Of a DNA stretch of 64,000 nt, positions 1 to 64,000 are shown in pieces. The notes under the pieces were generated by a model. It ran no database searches. It was not told the origin of the DNA and worked only from the letters and a program-made list of their open reading frames with translations. A program made the position numbers and the translations under genes. Location of the stretch: assembly GCA_010015675.1 (NCBI GenBank), contig ML977018.1, forward strand, positions 246,166 to 310,165, written 5' to 3'. Origin of the DNA: Byssothecium circinans. Lineage: Eukaryota; Ascomycota; Dothideomycetes; Pleosporales; Massarinaceae. Positions within the stretch are counted from its first letter, which is position 1, and every line of letters starts with the position of its first letter.

Positions 1-2
1 GG

Positions 3-1368
3 GGAATCAACTTACAGTCGGTCCGCCACGAAGAGGGGAAGCGGATACACACTCTACGCGGACACACATCTGCAGTGTCGGTATTGACGCTAGCACAAGA
101 CGAAAGGTCGGTGCTTTCTGGGAGTTGGGACAAGACCATCAACGACTGGGATCTTAATACTGGACAAGTGAAGCGGAAGTTTGAAACCAGTGGTGGACAG
201 ATATGCGCCATCGAGCAACGTCCTTCATCGACGGTACCCATACCGCAAGACACCGACATCACACCCACTACGAACGGCACATTCTCGTCTAACAACGCGG
301 CGCGAGCGCAGGCCAATGGTCTCGTTAATGGTGTTGGGCCATCTTCGCGCGGCCAGGGAAATGCCGAGAATGGTAACGAAGATGCTGCTGGCTCGCCAGA
401 CGATTCGTTGTTTGGTGACAAGGATTCCTTATTTGGAGATGACAAAGACCCTACTAACGGACCATCGGCTCTAGCACCCTTCGGCGATGATGAGGAGGAT
501 GAATTCTCAAGGGCAATTGCAAATGGAATACAACAGGCCAACGAAGACCAACAAGCAGGCCTGGATATGATGGACATTGGCGGGCCTGTCCAAGCCCCGG
601 AAGACGATGCGGCAGAGACTTTGAAAGAACCACTAGCGTCCGCGCAAACCGAAACATTAGTCAATGGCGTCGCAAACAACCAAACCGACTCAAATGTCAA
701 CGGCTTGTCGCACTCGGATGAAATCACAGGGCCTACAGGCACAAGCTCTGGCGCAGCCGAACAGCCCGCCTCGTCAGAGACAACATTCATGGATGCTTCC
801 TTTGACGGAACGCTGCGGATCTGGGACCGGAGACAACCCAATCCAGTGGCGCGCATTGCACCATCGCGCAATACGCCTCCCTGGTGCATGAACGCGACGT
901 GGTCACCAGACGGCAATTTCATCTATGCAGGCCGGAGAAACGGCACAGTCGAGGAATACAGCTTACACAAAGGACTACGTGAGCCTAGGAGATCGTTCAA
1001 GTTCCCCAGCGTTAGTGGCGCCGTAAGCGCGGTACGCGCTATGCCAAATGGTCGTCATCTCGTGTGGTAAGCAATCTCCCTTCCAGAAGTTCTCGAGATT
1101 CGCATTTGCCTACTATGGCTCCCGTGAGACTAATGCTTACATGTGCAGTGCATCATACGATATTCTCCGTCTCTACGACCTTCGCGAAACAGAAACAAAG
1201 GGTGTGGCTACGCCTTTCCTCATCGTGCCTGGGCATCGGACGGGTGTTATTTCGCAGCTTTACCTCGACCCTACGTGCACCTTTATGATATCGACTGGCG
1301 GGAACAGAGGCTGGGAAGGGGCTACTACGGAGGTTCTACTTGGTTACGAGATCAGTATTGGATCATGA
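3..1368 (+). CDS. SPT8: SAGA complex subunit Spt8 (5' partial)
   Basis: The reading frame is already open at base 3, so the N-terminus lies outside the window. Two exons are seen: 3-1066 and 1149-1368. The intron 1067-1148 starts GTAAGC and ends GTGCAG, and splicing restores the frame (Cys codon split). WD40 signatures are visible: GHTSAV and SGSWDKTI near the start, then DASFDGTLRIWDRR, then a final blade with YDILRLYDLR. The first two blades are separated from the rest by an acidic, Asn/Gly-rich low-complexity insert of about 200 residues, and the protein ends GYEISIGS. SGSWDKTINDWDLNTGQ is characteristic of Spt8, the TBP-interacting WD40 subunit of the SAGA histone acetyltransferase coactivator. 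Identification rests on motif recognition; another nuclear WD40 protein is less likely. Confidence 0.85.
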
Positions 1369-2999
1369 TTGTAGCTTGTGTCTGCTGCGCTGTATACCCA
1401 GGGAGGAAGAACGGAATCGCGGCGTTACTGACACCATCTTTTCATCATTGGATTGGAAAGGCATGGACTCTAGGTCGGGTCGAAAGTGTCGATAGCTGGC
1501 CTTGGCTTTGCATAGCTTGTACCTTATCTTAATGATGTTCACCGGTTCTTTGATCCCATGCACGTAGGACACGACAAATTATCCACAGCCTCGTCAACCT
1601 AATGCAAACGCGATCAGAGACCCGACACAAAGGATCCAAGGGGAAAGTGGCAAACAAGCTTTTCCTCTTGCATATATGACATGCTTAAACAACCCACAAA
1701 AAAAAGTCCAGCCATTCAATCTCAAGCCAAATCTCACCTCGCGTCGGTTCCCCTTGCCCCCACCTATTTTTATACAGAGTCAGCACATGCTGCATGCATC
1801 GCCGACCCCGGGGCCCCTGACTATCGTTCGATGTCCGATATCCCCGAACACGAACGCCTTTTTCAGCAAAGCCCCAACAGACAACCTGAAGATTCGTTGC
1901 ACGGGGGAGGAAAGGAGGCTGATTGGGTCGAGAAGAGGCACCTCGTGATTCTTGCTCACGCCGCACGGGGTACAACGCGGCTGCGAATCTTGGCGAACGG
2001 GTTACGTAGTAGGTACTGTGCGCGTGCGTGCAAGGTATAAGCCCTGAGCCGAGCACGGAGAAAACCCATAAAGTGAGCCTCATCCCCAGGTCGGCTGCCT
2101 AGGTATCGAAAAACATCAGCACTTACAACAACGCGGGACCTTTTTTTTTTTCTAAAGAGCGTGGTAGAGTGGAATTCCGTTGGAGCAGGTTCAGGAAAGA
2201 GGCATTGCGTCATACTGCGGATGGGAAGAATTTGTTGGATGAGCGAAGAATAATAGGACCGAGAGTACCGCCGGCCAACGTCACATACACACACACAGAC
2301 AACGGACACTGCGCATTTTGTAGGCACGTCAGACAAGAGAGGGGCGGAGAGAGGAGAAGGTTATTATCGCTCGATCGGGAATAAAGAGACGTTGAAAGAG
2401 CTCGGGATATTGAAAGCGGAGATTCGATCCTATCCACATCCTCGGGAAGTACCCGATGTGTTGGGAAAACCGGCAACATTTGAAGAGCGATCCCACATCA
2501 AGCTTGCTGCCAACCTGGAAACGTGTGATACTCCGTTTCGAAGAATTCTCGGTCGGGTTGGCTGACTCCCACTTGGTCCTCTAATAGCCGCTTCCCTGGC
2601 GCCGCTTGTCCGACTGCACGAAAGCACCCAACACCACTCGCGTTGTCGAAAAGGCTGGTAGTAAGACTTTTACAGTAACTGTCAAAACTCTGGCAGACCT
2701 TTACACGGAATATTACGTACTTCTACTACCGCTTTGACAATTACCGTGTGTGTCCGTCCAGTGCCGGCCTTGTCAACAACACAACACGAGAGGGCACATC
2801 ACCCTTGCCGCGGCTACGGATCAGCACCCGGAGGAGAACGATAAACAACGACGGTAGTGAATGACCATTGAACGGGGACGAGCTGCTGTATTTACTACCT
2901 TTTAGCTGCTTAGGGGCAGTCCGGCGACTTTGGAAGGTCACGCCGACCTGTGTAGTGGCGCGCTATCGCTCCTGCTAGTTCTGAAGCCAACCGCACAAT
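1369..2999. other. Intergenic, no gene recognised
   Basis: About 1.6 kb between Spt8 and the IPK1-like kinase. Short open stretches occur on both strands, but none has recognisable protein character or a convincing start. It holds a short T-run near 2140 and a CA-rich stretch near 2285. The last few hundred bases presumably include the IPK1 promoter. Confidence 0.6.
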
Positions 3000-4412
3000 A
3001 TGGCGACGACCGCAACTGAGCTGCTGCACCACCCCCCATCTCTACCACCTACGCTCGACAAGATGCCCGCCCTCCGCCGGCACGACTCAGAGCCTGAATC
3101 GCGAGCGCGAGCATTGACGGAGACACCATGGCCAGGCCCGCCGCGACTACCGAATGCAGCCCTCCCAACCAAGCCCAAAGCATACAAACCAAAAGACCCA
3201 TACGACAGAACGCGGTATCAATGCATTGAGGCGAAAAATCCGGAGAAGTATCCCAATTATGTCGTCACATTTGCCTATCTGGCTCAAGGCGCTGCCAACG
3301 CCGTTTTCCAGATACAGCCATACACGGGGCAGGTCGGGTTGAGTTATCGGTTTGTGGATAATATCGATAGAACGAACGTTCCGAACACGATGTTCTCGAA
3401 CCGGCTTCTGAGGGTTAGCAAGGGCATTCCCAAGACGCTTTCTTTCGCAGAGGTCAACCGGGGGTACGAGACGATGATCAAGCCTCTATTCGCCGGTGCT
3501 TCATCTACATCAGTAGAAGATAAAGCGAGCAGCAATGGGAATGGAACGTCGAATGGGCACCTCGCCAATGGATCCCCACAAACCACGGCGCCGTCGTATG
3601 AAGAGCATCTCATGGAAGCTGAGGGTGTGTCATTCGATGATACAATCGCCCGCTATCTACACAGCCTGATGAAGGACCACGACGACAAATGCGCCCTCGG
3701 ACCCTGCGACAAAGTCCCGCACATGGAATCCCGCGGCATCCTCCTCCCAGACATGAGCTCCGTCCCGGGATCCTCTCTCATGATCGAGCTCAAACCTAAG
3801 TGGCTCGCTCAATCGCCCACAGCCCCTCGGGATTCGTTCAAGTGCCGAACCTGTGCCCTTCAAGCCCGCCGCGCCAGCAACGGAAAAGCGCAGCCCCTTT
3901 CTTATATCTGCCCCTTGCACCTCGTCGCCGGAAACGAGCAGGAGATTTCTAGATTCCTTCGCCCCCACGTCTTTAGGCACTTCATGGTTAACAGCTCGAA
4001 CCCTGCAATCAACATCGATCACGATATCGAGTCCATTCTCGCCCGCGCCACCTCCTACCTAGCCACAGGCCCCGGCCACGCCCTGCTAGCTCACATGCGC
4101 GCGCTGCAAATGTCACATGACGTTTCCGGACCGCCTGACCCTGCTGTCCCACTCCCTAGCAACCGCACATTTAAGCGTCTCCGCGTAGCCATGACTCTGA
4201 GAGACTGCAGCATGTTTGTCAACATCCCGTATGCGAAGGATAAGCCAATCGAGGCCAAGCTCGCGGATTTGGACTTTAAGAGTATGGAGAAATTGATGGA
4301 TTGGGCGGGTAAGGAGAGGGCGCTGAAGAATGGGGGATGGTATACGCAGGTTGATAAGGAGAGTAGATGTCAGATTGCGGGGGCGTGGAAGGATTGTCCG
4401 TGGTGGGTGTGA
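3000..4412 (+). CDS. IPK1: Inositol-pentakisphosphate 2-kinase
   Basis: Single-exon, 470 aa. Predicted to phosphorylate Ins(1,3,4,5,6)P5 at the 2-position to give phytate (InsP6), the last step of the inositol polyphosphate pathway linked to mRNA export. Evidence: a nucleotide-binding N-lobe with FAYLAQGAANAVFQIQ (family pattern GxAN), and the signature around residues 261-267 (MIELKPK, the E-[VIL]-KPK motif). A Cys-containing segment FKCRTCALQ and a C-terminal catalytic region with MTLRDCSMF and ADLDFKS follow. A 70-residue Pro/Arg-rich leader precedes the kinase; an in-frame ATG at 3063 could be an alternative start. A Ser/Asn/Gly-rich loop near residues 175-200 is a lineage-specific insertion. 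Confidence 0.85.
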   Translation: MATTATELLHHPPSLPPTLDKMPALRRHDSEPESRARALTETPWPGPPRLPNAALPTKPKAYKPKDPYDRTRYQCIEAKNPEKYPNYVVTFAYLAQGAANAVFQIQPYTGQVGLSYRFVDNIDRTNVPNTMFSNRLLRVSKGIPKTLSFAEVNRGYETMIKPLFAGASSTSVEDKASSNGNGTSNGHLANGSPQTTAPSYEEHLMEAEGVSFDDTIARYLHSLMKDHDDKCALGPCDKVPHMESRGILLPDMSSVPGSSLMIELKPKWLAQSPTAPRDSFKCRTCALQARRASNGKAQPLSYICPLHLVAGNEQEISRFLRPHVFRHFMVNSSNPAINIDHDIESILARATSYLATGPGHALLAHMRALQMSHDVSGPPDPAVPLPSNRTFKRLRVAMTLRDCSMFVNIPYAKDKPIEAKLADLDFKSMEKLMDWAGKERALKNGGWYTQVDKESRCQIAGAWKDCPWWV

Positions 4413-4440
4413 TGGATGGGAGTGGGTAGGAGAGTGAGGG

Positions 4441-4947
4441 TCAGGCTGCTTTTACGACCAGCGACACAGGATTCACGACTGACCAGCTTTCTTCGACGTC
4501 GCAAGAGCTTGGAAACTGGAAACCCCCTTTGTGGCGATCATAGGTTCTAGACCTCGGTCCCCATCCCGCTCGCCATACACGAATTTCTTCACCACCATTT
4601 TGGGTCGGACTAGAGGCGTTCTCCAGGGCATGCATGGGTATATAGGATATGGGCTTCGGCTGGGCTTGGGCTTGGGATTGATCTTTGATACCCTTTTCAT
4701 TTTGGGTCGGCTGTCTGATTTTTAACATTTTCCCTTTGCATTTTCCCTTTCTGCGTTTGCGCTCCACCATTTCATAGAGATAGAAACATGTATTCTCCTC
4801 TCTTCCATAGGGTTTTCGAGCATAAGCATCAAGATTCTGGTATCGCTGCGTTTTTGTAGAGCATACAGGTGGAATATGGTTGTACAAACTACGTGGAGCG
4901 TCGGGTTGGGGATTTGGAGGGTCTGGCGGCTGGCTTTGGGGTGTCAT
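4441..4947 (-). CDS. Hypothetical protein, 168 aa
   Basis: Open frame convergent with the IPK1-like gene; its stop lies 29 bp past that gene's stop. The protein begins Pro/Gln-rich (MTPQSQPPDPPNPQP), has a Lys/Arg-rich middle (VERKRRKGKCKGK), and a C-terminal part with RVWRAGWGPRSRTYDRHKGG. No domain is recognised and no signal or membrane segment is evident. It could be a fortuitous frame over a 3'UTR. Length and non-random composition make it worth listing, but support is weak. Confidence 0.35.
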   Translation of the reverse strand: MTPQSQPPDPPNPQPDAPRSLYNHIPPVCSTKTQRYQNLDAYARKPYGREENTCFYLYEMVERKRRKGKCKGKMLKIRQPTQNEKGIKDQSQAQAQPKPISYIPMHALENASSPTQNGGEEIRVWRAGWGPRSRTYDRHKGGFQFPSSCDVEESWSVVNPVSLVVKAA

Positions 4948-5683
4948 GTCGAATCTAACCTAGGTAGCTGGTGTATATTGTAGCTATTTAGTATTTACTG
5001 TCAATGGTTAGGTTTACTTTGTGGCATGTGCCGATGGTTTGGTCGATGGGAGAGCTAAGGTACTGTAAGAGCGTTTGCCTACTTGAAGGTACTGGGACGT
5101 GATGCCTGCAAGGGGTGCCTCGCCTGACAGGTGCCGCGACTCCCGACGTCCGATCCCGATCTACCCGTCCCCCTTGTAGAATTTCACTCCCAACCTCACT
5201 CCCACCGATTCCCGAAACATGGTTTCACAGCACAGCACAGCCACAAAGTCACAAAGTCACACAGCCACACTACTTGGCGTTTCTGCATCTTGTCGTTTCA
5301 TCCCCACATCCTCGGGAGTCGGAACTTCCGGTGTGCAAAAGCTTAACAGCTAGGATGCTTATAGACTGGAGCTTCCTTTCCTTCTTGTCACGGCTTTTGG
5401 GAGGGGATCAGATACTTCCGACACGCAGGCAGACAGGCAAGCAAGCGATCACGACCTAAAGAATACGAGAGCGAGGTTTGAGCTTTCAGCTTTGAGGCAA
5501 GAGGTGACTACGGGAAGCGAGACATTCAGGTGAACTAGGGCAGGCGGAGCAGCACATCGCAAAGCAGGGCAGGGCAGGGCAGTGTGAATTGCTAAAAAAT
5601 GAGCTGAACTGAGACACACACGCAAGACCGAGGAAAATAACGACACCAACAACAACTATCCGGTCCCAACCGAAGCCGGCGCC
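4948..5683. other. Intergenic with short direct repeats
   Basis: No gene seen. Near 5228-5270 there is a run of imperfect CACAGC/CAAAGT direct repeats. The final part is presumably the 5'UTR and promoter of the gene starting at 5684. Confidence 0.5.
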
Positions 5684-6532
5684 ATGAACGAAGCAATACC
5701 CACATACTCCGAAGCAACATCTACCTCCCCACCGCCACCGCCACCATCCCACTCCGCTCCCCCTTCCCCCCGCAGCACCACCCTGCCCCCCGCCTACGCC
5801 GTCCTCGACGCCACCCAAACCACCTTCTCCCTCCACGGAACATTCATCCACACGCCCTCCACCCCCGCCTACCAAATCTCCTCCCCGCTCACCACCCACG
5901 GACCCTACTTCCGCATCCGCCGCCTTCAAAGAACGGAACTGCAAGCCTTTCAGAGTCAATCTGTAAACCCCAGCCCCAACCCCAGCTCTAGTCCCATCGT
6001 CTTCGACAAGGAAAGTATCCTGTACGAAGTCAACGACCCGCCGTTGCTGGACAACGAGTGGCACATCATCGGCAAGCGGCGCGGATGTGTGCGGGGCGTG
6101 CTGGTGCTGAAGTGGCGCAGAGGGAAATGGAGGGTTTTACAGGTCCTGGAACGCGGGGGGAAGGGTGTGGAGATCGTGTCTTTCAAACCATCTCCTTCTC
6201 CCTCCCCATCTTCCTTATCGTCATCGTCCAAAACGCAGCCTGAACCACCGCCGCCGTATACCTACTACTCCGCCGCTAAAGACGTGCTTGCGTCTGAAAG
6301 TTTCCACGTCAGGGGGGATGGGAGTGTGGTGCCGAAACTGGAGGTGAGGCAGGGGTTGGAGGGGCAGTGGAGGGAGATGCTTATTACGGTTTGGGTTACG
6401 AGGCTTTGGGTTGCTTGTGGGGGTGTAGGGGTTGGGAGGGAGGGGGCGAGGTTGGTGAGGTATCAGGGGGTTGAGGGGAGGGGCGGGGGGAGGTTGGGGT
6501 TGGGGGTGTTGGGGATGGGTGGGGGGAGGTAG
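5684..6532 (+). CDS. Uncharacterised fungal protein, 282 aa
   Basis: Single exon; the ATG sits in a good context (GCCATGA). The N-terminus is Pro-rich (TSPPPPPPSHSAPPSP). It is followed by a beta-strand-like region: YAVLDATQTTFSLHG, GPYFRIRRL, ILYEVNDPPLLDNEWHIIGKRRG and VLVLKWRRGKWRVLQVL. A Ser-rich linker then leads to a Gly-rich tail whose DNA is strongly G-biased (6420-6530). The regular strands and WxxxRGKW pattern suggest a compact beta domain of unknown function; I do not recognise the family. The extreme C-terminus could instead be read through from a shorter protein. Confidence 0.6.
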   Translation: MNEAIPTYSEATSTSPPPPPPSHSAPPSPRSTTLPPAYAVLDATQTTFSLHGTFIHTPSTPAYQISSPLTTHGPYFRIRRLQRTELQAFQSQSVNPSPNPSSSPIVFDKESILYEVNDPPLLDNEWHIIGKRRGCVRGVLVLKWRRGKWRVLQVLERGGKGVEIVSFKPSPSPSPSSLSSSSKTQPEPPPPYTYYSAAKDVLASESFHVRGDGSVVPKLEVRQGLEGQWREMLITVWVTRLWVACGGVGVGREGARLVRYQGVEGRGGGRLGLGVLGMGGGR

Positions 6533-9500
6533 GTAGTGTGAGGAGGAGGTGGGGGAGGATTTGGTGGGCGTGGTGTTGGGGGGTATGGGTATGGATTGTA
6601 GGCGTCTACTTGTGTGAGGTAATGATACATGATCACAGTTGAGCTCATTGTCATGCTTTCACGATAATACTCATCATCACCGCCACCAAACCCCATCATC
6701 AGCCAGCACGCACTGTCTCCCCGGGAACACCTCGCCGTCTCCACCTCGAAAAGCGTATTCCTCGGAAATCCTTTTTAGTTTTCCATCTCAGACAGTCCGC
6801 ATTCACCATCCTGTCCTGACTATTTATTTTTGTTAACCAGATCAGACGCCAAAAAACATTCCACTGCAACCGCCGACAGAGTCTTCTCCACAGTAGCCCT
6901 GAGTCAACATTTTTTGTTTCCCTTACGGAGTAATTCTCTCCCTCTCTCTTTCCCTTTTCCCAACGCGTAACAGTCAATTCCACACTTCTTTAATCACGCA
7001 CTCGCTCGCTCGCTCACTCATCAGGTCTTCTTGCCTTTCTTTTTATTTTATTTTCTGCTGCACACATATTCAACCCCCACTTACCCCCTTATTTCTCCCG
7101 CCCGGGACATTCTAACTTTTCTCCCATATTTCTTTTCAGGGGGGGGGGGGGGTTTCTTTTTAGGATTCCCGCCTTCCTCCCTTCCAACAACATCGGGGGG
7201 TCAGATAGGCTCTTCGACATCTCGATCTCGGGGAATGCGTCGCATGACTCAAACACGGATTGGATTCTCGATCTTCTCGAACATATGATCTTCTGTGGCA
7301 ACCTTTTGTGCCGGGCTAACTTGAACATTTTCTTGTAGGAGCGCAGGGATTTGAAGTCGAAGTCGAAGTCTCTGTGTAATTTCCAGGTTGAGGAGTCCGC
7401 GGCGGAGACCATTTGCTGGCACTGCACTCATTTTTTTTGTGTTCGAGCGCACTTTCCTCTCATGCGATGTGTGCTTTATGTCTTTTTGTATACAGGGAGG
7501 GAGGTTGGTGGGTATATGGTTCTACGTCCGAGTTCCGTGTCCTGTTTTCCAAGTTGAGGGATTCGCGGAGGACATACGCTTCGGATCCCTTGGTTTTTGT
7601 TCCGGAGCACTTTTCCTGTCGTAATTGGAAGGGTGGGGTTTTTTTGTTATGGTGGGGTATCGATGGGTATTTGGATCATGAGGTGTTGTAGCGAGATATT
7701 AGTCGGTAATAGGTATTGGTAATGTTAATTGTCAAGTCTCGAGACCACGGACAGCACATAATTCATCGCGGTTGTAGTTTTAGCACTCTGCCTTCTCCGA
7801 CATCAAACCAAAATGATATGCGTTTTCGTTCTTCACGACCATTTGACCTTCTCGTCTGTTTTGTGACTCCGGTCTCTCTCTACACATGACATGGAGCATA
7901 GAGGTTTTGTTTCGTCTCGGACATCAGTTGCATATTGTGATGGTTCTGGAGAAGAGGCTCTTCGCGATCATGTGTAGTGGTTGGAAAGAGTTTTAGTATC
8001 CCTAGCTAGGCACTCATAAACTCTGCTGTAGATAATTTGTGTTTGTGGTTCCGACGTTCTCGGGGCGGACATCTTACGGTGCTCTGTCGAGATTTTGGAT
8101 CTTTCCACCACATCAAGTTTTTCTTGGCCGTTTTTTCTTCTTCTTTAAATCGATGGGAGGATTACGGAGAGAGAAGGACAGCATATTCAGAATGGTGAAA
8201 CTCGGTAAGAGCACTCTGTTTACCCAGAAGAATCTCCCTTCTTCCCCATAATAATATGCGTTGGAATTCTTTCGGGAGCTCCAAGCATGGAGGTGTCGGA
8301 TTTTTATTTCGAAATTCCCCGGGAACTGCGCATATCACTGAAGAATACGGGATTGGATACGCTCCAAGCATGGGAAGGGGACCGGCGACTTTTTTGTGCT
8401 TCCTCTTATCCCCTCGCCTGTGGTAGTAACCATACAACAGTGGCGATTCTTTCAGGCGCATCGATATCTGCGAACATGATTTTTCGTGAATACTTTGATC
8501 TCAGATCATCAGACCGACAAAATATGCTTTTGGATAATACAGTATCTCTTATCTAGGAGAACCGTGTCAGTAATTTTGTTTTGTCCTGGCCGTACTTTGG
8601 TCATTCGGCTAGATGCGTACTCATTTCCAACTTCTGTAACAATGGATGTGGGCTCAGGAGCGGACATACTATGTTCAACGCAAAGTTTCGGAGGACCAAG
8701 TAAATCATTCTTTTAGTAAGAGGGAGAACATGCGTTTGTTGTTCTACGGTTTTAGAGTCGAATTATAAAACCTTAGAAGAGTTTCAGAGGTCTGGAGTGG
8801 ATGTCGTGGCGCAGTGTGGTTCACGCGACACGGCTCATGTTGATGGGATATTTTGCTCAACTCAGGCATGAGTTCTGGGAAGTGAGCTTTTGGAGTTTGG
8901 GTTGTGATTCTGATTCTATTGAGAAAGGCGAGATTGGTGGATTTGAAGTTGGAGTCATGTTAAGTTGACATCAGTATTGAGGGGAATGGTGGGTTTTCTC
9001 CGAGGGTTTTGGATACATATATTTGGGCAGTGCGCGGCACAAGCAAACATGTGAGCTAGTAACGCGCCTTTTTTTTTTCAAGAAAAAGGGGTAGAAAAGT
9101 CAAGCGCAGAATGTAATTGAAAGATTTGCCAAAAGATATTTATATGGTAGAACCCCTTCGATGGGGGAGAACATGGACCTGGACCAATTGGGGTTTTAGT
9201 CTCTTGATTTAGTTTCGGTGGAGTGGGAAAGTGAAAAGGAATCGTGGTGATTACCTACCAATCTGTGTTTATGGTGTCGACGCCTTTAACAAGCAAATGG
9301 GCTTTAGCAAATGGTTAGAGGGAGATCCATGAGAAGCCCAACAAGTCTTTTGGATCTCCTGCGAGGCGTACCACGTTTGGAGGGGGGTCATCATTTCAAT
9401 CAGAATTCAGGGGGAATGAAGTTAGAGAACAGCGCAGAACATATTGCTTAATTCTAGTACCTTTAAAAGACGACGCTTCTGCAGTTCTGAATATAAGAAT

Positions 9501-9793
9501 CTCGTGACACTCAAGTTTTTTTTTGCAAGGACAAAATAAAGGTATAGCTTAAAAAGAGATTAGAGGGGGTAGCAATATGTAGCTCATCTCTTATAGCTTT
9601 AATAGGAACGTATCATATCTTTAAAGTAGTCTTCCAAGATAACACAATAATCCGTATTCGGAAGCTCCCTTTTCGGGTTTAGTGTATTCCTTTGATTGGT
9701 GGAACAGTCGGTTGTCGACCCCCGCCTCCCGTCTGATTCTTGCAGCGCGTTCTAGCTTCTCCCACCTCTCCCACTTCTCCCACTAGATCCGCC
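6533..9793. other. Gene-free interval carrying a degenerate dispersed repeat (array A)
   Basis: About 3.3 kb with no convincing coding frame. From about 7.2 to 9.3 kb short blocks recur with the architecture purine-rich/GGACAT or GAACAT, about 20 nt, then TTTTAG or TTTTGG. Clear examples are at 8068 (GCGGACAT then TTTTGGATC), 8725 (GAGAACAT then TTTTAGAGTC) and 9168 (AGAACAT then TTTTAGTCTC). The same architecture is denser at 12.9-17 kb. A G14 run lies at 7139-7152. The stretch immediately upstream of 9794 is presumably the kinase promoter and 5'UTR. Confidence 0.5.
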
Positions 9794-11229
9794 ATGGCCT
9801 CCCCTCCTACAACTCCCCCCAGCGGAGTTCCTCCAGATTCCCAGTCTTGGAGATTCAAAGTAACGGGCGCTCCTTGCGAGTGGGCTGAGGACTATCGGCC
9901 TGGAGGCTTCCACCCGGTCAATCTCGGAGACACGTTCCGTGATAGCAAGTACAAGGTCATCCGAAAGCTCGGAGAGGGTTCGTACTCCACTGTATGGCTG
10001 GCCGTCAGCATTGGGTATGTTGATCCTTATTTTTCTCTCCTTTGTTCTTACGTCCTACTTGCGTTTCGCATCCTGTTACTAACAAGAACTATCCCCACAC
10101 CAAAGTATGTGGCCCTTAAGATAATGGCTGCCAAGGCCTCGACCGTGGACACAGAGTTGCGCATTCTCGAACATCTCTCAAAACAGGCTCCTAGAGACGC
10201 CAACGCTCAGCACGTCATGACGCTGCTGGACACATTCCAGCATCAAGGCCCTAATGGGAATCATCGGTGCCTAGCCTTTGAACCCATGGGTACAACTGCT
10301 GCTTCACTGGTGGAAGAACTGCCGGAGAACAAGCCAAAGATGTATGGAAAGACGGATAGATATCCCAAATGGATAGCGAAGAAAATACTTCTTCACGCGC
10401 TGCACGGCCTTGCCTTCCTGCACAAAAATGGTGTAGTACACGGCGATGTCCAACCGGGCAATCTGCTCTTCTCGATCGGGGACATCAGTTCTGTCAAAGA
10501 GGATGAACTGAAGCAGGACGAGGCCAGCACTGCGGTACCCATACAAAGGCTCGACGGGAAGGCTGATAGGTGGGCTCCAACAAATCTCTATCTTGCGCAG
10601 TCGCTACACGATCACCTGCACATCGGTCCAGGGCTACATGTGAAGCTTTCAGATCTAGGTTCAGGTAAGTCACCACGATATAGCACTTTAAACGCGTGGA
10701 AATATTGTCTTCTAACGGCATGCCCACAGCTTTCTGGTTGGCCAGCCCGCCAAGCGACACTGTGACGCCTATTAGTCTCCGCGCTCCAGAGCTGATTCTG
10801 CACCAGCCTTTTGGCACTGGCATCGACATGTGGAGCTTCGGGTGCCTGATGTTCGAGTTTCTAACGGGAAGAGCGCTGTTCGCGGTCATGGTGCTTAGCC
10901 ACGACCAGAATGAGCAAGATGATGCGGACGATGATCATCTTATCCAACTGAACGACGTCATTCGGCCACTTCCCGACTCCATCATGGCTGCTTGGCCGCG
11001 CGCTAGTAAGTGGTACGGGCCGAACCGCAAACCCCTACAGCCCTACTCCGATGCGGAGCCTTATATACACAAACCTCTGGAAGTGCTTTTTGCAAAACAT
11101 AAGTCGGACGAGATAGATGATAGTGAGTCAGAAGTCGTGTGCTCCATCATACGGCAGATTTTGGATTACGACCCCGCAAAGCGGCCTTCGGCGGAGGATT
11201 TACTTAAGCACCCTTGGTTCTCCGAATAG
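9794..11229 (+). CDS. SRPK-like serine/threonine protein kinase
   Basis: Three exons: 9794-10014 (or 10018), 10087 (or 10106)-10664, and 10730-11229. The start is the GCCATGG at 9794. Kinase landmarks: glycine loop LGEGSYSTVW, β3 lysine in YVALKI, catalytic loop VVHGDVQPGNLLF (HGD for HRD, Asp and Asn kept), DLGS for DFG, APEL, and DMWSFGCLMFE. HGD and DLG are common in fungal SRPK-type kinases, so activity is plausible. The second intron is canonical (GTAAGT, TCTAAC, CACAG). The first is ambiguous: GTATGT at 10015 with AG at 10086, or a weak GTTGAT at 10019 with AG at 10105, which has a perfect TACTAAC upstream. Both keep frame (432 or 427 aa). Confidence 0.85.
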
Positions 11230-11795
11230 ACGTGTATTGTTTGTGGAGGAGGATCGAATAGGAAAATAACGCAATATACACAGACAATGCGTCAGAGAAT
11301 CGTGGCACAAAGCCGTACGTGTGCTGAACTTTGTTCCATTGAAACTCTGGATTTGACGACTGCCTCAATCCCTCACCGATTGTCCGAACTCCCTCGACCG
11401 GAACGCATCTTCTACAAATCGCCACCCACAAAGTGCCCAGTATGATTTTAAATCCAAATGATGCCCTTCCAAAGACCACTGCGGCCGTGTTTGCTGTTAG
11501 CTGTGAGCCTGCAGGGGTAAGTGAAGAGACGTGTGAGTGCATTTGACCCATTGTTTGAGAGCCCGTTTTCTGTGCCGGCGCCGATTCTTGAGTAATTGAA
11601 GCTGAGGATGTAAAATAATGTATCATATTCTTGATCGATAAAAGCCAGAGAAATACCCCTCGGGCCGGGAATCACTTGATAGAGGGACGAGCCACGCTTC
11701 AAGGGCTGTGAAGATGGACTTGTATCTAAAAAGCTTATTTAACAGAAGCAGTCAAGGCCAGTATGTAAGTAAGTTATAGTGCAATTTACACAGAA
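11230..11795. other. Convergent 3' intergenic region
   Basis: Separates the kinase stop from the ankyrin gene stop. I see no gene, RNA or repeat here; it presumably contains both 3'UTRs and terminators. Confidence 0.5.
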
Positions 11796-12739
11796 TCATT
11801 CATTGTTTTCCCGTTCACGCCGAAGATTCTCTGCCTCCTCAAGAGCACGAACTACTTCCGCGAAGCCCTTCTTTTCCGCCCAGAAACGTGGCGTTCGCCC
11901 TTTACTGTCTAATTTCAGAGGGTCGGCACCCATCTCCAGCAAGTATTCAACAATGTCCAATTTACCAAACTCTGCCGCTCGATGAAGTGGTGTTCCAAGA
12001 CCAAATGGCTCACGCTCGATGTATGTCTTCGGATCCTTTTCGTATTTGATCTCATTAATCGGTGCACCTTTCTCTACAATCCGACGGACCACCTCCAGAG
12101 CATCAGGCTTATCCCTCAGAACAGCATGATGAAGGAGTTGTCCACAGAGTGGGTTCGCTCCTCGTTGAAAAAGATAGTCGATAGTTTTGAGAGGAGCGGC
12201 ATACATGGCGTATGATGTAGGTGTAAAGTCCCAATCGCAGCGGCTGTTGGGATCGGCACCGTGGTCAAGCAACCACACAACCATCTCCTCGTCAGAGGTA
12301 CACAAAGGGATACTGGACATGAGTGAGTAAAGATGGTGACTAACAAAGGTTGGAGATAATACCTCAACACAGGGGGGCTATTTCGAGCCAGTGGCTGGTT
12401 GATATCACATCCATACCGAAGGAACAGTTCTAGTACCTCGAACGCTCGACCGCGCACAGCACTCTCGACCGGAAGGTCACCGTTCGCAACGTTCTCGTCA
12501 AGCAGAAACTGCACCATTTCGATGTTGTTCTGCCTAATTGCTTCAGACAATGATGCATATAGCCACGCTGGATGCGGTTGCTCTTCGCCTGATGCCACCT
12601 CAGGGGCGTGGAGAAGCTGCCGGACCTGTTCTTTGACAGCATCAAGGTCTCCATCGCAAGCAGCGCGATAGCATAGATCCACTTGTTCAGGCCTTGAATA
12701 GCGGGGGAGGTCGGTTCTGAAGGGCGCAGGAGAGTACAT
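11796..12739 (-). CDS. Ankyrin-repeat protein, 297 aa
   Basis: Two exons, 12739-12363 and 12312-11796, joined across a 50-bp intron (GTATTA donor, TCCAG acceptor). Splicing turns PVL and IPLC into a continuous frame. At least six ankyrin repeats are readable. They include AACDGDLDAVKEQV, LSEAIRQNNIEMVQFLLDE, VWLLDHGADPNSR, LLHHAVLRDKPDALEVVRRIVEKGAP and GTPLHRAAEFGKLDIVEYLLEMGADP, then a last GRTPRFWAEKKGFAEVVRALEEA. It has no other domain and no signal or membrane segment, so it is likely a cytosolic or nuclear scaffold. It is convergent with the kinase; these two are the only genes inside the repeat-rich island. Confidence 0.8.
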
Positions 12740-15700
12740 GATAGCAAGACCGAAGAAGTCATATCATGGAGCGACGAAAGCTCAGCGTTGCTCACGCCCA
12801 GAAAAGCGGGGTACTAGTGTTCCCGCTAAACAGTTTTAGAGCTGCGCACTTTGTTTTTTATTCTCATGGGGAAGGTAGCGAGACAGTCCAACATTAGATT
12901 TTGGTAGGCCTTATTTAAGTCAATGGGATCAGAGGTCCGACGCACCATGAATGTGGCCATTTTCAATCCCAAATATTCCACGACGGGGTGAATTATGGAC
13001 TTGTTCAGCCTATCCAACGCAGAAGGGGCCTTTTAGTCCATAAATCACATCACGCCTAGAGAAGACGTAAAGATCATGTATTTGAGAATCCGTATTTTAC
13101 AGCTGCAGACTGCAGATCCGATATTTTGGTTAAGGATTTTCTTTTTAAACCTTGGCCTTCGGCCGCTCGGTGTTTATGCATTTAACTGTATGTGTGCGTA
13201 TCTGAGAAAGCGATGGAGAGAGGGAGGTCCCTCTAACAGCAAGTACAGCAGCCACGCCAACCAGGATATCGCTTAGTTGAAGGATTTTATAGAAAAGGAA
13301 ATAAGAGATCTGATATGGTTTCGTCCAAATCATCATTTTCAATAAAAAAGATCACGAGAAATATATGGTTGGTCGAGCTGGATTTCTTTAATGAACAAAA
13401 GAGCCAAGCAGCCAAACCGGACATTATACGAATCGGTGAGCCCCCCTTTTTTTTATAAATAATAGAGTGAGGGGGGCGACATTAAGCTGAGTGAAGATCA
13501 ATAATTTCGACTCTAGAAAGTCCATATTAAGAGCTAACGTTATTTCTGAAGCAGATGAAGCTCTGTCCAACTATATAATATTCATAAATGAAAGTAAAGG
13601 AGAGAAGGGAACCAAACATCAGAACTTCGAAGCCTTCTTTTTATCGGCAACAGAGGAAGGGAGGAAGGTTCGGACATAGTCTTTAAGATGTTCATTCTTG
13701 GTCCCAGGATCCCAGGATCTCTATATCGTGAATGTGGTGCAAACCCCAAAACAAAGGCGCCAAAATCATGCGTCTGAACGTTGGCTGGTTTTTGTGTTGT
13801 AAGGTTGCGCAGAAGCCCACTGCCACGGTTCATGTGCAGTTGCACAAATTGATTTTGAAGGCCGCAGACAGTCCAACATTCCAATTGTCGACGCTATTTT
13901 AAATGTCAAAAAAAAAAAACCCCCATTCTTCTCCTCCGTCATGGTTCGGAGAGAGAAGAGGGCGGAAGAAACATCAAGTCTTCCACTCGTGGTTTTATTT
14001 TTAGATATAAGGGACAAGAAAGTCGCACATGCGTTGTAATGTATCTTCCTTTAGACTGAAAAAGAGAGGATAGTGATCTTGCCATGTAATTGAAATCAGA
14101 GTGTTTGAATCACGATAAACTCCATTCAAGTTCGTCAGATATATTTCTCAAGGAGAAGACCGAAGAACATGTCGTGTGGATCGATTGATTTGTACTTTCG
14201 TATGGACGAGTGGAAGGGTAGGCCAGCCAGACATCAGCTACTGTAAGAGGATTTTAGGATCGTAAAATTCCGTAGTTTAATGCCTCGGCAGTTTTTCGCA
14301 GAGGGGAGAAGGGTCATGCCTCTTACATATTTCCGATTTCTCGTTTCTCAGGGGTGCGCGGAGGCCACGGAGAACCATGTGTCCTCCACCCTGATATTTT
14401 CAATAGTAAAGTAAGGGGGCGAGAGGTCCGTCATGCTTAGAACGAGTTACTGGTTTCGGACTCAAAAAACTCCATAACATCAGGATAGAACATCTTTTAA
14501 TAGAAGGAAGGAAGAGCTGAAGTCTATTTCCTCTACATGTCGGTGATTATGGCTCCTTGAGAACGGCGAGGAACTTCGTACTCCATAGCTACTCCATCAA
14601 TCGTCAATGGCTATTTGTAAGAAGAGAGGGGGAGGGACCAGTCCAACATAGTTCGAATCTTTCTCCATCTTTGGGATCCTGAACACCACATATAATTCGA
14701 ATTCTTCAATTAAGGCCAGGGAACCGGCAAGCCAGACATGTTCGTCACTGGCGATTTTTTTAAAGAGACGGACCCAATCGTTCCAACATTATTCGAATTC
14801 ACTTTGTTTTTAGTTCCGAACTCCACATGTACCTCCAATCCCTCGCAGAAGGCAAGCTCGGAGAAGGCCAACAATACACTCCAACCATCGCCTGTTGCGG
14901 TTTTAATTTTTTATTAAAAAAGAGGTGGGAAGAAGCGTTACAACATTGGACAACGCTGTATTACGTTTTCAGTCGGACAAAGCAGAGAACATCAACAGTC
15001 TACGTTGCCCCTTTTTAACTCTCTTTTCCTCGCTTTATAGGAGATGTGATAAGAGGAGAGGAGGAAAGAGGGGAGAAAGGACAGGAGGCGGACATGTGAT
15101 GATGGGATAGTCTTTTATAACATTTCTAGGGGAGCGGGAAGGAGGGGAAGAAGGCTTCCACATGTTCATCTTAGATAGCCACTTCTGTTTGAAATCCCAT
15201 GTCTTCGTAAACTTTTGGTTTTGGAAGGAAGAAAGGGGAAAGACATTGGGAAGGCGTGGAACGTATACGATTCACAGACTTGCATATAGTCGTCGCCTGA
15301 AGCTTCAAGAGTTGGAGGAGGGGGAGGAGGAGGAGAGGCGTAGCTCCAACATGCGTTGATCGTTCGTCTGTTTTGATACAGAATCTCCATTTCGAGGTAA
15401 GACATGCCTTTTCCAATCAATAAAGGGAATGGAGGAGATACTCATTCAAGTTCATTGTCACGTATTTGAGTCCACGCACAACATCAACGAACTGAAAGAG
15501 TTGTTGGTAGTTCCACACAGCCAGCATGCAAAAGAATTGCAGCTGTTTTGAATCCAAGGACTCCATAGCACGGATATGTCAGAATTTCTGCACGAAGACA
15601 AGAACAAACATCCATTTTGAGGAGGTCACCTTTTAGTCTCGAGAACAAGGACACGAGAACCAACAGCAGCTTGAAGGCAAACTCTGTTGTGTAGAAATTG

Positions 15701-15948
15701 GATGGAGGAGACGAGGAGAAGGGAGGAGAGGAGGCCAGAGGCTCCGACATTTGCATTGCAGTCACTTGTTTGAACCCCAGAGGACTCCATCGACCGATGT
15801 TGTTGGGACTTCTAAAGAAAGACGGTAGGAATCTCCACATATCGGCGTTCTAGGCAGTCCGGAGGCCAATGCCCAAACTCTCTCACACCAGACATGGTGC
15901 GTCCCAGTGCATTTTTTTGACGAGTTGGCGAGAGGAGGCAAAGACAGG
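12740..15948. other. Gene-free interval with dispersed TCCAACAT/TTTTAG elements (array B, irregular part)
   Basis: No coding frame is convincing. Elements of the form purine-rich tract, (T)CCAACAT or GACAT, 18-30 nt, TTTTAG/TTTTCAG, often followed by GAACTCCA, recur in the plus orientation. Clear copies start near 12887, 13871, 13968, 14641, 14781, 14939, 15345 and 15742. The copy at 14781 shows the full pattern: TTCCAACAT, then TTTTAGTTCC, then GAACTCCACAT. Spacing is irregular (about 90-250 bp), unlike the neighbouring ordered section. Short A, T and C runs are also present. Confidence 0.55.
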
Positions 15949-16745
15949 ATCCAACATTTGACTTTCAATCTGGGCTTTTAGATTCCAAAAAATTTATTGC
16001 TAAGGTCGAGTACTTTAGTGGAGGCGAGGAGGCGAGAAAGGGTCCAACATAAGGTGCTTGACCCAATGGTTTTCATATTCCAGGAACTTCATTTCCAGGT
16101 CATAGAGCACTTTTATCGTTGAGAGGAAGTGAAAGAATTCTCCAGCATAATCTGCGGTTGGTAATTTTTAGATTCCCGAAACTTCATTCTCTGGGTCATC
16201 GCGTACTTTCACCGGCGAAAGGAGGTGAAAAAAGGATCTAACAGACCCGGCTGGGCTGATGCTTTCAAGTCTCAAAAATTACATGCTCAAGGCGCCCAGT
16301 ACTTTCGTAGGTAACTAGAGGCGAAGAAGAGATCTAATATAACCATCTAGGCCGGTGCTTTCAGGTACCACACACTCCATTCTCCCAGTCATCGAGAGCT
16401 TTTTTTTCATCGCCGAGACAACGCAAAGAAAGACCCACAGGAATCCAACATAATCTCTACCCAATATCCTTTAGATCCCCGGAACTCCCATTCAACTGCT
16501 GATCAAATCCTTTTTGTAAACACCCCCACCATAAGAGGAAAACAACATCATTCTGCCATTTGGTCTTTTTAGTTCCGCACCCAGAGAGGAAACATTCGTT
16601 GGCGTAAACGTCCATTTCAGAGAGACGCGGCGGGCGAAGAGAGTCCAACATGACCATTCAGTTCATCGCTTTTCGACAACGAAACGGTACCGCTAGCATA
16701 GGTGGGTAACTTGCGTTATTTCTAAGACACAAGAAAGAAGGAAGA
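15949..16745 (+). repeat. Degenerate tandem repeat array, unit about 97 bp, 8 units
   Basis: Successive unit starts, taken at (T)CCAACAT or its variants, lie at about 15950, 16043, 16141, 16237, 16333, 16444, 16542 and 16644, i.e. 93-111 bp apart. Within each unit the order is conserved: TCCAACAT, about 20 variable nt, TTTTAGATTCC, GAACTCCATTC, GGTCATCGAGTACTTT, and a purine block like GGCGAGAGGAGGCGAAGAAAGG (written here as a trend, not a fixed string). Units are strongly diverged, so the array looks old. There is no open frame through it on either strand. Confidence 0.75.
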
Positions 16746-18150
16746 GGGAAGAGGGGGAAAATTCGGAAACGAGAGAAGGAGAAAACATTCCACTCCTCAT
16801 ACGAGATTTTCGATCCCCCTATCCACCCACTCAAGCACAGCCCCCATAACCATTCAAAGACAGCGATTAATAAAAATAGAGAGAGAGAAGAAGCGCAAGC
16901 CATCACCCCCAGATTCTTCGCGCTTATTTCTCCAGGGAAAAGGAAAACGGGAGGAGCAAAAAGGGTCCGACATCCATCCATCCTCCCACCATCTCCTCAG
17001 CTTTTCCCTTCCACAGCAGAAACAAGCAACACCATGACCTTTACACCCATGACATTCTCATTCTCACCATCCTCCTCCGTCCTTTCTCCGTGTTCCACAC
17101 CACAGGACCCAACCATCCCTCACCGTCGCGAGTCGCGAGTCTCGGAATCCACCGCAGAGAAAGCCAAAAGCCAAAAGCTGACACGACACGACACGTTAAC
17201 GTTTTCCCAAATCCATTCCCCCCTTATGGCCCACGGCTCGATGGGTTTTGGAACCTTTGGTTCCGGTTTCGATGCTAGGAGGAGTGTGGGTGTGGGTGTG
17301 GAAGAGGAGAAGAAGATGAGGAGGGTGTATTTATACCTACGCTGGAGGGAGGTGGAAAGGGAACGAAGGATGAGGAGAGAGGAGAGGTGGCATAGGTTGG
17401 GTTGGGATGGGATGGGATGGGATGGGATGGGATGGGATGGGATGGGATGGGATGGGATGGGATGGGATGGGATGGGATGGGATGGGATGGGATGGGTTAG
17501 CTTCCATCCATCTCAAGTGGACAGACACGGTGCTCAACGCCCAACGCCTAAGGTACAGTATATGAAAGACTACGCACGGGCACGCACCACACACCACAGC
17601 ACAAAACAGGCAAGCAGGTACACAAGATGCCAATCCACAAACAGAACAAGAACATCACGGCATCTCTTCACACATCACAACACATCATACAACACAACAA
17701 TAACCAAAAGACAGACTCCATTAACAAACTAACTATCCACAGGATTTGCCATCTACACCCACAATCCCATCCCGCTTTTCCAATCGACATGACCGAGAAA
17801 GAAGAGCTTCAAGACCCCAGCGCCATTCCATTACCATGCACACACAGGGGAAGGGAGAAGGCGGGCAAGGGCACCCAGGCCAATGGAACACCGGCCGACG
17901 CAGATACCCAAGAGAAGCAAGTGTATGAACGCCAATCCGATGCCGAAGACCCGGGAAGGCACCGAGGTCCGTCCAGTCAAGCGACTGAAGCGAAGAAAGG
18001 ATTTGTAGTATAGACACAATTTGAGAAGAGGGACGGACGGGGGCCGGGAACTATGTTGACATGAATGTGTATCGGCCTGGTGCAGCACGTTAGTGATGAT
18101 CTAGGTTGAGATGAGAGGGGGAGGCTTACCGTTGACACTGATGAAACCAT
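16746..18150. other. Intergenic region downstream of hex1
   Basis: Contains the tail of the repeat array (another CCGACAT near 16967), the perfect pentamer tract at 17404-17493, and then a CA-rich stretch. I see no convincing gene. The part adjoining 18150 should hold the hex1 3'UTR. Confidence 0.5.
17404..17493 (+). repeat. (GGGAT)18 perfect pentanucleotide tract
   Basis: Eighteen uninterrupted GGGAT units, directly followed by GGGTTAG. The run has many GGG blocks with 2-nt spacers, so it can in principle form G-quadruplexes on the plus strand. It is a microsatellite rather than a telomere, because the unit differs from TTAGGG. Confidence 0.97.
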
Positions 18151-20017
18151 CTACAACCTCGATCCATGGACGACCTTGTAGTCGACCGCCATCTCCAAAC
18201 CCTCATCGTTGATGACGAGGATACGCACGCTACCACGACCATTGTCGAAGCTCTCCGTCAAACGCTTCAGCAGATTGCTCTGGTCAAGGACGGGCAGGCC
18301 CTGCTTGACATCACCAGTCTCCGTCATGGCGACGACGCGGCCATCCTCGCGGATGTCGAGAACACGGTACTGCTTGAAGACAGGACCAAGCATGTTCTGG
18401 ACAACGACGGAAGGAGCCGGGTTGGAGATGAAGCTGGACTCCTCGTGGAGCTGCTTGGTGAAGAGGTCCACACCGAGGTAGCGGTGCTGGCCCGTCTGCG
18501 AAGACGTGGTGATGCGGATCACCTGGCAAGGGCGGCCCTGGAGGATCAGGAGATCGCCAATGCGGATGTGGTGGCACGGGATGGTGATGGTGTTGGGAGG
18601 AGCCATTTTGCGGGATGAAGCGGAGCGGATGGGCTCGGCGCGGCGGATGGAGACGGGAGCGGGAGCCGGTGCGCGAGAGGGAGCTTGGGAGGGAGCGTGA
18701 GAGTGGTAGGGGACGGAAGCTTGAGAGTGCGTGCGGACGGTGCTGCGGGCAGGGGCAGGGGCAGGAGCACTGGTAGTGATGTGTTCCTTGACTACGATCT
18801 CCTCGCGGCGGTCGTCGTGCTTGGATGCCTTGGAAGAGTGGTCGTGAGAGTGGTGGTGGTGGGAGGAGTGGTAGGGGTGGAGGAGCTTTTCGCCGACCTT
18901 GTGGGCTGCGGAAGAGATACCGTGACGGAAGGAGTGGTAGTGGCCGTCTTCGTCGTAATATCCCATATCACGCTTGTACTGCTTGGGGGCGTCAACCGCG
19001 GAACGAGTAGACTCTACTCGAACCTGGGAGGGATAGCGGTCGTCGACGGACTCGGTGTCACGACGATACGGATAGGTATCGTGCTTGGCAGAGTAGGTCT
19101 CCTTGCGGTAGCCGGAGGCCTGCTCGTAGTTGGGCGAGGTGGTGAGGTTGGCGGCGCCGACGATGGGGCGCGTGTGTTCGCGGAATTGACGCTCAGAGAC
19201 GTCAATCTGGGTGGTACCTAGGTTTTCGGAGGAACCGTGGACGTCGTGGAACTCACGATCGTATGTCCGGTCCTTGGGATGGGAGGGTTGATAGCTGTGT
19301 GAGGAAGGAGAAGGTCAGCTCGAGGTGGCAGGGAAGAGAAAAGCCATGAAAAGTGGGGGGCTGCGTGTCGCTCGGACAACAATAAAACCGAAGGGGTTAA
19401 GCGGGCTGCAGCCTCGCGGCCAGTGCACGCTCAGGGGGGGCTGAATTGGGACAGGCCAAAACAATCACAGTTGCGGTGAGAGGGTGAGGCAGAGAGACTT
19501 ACTGGTCGTGGATTTCTACGCGCTCGTGACGGTGCTCGGGCTGCTTGTAGCGGTGCTCCTCGTGGATGCGGATCTCCTCGCGTTGGCGGCGCTCGGGCTG
19601 CTTGAATCGATGCTCCTCGTGGACGCGGACCTCCTCACGGTGTTGCGGGCGGTGGTCGCGGTGCTCCTCGTGGATGTGGACTTCCTCGCGGAGCTGCGGC
19701 TGCGGCTGCTGCGGGCGGCGGGTGTGGTCTTCGAAAACACGTACGTCCTCTTTGTAGGTTTCGCGGCGCTCGGCAGGCTTGACGTGAGCAGAGAAGGATT
19801 CCTTATGTTCAGAGTGACCTTCCCGCCCTGCCTGTGGTGGCTTTACTTCTACGTCTACCTGCGTCAAGTCAGTGCTGTTCTCGCCTCTTGTTTTGCAGTG
19901 GTTACTGACCTCGACCTTCTGCTTCTCCTTGACAGCGTCCTTGCCGGCGTTCCGGTAGCTGGACGGGAAGACACTGAACGGGATGGGAACTGTGCCGTTA
20001 GCGATGTTGTTCACCAA
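18151..20017 (-). CDS. hex1: Woronin body major protein Hex1 with extended N-terminus (5' end unresolved)
   Basis: The C-terminal 150 residues are unmistakable: PCHHIRIGDLLILQGRPCQV, HRYLGVDLFTKQLHEESSF, GPVFKQYRVLDI, and a terminal SRL peroxisomal targeting signal. Hex1 is an eIF5A-fold protein that self-assembles into the crystalline core plugging septal pores after wounding. Exons on the minus strand: 20017-19910, 19858-19503, 19294-18151. Introns are 51 nt (GTCAGT, CACTGAC) and 208 nt (GTAAGT). The extension contains about five REEVRVHEEHR-type repeats, then a His-rich linker. The usual short-form N-terminus MGYYDEDG appears internally at 18966 and could be an alternative start. No ATG was found for the first exon, so another 5' exon probably exists upstream. 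Confidence 0.9.
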
Positions 20018-21222
20018 CTTGTATCATGTCGGCATCGCTCACCTCTTGCGTCAAAATCCAGCGTGCCGGAGTCGTCGCGTCACTTCTTTATCCCCTCAGC
20101 GAAAGGATGAAGAAGCGACTTGGTGCTCCTTAGGGGGGAAAAAAGGTTAAGGTGGAGAGTTACGAAGCCAGCTTGGAGGATTGACAGGCGATTGACGTGA
20201 AAGCGTGCAATTGGGTGCGGTAGCGGGGCTGCGGTGAGAGGACTGAATGGCAGGTTGATGAAGGAGGGGAGAGAAGTTCAAAGCTGATGGTCAGCCGGGG
20301 GTGTGGGTGGGCCGGTTTCACGAGCGCCGGCTGGCCCAAAAAGCGCGAGGTTGGGTAAACAACGTCTAGCTCAGCACTAGCACGCATCGGGACAGCTCCT
20401 GCAGGCCCCTTATTGCTGTCTTTCTCAGTCTCTCCGTCACAAATGCCGCCCGTCTCCCCTCTCACCCGCCGTCAGACCGAGGTATCGCTGCTCTCGCGGC
20501 TCAAACTCAAACGGCGTGTTGGCACGGTGACGCTGCCCGTCCATCACATCCAGCACTGGACGCCCAAGCTCCACGCGCTGGGAGCTCCATTGGACTTCAG
20601 CGCGTCTGCATCTTGGACGATCCGGCAGCGGGCACACCGGCCGCGACTCAAGCCTGCATTCGTGGAGCCCTGCAATTGGAGCGTCCGACGCGCCGCGCTC
20701 TGGTTATGCAGATGGCCGCAAGTGAAGAGAGGCATTTTTATCGAAAAACCTTCCTCTCGCTGCCACTCAGCTCTGTTGTGGAGCTGCGGGAGCTGCGGAG
20801 CTCCTAGCCTCCTGCTTTTTGGCGCGTCGTGATTGGCGGGCGGAATTGCGGCTGCATGGGGGGAACCGGGGAAGCTTGGGTGAGATGGCTGGCGTGTCTT
20901 GATTGGGATAGCTTCACATGAGTTTCGATCAAATCATCAATCAAGTCGAGGAACTTTGTCTTGAGCCTTTCGCTTCGGGGCTCGACATGACAACCCATTC
21001 ATGACTTTGCAAGAAAGCAGTGGTGCTCTTGTCTGTTCTTCATTGCGATGGCATGACGTTGCGTGCAAAGCGATATCCACGGTTCGACGTACCACTGGAC
21101 CCCCTAGACTCCGTTCGAGAACCCGCGTCATCGACTTCTCCCTCGGAACATCGAGCACATGTTGCTCATTGGACGAAAGAAAGAGGTGAATTGAACGTCG
21201 AAGAAGTTGAATTCGTCCTGTA
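20018..21222. other. Intergenic, hex1 upstream region
   Basis: Probably contains the missing 5' exon(s), UTR and promoter of hex1. A possible intron acceptor cluster lies at about 19970-20000, with a GTGAGC donor candidate near 20040. The open frame at about 20413-20832 on the plus strand has no protein-like features. Confidence 0.4.
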
Positions 21223-23288
21223 TCACCACGCAATAAGCTTCGTCACCCCCCGTGCCCCCATCTCATATTGCTTCGTACTTCTAAACTCCACTTTCCCCAA
21301 TCTCGATCCTATGTAATCCACCGCAATACTCCTGATCCTGTTGCAATCAGGTATATACCCATTGCGCGGCTCCAGCCTTCCTCTTCGAACGCCCGGTTGC
21401 CCGTCCAGCGCCGTCTCTTCCAATACCAAACGCTCCCATGCTACGCGCCCCGCGAGAACACTATCCCAAACGCCTTCTCTTCGCGGATACTTGAGCATCA
21501 ACGCGATTGCTCGGCGTCGGAGAGCAGATGACCGAGCCCGCGAGGTGACGAGCCATAGTGCTGAGCAGACGCCAGAGTTGGAGGAGAAGACTGGGCGCGC
21601 GCACGACTGGATCTCCATGAGGTTTATCTGCTCGACGCCCGCTGGCGAGGGGAAGAAGTCCTCGGGTACTGCTCCTTCAGGTATTGTAAGGTCGGGCGGT
21701 GCCTGAAGCAGCTCGGCCGCGAGGTCAAGCAAGAGACCCGTATCCTGTTCATCGACATGCCAGCCAACCTTGCGAGTCAAATTCCCCTCGTCGAACCCCT
21801 TGAAGGTTCGCAAGTGTATTTTGATCTGTTCCCGGTGGAGCCTTATCCCCAGAATAGATTGTCGGTTGTCCTGGCTCGTCATTGGCGATAGTTGAGCCAG
21901 GAACCCGTCCAGCGTCTCGCTCAGTCTGTTGACGTCCTCCCGGAAAACCTGGACCTGGGCATATAACCGCCGTGCTTCTTCTGGTCCAGCCGGCGGTCTA
22001 TGATCTAGACCTTGTATGAAAGTTAAAATATCGCTAAACACCGTCTCGAAGTAGTACCGTGCTTGCGTGAAAGTCTTCAAGCTCGTCGGCACCAGAAAGT
22101 TTCGAGGCGGCTGCGGTTCCCAAGTAGAGATGAAGGCGTCGCTCATGATACCTCGTGCTTGGACATCCATTGTAACGAACATGGCACGTAGCGTGCTCAG
22201 AGAAATGGGATGATAGTCGAGGTGTTCTTTGGTAATATCGAAGTTGTGGTAGACGTGCCATAATATCCTCAACCCGCTACGCAGATGCTCAATCGCTGCG
22301 TCGTGATGGCCTTGGAAGCAAGACAGGCAGTAGAACAGGATGCTCGTGGTCAACAAGTCCTTGCTATCCGACAACGTCTGGGTCGATTTCCCCAATGCCT
22401 CAAGTGCGAGCGTGGATTGATGGACGGCGAAGACGAGTTGTTGGTCGCGAGCGTCGTCGGGGAGGACTGGTAACCGGCCCATGATGAATTTCCGATGCAT
22501 GGCAGCCATGGCGATGATGGCATGTCGAATCGAAGGCAGTGTATGTGACGCCTGCAGGATTTCATATTGCCAGAAGCTCGAGTCGAAGAAGCCAGACAAC
22601 TACCCAGATTAGCATTTGATAGGCAGACGGAAACGGAAAGAACTCACCTCGTTCGCGGTGTGGTGCTTGAAGAAATGAAACGCTTCTTGCTCTTCCGTGG
22701 AATTCAGGTCCACGCCAGCAATGGGTGAAACGGGTAGCTGTGGGGGAGTGTAAACCATGCCCTGTAAGGGAGCTATGGTAGGTTGTTCGTTAACATATCC
22801 GTCGCAGCTCCTACCCGTTGAGGTACACCTTTCACAGCATGGTTTCGCCTCGTCGCATTTCACTCTGCGGATCCTGCAAGCTGTCAGCCTCGTAGATTCA
22901 AAATGTAGTCGGAACAAGCTTTTCGCACGACTGATGCCTGCGGTGGACGAGTGTTCGTTGCGAGTTGTCGCCAGAACTCAATTTCCAACCCAAAGAACAA
23001 CCTTGCCCATTCCGATAGTCTTGCAAAATTTAGAAGGCTCGACTTCCAGACCACAGGAAGCGGTCCAGGACGCACCTTCCTCATTCTCAGTGCTGACTGA
23101 ACCACCACCGCCATCCCCCTACGCCGTATGGACATGCATATACGCCAAAAGAAAGCATTCCGCACCACTCACCTGCACGTCAAACACCCCGTCTTCGTCT
23201 TCGGTCTCCAAACCTTCTTCCTAACCAGCAGCTTCTTCCCCTTCTTTCCGTTCGTCCCTGCAGCGCCCGCCTTTCCCACGGCAGGCAT
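21223..23288 (-). CDS. Zn2Cys6 transcription factor with Fungal_trans_2-type domain
   Basis: Three exons: 23288-23173, 22873-22648 and 22599-21223 (572 aa). The zinc cluster is rebuilt only after splicing the first intron (GTGAGT to TTGCAG): CLTCRIRRVKCDE then PCCERCTSTGRSC, giving CX2CX6CX5CX2CX6C. A basic stretch KKGKKLLVRKKVW precedes it. The second intron (48 nt) joins FHFFKHHTANE to LSGFFDSSFWQYEILQASH, which matches the start of the fungal-specific regulatory domain in which FW, LQAS and IRHA are conserved. It probably acts as a DNA-binding pathway regulator; its target is unknown. It lies downstream of, and on the same strand as, the chitinase gene, which does not by itself imply regulation. 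Confidence 0.9.
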
Positions 23289-24682
23289 ATCCCGTATCTA
23301 CGACTCCTCGCTCACCAGCGGCCCTCTAGCCCTCCAACTCTCTAACTCTCTTCGCTCCAAGTCCAAGCCCAAGCCGTCTCAACGAGACGAGAAAGTTTGA
23401 AATTTGAACGAACGAGCGAACCACTCGTACTGTACTGTCCAAGGACCCGAGGGCAATTTAATCACCAACAGCCCCGTACCTGTCTCAACTCCCCCAGATA
23501 TAACTGAGCAGATAGGCATCCAAACAACACCCCACTGCGCCACACCCAAACCCAAACCCCGTAAGCGTAAGCGTGTACCTTCCAGCGTATCGTCCTATTG
23601 GTCCGCTCGTTCGATCTCACGTCTTCACCGCTTACATGCGCGGCCCGTACTCCGTAGAATTGCCATATACGGTTATCCTCGCAACTCCCAACTCGGAGGC
23701 TCCCATGCCGCCGCAATAATAAGCCAGAAAATGCAAGGACGTGAGGGAAGAATTGCTGTTTTCGGATAGTGCCTAGGTACGTAATTTTGCTTATACACAT
23801 ACATCCATACTTACTTAATGGGGATCTGGGATCTGGAACCTACCTTAGCTTAGCCCAGCCCAGCCCAGCCCAGCTCGTAGGCCTCCTTATCTCATACAGC
23901 ACACCGGAGTCCGGGGTCCGGTGTCTGGTGTCTGTCAACTCTGCACACCAGACTGCTGGTAGCTGGTATATATATATTCTATTCTACTCCACTCCACTCC
24001 ACTCCACCCAGTCTACTACAGTATAGCATATCAAACTTTCAAAATCACATTAAATTCCTACATCTCTTGGAGTTCAGGGGCGGTCCCGGGCCTGGTCCTG
24101 GGACCTGACTTATTTCCAAACCCACTCCCCTTCCCCCCCCTCCCCCCTTCTTCCACCTCTTCAAGTCCGTGTACTGTACTGTGTACTATACTGTACCACG
24201 AAAGGCCCCACCCCAGGGCCGTGTCATCGCTTAGATAACTTCAAACTCTTTTTTCCTTGTAATCTACCTTTCTAATTAATACAAAAAAGCGTACATACTA
24301 TACTTCTCCTGGGAGAAACATCGAGGCTGCGCTGAGTACTTTTTTTAAACTTGGTCTACTTCAGAAGTTAATGTAGTTGGAAACCTAAACATACCTTTCT
24401 CTTCGAGCAACAACAACACGAACGAAAAAGTACAGCTCGGCACCAGTCAGAGCGATACCCGCCATCATGATTTCGAGAAAAAGCGGTGAGGCAAGGGTGA
24501 TGAAAGTACGGCCACCATTCCCGAAATATTTTGGCCATGCTGTTGTCATTCGAAATCGTTAAGTATACTATTTTATGGTGTCTACACACACAACTTGTTC
24601 CGTTCCCACCACCCGCTCATCTCCCTCTCCCTTAGTCTCCCCACCATTCATCACTCCTCGTATAGCCTCTACGCTCCCCCAT
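23289..24682. other. Intergenic with low-complexity tracts
   Basis: Upstream region of the zinc-cluster regulator and downstream region of the chitinase gene. It contains CAGCC repeats near 23850, CCACT repeats near 23985-24005, and C-rich runs near 24125. No gene is seen. Confidence 0.5.
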
Positions 24683-26501
24683 CTACCTCCCCTCTCCCTT
24701 CCACAACGTCCCATCCTCATTATACCACACCCACTCCCAGTCATCATCCGGCCCGGGCTGCTCGTCACCTCCACTCTTCGTCCCCGTCCCACTAACCGGC
24801 ACAACAGGAGGATATCCCGTAGCCGAAGCGGCCGCTGCCTTGACACCCGCTGCCTTGACACCCGCTGAAACCGACGTAGCCAGCGTAGAAGGCTCCGCAT
24901 CTGGCCCACCGGGGCCATCGACATACACGACATCGTACTTCTTCGACGTCGATGGTGAAGCCGCAGGAGAAGACGGTGCAGATGCAACCGGTGACACATC
25001 CAGAGTCGCCACCGGCGACGCGACCGCAGATGCACCAGCAGCAGCAGTATACCTACCGCTCTGAACATTCTTCGCTATCTGCCGAATATGGCTCCAATCC
25101 GCACTATCCTCGCCTAACGACCACGCCATGACCCCACCAAGTCCATGCTCCTTAACGATATTCTTAAACTTCCTCTCGATGAAATACGGCGTATCCCACG
25201 TCCAGAAGATGCCATTCACGGCATCGTAATAGTACTGGCCGCCTTCTTCCTTATCCGCAATGCCCGTTTCAGCAGCGAGTTGCCACGAACCCGCGATATC
25301 GGGGTCGGTGCAGCCAGTGCCGAAGGCGTGTTGACAGGCGCCCGAGCAGTGCTCTCTGCTGACGCCGCAATTGCCGTACTGTGAACAACAGCCTGTGGCG
25401 CACTTGGTACCCTTTTCGGGGCCGCAGGTACCGTCGGTGCTCACGGATAGGGCGGAGGCGTTGACGGGGGCCATGTGTGTCGTTTCGAACGTCCAGGCTC
25501 CGGAGGTTAGTGTGTCTTTTCCTGTGGCGGGGTCTTCGGCGGTGACGATAGGACAGGCAAGACCGGTTGTGCAGGAACCGGCGACGGTGAAGTATTTGGC
25601 ATAGTTCGCGAATCCGAGGTTGATCTTGGATGCTGGAGCCTCGATGGCGAGGTAGTTCTTGATGGCTTCAGTGGCGCCTTTCACGGACGTATGGTGCGCG
25701 GTGACGGTGTCGCGACGGTTCATGAGGTCGTATGACATGACCTGCACGCGATGTTAGTTTCGAATTCTGGGATTGAGTAGTGAACGATTGGTTGACTTCC
25801 GTTGATGTAGTCCACAGACGGCCAAATCAGCGGACCGTTCTTCGCCGTGAAAGCGACCATGTCAACCTTCTTGCCGGGCACAGCAATCGACAGCAGCTTA
25901 TCTTTTCCAATCGCCGTCCTCACGGCAGAGAGGAGTTTGGGGAAGCCATCAATCTCATGTACCTTGGCAGAGTTGGGGATTTCCTTATAGTCGGCTCCAT
26001 TACCGCCTGGGTACTCCCAATCGATGTCTATTCAACGTTAGCTTTGCTCCCTCCTCCTCACCACCTGCTGCTGGTAAGCCATGGGGGAGAAGATCCCAAC
26101 TCACCGATGCCGTCCACGCCAGTGTTCGTCACAAGCGTCTTGACATCATTCGCAAACTTCGCAATGCCAGCATCCGTCTTCGTCGCCTCGGTGAAGCCAG
26201 CTGTATCTCCCCATCCGCCAATGGCGATCATGATCTTAGCATTGGGGTACTCGGAGCGGAAAGTCGAGATGGGGACTTTGGGCTGGAAAGCTGCAGTGTT
26301 GTTGGCCTGTGCGAAGGCGAGGACTACATGGTCGATTCCAGCGCGATCTGCTGGGTCGGTGGGGCGTGTGGGATGCCATCTGGTGTACGTTAGTCGTTGT
26401 TTTTACGAGTGTGCCAGGACTTACTCGTCGGCGTAGATGAGGAAGCGGCCACTCGCCGTTGCCGCAAACAGCAGCGACGCTGCGATGGATGTGAAGCGCA
26501 T
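24683..26501 (-). CDS. GH18 chitinase with an internal CBM18 chitin-binding module (defective splice donor)
   Basis: Exons 26501-26425, 26379-26105, 26027-25801 and 25741-24683 give 545 aa if all introns are removed. Secreted: signal peptide MRFTSIAASLLFAATASG. The GH18 catalytic motif D115-G-I-D118-I-D120-W-E122 has all acidic residues, with E122 as proton donor; a Ser/Ala/Pro-rich tail follows. An eight-Cys CBM18/hevein-like module (residues about 297-337, CGPEKGTKC to CSGAC) interrupts the GH18 fold before YYYDAVNGIFWTWD. The third intron begins GGAAGT rather than GTAAGT. If it is not spliced, the frame stops within 25 codons. A weak GTTCAC donor 15 nt further on would keep frame, adding GSQPI. 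Role: chitin degradation in wall remodelling or nutrition. Confidence 0.85.
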
Positions 26502-27759
26502 GTTGTACAGACGTATAGCTATGGGCAGTGCGTCGTGGAGGTGTCGAATGTGAAAAGGGTATTCTGCTGGTTGAAGAGATTTCACCGTTTGTTGAGACAG
26601 TTGCTGGAAGCAGAAGGCACCCTTAGCAAACGATCGCCCACGGTGCAAGAGCGAATGGGCCGAGAATGCAGTACAGCTTTATATCGAGCAGGAACGAATC
26701 GATGTGAGAAGCCCGCAAGGGCTCTTGCCTTGTCCTATCAATCTTACTGCAGGTTCCGCGGGTTACCCGCTCAACTGAGGTAGCGACGCCCTGCATTTTT
26801 CCTTCCTGAGCTACAGGCCCACTTCTTGACGGGATTGGAATGAGCGATGGAGAAAGCCCATGAGATGCTGCTATCCAAGGGGTGTTATGGTACCTTGGTC
26901 CACCATGCAGTGCAAAAGCTTTGTGAGAAGCCAGGTCACGGGCACTTTTGAAGTTGCTTCAAATGTTCAAGGTCTCGCGTCGTCTGACGTGACGTCCAAT
27001 GTTGTGTTGCAGTGTCCTAGACTTATCCAAGACGATTAATCACTGACAGGTGTCACTCGCGTGCCTCTGTTTCGTACGCACATACCAACCCCAATGACAG
27101 TTGCCAGGGTACTGGGCGTACGTGTGCTCCATTGTGGAAAGGCTGGAATGCAAGTAACCTTGGTATGTCCAGGTAGCCCTTTGTGCGTATGCGGTGATCG
27201 ACAAAAAGTCAGATGCAAGATCAATTGTCATACTATCATGCTGTGCAATCCACGGTAGGCAAGCTGCAGTAGGGATAACTCGCATCCGGATCGCCAGCCG
27301 AAGACGTTAAAGTCGTGTAACATCTGTTGAACATTAGAGACAATCTGTGCCGGTCATCAGTCTGGTTACCTACGTCAGGCAGCGGTGAACGTCTTTGAAT
27401 AGTGGAGTGCAACACAGATGAGCGGCGTTCCACCCAGGCGGATGGGATCAAAGAGACTCAAGACGGAAATAGAGACGCGCAGCCTTCCTTCCGTACCCGA
27501 CGGACCAGGTACCGTTAAGTAGAAAAATCGGACGTCAGCTGCTAGACAATGGAGATATGGGAAGGGACGGCTGCAGGAGAGTAATGATATTATATACTGA
27601 TTTGGTTGTGACCTCCAGAGATATCCCATAACCTTGGCTATGCAAGTGTAGAATGGGAAATGTTAGATCAAAGCTAGCCAAAATGCGACCGACGTTCATT
27701 CAAGAGACGTTCATTTTCAAGATGCGGGGGCGCGGATGATGGTAGCACGGATAAGCTGA
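26502..27759. other. Intergenic, chitinase upstream region
   Basis: No gene seen. It should contain the chitinase promoter, with an ATATAAA candidate at 26678-26684 on the minus strand, and the 3'UTR of the CCDC47-like gene. Confidence 0.45.
26678..26684 (-). promoter_or_regulatory. Candidate TATA element of the chitinase gene
   Basis: ATATAAA on the minus strand about 180 bp before the chitinase ATG. Position and sequence fit a fungal TATA box, but no transcription start is known. Confidence 0.3.
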
Positions 27760-29254
27760 TCATCCCTTGACCGTTTGCTTCTTCATCTTCTTCTTGCTGT
27801 CCCGTTCCCGTTCCTTGTCCAGGTATTTGCGCTGCTCGTCTGCGGTCATGCGGCTAAGGAGGGCATCGCGCTTCTCCTTCTTCAGCTTGTCACCTGCGAG
27901 CCTGCGCTCATCTGCCTTCTCTTCATCGTCCACCTTGCGAATCTTGGCGATCTGCTCTTCGCGGGTGGCTTTGATGCGGCGCATCGCCTCGGGACGGAAG
28001 TGGGCGTTCGTGACAAGAAAGTCGGGGAGGCGCAGGAATTGCTGGAAGATGGGCAGTGTGCTATCGTAGGAAGCGCCGGTGGATTCGAGCTTGAGAGATA
28101 GGTTGATGCGCTTGCGAGGGACAGTGTCGTCGAGTCTGCGCTTGTGTTAGTATGCTGTATGCGCCGGATTTCGGCAATGCTCACTTCTTAGGCTGGTCCA
28201 TGGGCTGGTCGGAAATGACTAAGGCCTCGAACTTGTCGCCAGCATCGTTGATAGCCTTGATCAATTCAGGAGTCAGTATAGCATCCGTGATGGCCGCACT
28301 CTCGCTCATGGTGGTAACCCAGATGGGGAGTTTGGCGGAATCCTTGGTCGCAGTCAGAGAGAGGTCGTAGCGCTCCTCGCGAAGGCGCTTCATGATGTCC
28401 TTGTGGACAACTGCAAAGACGAAGCCGTCAAAGGTGCTGTTGGGGACGCTCTTCTTCTGCTCGCCCTTGTTGTAGTAGGGGGAAATGCTAGCCTCGCGCC
28501 CATCGAAGACGTAGGATGTGGCCTCCAAGCGCTCAGTTGTGGCAGGCATGCTTTCGAAGAATAACGAGAGCACCAGCTCGCCAAACTGCATGAGCGGGTT
28601 GTAGCGCTTGGCGAGGGTCAACTTGAAGTCGATAAAGGCAATGTTTTGGCGACCCGTCGCATATGTAATGAATTCGCTGGCCGTCTTCTCGCGCAGTAGG
28701 ACGCTCGGGTCCCGCGTCTCTTGCAAGGCCTTCTCTGTAGCCTGGGTGAGGCCGACGGCGCTCACATCGTCTACTGACGCCTGCGGACGCTCATATCCGA
28801 CTTGGGCGAATTCCTGTTGTAGCACCGGCGCATGCGCCTTCATCCAATGCCTGGCCTTGCTGCGGTTCCTGCGCGTGCCCCAGAGGTGGACAGCGACCAC
28901 CACAAGAATGAAGGGGAGCACATAGAGCTCGAGCTTGAAGTCGTCGAACGTCGCGCGCTCCCACACGCGGTACCACTTGGTGTAGGGGACCTGGCCGACG
29001 GTGGAAGTGGGCGCGGGCGGCGCTGTACCCGTCGAGAACGACGAGAGGGCGGCGGGCGTGGGATCAGGAGCGCCTGCGTAGTCGGCGAAGTCTGCACAAA
29101 ATGTTAGCTATCCTTTCTATCCTTTCTTTCCCCAACCCAGGTCGCTGGGTCGGATGCAATTAAATCGACCGTAGGGGTGCATACCGTCGTCGCCTCCCGA
29201 AGAGGGCTTCACGACCTGCTGGCCACCGAAAAGGCCCTTTACAAAGTCGGCCAT
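27760..29254 (-). CDS. CCDC47-like ER membrane protein (DUF1682)
   Basis: Exons 29254-29185, 29091-28185 and 28135-27760, 450 aa. The introns of 93 and 49 nt have GTATGC and GTGAGC donors and GCTAAC/ACTAAC branch sites. The N-terminus is MADFVKGLFGG, followed by a single membrane segment LYVLPFILVVVAVHLWG. A folded domain (ASEFITYATGRQNIAFIDFKLTLAKRYNPL) follows, then a Lys/Arg/Glu-rich coiled coil at the C-terminus that ends KKKMKKQTVKG. This arrangement matches the CCDC47/PAT-complex family, which binds ribosomes and assists membrane protein insertion at the ER translocon. The fungal role is inferred from the animal family. Confidence 0.85.
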
Positions 29255-29734
29255 TGCGTCTGTGGTCACAATTGAGGGAGTAGTGTGGTGATGGTAGGGG
29301 CGCGGCGGGACTCGCTGTGGTCCGGCTCGGCGCACTGACGTTTTGTGGAGTGAGCTTGGAGCTAGCCGAAGTGGATGGGAGCTCAATACATGGGATGACA
29401 GCACAGACGAGAGTAGTTGAATTCGTGAGGGCTATGAGTATGAATCTGTGCACTGCACTGCAGTCTTCAAAGCTGTGTTTATTCCTTGCCTGATTGGCAA
29501 CTACACACTCTTCTGGTATCCTCAAATACAATGCTCGGTAACCCCATTTGACAGTGATTCGAAACAAGACGGTACATGACGGCAATGTCATTCTCACAAT
29601 GCAGCAGAGACTGGATAGTAAGAGGCGAACAAATGGAAGCTTTGCGGAATGCCGGCTCTATTGGCTGTTTGTACAATGAGGTCGATTTTACCCTCCCCTA
29701 CTACCCTTGATCCGATCGTCAGCTTCCGTGCAGT
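29255..29734. other. Intergenic, CCDC47-like gene upstream region
   Basis: About 480 bp between two genes on the minus strand. I see no coding or RNA feature; it presumably holds the promoter of the CCDC47-like gene. Confidence 0.45.
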
Positions 29735-30211
29735 CTAATTCTTTCCGAACCACGTCTTGTGCCCCTGCTTCAGTCAGTGATTGCCCATGTACAGTGGCCA
29801 TGAACTGGCTAACGCACCAAGACCAGACGACCCATCATGTACATGCTGGCACCGAAGCTGGTGTAGAGGACAACCTTGTAGGCGGGAATCATCCACTTTC
29901 CGCGGGACTATATGAACCGCAATTAGCACTGTCACAGGTCTCTTCTCGTGTATTCCCAGGCATTCCACTGCCACCCCAGATCACGCCACATCCTTCCAGC
30001 TCTTCTCCGGGTCCTACGCACCTTCTCCCATACTCGCAGGCCGTCATGCTTTTGAAACTCCCTCTGGTACTGGGGAACATTGTTCTCGCGGTAGATCCAG
30101 CTGCCAACCGTCAGTCCGAGCTGTGAGTCAAGGCGCGCAGTGGGGAGCCATCGCGAGCGCGGCGGCATCCCCGACTGGCTATGAAGCTGTAATGTGGACG
30201 TACCCTGCCAT
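29735..30211 (-). CDS. Cytochrome c oxidase subunit VIIa-like protein, 68 aa
   Basis: Four exons: 30211-30204 (8 nt, ATGGCAGG), 30100-30022, 29907-29818 and 29764-29735. Every junction is in frame. Intron 1 (103 nt) runs from GTACGT to a CTGAC branch site and GGCAG. The protein reads MAGWIYRENNVPQYQREFQ, then a linker, one membrane helix (AYKVVLYTSFGASMYMMGRLVL) and a short tail GHKTWFGKN. ENNVPxxQxxFQ followed by a single transmembrane helix resembles COX7A, a small nuclear-encoded subunit of respiratory complex IV in the inner mitochondrial membrane. It is easily missed because no exon exceeds 90 nt. Confidence 0.75.
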
Positions 30212-30440
30212 TTTGAAGAGTGGAGAGGTGTAGAGGCCGGTGTGCGGGGGCAATTGGTATTCGGTGGTGGTATCGAAGGAATGAAGTGCTGCGTCGAACG
30301 ACCGATTTCCAAGACTTCTGCCGCCAAGCCCGTTAGTCCTCATTGGGCTCTGAGCGCGCGACCTTCTTTTTGCGCGCAATGCATCATCGCGTCTTGATCC
30401 CCCTCAATGGCTTGATTTGCTGCTCTCCCGTCACTGTTTA

Positions 30441-33110
30441 ATGCCACCGGCCCTGGACAGGCTTCTCGCCAGCCCGTCTGCGTTGGGACTCCTCCGCTCC
30501 GTCGTCAATTACACAGACGCCCCAACCGCATACCTCGGTTCCACTAGATGCTCCAACTGCATCGTCCTTCGGCGCGCGTACCGTCCGCCTCGAAAGAAGA
30601 CGCCGCTTGTGCGCTTCAAAGATACACCGTCACCGAAGAGCAGAGACGACGTAAGACAGACGAACCAACGCCAGGCCGTTCAAGACCAAGAACTTCCCTC
30701 TATTGACATTGGGATTGATCTTCCAGATAATGCTACGTCATGGGCAGAATACTTGCAGCGACTGGAAAGAGTGGAGGGATTGAATGGCATACGCCATGTC
30801 TGGGAGGAGCGCCGGGACTTCGACCTTCCCGTCGACGACTCTCCTCAAGCAGAGTTCTTATGGGGAACTTTTATCCGAGTCCCTGACCTCGTCCATTCGG
30901 TCATATCACACGCCGCAGCGTTGCTCACAAAAGGCGGCAAGACATATCCTCACTTGTACGAGCTGTGTATGGGTTATTGGCTGCGCGAACGACACATCGA
31001 GCGGGCGTTGGACTTCCACCATCAACTCGTGGTACGTCTAAAGCTACGGAAGCTGCCGCTGAAGCTGCTGGCCCACATCGGGAAACAGCACTTCACACCC
31101 AAAGTGTATGAGGCATTCATGGGCATATACCGGACCAGCAACGAGCGCGATCTGTACGACGAAGTGGTCCCCGTACTTGTGTCGAGAAATAGCGTGACCA
31201 TGGCCCGGCGCTGGCACACGCTATGCATCCATCGGGGAGACCGCCCGTCCCCGCGCGTTGCGGAAGAGCCCGCAATACAGTCGCTCGCTGCCAGTGTCGC
31301 GACTCAGTCAGACCCGGAAGCCCAGCTTCTTACCACCCACGTCAAAAGCATCGAGAAACGAGAACCCAAATTGAACGCTGACCTTGTACAGCGTCTCAAG
31401 GGCCGCGATTCTGCACCTGTACGCTTCGATGACGCTTTCTGTGCGCGCATGTTTGCCACGAGAACATTTCCTCCCGACGCAATCATCAAGGGCCTCGCCA
31501 TGGTTGGAATCAATGAGATTGGCCCACAGGCCGTCCGCGCCATGGCAGCTAGGACAACTCCCATCTCCGACCTTGCTCTCATGTTTGAAGCACTTCGAGC
31601 AGCAGGCATCGCCTTACAGGGCAGTGTGTTCTCTCTTGCGCTAGAGAAATTCGCACAGGAGAAGCGCTGGCATTTGGTACGGAGCATGCTTGAGAGCGAC
31701 CAACACCCTGAAGTCTACGACGATCGCAAGCTTCAGAAAGAGCTCCTGGACTTCTACCTCCAACAACAGGACTTGAAACAGGCGCACCGCACACTTGCTA
31801 TCCTGAGTTTCTTTCACCAGGACATGAGCAACGAAGCGTGGAACCTTCTTCTCCGTGCACAGGCCAAAGACCTTGACCTAGGCCATCTTCTGCAAATTCT
31901 CCAGACTATGCGCAGCAACGGCATCTATGTCAACGCGGAGACACTGATGACGATAAAGAAAACGTTGCGTCCACGACGACGCGGGGCGAAGCCTGGTCGT
32001 TCTCCTCGTGGAAGATTCGACGATTTGCGATTCGTTGCGCGAGTCTTTTTCACGATTCTCGAAGGCGGGATAGGCCCGATACTGCCAGCAGTATGGGCAG
32101 AGATTCTAAGGAGGTACGGCATGAGTAACAGGTTTCGCGAGCTTCGTCGCACCGTTCTTCGATTGTTTTTATGGTATGCACCGCGGAACAGCAAACAATT
32201 TGCCAGCTTGTCTAAATTGCCATACCTTGATTCTGTCACCGAGCAATTGCGTACCGCTCCTCCGCATGACTGGAAGTTCCCATACTACGACTTGCCACAC
32301 TTTGTGACCCAAAAGCACAGGATGCATCCCCTCCGCGTCCTCTTTCCCCCTTCATTTCAACAAGGCCTCATCGTCTGGGGCTTTCGACAAGGCCTCCTCC
32401 CCAACGCTCCCACAGAGCAATCGATGCTCGGCCAAATCCCTTCAAAGAAGCATTACCGCCGACGCTTCGTTCGTGGAGGCATTCTCCACCGTCTAGACTG
32501 GAGCGTAGGTCTCCGACACCTCGTCGAGCTCCGTGATCTTGGTCTCGACGTCCACCCACACACCGTCGTCAAGGCGCTACAGAGAATGTTCGTCAACCTC
32601 TTTGGTCGGGGTCATTCGAATGTCATTGAGAATCGCAAGATGGAGCGTGCAAATAACATCCCGTATGCCGAATACGTCCATGAGGTTAATAGGATTTGGG
32701 GCAAGCCGCTGTTCAGGGAGCCGCAGTTTTATGGGAGGTCGAGACTCCACGCGCTCATGTGGCATCCGAGGTTCGAGCGACAGGTGAGGAGGCAACAAGA
32801 TTTCAGTCTTGATGAGATTCTGGGCCCAAGGTGGCGGGGTCAGAAAGATCCCGACGTCGACGATGAGGCTTCACGGGCTGAGGGAGTCGACGCAGAGGCC
32901 GACTACTCTGTTCTAGGTAGTGTTTTGAACACGATTGAACCGCATCGAGTTGATCAGGCTGGTCAAGACGTCGAAGGGTCAACCCCGTTAGCGTCCGCTT
33001 CAGCAGCACATGGAGCTTCAATGCATCCCTCTGGCTCGGGCTTGGAGGAGTTGGAAAAGGCCGCGGCTGCTCAACATCCGCCTAGTATTCAACGCAGAAG
33101 TCGAAGATAG
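30441..33110 (+). CDS. Mitochondrial pentatricopeptide-repeat-like protein, 889 aa
   Basis: Single exon; the first ATG in frame is at 30441. The N-terminus is basic and Ser/Leu/Arg-rich (RLLASPSALGLLRS), as in a mitochondrial presequence. The bulk is helical with PPR-like pairs. Examples are LYELCMGYWLRERHIERALDFHHQLV, VYEAFMGIYRTSNERDLYDEVVPVLV, AWNLLLRAQAKDLDLGHLLQILQTMRSNGIYVNAETLMTI and VWAEILRRYGMSNRFRELRRTVLRL. Fungal proteins of this type act in mitochondrial RNA stability or translation. It is transcribed divergently from the COX7A-like gene, with 229 bp between the start codons. The C-terminal 90 residues are acidic and low-complexity. Confidence 0.75.
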   Translation: MPPALDRLLASPSALGLLRSVVNYTDAPTAYLGSTRCSNCIVLRRAYRPPRKKTPLVRFKDTPSPKSRDDVRQTNQRQAVQDQELPSIDIGIDLPDNATSWAEYLQRLERVEGLNGIRHVWEERRDFDLPVDDSPQAEFLWGTFIRVPDLVHSVISHAAALLTKGGKTYPHLYELCMGYWLRERHIERALDFHHQLVVRLKLRKLPLKLLAHIGKQHFTPKVYEAFMGIYRTSNERDLYDEVVPVLVSRNSVTMARRWHTLCIHRGDRPSPRVAEEPAIQSLAASVATQSDPEAQLLTTHVKSIEKREPKLNADLVQRLKGRDSAPVRFDDAFCARMFATRTFPPDAIIKGLAMVGINEIGPQAVRAMAARTTPISDLALMFEALRAAGIALQGSVFSLALEKFAQEKRWHLVRSMLESDQHPEVYDDRKLQKELLDFYLQQQDLKQAHRTLAILSFFHQDMSNEAWNLLLRAQAKDLDLGHLLQILQTMRSNGIYVNAETLMTIKKTLRPRRRGAKPGRSPRGRFDDLRFVARVFFTILEGGIGPILPAVWAEILRRYGMSNRFRELRRTVLRLFLWYAPRNSKQFASLSKLPYLDSVTEQLRTAPPHDWKFPYYDLPHFVTQKHRMHPLRVLFPPSFQQGLIVWGFRQGLLPNAPTEQSMLGQIPSKKHYRRRFVRGGILHRLDWSVGLRHLVELRDLGLDVHPHTVVKALQRMFVNLFGRGHSNVIENRKMERANNIPYAEYVHEVNRIWGKPLFREPQFYGRSRLHALMWHPRFERQVRRQQDFSLDEILGPRWRGQKDPDVDDEASRAEGVDAEADYSVLGSVLNTIEPHRVDQAGQDVEGSTPLASASAAHGASMHPSGSGLEELEKAAAAQHPPSIQRRSRR

Positions 33111-34271
33111 AAACAATGCCCTTGCCCATCAGCATATATAGCTGTATCCTTCCTTGAGATTGATCTACAGTCAACCCGTATATTTTCGGCCCAGTGTCGT
33201 GGAAGGAGCTGCCGACATCGGGTTCTTAACGCTCGATCTCACCTCCACCTTTCAGTGCTATTCCTCATAACACTGCACTTGTGTCCTTTAAAGTAGCCTG
33301 ATGTCATGCTCCACTTCCCCTGGCATTGCGCGATATCTTCGGAAATGGGACATGTGCACCGATGTATGTTGGAGACTTGCTTGGCTATACGTCCCTTTGG
33401 TTTTGACAAACCAGAGCCTCACTTTTCCAGCTGCACGTCCTCAGAGCGAAGTACTACCGCTTGAGTTTACGAAAACCCGCCGCCCGAGTGTTTAAAATGT
33501 CGTTTTTGGGGGGTTCGTTACCTCGAAATTGCGCGCATTGGATGATGAGAGACTATTTTCATCGGGATACGTGCCGGTGATGATGAAAGAGAATGGTGCA
33601 TTATTGGTTGAGGCTTGCGATGAAGCTTGATTCCCCAGGACGGATATCTTTTCGGTACCTTGTTCAATACAGGACTTCTAGGGAGCACCGACAGCTTAGA
33701 CGCCATACCTTCTGCTTCGCAGCCACAAACTAAAAGACAAGAGAAAGCACCTAGAGGCTACTATTCTCAGCGCACGAAGGTCAAGATGTCGCTCTGCCTG
33801 GCGCCACCACTCCCGAATGAGCCGCGTGCTAGATCGACGTCAATTTCAAACCCTTAGGTATTCCAAGACCACACCCCAAAGTCCCACCACGTTATTCCCC
33901 AGCACGGGGGAGGGCCTTCTCATTACAGCGCCCGCATTTACCCTTTGCCTCCAGTAAAGCAGCTCCATCTCCATTTTTCTGAATGCCAGCTCTCATAGGT
34001 GGCGAGAGTTTACATGGGGCCCGCATTGCCTCATACGGGCAAAGAATATCATCGTCTCCACAGTGTACCGCCATGACCGCGGACAATTTTCACACGGCTT
34101 CTCTGTGACGGCATCTCCGTTCGAAACGTGATGGGGCCTTTTGCTGACGCTAGAACTGATTGCCCTCCTTGGGGTTCGGGGAAAGCGTGGACAATACGTA
34201 ATTCAGTCGCCTTGCAGTGTATCCATACTGAGTTGTTAACGTCCTAATTCCCTCCTTGCGTTATTCCCATA
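33111..34271. other. Intergenic, no gene recognised
   Basis: About 1.2 kb between the PPR-like gene and the decayed permease. Only short unrelated frames occur on both strands. Confidence 0.5.
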
Positions 34272-35993
34272 TTGCCTCACGGCTTCAGGCTACATATCAA
34301 GCCTACATCAGCACTAGTTTACACCTCCTTCACTCCATCGTCTTTCCTCTGCCTTCCCTTGGTACTGATTCATGCACACAACATCTCCACAAGATCTAGT
34401 TCATCTGTACACTTATACTTCGTCAAAACGGAAAAGAATAAGAAGCAAGTTCTCGGCGGCGAATATTCTTCTAAGCGGCACCATACCGTACCCGAACCCG
34501 AACCCGAGCCAGAGCCCATAGCTACTGCCGACAAACCTCTATTACGCGATGCGGAAGACCCTCTCCGAACTTTTTATGGTCAAAAACCGACTTCTCTCGC
34601 CGAAACCGAAACGGAATCCTCTGCCTACGGGGTCGTATCCGATGTTCAAAACCCGAGCCCCCAGAAAGGCGGGCTCGACGCCTCGAAGAAGAAGATCACG
34701 TTAACACAAGCCGCCATCATCTTCATCACAAATGAAGTTGGTATCGGCCCTCAATACTCTCGGCTTCTTCCTGTGTGTCCTGTGCATCGTTGTCCTTGGC
34801 ATGTCGAGTCTATACACGGCGTACAATCTCGTTCAATATTGGCGAAAGTACCCCTATATGATGAATATTGTCGACTATGGAAGAGCTCTCGGTGGACCAT
34901 GGGTAGAAGGCTTCTTTGCAGCCGCGTTCCTCGTCAACATGGCACTCATCTGTGCCTCAGCCGTCGTCACACTGACCATCGGCCTCAACACCGTTTCCGA
35001 GCACGCCACGTGCACAGTCGTATTCATTTTGATCTCCGTCCTCGCAATGCGGGCCATGTGCGTGCCACACAGCATGCAGTTCGTCAGCTGAGCGTCCTGG
35101 TCCTGCACACTTTCTATCGTAGCCACCCGCTTTGTGGCCATGATCGCGCTCGGTGTCCAAGGACCGAATAAGCCAGGACCCCCGCTCAGTCTCAAAGCAA
35201 ACGGCGACCCTACCTTCACGGAAGCTACGTCCGCATTCCTCAATATAGCATTCCCTTTCTCCGGAAACCAGGCGTTCCCGACCGTTTTGGCGGAAATGGA
35301 AAACCCGAGCCGCGACTACCCCAAGACTGTCCCGATCGATAAGTGCTTCTCAACAGCCGCCTATGTCACGGTAGCTTGTGTTGTGCACGCTCTCTCAGGC
35401 GAGCAAGTTGCATCACCAGCTATTAGATTGTGTAGCTTTCATTGGACTCCTCGGAAGGGGTCTGATCTTTGACATGACTTCTTCACGATACCTCCACGTC
35501 TTCTTCGCCCGTCACATCCACATCTTCAAGCCCAAAAACAACAACACCGAACCAAAACTCCACACCACCACCAACCTACAACAACATAACACACCACGAC
35601 CTCCCTCTCCACCCCCGCCCTCCCCAAATCCCTCGACCGCGCCGTCTGGCTCTTCTCCGTAACCCTCTTCCGGCTCGTCGTCTTCACAGTCTCAAACGCA
35701 ATCCCCGTCTTCCCCTCCCTGTTCAACATCTCCGCCTCCACCCTACTCTTCTGGTTTCCCTGGATCATCACAGTGCTGTTCTGGTTCGATTTGAACCGCG
35801 ACGGCAAGTGGAAGAGCAGTGGAAAAAAGATTGCTGTCACAGGGTTAAGTGTTGTTATCTTGGTGGTCGTGTTGTATATGAATGGGCCCGGCATGTATGC
35901 TCGTATTGCGGCGTTGTTGGGCGTGTTTGCGGATCCGAAGCAGACGGTTAATGGGCTGTTTACTTGTGCGGATAATAGTATTTATTGTATAGC
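34272..35993 (+). pseudogene. Decayed amino-acid permease (AAAP/Aa_trans family)
   Basis: Successive fragments in different frames together resemble a fungal neutral amino-acid permease. They are KKKITLTQAAIIFITNEVGIG, SALNTLGFF, YGRALGGPWVEGFF, MIALGVQGPNKPGPP, GNQAFPTVLAEMENPSRDYP, TSSRYLHVFFARHIH, and a C-terminal FTCADNS. Breaks: (1) near 34751 several codons are missing after VGIG and the frame changes; (2) an in-frame TGA at 35089-35091 where the family continues; (3) a frame change near 35430; (4) another near 35650. No stop follows FTCADNS, so the frame runs into the 3' end of the opposing GT8 gene. No intron model repairs break 1, because there is no room for one. Non-functional transporter relic. 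Confidence 0.8.
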
Positions 35994-36199
35994 GGACTTT
36001 AGGACCTATGGGGTCGAAGGGTGTTTTTGGGTATTATGTATAACTGGCGTATATATCCTTTCATTTTCCAATGTATCATGCACAAAAAAACCCGAGAAAA
36101 CACTACAAAGGTATCATACGCGCGCACGCCCCTCAAGCCCAAAATATCCAACAACCCCCCATTCCCCCACAAAAAATACAAAAAGCCAAAACGTCGCCC

Positions 36200-37801
36200 T
36201 CACGACGCCGCCTTCTCCACACCATCAATCCCCCTCAACTTCGCAAACCCATCCCCCTCGTAAAAAAACAACATCTCCCGCCACGTCCCCACCCACTCCC
36301 GCCCCATCCAGCTCTCCTCCCCATAACTCCAAAGTTTCTCATGCACAACCTTCAACGTGCCCTCCTCGTCCTCCTTCGGGAAAAACCCGCCCCACGGCCT
36401 CTCCAACAGCGTCGGCGGAAACGCGCCTTCAGGCTCAAACTGCCAGTTGAGAAACGCCTGCTCGGCCATCAAGCAGTCATACCGATCGGTCTTGACGTAG
36501 TTCTGCAGCAGGCGTTTATGCATGGCGCGGGAGGGCGTGAAGAGCATACTCCCGACGTTGATGTTGGGGGCTGTGGCGTTGAAGGGTTGCTGCGGGACGC
36601 CGGCGAAGATGTACGGTTCGCCGCACGCGTGCGTGCCGTCGGCGAGTTTGTCGTCCGCGCTTAGTTTCTCCGGGATGCAGTGCTGGATGGGCGCGAGGTC
36701 GAACATGGCGTCGATGTTGGCGAGGGGGAAGGCGTCGGCGTCGAGGAAGATGATGCGCTCGAATTCGGTTTCGCGCCACATATTGAGCTTCGCGAAGAGG
36801 TCTTTCCATCGGTGCTGCACGCCGGGTACGTTGGGGTTCCATTCTAGTGGCGAGAGTTCCCGGACGATGGCGCCGGCGCCGCGGAGGAGTGCGCGTTGCT
36901 CGGGCGTGACGAAGGTGGCGACGAAGACGATGAAGGGGTATTTGTCGGTGCGGGAGCGTTGGGACCAGAGGATGCGGTAGACGAGGGAGTGGATGGCGAG
37001 GTAGTACGGGTCTTTGAGGGAGGGGTTGCGGGTGGCCATGAAGGTGGCGTAGGCGTAGGGTTTGGATTTGGATTTGGGGTTGGGGTTGGTGGGGTGGTAG
37101 TTGTGCGGGGCGTTCGAGGAGAGTTGTTTGAAGATTGAGATGGGGAGGTCTAGGTCTAGGTCTTTTTGGAAGGGGAATTCGGCTTGGAAGACTGGGTTTT
37201 CCTTCTCTTTCTCTTTTTCTTCTTCTGGGCCTGATGAGGAAGGGAGTTCGGGAACTTGGTTGGGTTTGGAGGGGTTTGGAAGTAATTCTGGTGCGTGGTC
37301 GTCGCCCAATCCTGATGGTCCATCTATTTCTGGTGGAGGCGGTTTTGCAGCCGGCGTAAAGGGATAGTTCTCTGGGGGATGGTCGGCGTGGATTCCTGGG
37401 CCCTCGTTTTCTGATGGTGGTGGCGGTAACTTAACGTCTGGCTTCGGTATACCTGGCAATGGCCCTGGTTGGGCATTTTGCGGTGGGATGTTCACTTCTG
37501 GCTCAATTGGCTTCGGCAACTCGGGTTTGTTCTGTGTTTCCCCAATCTGAGGCTTCTCCTGCCCCGATAATCGCTCCGGCGGTGGTACTAAAGGCGGTGC
37601 TGCCGGATCTTTCAAAACAACGTCATCGCCCGGTCTGCTCGCCGACGCAGGCGCGACACTGCTGCCAACATCGTCCAGACTCCCATACTCCCATTTCACG
37701 CTCGAAAGGCCCCGGAAATCAGCAAATCTGTGCGCGAACAAAGCGAGGGTGATGATTACGAGAACGCTGGCGGCGATGATGTTGCGCAAGACTCGTCGCA
37801 T
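36200..37801 (-). CDS. Family 8 glycosyltransferase, type II membrane protein, 533 aa
   Basis: Single exon. A short cytosolic basic tail MRRVLRN is followed by a signal anchor IIAASVLVIITLALFAHRF, then a Pro-rich stem of about 190 residues. The GT8/glycogenin-like catalytic domain begins with YATFMATRNPSLKDPYYLAIHSLVYRI. Metal-binding D354-A-D356 lies in FERIIFLDADAFPLANID, and APNINVGSMLFTPS and WQFEPEGAFPPTLLERPWGGFF follow. The topology suggests a Golgi sugar transferase acting on glycoproteins or glycolipids; donor and acceptor cannot be read from the sequence. It converges with the permease relic, whose readable frame overlaps its 3' end. Confidence 0.85.
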   Translation of the reverse strand: MRRVLRNIIAASVLVIITLALFAHRFADFRGLSSVKWEYGSLDDVGSSVAPASASRPGDDVVLKDPAAPPLVPPPERLSGQEKPQIGETQNKPELPKPIEPEVNIPPQNAQPGPLPGIPKPDVKLPPPPSENEGPGIHADHPPENYPFTPAAKPPPPEIDGPSGLGDDHAPELLPNPSKPNQVPELPSSSGPEEEKEKEKENPVFQAEFPFQKDLDLDLPISIFKQLSSNAPHNYHPTNPNPKSKSKPYAYATFMATRNPSLKDPYYLAIHSLVYRILWSQRSRTDKYPFIVFVATFVTPEQRALLRGAGAIVRELSPLEWNPNVPGVQHRWKDLFAKLNMWRETEFERIIFLDADAFPLANIDAMFDLAPIQHCIPEKLSADDKLADGTHACGEPYIFAGVPQQPFNATAPNINVGSMLFTPSRAMHKRLLQNYVKTDRYDCLMAEQAFLNWQFEPEGAFPPTLLERPWGGFFPKEDEEGTLKVVHEKLWSYGEESWMGREWVGTWREMLFFYEGDGFAKLRGIDGVEKAAS

Positions 37802-39110
37802 GGTGAAGTGTTTGTCGTGAAGGAGAGCGAGCTAGAGCGCCACGGGATAGTTCCAAGAAGGTACGCAGCGGCTCTAGCGAGGCGAATAACAAGGGTTACG
37901 GCCTCGGCTGTGATGGCCGTGTGTTTGCCCCCGATTTGGTGTGACGCGATGTGCATGTGAAAAGAGGTGAAAACAAGTTGGGGGTAGGTACCTGCTCGAT
38001 TAGGGGTGAGCGTGGGGAAGTATGGGGTTGCGCTAACCTGAACAGGCTGGATCAAACGGCTGCGTGAACGTTAAAACGCCACAAACTTACTTTCTCGACG
38101 TTTGGATGACAACTTTCCGAATTCTCTAAAGTTAGCAATGGATTTCTTTTGCTGCTGTCATTTCTTTAAGCTACTTGAATATTTCTCCACATAAAGTACC
38201 GCAAATGAAAGCACGAATAGTGCGAAAGCCAGGTCTGCACCTTTCAACTGGGTTAAATCTTTACAGCTCTGCTGAAAACATTCGAGGAGGTCTTCAAGGA
38301 TTATCACACCAATATGACATTCGTAAACACCCCACTGCTTCACCACCTGCTGTGTATGCCGTTATGTGCGTTGTCTCCTGCGTGACGGTTAAGCAAATCG
38401 AAACGGCAATGAGGGGACAAAAGTCATGTGTACGGTCTGCTTGAAAAGTGTAGCATGTATGCATTCTGCATCGATAAAGTAGCTATTTCCCATTTAAATC
38501 GTTCCACGGCTCTCGAGGTTGGGTTTCGGAGTCGCTTACCGGCGCAAGTCATTATCGTGAGGGAGGTTCCAAAGCAGAGAGTGCCCTGTACTGGCATTGC
38601 TTTTCTAGGGATTGGCATAATGAGTCTTTGCTGTTTAGCTGCTGCTTTAATATTATGATTGTCATGCCATGTATTCCATGAACAGTTTATCAATGTAGCT
38701 CAATAGCCTTGGAGTAATGTACGAAGCAGCTCAATAAGAGAAACCGCTGGAAGATTCCACTTCCACAGTTATGAAATACTCGAGAAAGTCTCAGGTCCAC
38801 CAATGATTAATCGTGTCTTCGCGCTATACCGCCTAGAATGACATCACAATCAGCCAGAGACTACAACATGACAAACTTCAATACATGTTAAGCGGTAACC
38901 GGTCACCTGTGACAATTCACAAGACAAGCTCTCACAGCACCACTATTAAAAGCAGTTGTGGTAAAGCACAACAGTTTGCCAACATAAGCACTCATTCCCT
39001 TCACCTCCCCAATATACCAAACTAACGCTCCCTCCACCTTTCATTGCCCAAGCCTTGCACCCAGATATCTCGAGCACCTAAATACTCAGGAATTCCATAA
39101 ACCTCACGAA
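37802..39110. other. Intergenic, no gene recognised
   Basis: Divergent region between the GT8 gene and the small Cys-rich gene. Short frames only; no RNA or repeat signature was recognised. Confidence 0.45.
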
Positions 39111-39161
39111 GTAAGTCTACCAAGCCCTCCACCCAACCCACTCCCCCTTTCTTCCCCCCAG
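39111..39161 (+). other. 5'UTR intron of the small Cys-rich gene
   Basis: GTAAGT at 39111 and a C-rich tract ending CCCCCAG at 39161 give a 51-bp intron, 44 nt before the ATG at 39206. Its size and signals match other introns in the window and support transcription of this tiny gene. Confidence 0.6.
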
Positions 39162-39205
39162 ATCTTCATCGACCACGACATAATTCACAACACCACAACA
39201 ACACA

Positions 39206-39337
39206 ATGGGCATCACCCCAAAACCAAATTGGTCATGCTGCGGCGGCGGAAACCCTTGCAGCCAGGCAAATGTGCCTTATTGCGCGCATTGCGGGGTGTG
39301 CGGTCATGAGCATTGCGATGCCTGTCTTCACATCTGA
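39206..39337 (+). CDS. Small cysteine-rich protein, 43 aa
   Basis: Begins ACAATGG and encodes MGITPKPNWSCCGGGNPCS followed by ANVPYCAHCGVCGHEHCDACLHI. Nine Cys and three His are arranged as CC, C, CxxCxxC, HxHC and CxxC, typical of a zinc-ribbon-like mini-protein. It has no signal peptide, so it is unlikely to be a secreted effector. A probable 5'UTR intron lies just upstream. Function unknown; short intracellular proteins of this W-x-C-C type occur in Pezizomycotina. Confidence 0.6.
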   Translation: MGITPKPNWSCCGGGNPCSQANVPYCAHCGVCGHEHCDACLHI

Positions 39338-42300
39338 TACCTCTTTCGGTATCGAAGGTCCGGCGACTTGAAGAAGAGGGGACCGGGGGAGATGAGCGGG
39401 AAAGGTCGTGGTGGACTGGCTGGAATTGATATGTTGGCTTGGAAGGGAGAGCGATTAATTGGGGGCTATTCCTAATGCCGGCCATCCTGTGAGCTGTGAA
39501 AAGTCTACTGTCTGGGCAAGTTTTGTGTTTCTGGGTCCGTGTATCCAGTCTCTGAACTGTCACTCGAGAATTTCTGTATATTGCTCGGGTACCGATTATT
39601 TCGTGCAAAGTATCGACTGTTGGCTGCGCCTTTGGATTTGAACATGTTGTGATCAACCTGACTGCTTTGAAAGAAGTGAAGCGAGTATTAACCTCGTCAA
39701 TTTCTAGGCGCAGCATAATGCCTGCACTAGTACTGATGGGAAAAAATTAGATTTGCTTGCTAGGATGACCTTTTCACGTCGTCTAAACAGCCGCGTCTTC
39801 GCATCTGATCTGCGACAACGTTACCATGCTGATCATGCCGCGTTGGTTACTCGCCATCACACTGGCGGGAGGGGGAATTTGCTTCTGGGGTCCAGCGACG
39901 AAGTGTTTGGGGGAGCATTCATGGATAAACAGACCAGCGAAAGTGTATGGTCACTCAGAAGTTTGCTTGACTTTGCCAATCGGGCACCGCAGATGGACTT
40001 AGATGTCCTGGGAACGCTAGGAAGATGACGGTGTGTAAGAGAGATAATGGAACGAGTAGTGTGGGGAAGATTTTACGTCCAATTCGATGGGCTTGGTTGG
40101 CGAGTGTTGACAGGTGGGAGACACCTTTTGGACAACGCTGCAGCCCTTCAATTCGTCTAGTTTGATTGGTCAGGCAATTCTAAAGATCGCTGTTCGTAGC
40201 CTGTAGTTTTTTCATTGTAGTTCCTCGAAAAACAGATATGGTCTGTGAAATCGGTGATTGCGCGCTCTGCTTGATGTTGGACATAGCCGCGGAATGCGGT
40301 GTGGAAATACACGTATGTTTCCTTCAAGTGTACGCTTGCATATAGAGGGACAGTGGCAGTACCCCCGGTAGAACAGTTGTGCCTTGATACTGGAGGAGCG
40401 ATAAGCCTCTCGTGGAGTGTTGAGAAGCGATGCCGGCGAGACAATAGTTCCGAAAGCACCGTTGAGGGCAAGATCGAACGTTGGAACATCATGAAGGTTA
40501 CTCTAACTCGCCGAAATGTAACCTCCACATTATCCGAGACCAAAGCTCGGAGTAATGGAGAGAAAGAGACGGGAAGACATGTAGTCGGTGAAAGCCTCAC
40601 CAGGTCTCTGTATCGTAGAGGCTGAGAGGGGGGGATATGATCGACAGTAGGATCGACGCCGAAATCTTTTTTTCTTCTCCGCGATTCCTATTTGATCTGA
40701 AGGTACTATACCGGTCTCTTGCGGGCGACCCAATCCTATAAGGGACGCCGTACCTTTGCCAAATCGCCATAGTGCGGGGGATTCGCGATTTGACAAAAGT
40801 ATGTGTATGTAGAGCCGAAACGCCATTGATGTGGGGATTATAAAGTGGGACTGTGCAGCGGTGAAAGCCTCAATTGTTAAAGGTATGACGTCTTTGAGCC
40901 TGCAGATGCAGTGCCGAATTGTCAAATCAGGGCTTAACATAGTACACCAGTGTGTATATTAGAATTAGAAACGTCCTCCGTGGTGTCGACACCGAACCCG
41001 TATAGGAAAGATCGTCGGACGCGGCATGACCCACAGCTTTCGTCTTTTTGCAAGTGGTCTAGTGTACCATTCATGTGTCGAGGATGGCGATTAGTCTACC
41101 TGTGGATCATGTTAGCGTAGTGTTAAACTCGTATAGGAAAAGGCGGTGAATGACGAACGAGAAGCCCAACGTCCAATCAAGGAACTTCTTATCCTCCAAT
41201 GTAGGAGATTTCTCGGTTGGGAGGCTTGATCCTTGTATTTGTCCGTTGTGGGGCCGAAACTTCAAATAGGACATTAGAACTCGGGGTATGACCCTGCTCA
41301 TGGTATACCGTGGAGATATATACTCCAGCAGATGTACACCGGTGTAGATCAAGACATGCCGACAAAGCCTCACCTGTCTTGAAGTAAAAAAATCGCATAT
41401 TCACTAAGCATGCTTTGTACAAAAACTTGGCCGCTTGTCGGTTAGTTATGCGAGTGTAATGCTGACGGGCGTAGAGGCGTTATGATCAGCGAAAGAGGCT
41501 CAGCGAGGGCATACGCTCTGAGTAGATGAGACGCACTTCTGATGAGGGCTATTTTCGTGCACAGCATCGTCATCGGTGTCGGACGCCAAGCAAGGTGTCT
41601 GGGTAGCAGTTTGTGGGTGAAGAGGCGAGCTGAATATCCATCCAAAATGAGCATTGCACTTCCACGCGCAAACGATCTTCTACACTTGGACTCGGACGAC
41701 GGTGCTCGCAATAATAATTAGACGAAGCCACCACACATGCTAGCCTCTTCTTTAAATACTGTTCGCCAGGGCAGGAAATGGCTCCGACCGATCACAGTAT
41801 GTGATGGTGCACCTAGGCTCCTGATGTGTGTATACCCTAGACGTCGGGCTGTCATGAACACTTCAATAAGTCGAAGCACGCGTGGAATCCCGTAAGTGAT
41901 ACAACGATAAAGTTCTGACAATAAGCCCTGGAGTCCGGGTACTGGAACGCGATGGACGATGAACATTCATCTGCTCCGGAGAAGACAAAAGCAGACCAGG
42001 GTCCAATTTTGTAAGCTGAACCTAAAGAACGGGTGGGTGTGTAGTGTAAGCCACATGCCAATAACAGACGCGAGCGTGACTCGTACGGACGCGTTCGCCG
42101 CATCATCACGCCTCCCGACTAAGGAAATTCAGACGATTGTGGGTGGTCGGATGGTGGTAATTCCAAGACGTGAGTGGTCGGAAACAGGAAATCGTGGGAG
42201 AATTAGTGAACATGACTGGATGGCCGCCTCCACCGGAGCCAGGATACCCTAGTGGGTAATACTTCGACATCAGATGCTATCCATCATGGTGATTTATCAT

Positions 42301-43100
42301 GGTGGATGTGTTTTGCGCTTTTCATCTGATCGAGTTGTAGTCGTTAGCCGCAACGAATAGATTACGTGGTGTATTGGCTCTTCTATCGAGTGAGACAGGA
42401 GACAGGATGATGTGTGAGTCTTGGGTGACAAATGACGAAACCCATGATGAACTCGGAGGTGCGATGTGCTGATGGGCGAGGGCGGTGAAGACAGTCGTGG
42501 TCGGTCAGTGATAGTACATCCAGAAGACGGTGAATGCATCCGTTCAAACGGACTAGATGATAGGCCGGATGGCGGCCTCGGGTGAGTGAGGCTGGGAGAA
42601 CAAAGCGTGATGAGGTCGTCCGGAATCGGCGTCGTCCACTGGTGGTGGTTGCGTACCCCGCTAGGAAAGCTTGGCGTTCGGTCCCACTTCGCTTCTTCTC
42701 CATCCGCCCCTCGCTCTCAATTATTATTCACTACTCCAGCCTGCTCCACTCGCGCCAGCCTCAGCATCAAACAAATGCACGAGGATCGCCATCGACCTGC
42801 ATTGATGGCCGCCTGTAAAACACTGTTGCGCCGTGCCCCCTTTCAGCGCCGCAAGCGTCCGGTCTGGGAATATGCAGGGAAGCGACCCCGGTCTGCAGAT
42901 GACCCTCTCACGGCCTTCTCAGCACACCCTTTCGCGACACTCGGCCATCATGTGTCCAATCTTTACCCACGCGGGCTGTCATTCCTTGGAGTACCTCGTC
43001 GATCGCCCCATGCCCAACCAAGCTTCCCGCTAATGTAGGCGTGCTGCAGCTGCATGCTACACAGACACGAAGGAGCCGCTGTCTATCTTTCCTTTTCGTC
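39338..43100. other. Long gene-free interval with weak internal repetition
   Basis: About 3.8 kb with no convincing coding frame. Short motifs recur on the plus strand. AAAGCCTCA occurs near 40591, 40864 and 41364, and CGTATAGGAAA near 40999 and 41130. GCCGAAAC also recurs. Overall structure is unclear. Confidence 0.45.
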
Positions 43101-43107
43101 TATATAA
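43101..43107 (+). promoter_or_regulatory. Candidate TATA element
   Basis: TATATAA lies about 480 bp before the ATG at 43588 and is followed by a pyrimidine-rich stretch. This would imply a long 5'UTR for the downstream acidic protein. Position is suggestive only. Confidence 0.3.
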
Positions 43108-43587
43108 GTCCTGCACGATCCTGCCTCATACGCCTTCTTTTTGTTCGGTGTCCTCGAGGGGGAATCTCTCGACTCTCTGTCGTCACTTCTCTCCTCCCAG
43201 GCAAACACCTCCAGGCACCACTCCCTCTTGTCTCACTTTGTGATTCATACGTCCTACGCCTACTCTCCTCCCGCACAGCCTCAGCGATAGCGACACGCGG
43301 CTCTCTACGACGCCATATCCAAGTGTCACGTATTTAACATCCACGCCCCCGTCCCTCCTCCCTTTTCCATTCTGCTGGCGAAGCTACAAAAACTGCCAGT
43401 CACCACTGCCTTGCTTCCCTCAGCAAGTCTCTGCAAGCTGTTGCTTCAGGCATCAACCGGCCCCGAGTCGGATCAGACCAAAAAAGTCCGAACCATAGCC
43501 TTTGTCAAGGTCGAATCAAGCATTACTCCTTCCCTTCCCGTGCGACGCTCCTCTCGCCTTCGATCAGTCAAGGACATCCTATCAGCA

Positions 43588-44271
43588 ATGCCATCATACC
43601 TCAGAGATACTAGGGGCTCACGCTCCTACTCTTTCCCTCCAAGCATCGATAGCTATGACTTTGGCACGCCGCGGCCAAGCCATCTACCGGACATCGACGA
43701 AGAGCCCTTTGCTCACTTCATCACACCCGTTCAGGAGGAGGACGATCCCTTCGACCCGCTATCGCTAAGCGCCGGAATCATTGTATCCGAAGGACCGCGA
43801 ACCTCCAAGGCTTCCAAGTTCCGATCCAACGTCGCCGACAAATGGACTCGATATGTGAAGGTCAACCACACACAGCTCCATGCCCGCTACCACGACCCGA
43901 TCCCGGAAGAGGACGAGGAGGAGACGTTCATGTCCCTCGAGGATCATCGTTTGAACAATACGCCCCAAGTGGTCACTCAACTTACGACACCGCCAAGGAA
44001 CTCCGTCACTGAACCTACCCGTGGTCGTGCGCAGGAACTCGTATCACGCAAGAACACCCGCGCTCGTCGCCGCCAGTCACGAACCCTATCTGGGTATCGC
44101 CACTCATGGAGGGAGCCAAGCCCAGAACTGTTCACCGTCGATGAGTCGGAAGAGGACGACCTGCCTGTACTTCGACGTGCAAAGACGAAGAAGGCCAAGG
44201 ACGGCGCGGATCGCCGAAAGTCATCCAGGTCGCGTGTGAGGGGGGAGGTTGTTGAGAAGTCAAGATTGTAA
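43588..44271 (+). CDS. Uncharacterised acidic/basic low-complexity protein, 227 aa
   Basis: The ATG at 43588 (MPSYLRDTRGSRSYSFPP) is preferred because the upstream in-frame region, open to 43411, looks like 5'UTR. Features: Ser/Tyr/Arg-rich N-terminus; acidic stretches (PIPEEDEEETF, DESEEDDLP); KWTRYVKVNHTQLHARYHDP; GYRHSWREPSPELFTVD; and a Lys/Arg-rich C-terminus. No globular domain is recognised; it is probably disordered and nuclear. Function unknown. Confidence 0.6.
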   Translation: MPSYLRDTRGSRSYSFPPSIDSYDFGTPRPSHLPDIDEEPFAHFITPVQEEDDPFDPLSLSAGIIVSEGPRTSKASKFRSNVADKWTRYVKVNHTQLHARYHDPIPEEDEEETFMSLEDHRLNNTPQVVTQLTTPPRNSVTEPTRGRAQELVSRKNTRARRRQSRTLSGYRHSWREPSPELFTVDESEEDDLPVLRRAKTKKAKDGADRRKSSRSRVRGEVVEKSRL

Positions 44272-45147
44272 AAGGAGGCACATACAGTCGGGGAACCAGA
44301 TTGTTACACAAGGATTGAGTTACTGAAGGAGGAAGAGTGGCGCAAGTCATCTGCATTGGGTGGCGCTGAGGCGTTATCATCTTGAAACATCTTGTCGAGT
44401 CGACATATTTTTGCATTTTCCGGCGTTTGTGGGTTTGGGTATTATGTTGCATCGCATACACTGCATTTTTCGGCGTTTGGGTCGACCTGGGTATTCACTG
44501 CATTTACATGGACGGTCAGCGGAGGAGGAAGGTATTGCATTGGGCGGTGTTGGGGCGTGAGCATTTACATCTGCATACTACACTAGGCTGGACTGGACTC
44601 GACTGGGCACAAACAGCAACAAGCCGATTAATAAATCGCTGCAGGACATAATAGCGTTCGAATTGTATATACAATGGAAGCATTTGGTACCAACTTCTTC
44701 ATCCTGTGCTTTGATTCTTCTCCCCATCCCCTCTTCCTTCTCCAATGCCGGTATAACTCGACCAAAAACCCTCCACGCATCCCGCAAGCTCAAGGCCCTG
44801 CCAATCATGAACACCTGATCGTCCAAGAAACCCCACACTATCCCGATAATGCGCCTTATCTTCCGCTAACCCTAGCTGCAGCTCACGTGCATAACATGCT
44901 GTACCGTGACCTCACCCCGCAGCACTCGAGCACATAATCCCCGCTTCCGATTTCCCTGTGTGCGTGTCTGCGCGCGCTTGCCGACGCGCAGATCACGACT
45001 TGCGCTTGATGCGAGACGAGACGAGAGAGCGGCAACGCGCAGAGATGTTCTGTACATCGCTGCACATCTTCTCCCTACTCGGGTTTGACACTGACACTGA
45101 CAGGTAACGTTTTTGGCAGGGAGATCTTCGATTTGGGGGTTTTATGT

Positions 45148-45230
<83 letters not shown>

Positions 45231-46548
45231 GCAATAACGGGGGGGGGGGGGGGGTTACTGGATGGAGGAAGGGAAGGGAGGGAGGGACTTTACATCCACA
45301 GCTGTGGACGTGTGTATATACGTTTGGATGAGACGGAGACGTCTTCACCGATTGTCACGTTTTTCGCTGATTTTATCTATCAGTGGGAAGAATAGAATGC
45401 TTAGGGATCAACCCGGCCCGCCTATATACCGCTCCTCCAAAAAGCGACAGATGAAGCAAAAAAAAGGAGAGGAGAGAAGGAAGGGAAAGGAAAGGATAAA
45501 CGATGTTAAGATCAAGATCCCCTTTTTTTTGACCCTTGACATGTGAAATAATGTGAATATGTCAGAATACGCCAGTTAACGGCGCAGACGCCAGACGCCT
45601 TAGTCGTCGATCTTTGACCGGCTCGAGGCGCATGTCCGGTGTTCGGTGAGACGCTGCTGCTAAATCTACACCTACTCGTCTACCAAGCAACTTAAAGTAG
45701 AGGGCAGATATCGCAGCCTAACTTGTATTCGCAGACGTTGGGGCTTGTGGTGGTGGGTGTGCGCAGACAGGTGGTATGGCTGGGCGCGGGGAACGGGTAT
45801 CACCGTGTGGGATGGCTCGTTGTGGTCTTGGTCTTGGTACTGCGAGATGATGGAGTGGGATGGAGGCCTCGTGGTTTGTTTCTGCCGATACCTTGTAGTT
45901 TCTGGTAAGGGAAGGTTATGCTCGGTATACCTCTCTGCACGATGCCGTAGTCAAGTATGCGAACTGTAGATCTTGCCATTTTGTATCGGTGGATACGTAT
46001 CGTGGGAGCGGTGCAAAACGCAGTGACATTTCTGCCCTTGCAGTGTATGTACATAGATACCAAGGTATTTGCAGTGTTGCTGTTTTATCATTGGCGAATG
46101 GCGATTTGGACGGGTGGTGGTACTGCGGGACGACATCATCGAAGGATTGAAAGCTGGGTGTCGCGCATGTATGGGTCATGTACTGTGTGCGTGTAGTGTG
46201 CATGTGCACGTGTATGGTGGGTTGGGGTTCGTGAGGCTGCGGCCGCGGACGGGGAATGCCAAGAGAGTGTGACTGTGGGGGTGGAAAGTATGATGACATC
46301 GTGGAAAGGGTAGAATGTATGTAGGCGCGTTTGCCGTTGGAAATTGGCAAGGGGGAATGGTGTGCAAGGTCGTGAGAGTTGAGACGGTAGCCTCGGAGTA
46401 ATGATTGGTGAAGGGTCGGAACAAGTCGTGGGGTTTTCAAGACATTGGGGATTGGGTATCTAAGAAGACTGACCGTCATTCAAAAATGCTTTCATCACCT
46501 TTTCCCCATTCACCACATCCAGCTCGTAACAACAGCCAATCCCACCCC
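44272..46548. other. Gene-free interval containing giant poly-G tract
   Basis: No convincing gene. It includes repeated TTGGGT/CGGCGTTTG blocks near 44400-44500 (CATTTTYCGGCGTTTG occurs twice, 44414 and 44464) and the G82/G16 runs. GT-rich frames near 45.7-46.4 kb on both strands lack protein character. Confidence 0.5.
45148..45254 (+). repeat. Homopolymer: G82, short spacer, G16
   Basis: Uninterrupted G from 45148 to 45229, then AGCAATAAC, then G from 45239 to 45254. It sits in ordinary flanking sequence. The true length is doubtful, because long homopolymers are hard to sequence. Confidence 0.9.
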
Positions 46549-46947
46549 TCACCACTCCAAATTCAAGCTCTCCGCCCAACTCCCCTTCTTCTCCACCCTC
46601 AACACCTCCCCGACATTCCCGACTCCCAAATCACCCCCATAGAAATGCGCAAAACTTCCTCTCCCAACTTCTTCCCACTTGATCTCTGCCTTGCCCTCAC
46701 TCTTCACCGTGCCGTCGCCATCAGTCCCTGCAGCGAGTACCTCGTACCGTATCTTGAAGAGCCAGAGTTCGGTGGAGTCGCTGAAGAACTTATCGGCTGT
46801 GCTAGGCACTTGTTCGGAGGTGGAGAGATGGATGTAGCCGTCGTTGCGATCGAGGTCTGAGAGGGGGAGTCGTGCGGGGAGTGGTGAGGGTGGGGCCGAG
46901 GGGAGGATTTTGTAGAGGTATGTTGGGAGGGGGGATGGAGCCGTCAT
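46549..46947 (-). CDS. DUF952 domain protein, 132 aa
   Basis: Single exon, complete. Matches the DUF952 pattern: YLYKILP near the N-terminus, then the diagnostic GYIHLSTSEQVPSTADKFF, LWLFKIRYE, and a later FAHFYGG. The fold is a small alpha/beta domain found in bacteria and fungi, with no established enzymatic activity. Its length is typical for the family. Confidence 0.8.
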   Translation of the reverse strand: MTAPSPLPTYLYKILPSAPPSPLPARLPLSDLDRNDGYIHLSTSEQVPSTADKFFSDSTELWLFKIRYEVLAAGTDGDGTVKSEGKAEIKWEEVGRGSFAHFYGGDLGVGNVGEVLRVEKKGSWAESLNLEW

Positions 46948-47220
46948 AATGATAAACTTTTAGAAAAGTGTATTCAAATGAGGTTTAAGGGCTTGGGGTG
47001 CTTGAAGAGGTGCAGAATTGTTTGTTCATTTATGTACAGATGAGAGTGGTGGTGTCGGCGGTAAGGCTTCGTCTGATTGGAAGCCTGATCGGTACGGTAA
47101 GCAGCTATCATCAATCGCGCAGATCTCTCCGCGTCATACATCATTCATCGAACTCCGATCCCTAACCACAACTTTTACCTTATACTACCACTGCAGATGA
47201 ATCTTGGGTGAAAGAAAAAG

Positions 47221-47870
47221 ATGCCACGCCTCGACGATAGTACATCACAATACCTACGTGACGCAGAGCAAGGTGTTCGACGACACTCTGCGGGGGTGTG
47301 GGACAGCTTCACCAATTTCGCCCTGCGCGACAATGTACTCGAAGTAGCTGTAGGCTTAATGTAACCTACCCTCTCCTTTCCTCCTCTTTTATTCATCTAC
47401 CATACCAGGCAATACGCTGACTATATACCAGCTTAGCAGCCTCCTTCACCGCCTGCGCAAACTCCCTCGTAACCGACATCCTCATCCCCGTAATCTCCCT
47501 CCTCCCCTTCCTCTCCCGCAACCTCCCCGAGAAATTCGCAACCCTGAAGCACGGCCCACACTACAACACATCCATCGCCAACGGCTACAACACGCTCGGC
47601 CAAGCTCTCGACGACGGCGCTGTGGTCTTCGCCTGGGGCAATTTCTTTGACAAGATACTGAGGTTCTTTATCGTGGCGTTTAGTCTGTGGACGATTGCGA
47701 TGCTGTATAGTAGGAGTAGTGGGGATAATATTGTCAAAAAGCAGGTCAAGTGCAAGTATTGTAGGAAGTATATTAGTGAGAAGGCGAGGAGGTGTGTTAA
47801 TTGTACGAGCTGGTTGGATGGGAGGGAGGAGAAGGCCGCTGTTGGGGAAGGGGGTGCGCAGGAGGAGTAG
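47221..47870 (+). CDS. MscL-like mechanosensitive channel with C-terminal zinc ribbon, 192 aa
   Basis: Exons 47221-47360 and 47432-47870. The 71-bp intron (GTAACC, CTGAC, ACCAG) splits an Ile codon. The N-terminal helix and TM1 read FTNFALRDNVLEVAVGL then ILAASFTACANSLVTDILIPVISLLPF, the MscL pattern. TM2 is FAWGNFFDKILRFFIVAFSLWTIAML. After it comes CKYCRK-x7-ARRCVNC, a CxxC-x10-CxxC zinc ribbon absent from bacterial MscL. An insertion between the helices (RNLPEKFATLKHGPHYNT) replaces the bacterial periplasmic loop. Likely an osmotic-release or stretch-activated channel in a fungal membrane. Confidence 0.85.
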
Positions 47871-48676
47871 GTGATGGTGAGGCGGTGGTTGGAGGTGGAA
47901 GACACCCTAGATGTTGAGATTTTGGAGAATTGAATTTGGGGTGGCGTCTGGGAAGGAGAAGGGAGATATGGCACTGGATAGTTCAAGCTTGCTAGAGGGT
48001 TGGTTTCTCTACCTCTTCCTATAGAGTTACTTCTTATATAAGCGAGCCTGGATGCTTTTGTGATCACCTGGACAAGGCGGGATCGAAGCTTCGCAGGATT
48101 TCCTATACCTGCAGTGTATTGAGGGAGTATTGCTTCGATTCTTCAAACACTGTGACGCTACCCTGGGGACAGCACGCGGGACAGGCAATCGAGATCTCGT
48201 ATCATGCGAGATGGCGGGTGAGGCTGGCATGCATATTGGATGTTTCGTTCCAAACTATTTGGTACTTGGTCATGAGGCAACTGTCTCACCTGCCCTATGT
48301 TGTGTAGCCTCGGAGGTGCAATGTCTCAAAATCCTGGGCTTTAGCAAGCAAAGAGTCAAGCCTGCTGCGCCGCGTCTGCCTCGGATGAGTCGAGGCGGTT
48401 TTGTCCGAAGACGGTCAAACTATTACATATTAGGTGATGCTCTGAGGCGGAGGGAGAATCACGTGCAGCTGCGCCACTGTGGCTGCTTCACCCAATCACC
48501 CCTCGGAACCAGTAGGCGCACTCCAGGCATCAGCAATTGCACCGCAACGCTTATAGGAGCCGCGACGACGCTTCAGGCAGCCGTTTACGACTCTCCCATA
48601 TGTTTGAATCTCCCGCCGTCTCTTGACGCCGTTGCGCAAATCGAACCCCCCCACAGTGCGCATCATCTCATCCAAA
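47871..48676. other. Intergenic, upstream of the kinase-protease gene
   Basis: About 800 bp. A frame is open upstream of 48677 but lacks a sensible start. No other feature is seen. Confidence 0.45.
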
Positions 48677-51600
48677 ATGGAGACGATAAGTCGTCTGCCG
48701 CGACGCCTCACACAGCTCTACTCGGACACGAAAGCGTCCTGCGATGCCGTCGTAGAGCAGGACACGCCCAACGCGCAGCCCGAAGTGAACGCGCTGCACC
48801 GGAAATACCGTATCCAAAAGGACCGGCTGATCGCATGGGGCCTGGAATGGAGCGACAACACCAAGGGCAGTCAGGAAGACATCGACGAGGGCGTGGAGCG
48901 GGCAGGCCTGACGGGGACGGTGACGAGCGTGCTGGGGACCATCAAAGACATATTGGATGAGGCAGAGCGAATGCACCCGCCCGCTGTGGCTGCAGGTGCC
49001 AAAACGCTGTCTGGAGAGAAGAGCCGGCCTCCCGCATCTGATCCACCCTCGTGGGCGGCCACCGACAGGTCACGGTACGAAGACCTCGCCAAGGATCTGA
49101 CCGCATCCATCGACATCCTCTACAACCTCTCAAAAACACGCCGGACCCAGCGGGAAGGCGGTCGTGGCCCCAGTCCTAGCAAGAAAGCTGCCTCAGTGCC
49201 CCGTCGTCCCACCGGTTCAGTGTTTCTGAAATCCCAGTACAGCGCTTCCGACGTCACCCTCATCAATCCCGCTACTATTCCGCAGGACTTCAACATATCC
49301 TCTGTATCCAACCTACCGCCCCGCCTGGACCCCTCGGATCTCGTCCTCCCTGAAGAGGAGCCACCGCCCTACGAGAGCATTGGCAAGTCTTCGATCCGCA
49401 TCATCGGCAAGCTTTGCACCAAACATAGCTCGACAAATCCGTGGAAAACAGACGGCAGCAAGAGCATCGAAACCCCTGTGCTTGTAGAGTACGCGACCTA
49501 TGACCCGGCATATCGTTCCACTGGAGTTCCACCCCCTACAGACCGTCTGGAGACCCTTCTTTCAATTCTGGCCAAACTGGCAAACGATCAGAGCTCCCAC
49601 GCAGCCCTCACATGTCGGGGATACTTTGAAGATCCAGCACAGCCCAGGTTCGGCATTGTGTTTGAGCTTCCGTCCTTCGTCTACTCGGGTGCTTCTGACT
49701 CCCACAAGTCTGTGGGGGAGCTGCGCCCCGAAACTCTGCTGAGCGTACTGCAAACGGGCTCCAAATCACTGCACAACTCAAACAGCCGTACTCCGGCACT
49801 CGAAGACCGTTTCCGTCTGGCCTTTACTCTCGCCTCCACATTCAACAAGATCCATGGTGGCAACTTCACCCACAAGGACGTGAACAGTAGCAACATCTTG
49901 TTGTTCCGAAAGAACAAGCCCCAGTCGCCGAACAGTAGAGCACTCGATTTCGCTCTGCGATCACCTGTGATCTGCTCATTCGATCTCTTCTCAGAGTACG
50001 ACATCGAGCCTACTAACACAATGCCGCCCCTAAACATTTACCGCCATCCGGAAGACCCCAAGTTTACGGGAGAAAAGGGCAAGCAGCATGGTCCTCAATT
50101 CGACCTCTACAGCCTGGGCCTGATTCTTCTCGAGGTCGGCTTGTGGCAACCGCTTGCTGATCTGTGGAAGCCCAAGTACACGCTTGCCGACTTTAAGCAG
50201 AGGGTTGAAGAAGTCTATATCCGGCGTCTGTCGTCTAAGTGTGGCACTGCCTACGAGCAAGTTGTGCGCGACTGTTTCTGGGCGGCTGATCGTATCGCAT
50301 CTGGTGCAGAAGGTCTGCAGAACTTTTCGCAACTCTACAACCGCATAATCATTAGGTTGCAGCGGTGTTGTCTCCTTGATGAGGTCGAGCCAGGCTTTGA
50401 ATGGGGCGAGTTTGGTGGCGGTGCACCACACATCCTCGGCCCATCACCACTGAAGCGCAAATCTGCAAGTCACGCCCAGGAAGCAGAGCTGCCCTTGAGC
50501 CCTTCATTAAGAAGTGCCAAGCGCTGGGCTCTGGAGAAGAGCTCACACGCTCTTCAACGTACACGGTCGTTGTCCAAATCTTCCCCCAAGAACTCGCCAA
50601 ATCTTTCGCGACACGGCAGCCAACGCTCGCAGCACTCGCCGCACTCTATCCGTCATTCCATCTCTCAGCTCATGACGCCAAAAGAAGAGTCTTCGCTGGA
50701 AATGGATTGGGAGCAACGTGATCCGCTTGAAGAGTCAGGCACTTTGATTGACACGCCGCCAGATTCACAGGATTTTGACGAGCGTTCAAATACCACCACT
50801 CCACGCCCAAGCGCATCGCAAGCAGAGTTCACAGTGACCCCGCCGAGGTCCATGTCTCTCAAGGACTACAAGGACAAGATTACGCTGATCCAAAAAGTTT
50901 GGCGACAAAGAAAGCAGCGCCGCACAAACACCATTGGCGCTTTGATCACTGACGGCATCCGTCACTGGCCACAAGCAGCCATCGGCTACCCCACACCAGA
51001 GCCCGAAGACAAAACTCAACAGTACGAAACTCATTCTATCCACATTCAGCGACACATGGATCAAAGCAGTAGTCCAAAGCGCTCGTCTTTGAACATTAAC
51101 ACCGATGTCGAGCCCACACCCCGCCCAAAGATCCGACTCCACCCCGCGCAATTCCCAGCTGAGGTTCTCGACCAGTGGGAGCACCAAATGCTGCCTCGCT
51201 TGGAGCGGCTCATCGAGCGTGCATTAAAGGAATCTGAGGAAACGGTCAGCATCGACCTCGTCGCTATGGGCGAGACCGCAGACAAAGCCCGTCCCACCAT
51301 CTTCGTCACCTGCAGCAGCGTTCCGACAGTGAAGAAAATCCTGAGCCGCAAGTTCAAGTACGACGCGGCAATCTACGACCTCAAGGTCCGACGCGGAAAG
51401 ATACGACGCTCGAAGATGAACAGATCCAGCCGTCGTCGCCGACTTCCGCACCGCTCTATGATGAACACTGATAGCTACGGCGACATGCATGTCATGAACC
51501 CATACCACCAGCAGCGACCCGTCTGTGGAGCCTCCATCGGAGCCTTTCGCGGCGACCACCTCCCTCCCGTCTCTTATGGGGGCGTCGTCCTTGTCGACGA

Positions 51601-53059
51601 TGAGCCCTTGGGAATGAGTATGTGATTCCACCTCCACCTCCGACAGAAGCTAACAAGCTAGGCGTGCATCATCTCCTAGACGTTCCATCTGATGACGAGA
51701 GCGAAGTTGGTGACGAGAGCCCTGCGCCGGTTCTCTCAAGCGCAAATGCAAACAACTGGCTCATGGGCATGGGTGCGCAGCCTGGCGTGCAAGTTGCGCC
51801 CAACTCCCCCATGCCCCTGTGGGATCTCGAGATCTCGGATGACGAAGCCTTCAAAAGTGACGACGATGGTTACGAGTCACTCAACCTGTCTGACGACTCC
51901 GAGTTTGACTCAGACGAAGAGTCGGAAGCAGAGTCTGAGCTTGTTGATTCGACGATCTCAAGGGCGACGACAGGTGATATTGAAGGCATCGAAGTCGGTG
52001 ATGGTGAAGAGATTAAAATCACCCAGCCGGCGATCGATGACGTCGACGATGACTTCTTTCCCAATGATGAGGATCGCGACGACGACCACCTTGACTCGCA
52101 TGAGCTTGGCCACGTACATGCTTCCTCCGGCATCCGCCGCTGGAAGAAGGACGGCATTCTCCACGAAATCGACTGGGCACTCCTCAAGATCAACGACGAG
52201 CGCTTGCAACCCTACAACCTCGTTCAGGGGGGTCGTCGCTTCTGCCTCAACCGCAACATCTCGGCCGACCAGCGCAACATCTCAACCAAGCTCGAACAGC
52301 CCGTCAATAGGCGCCACTACAGACCTGAGGAAGACGAATACCCAAATGGTGTCGCCAGCGCCAACAGTCTTGGTGGGTTGAATGTCCATTGCTTTGGACG
52401 CACAACAGGACTGCAGGGAGGGATGGTCGGGCCCGCTATGAGCTCTGTGAGGATCTATCATAGGAAGACATTCTCCCGGAGCTGGCACGTCGCTGGCGGG
52501 TTTGGTGGTATGTACCCTTGGCACCGTTCACATACTTCCACTGTCGGATTCATAGCTAACAATGCTCACAGTCGGTGGCGATTCCGGTGCTTGGGTCATC
52601 CAAAACGAAACCCACCGCGTCGTCGGCCACGTCCTCGCCTGGTGCGAACGCAACAAAATCGCCTACATTTGCCCCATGGAGGTCCTCCTCGAAGACATCA
52701 AACGTACGCTCGGCGCCAAGCACATCTACCTCCCCGGCTCGATTGAGGAAACGCGACACATCATGAGGAGAAACAAGGTCACCATCAAAGACAAGGACGA
52801 AAGTCGTGTGGAGGAGCTCGAGGTCGGCGTGGAGGGCTTGGGGATTATGGATAGTCATGGGCCTGTGGGGACGTCGCCGCTGCAGACTCAGACGTCAGGG
52901 TCGGGGTTGCCGTCGCCGCTCAGACGGAGTAGGATTGGAGCGCTTCCTATGCTGAATACGGGGAGTGAGAGCGATAAGGAGAATTTACCGGTGTTGAGGA
53001 GCCGGGTGATTAAGGTTAATGAGAGGGCGGGGCAGTTGGAGATGGTGGGTGTGCCGTGA
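48677..53059 (+). CDS. HeLo-like / kinase-like / trypsin-like protease fusion, 1424 aa
   Basis: Exons 48677-51617, 51662-52507 and 52572-53059, with introns of 44 and 64 nt (GTATGT donors, CTAAC branch sites). Residues 1-100 are helical with RIQKDRLIAWGLEWSD, recalling HeLo/prion-inhibition domains. Residues about 300-560 are kinase-like: FTHKD401VNSSN406 (HRDxxxxN) and D436LF for DFG, but no clear glycine loop or β3 lysine, so perhaps a pseudokinase. A disordered region with an IQ-like IQKVWRQRKQRR follows. The C-terminus (about 945-1330) is trypsin-like: CGASIGAF, GMSVHH984, D1151WALLKI (compare DIALLK), and GGDS1267GAWV. An acidic insert separates His from Asp. Possible cell-death or immune effector; architecture seen, function inferred. 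Confidence 0.8.
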
Positions 53060-53584
53060 GCGTGATGTGATGGATGAGGGAATCGTGTTGGGGTATAGGT
53101 ATGGGTATGAGGGGAGTGTTCGCATGGATAGGCGCTTTCATTCATTGATACCCTGGGGATTCTTTTGTATATGTTTTTGGCATGGGTGTGTAAGCGTGTA
53201 CATATGCGTGAATGATAGTAGTTCTACTCAAGCGTGGGTGTGCAGAGGGCTGTGCGGCGATGTGTCGGAAGTCTGGCGGAGCTTTGCATATATTCTCGCA
53301 GGTAGATGGGCATCTGTTCGTTGACCGCCTAGTGGCGGCTCTCGCTCTGAGCTGTTGGTGAGAGGATGTTGTTAGCATCAAAGATCTATTGTGTCAAGCT
53401 GTGTAAAGGCTGTGCGAAGGCTGTGCGAAGGCTGTGCGCGCAGGGGTCGGAATTACTTCGCAACCCCCCTCACGCCCTTCATCAGTCCTCAGCTGCGCAG
53501 AAGACATATTTCACGAATGCGCGTCACTTCAGTCAACAAGCTGGTTTTCCTGGATATGCAACTGGCTAGGAATTGTCGCTTCCG
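53060..53584. other. Intergenic with an 11-bp triplicated motif
   Basis: Separates the two large recognition-type genes on the same strand. AAGGCTGTGCG occurs three times in tandem at 53406-53438, close to the HET gene start. Otherwise featureless. Confidence 0.5.
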
Positions 53585-56500
53585 ATGTCCACCGAACACT
53601 TTCAGTATATGCAGTTGGAAGAAGGTCAAATTCGACTCTTGGGTCTGCGACAAGGCCGCAATCAAGATGAACGCATCGAATGTGAGCTTTACATTTGCGA
53701 GCTAGACAACACTCCGCCATATGAAGCTTTATCTTACGTTTGGGGCGACCTGCATATCACCCGAGTTATTTCACTGCAAGGCTCAACGTTTCGAGTACCG
53801 GAAAATCTTTACAATGCGCTAAGTCGTCTCCGACAACGTCACACAAACCGGATTCTGTGGGTCGATGCTATCTGCATCAATCAAAGCAATGATGCCGAAA
53901 GGAGAAAACAGGTCTCACGAATGGGAGACATATACAACAAAGCCGAGAGTGTCGTGATTTATCTCGGTGAACCGACAGAGGCAACAGACCAATCAATGGA
54001 CTACATGATGCAGATCGAGGAGAGGGGAATATCGCAAATGCCTCCGACGGTTAAGCTCTCTGAGGTCACTGGTAGAGAGGACGACTTAAGGCTTGAAGGG
54101 TTTCGAGATATTCTGTCCAGACCTTGGTTTCAGAACATATGGGTACTCCAAGATATCTTTAATGCCCGGGCCGCAGTTGTGCATTGTGGCTCCAAAGCTG
54201 TGTCTTCAAAGACCCTCGCCCGCGCCTCCGAATTATTGCTGGACAAGACAGACCGTCTGTCACAACAAGTCTTGGACCTAATGGGCGGATCTCGAAGAGA
54301 CGACCGAACGAAATATCAACTCTACGATCTTCTGCAGCGGTTTCAGCACGCAGAAGCGACAGACTCGCGAGATAAGATCTATACCCTTTTGGGCATGGTA
54401 GATGATGGGTATTCGAAGGCGACGATCTTACCGGACTATTTCCTGTCTCAGAAAGATTTGATGCGTGCAGTTATCGCACATCTGTGCTTCTGCGAGTCGA
54501 GTAGTGTTCCTGAACCTCCATATGATACGATCGATGAATTATTGTCGAACCTTAATCCGATCGACAATGACATTCTAGAGAAGATTTTCGAGTCCTCGCA
54601 GGAAATCGATTTGGAGTCCCTACTTCGACATGGATCGTATTATATCAGAATTAACCGCTCTCTTATTGAAGCTGCAAGCCGGAACAAGACCAAAGGAGAT
54701 GAGATGGTTGAACTCCTTCGCAGAGCAATTGGCCAGGAGAGGTCTTCTTCCCCAACTCCATCAGAAACGTCATCAGTATTCTCGGACGTCTCTGCGCCCT
54801 CAACGAACACTTCGTATCCGTCCGAGAATGTTGAGATCTCCGTTACGCACGTGGTGGAAATTTTGCTGACCCAAGACGCCTTCGCTGATCTATGCCGTGG
54901 AGGTTTTCATCGCGAGGACCTGGAGCCGGCTAGATTCACCAATAATTTACGGCGCATGTTGAAGACCTTCAGCAGGACGCTCCTAGGTGAAGGTCAATCT
55001 TATAGTGCTCGGCTTACGGCGCAGCTAATCCTTGGTGGTTCTCGCCGTATGGCAGCGCTAATCAGGGCCCGCTATGATCCGAGCTATGAGCATATCGGCT
55101 CAAAACTGATTGATTCCAACTTAGACTCCACGACAGAGACTGAAAGACGATCTCGAATCGAGAAGTTTATTCAGCAGCTGAATGCAGCGAACATTGAGGG
55201 GACGAAACAATCTCTGGATGCCATCGAAGATAATAGTGATTCAGAGGACGATCCAGACACTGCCTTGCACGAAGGACCAGCCGGAGGCTCTTCGCTTGAC
55301 GAAATCGAGAATTTCATCACGTCCTGTCAAGCTTTCGAAGCTCTGCTAGAATCTCTCAGATCTTTCCTGAAGCTTTCAAAGTTTCAAGACGTATCGCCCT
55401 CAGTGGCGGTGCTGAACCATGTACAACCCCAGTCTATGGATCAAGTCCCCTTACAAACCGACCCAGATGAGCCGTTACCAATGCTGAAGGAGTATTCAAG
55501 AGGAAGAAGTCCCATAGCTCTTCCCGACTTAGAGCTACCGAAAGATGCATTCTGGTTGCGGGTCTACGAGAGGCTATCCAACTGGCTGACTAGGATAGAG
55601 AGACCCAAAGCAGGGCTTCATAGAGTCCAATACACTTGCGTGAGAAGCTCTCCTAACTTATATGGCAAATATATATAGCTGACTTGGGTCGCAGAGCTGT
55701 GGTGAGCCTATGTTCGTGGATGTCAATGAGCTGAAACCTGGGGGACTTGGGCGGTTCCAGGAGCAGCTTACCGCATCACTAGCTGGGCCACAAGGGCAGA
55801 TACCGGCTGAATCCAGAGCGATGTTTGCAGGATTGCCCATGATGCCTCAACGGGCATACGTTGCAGGCGGCTCTAGTGGTGGGGTTCCAAACCTACCTCC
55901 CATGCCTGACCAAACAGGCCCCAAGGAGTCGCCTGGAGGTAGTCGAACGGGATTAGGTGGAAAACAAACTGTTCAAACCGACGACATGGGTGCAGTGCCC
56001 CGTTATCTATTGCTCTGCGTAAATACTCGAAACCTAACCAAGCTCCTCCATGTGGATCTCAGGTACATTGAGAATGACCAATTCCTGTTCGATTGCATTC
56101 GACGTAGGTATTGGGAGGCGAGGAGACATAATTCCTGGCACTATGGGTTGCTCACACCTCAATGGCTGACGGATCGAATGCCTGCTGCTTGGGGAGACTG
56201 GCTGGGGACTTTGCACTTGCGAGTGCCACGAAGCGCGGAGCTCATCGAGGTCAGTTTCTCCCTTAGTATCTCCTGTGAGGTGGCTGTGTCTTGTTAACAA
56301 CACCTTAGTTCCGGCTTGTGCCGTTCCACACGAATATCTGTCCTGATAAGATCAGACTCGGGTTACCGCCCGAGGACCAAGTCAAGGTAGAGAAGAACTA
56401 CCACTACGACCCCTGCCCAACGGATGTTGAAGTCTTGAGCATACCTAAGTTCTCGCACCTCCTCAAGCCCGGTATTCACTCTTACGACTTCTGGTTGAAG

Positions 56501-56767
56501 ACCTTCCCAAAGAAGCTGCGTGCGGAGCTAGCGCACCAGCCGGCAGTCGTCGGATGGGGCTTGATAATCCATGAAGGCTGGGACTGGGTTGTCCTGCTCT
56601 CCAATATGCTCGGGCTAACGATCCTAGTCGGCGTTGCTGTTGTGCTATACGCGATCTTCACACACGACCCAGCTGCCGCATTCGGCTTCGGCGCCTATGC
56701 TGTAGCTGTAATGACACTCTTGTTCACTGTAAATTATTTGGCATGGCAAGAGCATGAGAGTTCGTAG
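53585..56767 (+). CDS. HET-domain protein with C-terminal CxCG and two-helix membrane domain, 1022 aa
   Basis: Exons 53585-55639, 55695-56249 and 56309-56767; donors GTGAGA and GTCAGT; all junctions phase 0. The N-terminal HET domain shows YEALSYVWGD, RILWVDAICINQSNDAERRKQVSRM, a PWF-containing segment, and SRDKIYTLLGM (residues about 45-270). A long Ser/Asp-rich middle follows. Splicing intron 1 creates YTCSCGEPMFVDVNELKPGG, which opens a fungal-specific C-terminal domain. This contains YLLLCVNT, HVDLRYIENDQFLFDCIRRRY, and GWGLIIHEGWDW, then membrane helices at about 965-986 and 994-1014. HET domains trigger heterokaryon-incompatibility cell death; the C-terminal domain suggests membrane tethering. 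It follows the kinase-protease gene by 525 bp. Confidence 0.85.
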
Positions 56768-57095
56768 TATAGCAGACATGTATAAGTTTGGCGCTCTTGT
56801 CTCCCCTACCGTGGCATACCAAGAGCGTGATTGCTCGCTATTTGATACGATGTGGGTGTTTGTATCTTGCCACCACACAACGTTAAGATCTCGGAACCGA
56901 TATGTATGTACAAACAACGAGAAAGCGAAAATTCCGGAGACAATTTAGATAATCTTCCTAAAAGAGGCGTCAGGCTCGGGAAACTCGACGCAGAGGTATA
57001 CTTTCTAGATTACCTCCACCCATGCACCACTCGTCATATCCCACATGGGCATCCACTACACCAACCATTCCGAAATCGGTAGGGTCAATTCCAGC

Positions 57096-58337
57096 CTACC
57101 GCCCCAGCTCATACAAAACCCCTCCCCTCCCCTTCATCATTCTTCCCTTCTTCAACATCCGCTTCCCCACCCCCCTCCTCGACACACCCGTCTCCTCGCC
57201 CTCGCCCTCAAACACAGACCCCGGCCCAAAGTCCGGCGTGCCCCCAATACTACCAAAGATATCACCCACATAATTCGTAGGCTCGACCCCCTTTTCAAAC
57301 ACCCCATCCCACCCCTCCAATATCCCCTCTACGACCTTCACCCCCGCAAGGTAGATATTCTGAATCGCTGGCGCAAACGCGCCCTGATTCGCCCAGAACA
57401 AATTCTCGGTAGCCGGCTGCCTAGGATACGGACGGTCCATATCAGACGCAGTACGCATAATGATGACGCGCGAGAAGTCCACAAGTCCGGCAGCATGCGC
57501 GCGTAGCAAGGCTTCCAAAGTCGCGTTATCCTCTTGTGCAGTAGTGCAGTACACGCCCGTGCCGTTAGTGACAAGGGCTGTGTAATTGGAAAACGCTTCG
57601 CCCAAGAGCGTGCCGGAGAAGTATACATCGCTGGTCGCAACGTCGCATTCTACAACGGTGGGTGGGGCGGCGCCTGCAGCGTAGATCCCCCCGCCCGTTT
57701 CGTTCGTCGCGTAAAGCGCACGGTAGGCGATGGCTTTGGCGCTGTCGTTTAGTCGAGCCGTTCGAGCGAAGGTCGCGGCGATGTGTCGGAGCGCGTTGTT
57801 GACTTCGAGGACTTCGGTGCCGTAGATGGAGGATGGGTACGCGTCTGGACGCGTGCTGCCTTGGGGTATGTACCCGGTGATGAAATTCGAGGGTAGTTCT
57901 CGCACGTCGATTTCGTACTGGAGCGCTACTTGCACGGCGTAGCGGGCGAATGTCACTGAAGACACGGTAGCGACTTCGGGGTTGATGCCTCCTATCCCGC
58001 CGATCAGAAAGTACGTCTTGGTCAGATCGAAGAAGGGGGAGAGCGTGAGCGCGGTTAGGGTCACTGCGGCGTTTATCTCGGCTTCGCCGGTTACGAGTTG
58101 GCAGACCGATGCGTCGGGGGTGCAGTGCGCTTCTGGGAATAAGGGGGAGAAGCCGGGGACTGTGATGTTTTGGGCGAGGATGTCGAGGTCGGGCTTGTGC
58201 CACCATATTTCGGCTTCGGGGGAGAACATGGATATTATGAAGACTTTGGGGGAGAGGCGGGAGGGTGGGGAGGGAGACCGTTTTGTGGGGTTGAGGGGGA
58301 GGAGCGCTGTGAGCACACGTGGAATGGAGAGAAGCAT
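57096..58337 (-). CDS. Purine nucleoside permease (NUP family), 413 aa
   Basis: Single exon. A short hydrophobic leader MLLSIPRVLTALLPLN precedes the family core: KVFIISMFSPEAEIW, FLIGGIGGINPEVATVSSVTFARYAVQVALQYEID, YGTEVLEVNNALRHIAATFARTARLND, ALLRAHAAGLVDFSRVIIMRTASDMDRPY, and NIYLAGVKVVEGILEGWDGVFEKG. Related proteins are described as nucleoside transporters in Candida, yet the fold resembles nucleoside phosphorylases and lacks multiple membrane spans, so the biochemical role is uncertain. The C-terminal 40 residues are basic (GVGKRMLKKGRMMKGRGG). Confidence 0.85.
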   Translation of the reverse strand: MLLSIPRVLTALLPLNPTKRSPSPPSRLSPKVFIISMFSPEAEIWWHKPDLDILAQNITVPGFSPLFPEAHCTPDASVCQLVTGEAEINAAVTLTALTLSPFFDLTKTYFLIGGIGGINPEVATVSSVTFARYAVQVALQYEIDVRELPSNFITGYIPQGSTRPDAYPSSIYGTEVLEVNNALRHIAATFARTARLNDSAKAIAYRALYATNETGGGIYAAGAAPPTVVECDVATSDVYFSGTLLGEAFSNYTALVTNGTGVYCTTAQEDNATLEALLRAHAAGLVDFSRVIIMRTASDMDRPYPRQPATENLFWANQGAFAPAIQNIYLAGVKVVEGILEGWDGVFEKGVEPTNYVGDIFGSIGGTPDFGPGSVFEGEGEETGVSRRGVGKRMLKKGRMMKGRGGVLYELGR

Positions 58338-58734
58338 TTTGGAGAAGTATCTCCGCTATAGGAGAATGAGGCTTAAAAACTTGGGATGCAGGCTTTGAGG
58401 AGGAGGTTGAAAGATACTTATACTGTATCCCTAGTCGCACAACAGTGCAGGCTCACCCTTGCCAAACTAACATATCTTTCCAGCCTATCTCCTCACCCTA
58501 TTATCATCCAGATAAACGCATGCTGCAGCCCCATTTATTATATGGCAACAAGGCAGAGTGCCGGCAAACATGCATGCTTTTTCTGATGTCGGATTAGTTC
58601 GTATGCCAGCTCCGTATTTGGTTAGCGCATGCGGGGATTCAAGACGCACGTTAGCAGCCAAGTGGATGCTGTGATAGCGGAGGAGGCCGTTGCCAAGTTC
58701 CTAGTTAAGCTTTTTGATAGGTGCTTGATGTGAG

Positions 58735-59157
58735 TTATGGAGACGTCGGGACAGCCGTTGAGTTAGCGATGATGTTCGGTTCGACGGCTTGATGATGTGT
58801 TTGGGCGCGCTCAGGGCTCCGCCGACACCTACGATCAGTTCGTCCTGCCCGCCATGTAATTCTTGAAGTTGTGCGCCGGCGGGAGTGGCTTCTCGTTCGC
58901 AATGGCGCGCTGCTCGGTTGCGAGGGCAGCACATCGTTGGCCTGCGCTTGTGGAGGATGGACTTGGGGACGCGGACGCTGGACGGCTTCTCTTCTACAAA
59001 TGTATCCATTAGTGATGTAGGTCGGAAACTCCGGGACTTGTTGGAGGTCGTGCGAGAGAGGGTAGGGGGAATATGTAGTCGTGCCGTATAGTGGTGTTCG
59101 CGCCTTGTGCACGACCCGCGTGTGAGTCATTTGAAGAAGCGAGTACGATACATTCAA
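58735..59157 (-). CDS. Doubtful small spliced gene
   Basis: The minus strand is open here in more than one frame. A CACTAAT branch-like site followed by TTTGTAG near 58995 suggests an acceptor. The frame opened by it ends in LATEQRAIANEKPLPP and a following HNFKNYMAGRTN, which looks protein-like. An alternative start MDTFVEEKPSSVRVPKS lies at 59009 in another frame. I could not build a complete model; treat as a placeholder for a small gene of unknown function. Confidence 0.25.
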   Translation of the reverse strand: MNVSYSLLQMTHTRVVHKARTPLYGTTTYSPYPLSHDLQQVPEFPTYITNGYICRREAVQRPRPQVHPPQAQANDVLPSQPSSAPLRTRSHSRRRTTSRITWRAGRTDRRCRRSPERAQTHHQAVEPNIIANSTAVPTSP

Positions 59158-59508
59158 GAAGCTACTTTAACACTCAACACCAACTGATACATCAAAGCCC
59201 CACACAGCGCCACCCAAAAAACCAAGTGACCCACATTCCGCCGTGTCCTAGATGGTCCTCCATCCGCGCGATGGCCGCAACTCCAGTGCCGTATAGTAGT
59301 GTCTTCTTTTCCATGCCGCTCAACGTCTCCCGTTCACGACTGTCTCGCTTTGTTCGGCCCATTCATCGTCCTCGGCATTGCGTCGCTTCTCCCGAGTCTG
59401 CGGGTGCTCTGAATGCTTGTTGGGTAAGAAGTCATCCACGAGGTCGTCTGATAAGCTATCAGTTTTGTCCAAGCCGTCCGAGTCTTCATGTAAGGACGAC
59501 CAAGACTC

Positions 59509-60945
59509 CTAACTCATAGTGCAAGCCTCTGTCACCGATGCTACAGTCACAACGCTTGAAGCTAGGCTGACGGCCGCATCGTTTGCGGGTCCCTCAACCT
59601 TCACAGGGTTTGCTTTCTCGTTCGCTCGCACAATTGCTTTAACCCTCTGCTGTCCTGTCCAATCTCTTGCGTTTCTGTATGCTGTAGCGGCTTGTCGCCA
59701 TGTCTCTGGGTTACCATCCATACACCATACGTTAAGCTGGTGCATATAGTACTCTGGACGGCCCCCAGCAGTGGAAGGTGGGGCAACATAACTGGTATAC
59801 ATCTTAAGGGTACCACCATAGTAGATCGATGTGATGGTAGATGCATTATTGTCGTAAACTAGTTCGCCCCGTCCGTAGCACTGCAGACTGTGCATGCCCC
59901 TTGCTCCTAACGCGCCGTTGTAACAAGCTAGGCGTCTAGCTACGAGAACAGATTCCTCTGGCGATTCAACTGCCAAGAAAAAGTTTGGCGCGATAGGAAG
60001 GTCGTGCTGCGTTGAAGGGATGATCTGGCCACTAAGCTCGTTGCGGACCTTTTGGCTGAGTTGTTCGGGCGGCGCCCCATAGTAGACATCTGGGTTGCCT
60101 GGCGGCGTGCCATCCCCCAGAGGGTCGAGATTGGTGAAGGGGATTCCTCCTGAGCGGTATTTCGCATCACTAATCTTGCCTTCGATGACAGGGATCAACG
60201 ACTCGGACACTTGTTTCTTCTTCAAGGCGCCTGCATCTGCAAATACGAAGTTTTCATGGTCTCCATCCGTGAAGCTAGATGGCGAAAGAGAAGGCCGAGG
60301 TAGTGCTAGCATTCGAAGGATTTCGTTCCAATTCTCCGGCTTCGCTGGTACTTTTCCCTCCAAGCTTCTATAGGGATGGGGATAGACAGCATGGTCGGTG
60401 AGGTGTTGCTGAAAATTGCGATCATAGACGCAGGTGCTCTTTGTTTTTGTCGTATTCGAGGTGGTTGCGGGACTGTACCGTTGGCTCCGAACCAACTGGC
60501 CAGAGGTCATTGTGGGATCGAAACGACGCATAGGTTCGCGGTACTAGGAGCGTAAGTCTTAATGAAGCCAGGCGAACGGTATGCTACATACGCCCCTGAG
60601 GCCAGACAGATCCGGACCACCGTGTCTGGCGAATACCCTTATGTTGTTAAAAACCTTCGGCGTACAGCGGGAAAGATAGTCTGCGTAGTGGCCTGCTTCC
60701 CAATTCGTCTTCTGCGGCGAATGAGATGGGTTTGGAGCAGCTTGATGGTTTCTTCGGTCCAATTCTCTCAATGCTCGCTTCGTCAACCAGACCTTCGTCA
60801 AACTGTCCCAAAACGCCGATGGTGGCTGAGATGCGCTGGAATGGTTGAGCTTTTGTTGTTGGGAAGGACGTTGCGACGTTCCTGTTTGCTCGAGCGGGTC
60901 TGAGCGCCGACGTTTGCGCAAACTTGGAGATGGCAATTCGAGCAT
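59509..60945 (-). CDS. Uncharacterised fungal expanded-family protein, 462 aa
   Basis: Exons 60945-60592 and 60543-59509 with a 48-nt intron (GTATGT, CCTAG), phase 0. An in-frame upstream Met at 61140 is possible. Readable blocks: LPSPSLRKRRRSD, SAFWDSLTKVWLTKRALRELDRRN, VFARHGGPDLSGLRG, YDRNFQQHLTDHAVYPH, SLIPVIEGKISDAKYRSGGIPFTNLDPLGDG, IVPSTQHDLPIAPNFFLAVES (as IIPSTQ here), GALGARGMHSLQCYG, and STITSIYYGGTLKMYTSY. The order resembles a multi-copy family of unknown function in Pezizomycotina whose late part looks like a nuclease- or kinase-like core; this is a recollection, not a search result. Confidence 0.7.
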
Positions 60946-62043
60946 AATGGAGAGGTGAATTAGAGGCGGGCAGAAAGCGGCGTCTATGTCCTGCGCACCA
61001 CTGTGGTAGCTCAAGTGGAGAAGAGGTTGAAGGCGCGCTGATTCGGCTGGCACAAGACTGTGCACCCTGTTCTTTCTGCCTTGTTCCTGTTCCTTGTTCC
61101 ATGGCCGGATCCGGTACGGAATGTTTTTCGCGGGTTCCAATGGTTATGAAATTGGTATTTGGCGGCAGTAATTAGGCTTTGAGTTGTTAAAGGGTAAAGC
61201 TGGGTTATTGATTCAGGTTGCAGCGGATGCTGCCTATACAGAACTAAGCTAGTCCCATTTAGGATAGTATACGACCGCCATGGGTGATCGCCTTGGCGGG
61301 AAGCGTCATGCTTTCCCTTAACATGCATACGAGTAGTCCCACCATTTTATACTCTAGAGAAGATAAGAAGTTCTCATGCTCTCTTTCTTACCCCAAAACA
61401 CTGCACAACTCGTGACAAAACAACATCATACGGTGGATAATGCATTTCTATGTATCCAGGAAGGAGAGATAGTCTCAAGCACACTCAAGTCTCATACCGG
61501 TAGCATAGATTAAGGCGAGATTAACACACTGCATAAGAAAATCATGACAGGCTTAGCACATTGTGTAAGCAAAAACTCGATATTTATCTAACGTCCCGAA
61601 CTTCTAATAGACAGTTGGGACGAGAGCGCATATGATCCATAGACTCATATCGCGGGAACATAATCTGGTGAAGAGCATCATGATGGTCTAACGTGTGTAA
61701 GAATCTCTGGAGGAAACGCCGCTTCACTGCTAAGGTCCTTCACGGATACCAAGGTACCTCCAATATCACAATAGACAAAGGCGGGTCGTTTTTCGAGAGT
61801 GGCACTTCCAAGTAATGCGTAAGGTATTTCTTTCTGATAATAGGCATCTGTTGTGCGCTGAGGACCTCGGGACGATAGCGGGAGTGACATAACCACATGC
61901 TGCCAAGATTTAGTGGTTCAACAGGGACGACGCACCGCCTCAGCAATATAGGAAGCCTTCCTTGCGCCACACATCACCTTGCTTTACTCTGCTCTACTCC
62001 GCCGACAATTTTTTGTCCGACCAACCCTACCACCACCACCAGC
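60946..62043. other. Intergenic with a relic of a neighbouring gene
   Basis: Contains a decayed copy (61383-61444) of the 3' end of the gene at 63638. Other frames here are short and unconvincing. The last part holds the promoter and 5'UTR of the F-box gene. Confidence 0.5.
61383..61444 (-). pseudogene. Relic of the 3' end of the gene at 63638
   Basis: About 62 bp matches 63619-63680 in the same orientation. The 36-bp core (ACTCGTGACAAAACAACATC and on) differs at two positions only, both transitions (T for C, A for G). It encodes HYPPYDVVLSRV on the minus strand like the intact gene, but the stop codon is lost. Similarity fades upstream of the gene's last 20 codons. Confidence 0.7.
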
Positions 62044-63498
62044 ATGGCGTCGCTCACCTCTCTCTCCAATGAGCTTCTACTCAACATCGCCTCGTTGCTC
62101 GACCAGTCTTCCCTTTGGAGTCTCAGCCTTGTCAACAAACAAATCCACCCGATTGCGCAGGACCAGCTTTACTCACAGCCCTTTCTTCCTTCACCCTACA
62201 ACTACGATGGAAGTTTGAACGCATCGGAAACTACCAATCGCCTGCTGCATCTCCTCCGTACACTACTCGTCCACCCAAGGCTCGCGGCTAGGGTGCGCCG
62301 ACTCTCGTTCACCACGGCTTTCGCTCACGAGCCAAAACATGATCAAGACTTCAAGGAGTTGTGCACAAAGGCCACAGGAGTGATCACGCAAGTCACGGAG
62401 GGACATGAGCTATGGTTCAAGAGATGGAGTTCCGTGCTTCTCCATATCGTTCCAAACCCAAACGCTTGGGCAGGAGTCCTCCTCTCCATCTGCCCTCTAC
62501 TAGAAGATTTGGAGTTAGAGCATCTGGATCCACAGTTTGTGCAGCCTGGAGTGTCTTGGAAAGGTTATTATGAAATGGCAAAATTGGGCATAGACATTGA
62601 ATCGCTATTTGGAGATTCAGATTTCGGTCTATGGCAAATACCAGGTCTTCGAAACTTACAGCACATTCGATTCATCAGTGAAGAATTCTCGGGGCAATGG
62701 TGTCAGTTACCCAAACTGTATTCGGTTGATCTGCCTTACGGTCAAGTACTTTATGACGCAGGAGGAGAAGCTATTGAATGGGCTGACTGGTGCATGCAAC
62801 ATGATGCACCAAACATAACGCATGTGAACATGACTCGAATGTCATCGGATTTTGCTTCTGACTCTAGTTTGCTCGGTAAGGCCATGGAGAGCTTCCTTTT
62901 CACCCGTGTCAAGAATCTACAGCTCTATTTCCAAGACACTTGCTATTTCGTTTGCGGAGGAACTGACAGTCATCTCTCTGATATGGATGGCTACTACGAC
63001 GATCTTATTGTCCAGCTTGCCCCACTTGCAAACCAATTGGAACACTTACGCATCGACGTCGCCAACAATGACTTTCCAGGCTTCTTATTCCAGCGGGTGG
63101 CTCCACTTGGAATGCGTCCCCAGCTCGTCATCCTCCCGTCTTTTGCCCAACTGAATGTTCTCATTCTACCCCAGGCTGCTCTATTTCAGATGTCGACAGA
63201 CGAATTGCGGCCCGTCATGTCGCTTGACACCCTCCTCCCACCCAGCCTGGAGAGACTTGACCTGCTGTACCCTACGTTCGAATTTGTCTACCTCGCCCCA
63301 TGGTTCCAGGAAAGCCGCCACCATTTGCCGCATCTCAACACTATCAATCTCCGATGTCGGCCGGGTGTGGGAACCCCGTTCCAAGAGATGTTGAGTCTGG
63401 TTTACCATCCGGGCTGGGCGTTATTCTGGCTCAATGGGATCTACCTGATACCCTTGAAGGATTTGGGGGAAGTGGATAGGTGGAATTGGAGGGATTGA
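62044..63498 (+). CDS. F-box protein with LRR-like region, 484 aa
   Basis: The ATG at 62044 begins MASLTSLSNELLLNIASLLD then QSSLWSLSLVNKQIHPIAQDQLY, a clear F-box. The rest is helical with leucine-rich segments (LLSICPLLEDLELEHLDP, LRNLQHIRFI, LANQLEHLRIDV, PSLERLDLLYP) as in fungal F-box/LRR proteins. These serve as substrate receptors of SCF ubiquitin ligases; the substrate is unknown. The frame is open 147 nt upstream of this ATG, but that part is unlike the protein. It is convergent with the partial gene at the window end. Confidence 0.8.
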   Translation: MASLTSLSNELLLNIASLLDQSSLWSLSLVNKQIHPIAQDQLYSQPFLPSPYNYDGSLNASETTNRLLHLLRTLLVHPRLAARVRRLSFTTAFAHEPKHDQDFKELCTKATGVITQVTEGHELWFKRWSSVLLHIVPNPNAWAGVLLSICPLLEDLELEHLDPQFVQPGVSWKGYYEMAKLGIDIESLFGDSDFGLWQIPGLRNLQHIRFISEEFSGQWCQLPKLYSVDLPYGQVLYDAGGEAIEWADWCMQHDAPNITHVNMTRMSSDFASDSSLLGKAMESFLFTRVKNLQLYFQDTCYFVCGGTDSHLSDMDGYYDDLIVQLAPLANQLEHLRIDVANNDFPGFLFQRVAPLGMRPQLVILPSFAQLNVLILPQAALFQMSTDELRPVMSLDTLLPPSLERLDLLYPTFEFVYLAPWFQESRHHLPHLNTINLRCRPGVGTPFQEMLSLVYHPGWALFWLNGIYLIPLKDLGEVDRWNWRD

Positions 63499-63637
63499 AT
63501 GGGACTTGATGGTACGCGATATGGGTCTGTGGATCATATCGGATTTTGTCTGAACTGTCACAGGAAGCTAGAATGGCACATAATGACGACAAGATCTTGT
63601 AAATAGGCTTCTATACCTTGTGTTTTATCCCGAAACC

Positions 63638-64000
63638 CTACCCTACTCGTGACAAAACAACATCATACGGCGGGTAATGCAACTCCACACCCCTATCCTT
63701 TTCCACAGACACCACCTTGCTCAAAGGCCACCCGTTCTGATCCTTATACCCATCGAAATCAAACCAATCACAGACTTCCAAACCCGGAATCAGAATTCGC
63801 CAGACCTGCGCTCCCTCCCCAAAATGCGCGGTCTCACTCGCTCCTTCCGCCGGTGTAAGCGCTACTCCAGCTTCCGTAGAGAAGAGTCTCGACTGATAGT
63901 CCGAAGTCCAGTCCAGTCGATCAAGCCCTTCCAGTGCACTCGTACCGTTGATGACCAGCTCGCGTAGATACATAATCTGCTCTTCGACTTCAATCCTTGC
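63638..64000 (-). CDS. C-terminal part of an unknown protein (5' end beyond window)
   Basis: The frame is open to the window edge on the minus strand (upstream codons read ARIEVEEQI before MYLRELVINGTS). Readable segments: GLDRLDWTSDYQSRLFS, FGEGAQVWRILIPGLEVCDWFDFDGYKDQNGWPLS, and the last codons ELHYPPYDVVLSRVG. No family recognised. A decayed copy of its last codons lies at 61383-61444, so the locus has been duplicated. Confidence 0.6.
   Translation of the reverse strand, partial: ARIEVEEQIMYLRELVINGTSALEGLDRLDWTSDYQSRLFSTEAGVALTPAEGASETAHFGEGAQVWRILIPGLEVCDWFDFDGYKDQNGWPLSKVVSVEKDRGVELHYPPYDVVLSRVG

What the first reader, a model, noticed from the sequence alone, without database searches (positions are those of the whole stretch)
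48677..53059. HeLo-like, kinase-like and trypsin-like protease domains in one polypeptide
The C-terminus carries a full candidate chymotrypsin-type triad: His in GMSVHH (983/984), Asp in DWALLKI (1151), Ser in GGDSGAWV (1267). The N-terminal part looks like a HeLo domain and the middle like a degraded kinase (HKDVNSSN, DLF, no clear β3 Lys). Membrane-active sensor, pseudokinase and protease in one chain suggests a cell-death device in which proteolysis is the output or the release step.
Basis: partly seen in the sequence, partly recalled or inferred. Interest (0 to 1): 0.85.

Follow-up and report, generated by a model that had tools for sequence, protein, structure and literature searches.

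The report
SltB stress-signalling protease, fungal orthologue
The three-part protein is real, but it is the local version of SltB, a known fungal signalling protease for salt and alkaline stress, rather than a new cell-death device; a trace of a cell-death-type domain at its front end is the one unusual detail.

The parts
48677..51617 (+). exon 1 (residues 1-980 and first base of codon 981)
   Evidence: Spliced product identical to P0001
51618..51661 (+). intron 1, GTATGT...CTAG, 44 bp, phase 1; not in A. nidulans sltB, which has a single intron
   Evidence: matches of P0001 and P0304 break here
51662..52507 (+). exon 2
52508..52571 (+). intron 2, 64 bp, phase 1 in codon 1263, four residues before Ser1267; same place and phase as the published intron of A. 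nidulans sltB (codon 1138, Ser1142)
   Evidence: PMC4557415 section 3.4; match of P0304 breaks at its residues 1135-1137
52572..53059 (+). exon 3, to the TGA stop
48704..49141 (+). HeLo-related helical N-terminus, residues about 10-155 (Pfam HeLo match at 37-99)
   Evidence: model confidence low
49310..50377 (+). kinase-fold domain, residues about 212-567; Glu271 where the beta3 Lys would be (judged from the model's strand order), HKD..N at 399-406, DLF at 436-438
50888..50920 (+). IQ-like (calmodulin-binding type) motif, residues 738-748, kept in the search-1 set
   Evidence: Columns 738, 739, 742, 743; Pfam IQ matched by 10 of 34 members at E<=1, position not shown
51155..51394 (+). alpha/beta domain before the protease, residues about 827-906, inside the match to plant NAL1
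   Evidence: P0121 model residues from 16-17 on, mapped to this protein
51512..52741 (+). chymotrypsin-type protease domain, residues about 946-1319, with an acidic insert; the stretch includes both introns
   Evidence: P0121 residues 137-513, mapped
51670..51672 (+). His984, likely catalytic His
   Evidence: 99/99 and 117/117
52171..52173 (+). Asp1151, likely catalytic Asp
   Evidence: 98/99 (1 gap) and 117/117
52583..52585 (+). Ser1267, likely catalytic Ser
   Evidence: 90/99 (9 gaps) and 90/117 (25 gaps, 2 other letters)
48183..48579 (.). five AGGCA motifs (published SltA consensus) at -494, -402, -300, -152 and -102 from the ATG
   Evidence: consensus from PMC4557415 section 3.8

Best explanation
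The gene is the Byssothecium circinans orthologue of Aspergillus SltB, a signalling protease. Most likely the N-terminal HeLo-related part and the degraded kinase domain form a sensing, inhibitory prodomain. On cation or alkaline stress the C-terminal NAL1/chymotrypsin-type protease (H984-D1151-S1267) cuts its own chain, frees itself from the prodomain, and then cuts the zinc-finger factor SltA from its long to its short form; short SltA acts on tolerance genes and on sltB itself. Shown here: gene structure, orthology, domains, triad conservation. Stated for A. nidulans by others: self-cleavage, SltA processing, phenotype. Inferred: that the same holds in this fungus, and that the HeLo/kinase part is inhibitory.
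For: Described architecture of SltB is the same (pseudokinase then serine protease). A. recurvatus protein P0304 (subgenus Nidulantes; 1272 aa like A. nidulans SltB) carries 8 of the 12 published letters tested at their published numbers (N544, Y568, E743, H925, T972, F1126, S1142, G1156), so it serves as proxy; the other 8 of 9 Aspergillus proteins tried were out of register. Through it, 5 of 7 published mutated or catalytic positions outside the His/Asp question are identical here (Y526, E855, F1251, S1267, G1281). P0304's five best places in this genome are pieces of this gene (59-177 bits); the next is 31.6 bits. No second copy in the own-genome search. Intron 2 at the published codon and phase. 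Five AGGCA sites in the 500 bp upstream, 0.93 expected from the window's density (Poisson 0.0027; 0.7% of 500-bp windows reach five); five in 1.15 kb reported for A. nidulans sltB. Protease and kinase folds. Self-cleavage and SltA processing stated in PMC11011638.
Against: Identity to the Aspergillus proxy is 36%. N544 and T972 are T502 and I1087 here. The 500-bp stretch was chosen after seeing the sites; over 1.15 kb the AGGCA count is not significant (Poisson 0.066; 9% of windows), and the whole window has no excess (119 against 135 expected). SltA was not looked for in this genome. The A. nidulans sequence itself was not in hand. The 2016 biochemical paper is not held.
Confidence: 0.88

Rival explanations
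1. A cell-death executioner of the HeLo/MLKL kind: the protease cuts the chain and frees a membrane-piercing HeLo domain.
For: Pfam HeLo over its cut-off and matched by 34 of 34 members at E<=1; profile comparison with four HeLo genes of the same genome scores 37.3, against 28.4 reversed and at most 21.8 in 20 column shuffles; fungal HeLo-like domains fused to kinase or pseudokinase domains are known (PMC12881547, passages); a HET-domain gene lies just downstream; one family member of 184 reaches the hydropathy of a HeLo start.
Against: No hydrophobic first helix: the best 19-residue hydropathy in the first 40 residues averages -0.23 over 184 family members, 182 of them at or below 0.5 (maximum 1.09), against 1.32-2.02 in four HeLo genes of this genome. 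Of the two other HeLo loci, L021 is -0.30 in its first 40 residues but has such a helix at residue 34 (1.28), and L020 has a hydrophobic start in an upstream piece, seen by eye. Single copy here; loss in A. nidulans gives stress sensitivity. HET matches are common here (153).
Confidence: 0.05
2. An active protein kinase with a protease tail: the C-lobe catalytic residues are kept, so phosphorylation could be an output.
For: In the search-1 set H399 99/99, D401 93/99, N406 99/99, D436 98/99 (1 gap).
Against: The beta3 position is Glu or Asp in 98/99 (1 gap) and 117/117; of the seven Lys of residues 235-345 none is kept in both sets; D401 is Asn in 108/117 and D436 Ala in 95/117 of the search-3 set. 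The SltB paper calls it a pseudokinase.
Confidence: 0.05
3. A pseudoprotease: the fold is kept as a binding domain only.
For: No activity was measured here; Pfam lists no protease family for the window protein; one own-genome relative has Cys in place of the Ser (L025).
Against: Triad nearly invariant in two sets; self-cleavage and SltA processing stated for SltB.
Confidence: 0.03

Closest known systems
SltB (AN6132) of Aspergillus nidulans
   Same: Pseudokinase followed by a serine protease; intron beside the Ser codon at the same place and phase; 5 of 7 published positions identical through the proxy; AGGCA sites upstream; reported in Pezizomycotina only, of which this fungus is one
   Different: 36% identity to the Aspergillus proxy; one more intron; an IQ-like motif; kinase Asp residues kept; catalytic His assigned differently from the paper
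Rice NAL1 (NARROW LEAF 1), plant trypsin-like protease
   Different: The matched chains are 343-409 residues long, so without the HeLo and kinase parts; a profile of this family found no PDB chain by sequence
Ssy5 / peptidase S64 (yeast SPS sensor protease)
   Same: Likeness proposed in the SltB paper; a signalling protease that processes transcription factors (function recalled)
   Different: Pfam S64 not listed for the window protein even at E<=10; in 7 of 34 members, best E 0.093
MLKL and fungal HeLo-kinase proteins
   Same: Order of helical part then (pseudo)kinase; an own-genome HeLo-kinase locus (C27:80175-82124) is 38% identical over residues 262-537
   Different: Extra protease half; no hydrophobic first helix

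Membership tests
SltB | Kinase-like domain and C-terminal serine-protease domain in one chain | tested here: met
   description
SltB | Residues reported by mutation or as catalytic in A. nidulans SltB (N544, Y568, E743, T972, F1126, S1142, G1156) | tested here: met
   5 of 7 identical through proxy P0304; N544 is T502, T972 is I1087. His and Asp apart: published His925 aligns to P1032; published D1037/1046/1049 fit D1036/1045/1048 of P0304, of which only D1036 (= D1151 here) is invariant
SltB | Intron just before the catalytic Ser codon | tested here: met
   Codon 1263, phase 1 here; published donor at nt 3413 gives codon 1138, phase 1; Ser four residues on in both
SltB | Best match of an Aspergillus SltB in this genome, and single copy | tested here: met
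   (proxy A. recurvatus, not A. nidulans itself)
SltB | SltA consensus sites upstream | tested here: inconclusive
   Five in 500 bp (Poisson 0.0027, stretch chosen afterwards); 1.15 kb count not significant (0.066)
SltB | SltA gene in the same genome | not tested
   No SltA sequence was in hand
SltB | Cation and alkaline-pH tolerance; self-cleavage; SltA processing | not testable with these tools
   Needs bench work
HeLo/MLKL-type death executioner | HeLo-family N-terminal bundle | tested here: inconclusive
   Pfam 25.4 bits against 23.2, 34/34 members at E<=1, hhalign probability 72; model pLDDT block means 32-55
HeLo/MLKL-type death executioner | Extreme N-terminal helix that targets the membrane (named so in PMC12881547), tested as a hydrophobic start | tested here: not met
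HeLo/MLKL-type death executioner | Toxicity on activation | not testable with these tools
   Needs bench work
Chymotrypsin-fold serine protease (PA clan) | Double beta-barrel and conserved His-Asp-Ser | tested here: met
   (predicted fold; no distances measured in the model)
Peptidase S64 (Ssy5) | Pfam PF08192 match over its cut-off | tested here: not met
   Not listed for the window protein; in 7 of 34 members, best E 0.093
NAL1-like protease | NAL1 fold including the preceding alpha/beta domain | tested here: met

The most novel reading that the evidence does not exclude
SltB arose when an MLKL-like fungal cell-death protein (HeLo bundle plus kinase) was fused to a NAL1-like protease and tamed: the bundle lost its membrane-piercing helix and became the sensing or oligomerising prodomain of an ion-stress pathway. 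In Dothideomycetes an IQ-like motif may add calcium/calmodulin control, and published His925 is not the catalytic His.
Probability: 0.35. Interest if true: 0.55.

Novelty: already known. Interest (0 to 1): 0.3.

Why it matters
It gives an unnamed, widespread hypothetical protein its likely name and job, and takes it off the list of candidate cell-death devices. It proposes the catalytic His and settles on one of three Asp candidates for a protease in a pathway named as a source of antifungal targets (PMC4557415 abstract), and suggests that parts known from cell death were reused for ion-stress signalling.

Tried and rejected
Family searches for the protease placed nothing: Pfam, NCBIfam, PADLOC apart from a weak match over the kinase, PDB by sequence profile. 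Structure and literature placed it.

Cell-death reading: set aside for the reasons in the rivals. The HET-domain neighbour (53573-55678) was considered as a partner; with 153 HET matches in 48.4 Mb adjacency is weak, and whether the neighbourhood is conserved was not tested (no other fungal genome was at hand).

HeLo fold: the structure searches with the N-terminal model listed kinases in the rows shown; residues 1-205 were barely tested, so that absence means nothing. HeLo controls: 4 of the 6 HeLo loci entered; the other two were looked at, and one of them (L021) has no hydrophobic start in its first 40 residues.

His983 against His984: both are invariant. H984 is preferred because, by eye, own-genome relative L025 reads GLTVAH where this reads GMSVHH; the automatic alignment did not line these up. 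No distances were measured in the model.

Papers seen: PMC4557415 outline with abstract, passages, and sections 3.4, 3.5, 3.6 and 3.8; PMC11011638, PMC12881547 and PMC9815663 passages; all others in search listings only. None of the 5 papers listed has both 'SltB' and 'HeLo domain'; that search covers the held library only. The 2016 biochemical SltB paper is not held; what it says is known here only through PMC11011638 and recall.

Full report
What is there. The window is part of a 48.4-Mb assembly. The gene at 48677-53059 (+) has three exons; both introns are short, GT..AG and phase 1. The 1424-aa product equals a public hypothetical protein of Byssothecium circinans letter for letter, a fungus of the Dothideomycetes, Pezizomycotina. 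The three motifs of the finding sit at the stated residues.

Is it more than chance? Yes. Among 98 full-length homologues H983, H984 and D1151 are 98/98 and S1267 is 90 of 98 with 7 gaps and 1 Tyr. In a wider alignment (99 rows of one search, 117 of one search) H984 is 99/99 and 117/117; D1151 98/99 with 1 gap and 117/117; S1267 90/99 with 9 gaps and 90/117 with 25 gaps and 2 other letters. The 36 rows without the full triad have no GDSG-type motif; I read them as models that stop at the last intron. Both searches list only their best 120 hits, of 338 and 863.

What it is. The SltB paper describes a 1272-aa A. nidulans protein with a pseudokinase and a trypsin-like protease domain, found only in Pezizomycotina (PMC4557415). 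Of nine Aspergillus proteins compared with the published numbers, P0304 (A. recurvatus, 1272 aa, subgenus Nidulantes) is in register: it carries 8 of the 12 published letters tested, and D1036, D1045 and D1048 where the paper gives D1037, D1046 and D1049. Through it Y526, E855, F1251, S1267 and G1281 of the window protein match published positions; N544 and T972 do not (T502, I1087). P0304's five best places in this genome are pieces of this gene. The intron beside the Ser codon is at the same codon and phase. No second copy was found. I conclude that this is SltB.

Two proposals on the active site (inference from alignment and fold). Published His925 aligns to an unconserved position (P1032 here), while the VHH pair is invariant. 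Of the three Asp candidates only the one in DWAL is invariant: D1036 of P0304, D1151 here; the column of D1045 is Asp in 56/99 and 32/117, and that of D1048 is Gln in 98/99 and Asp in 96/117. Whether the 2016 biochemical paper already settled this is unknown.

HeLo part. Support: Pfam in 34 of 34 members, and a profile match to four HeLo genes of the same genome at score 37.3, against 28.4 for the reversed profile and at most 21.8 in 20 column shuffles. Against a membrane-killing role: the best 19-residue hydropathy in the first 40 residues averages -0.23 over 184 members, with two above 0.5 and one at 1.09, against 1.32 to 2.02 in four HeLo genes of this genome. Of the remaining two HeLo loci, L021 scores -0.30 in its first 40 residues but 1.28 at residue 34, and L020 shows a hydrophobic start in an upstream piece by eye. 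Some source names already say HeLo, het-s or HET-s/LopB for family members; none of the papers listed has both SltB and 'HeLo domain'.

Kinase part. In the search-1 set the HxD Asp (93/99), Asn (99/99) and DFG-type Asp (98/99, 1 gap) are kept; in the search-3 set, Eurotiomycetes where named (class recalled except for A. recurvatus), the two Asp are mostly Asn (108/117) and Ala (95/117). The beta3 Lys position is Glu or Asp in both, and R290 is invariant in 34, which may be a charge-swapped version of the usual Lys-Glu pair (inference).

How it works. For A. nidulans the literature states that the SltB protease releases its own pseudokinase prodomain and then processes SltA from 78 to 32 kDa, and that the short form is needed for sltB and sltA expression (PMC11011638 passages). 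Five AGGCA sites lie within 500 bp of the start (Poisson 0.0027, stretch chosen after seeing them), though over 1.15 kb the count is not significant (0.066). I expect the same circuit here.

Verdict. The system is known; the HeLo-related N-terminus, the NAL1 likeness, the IQ-like motif of the search-1 set and the proposed catalytic residues are small additions.

Noticed in passing
window 53573-55678 (+): HET-domain (heterokaryon incompatibility) gene just downstream of the finding; the genome has 153 HET matches, so neighbourhood alone says little.
   Followed up: partly
window 50888-50920 (residues 738-748): IQ-like calmodulin-binding motif (I 93/99; Q, W and R 99/99) in the search-1 set, not kept in the search-3 set (Q in 5/117); a possible calcium link in this cation-stress pathway.
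   Followed up: partly
L025 (G000:C13:329000-333500): A 1025-aa reading frame with GLTVAH, DWAL and GDCGSWV (Cys in place of the catalytic Ser), followed by a hydrophobic stretch that looks like a membrane anchor.
   Followed up: no
L024 (G000:C1:1533500-1537500): Another protease relative with TAAH, DYAL and GDSGGW; the SltB paper found no proteins similar to the C-terminal part alone, so these distant relatives are worth a look.
   Followed up: partly
G000:C27:80175-82124 and G000:C21:400901-402526: HeLo plus kinase-like loci whose open frames (656 and 631 aa) show no protease part, MLKL-like in layout.
   Followed up: partly
window 57096-58337 (-): Purine nucleoside permease (NUP) family gene.
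   Followed up: no
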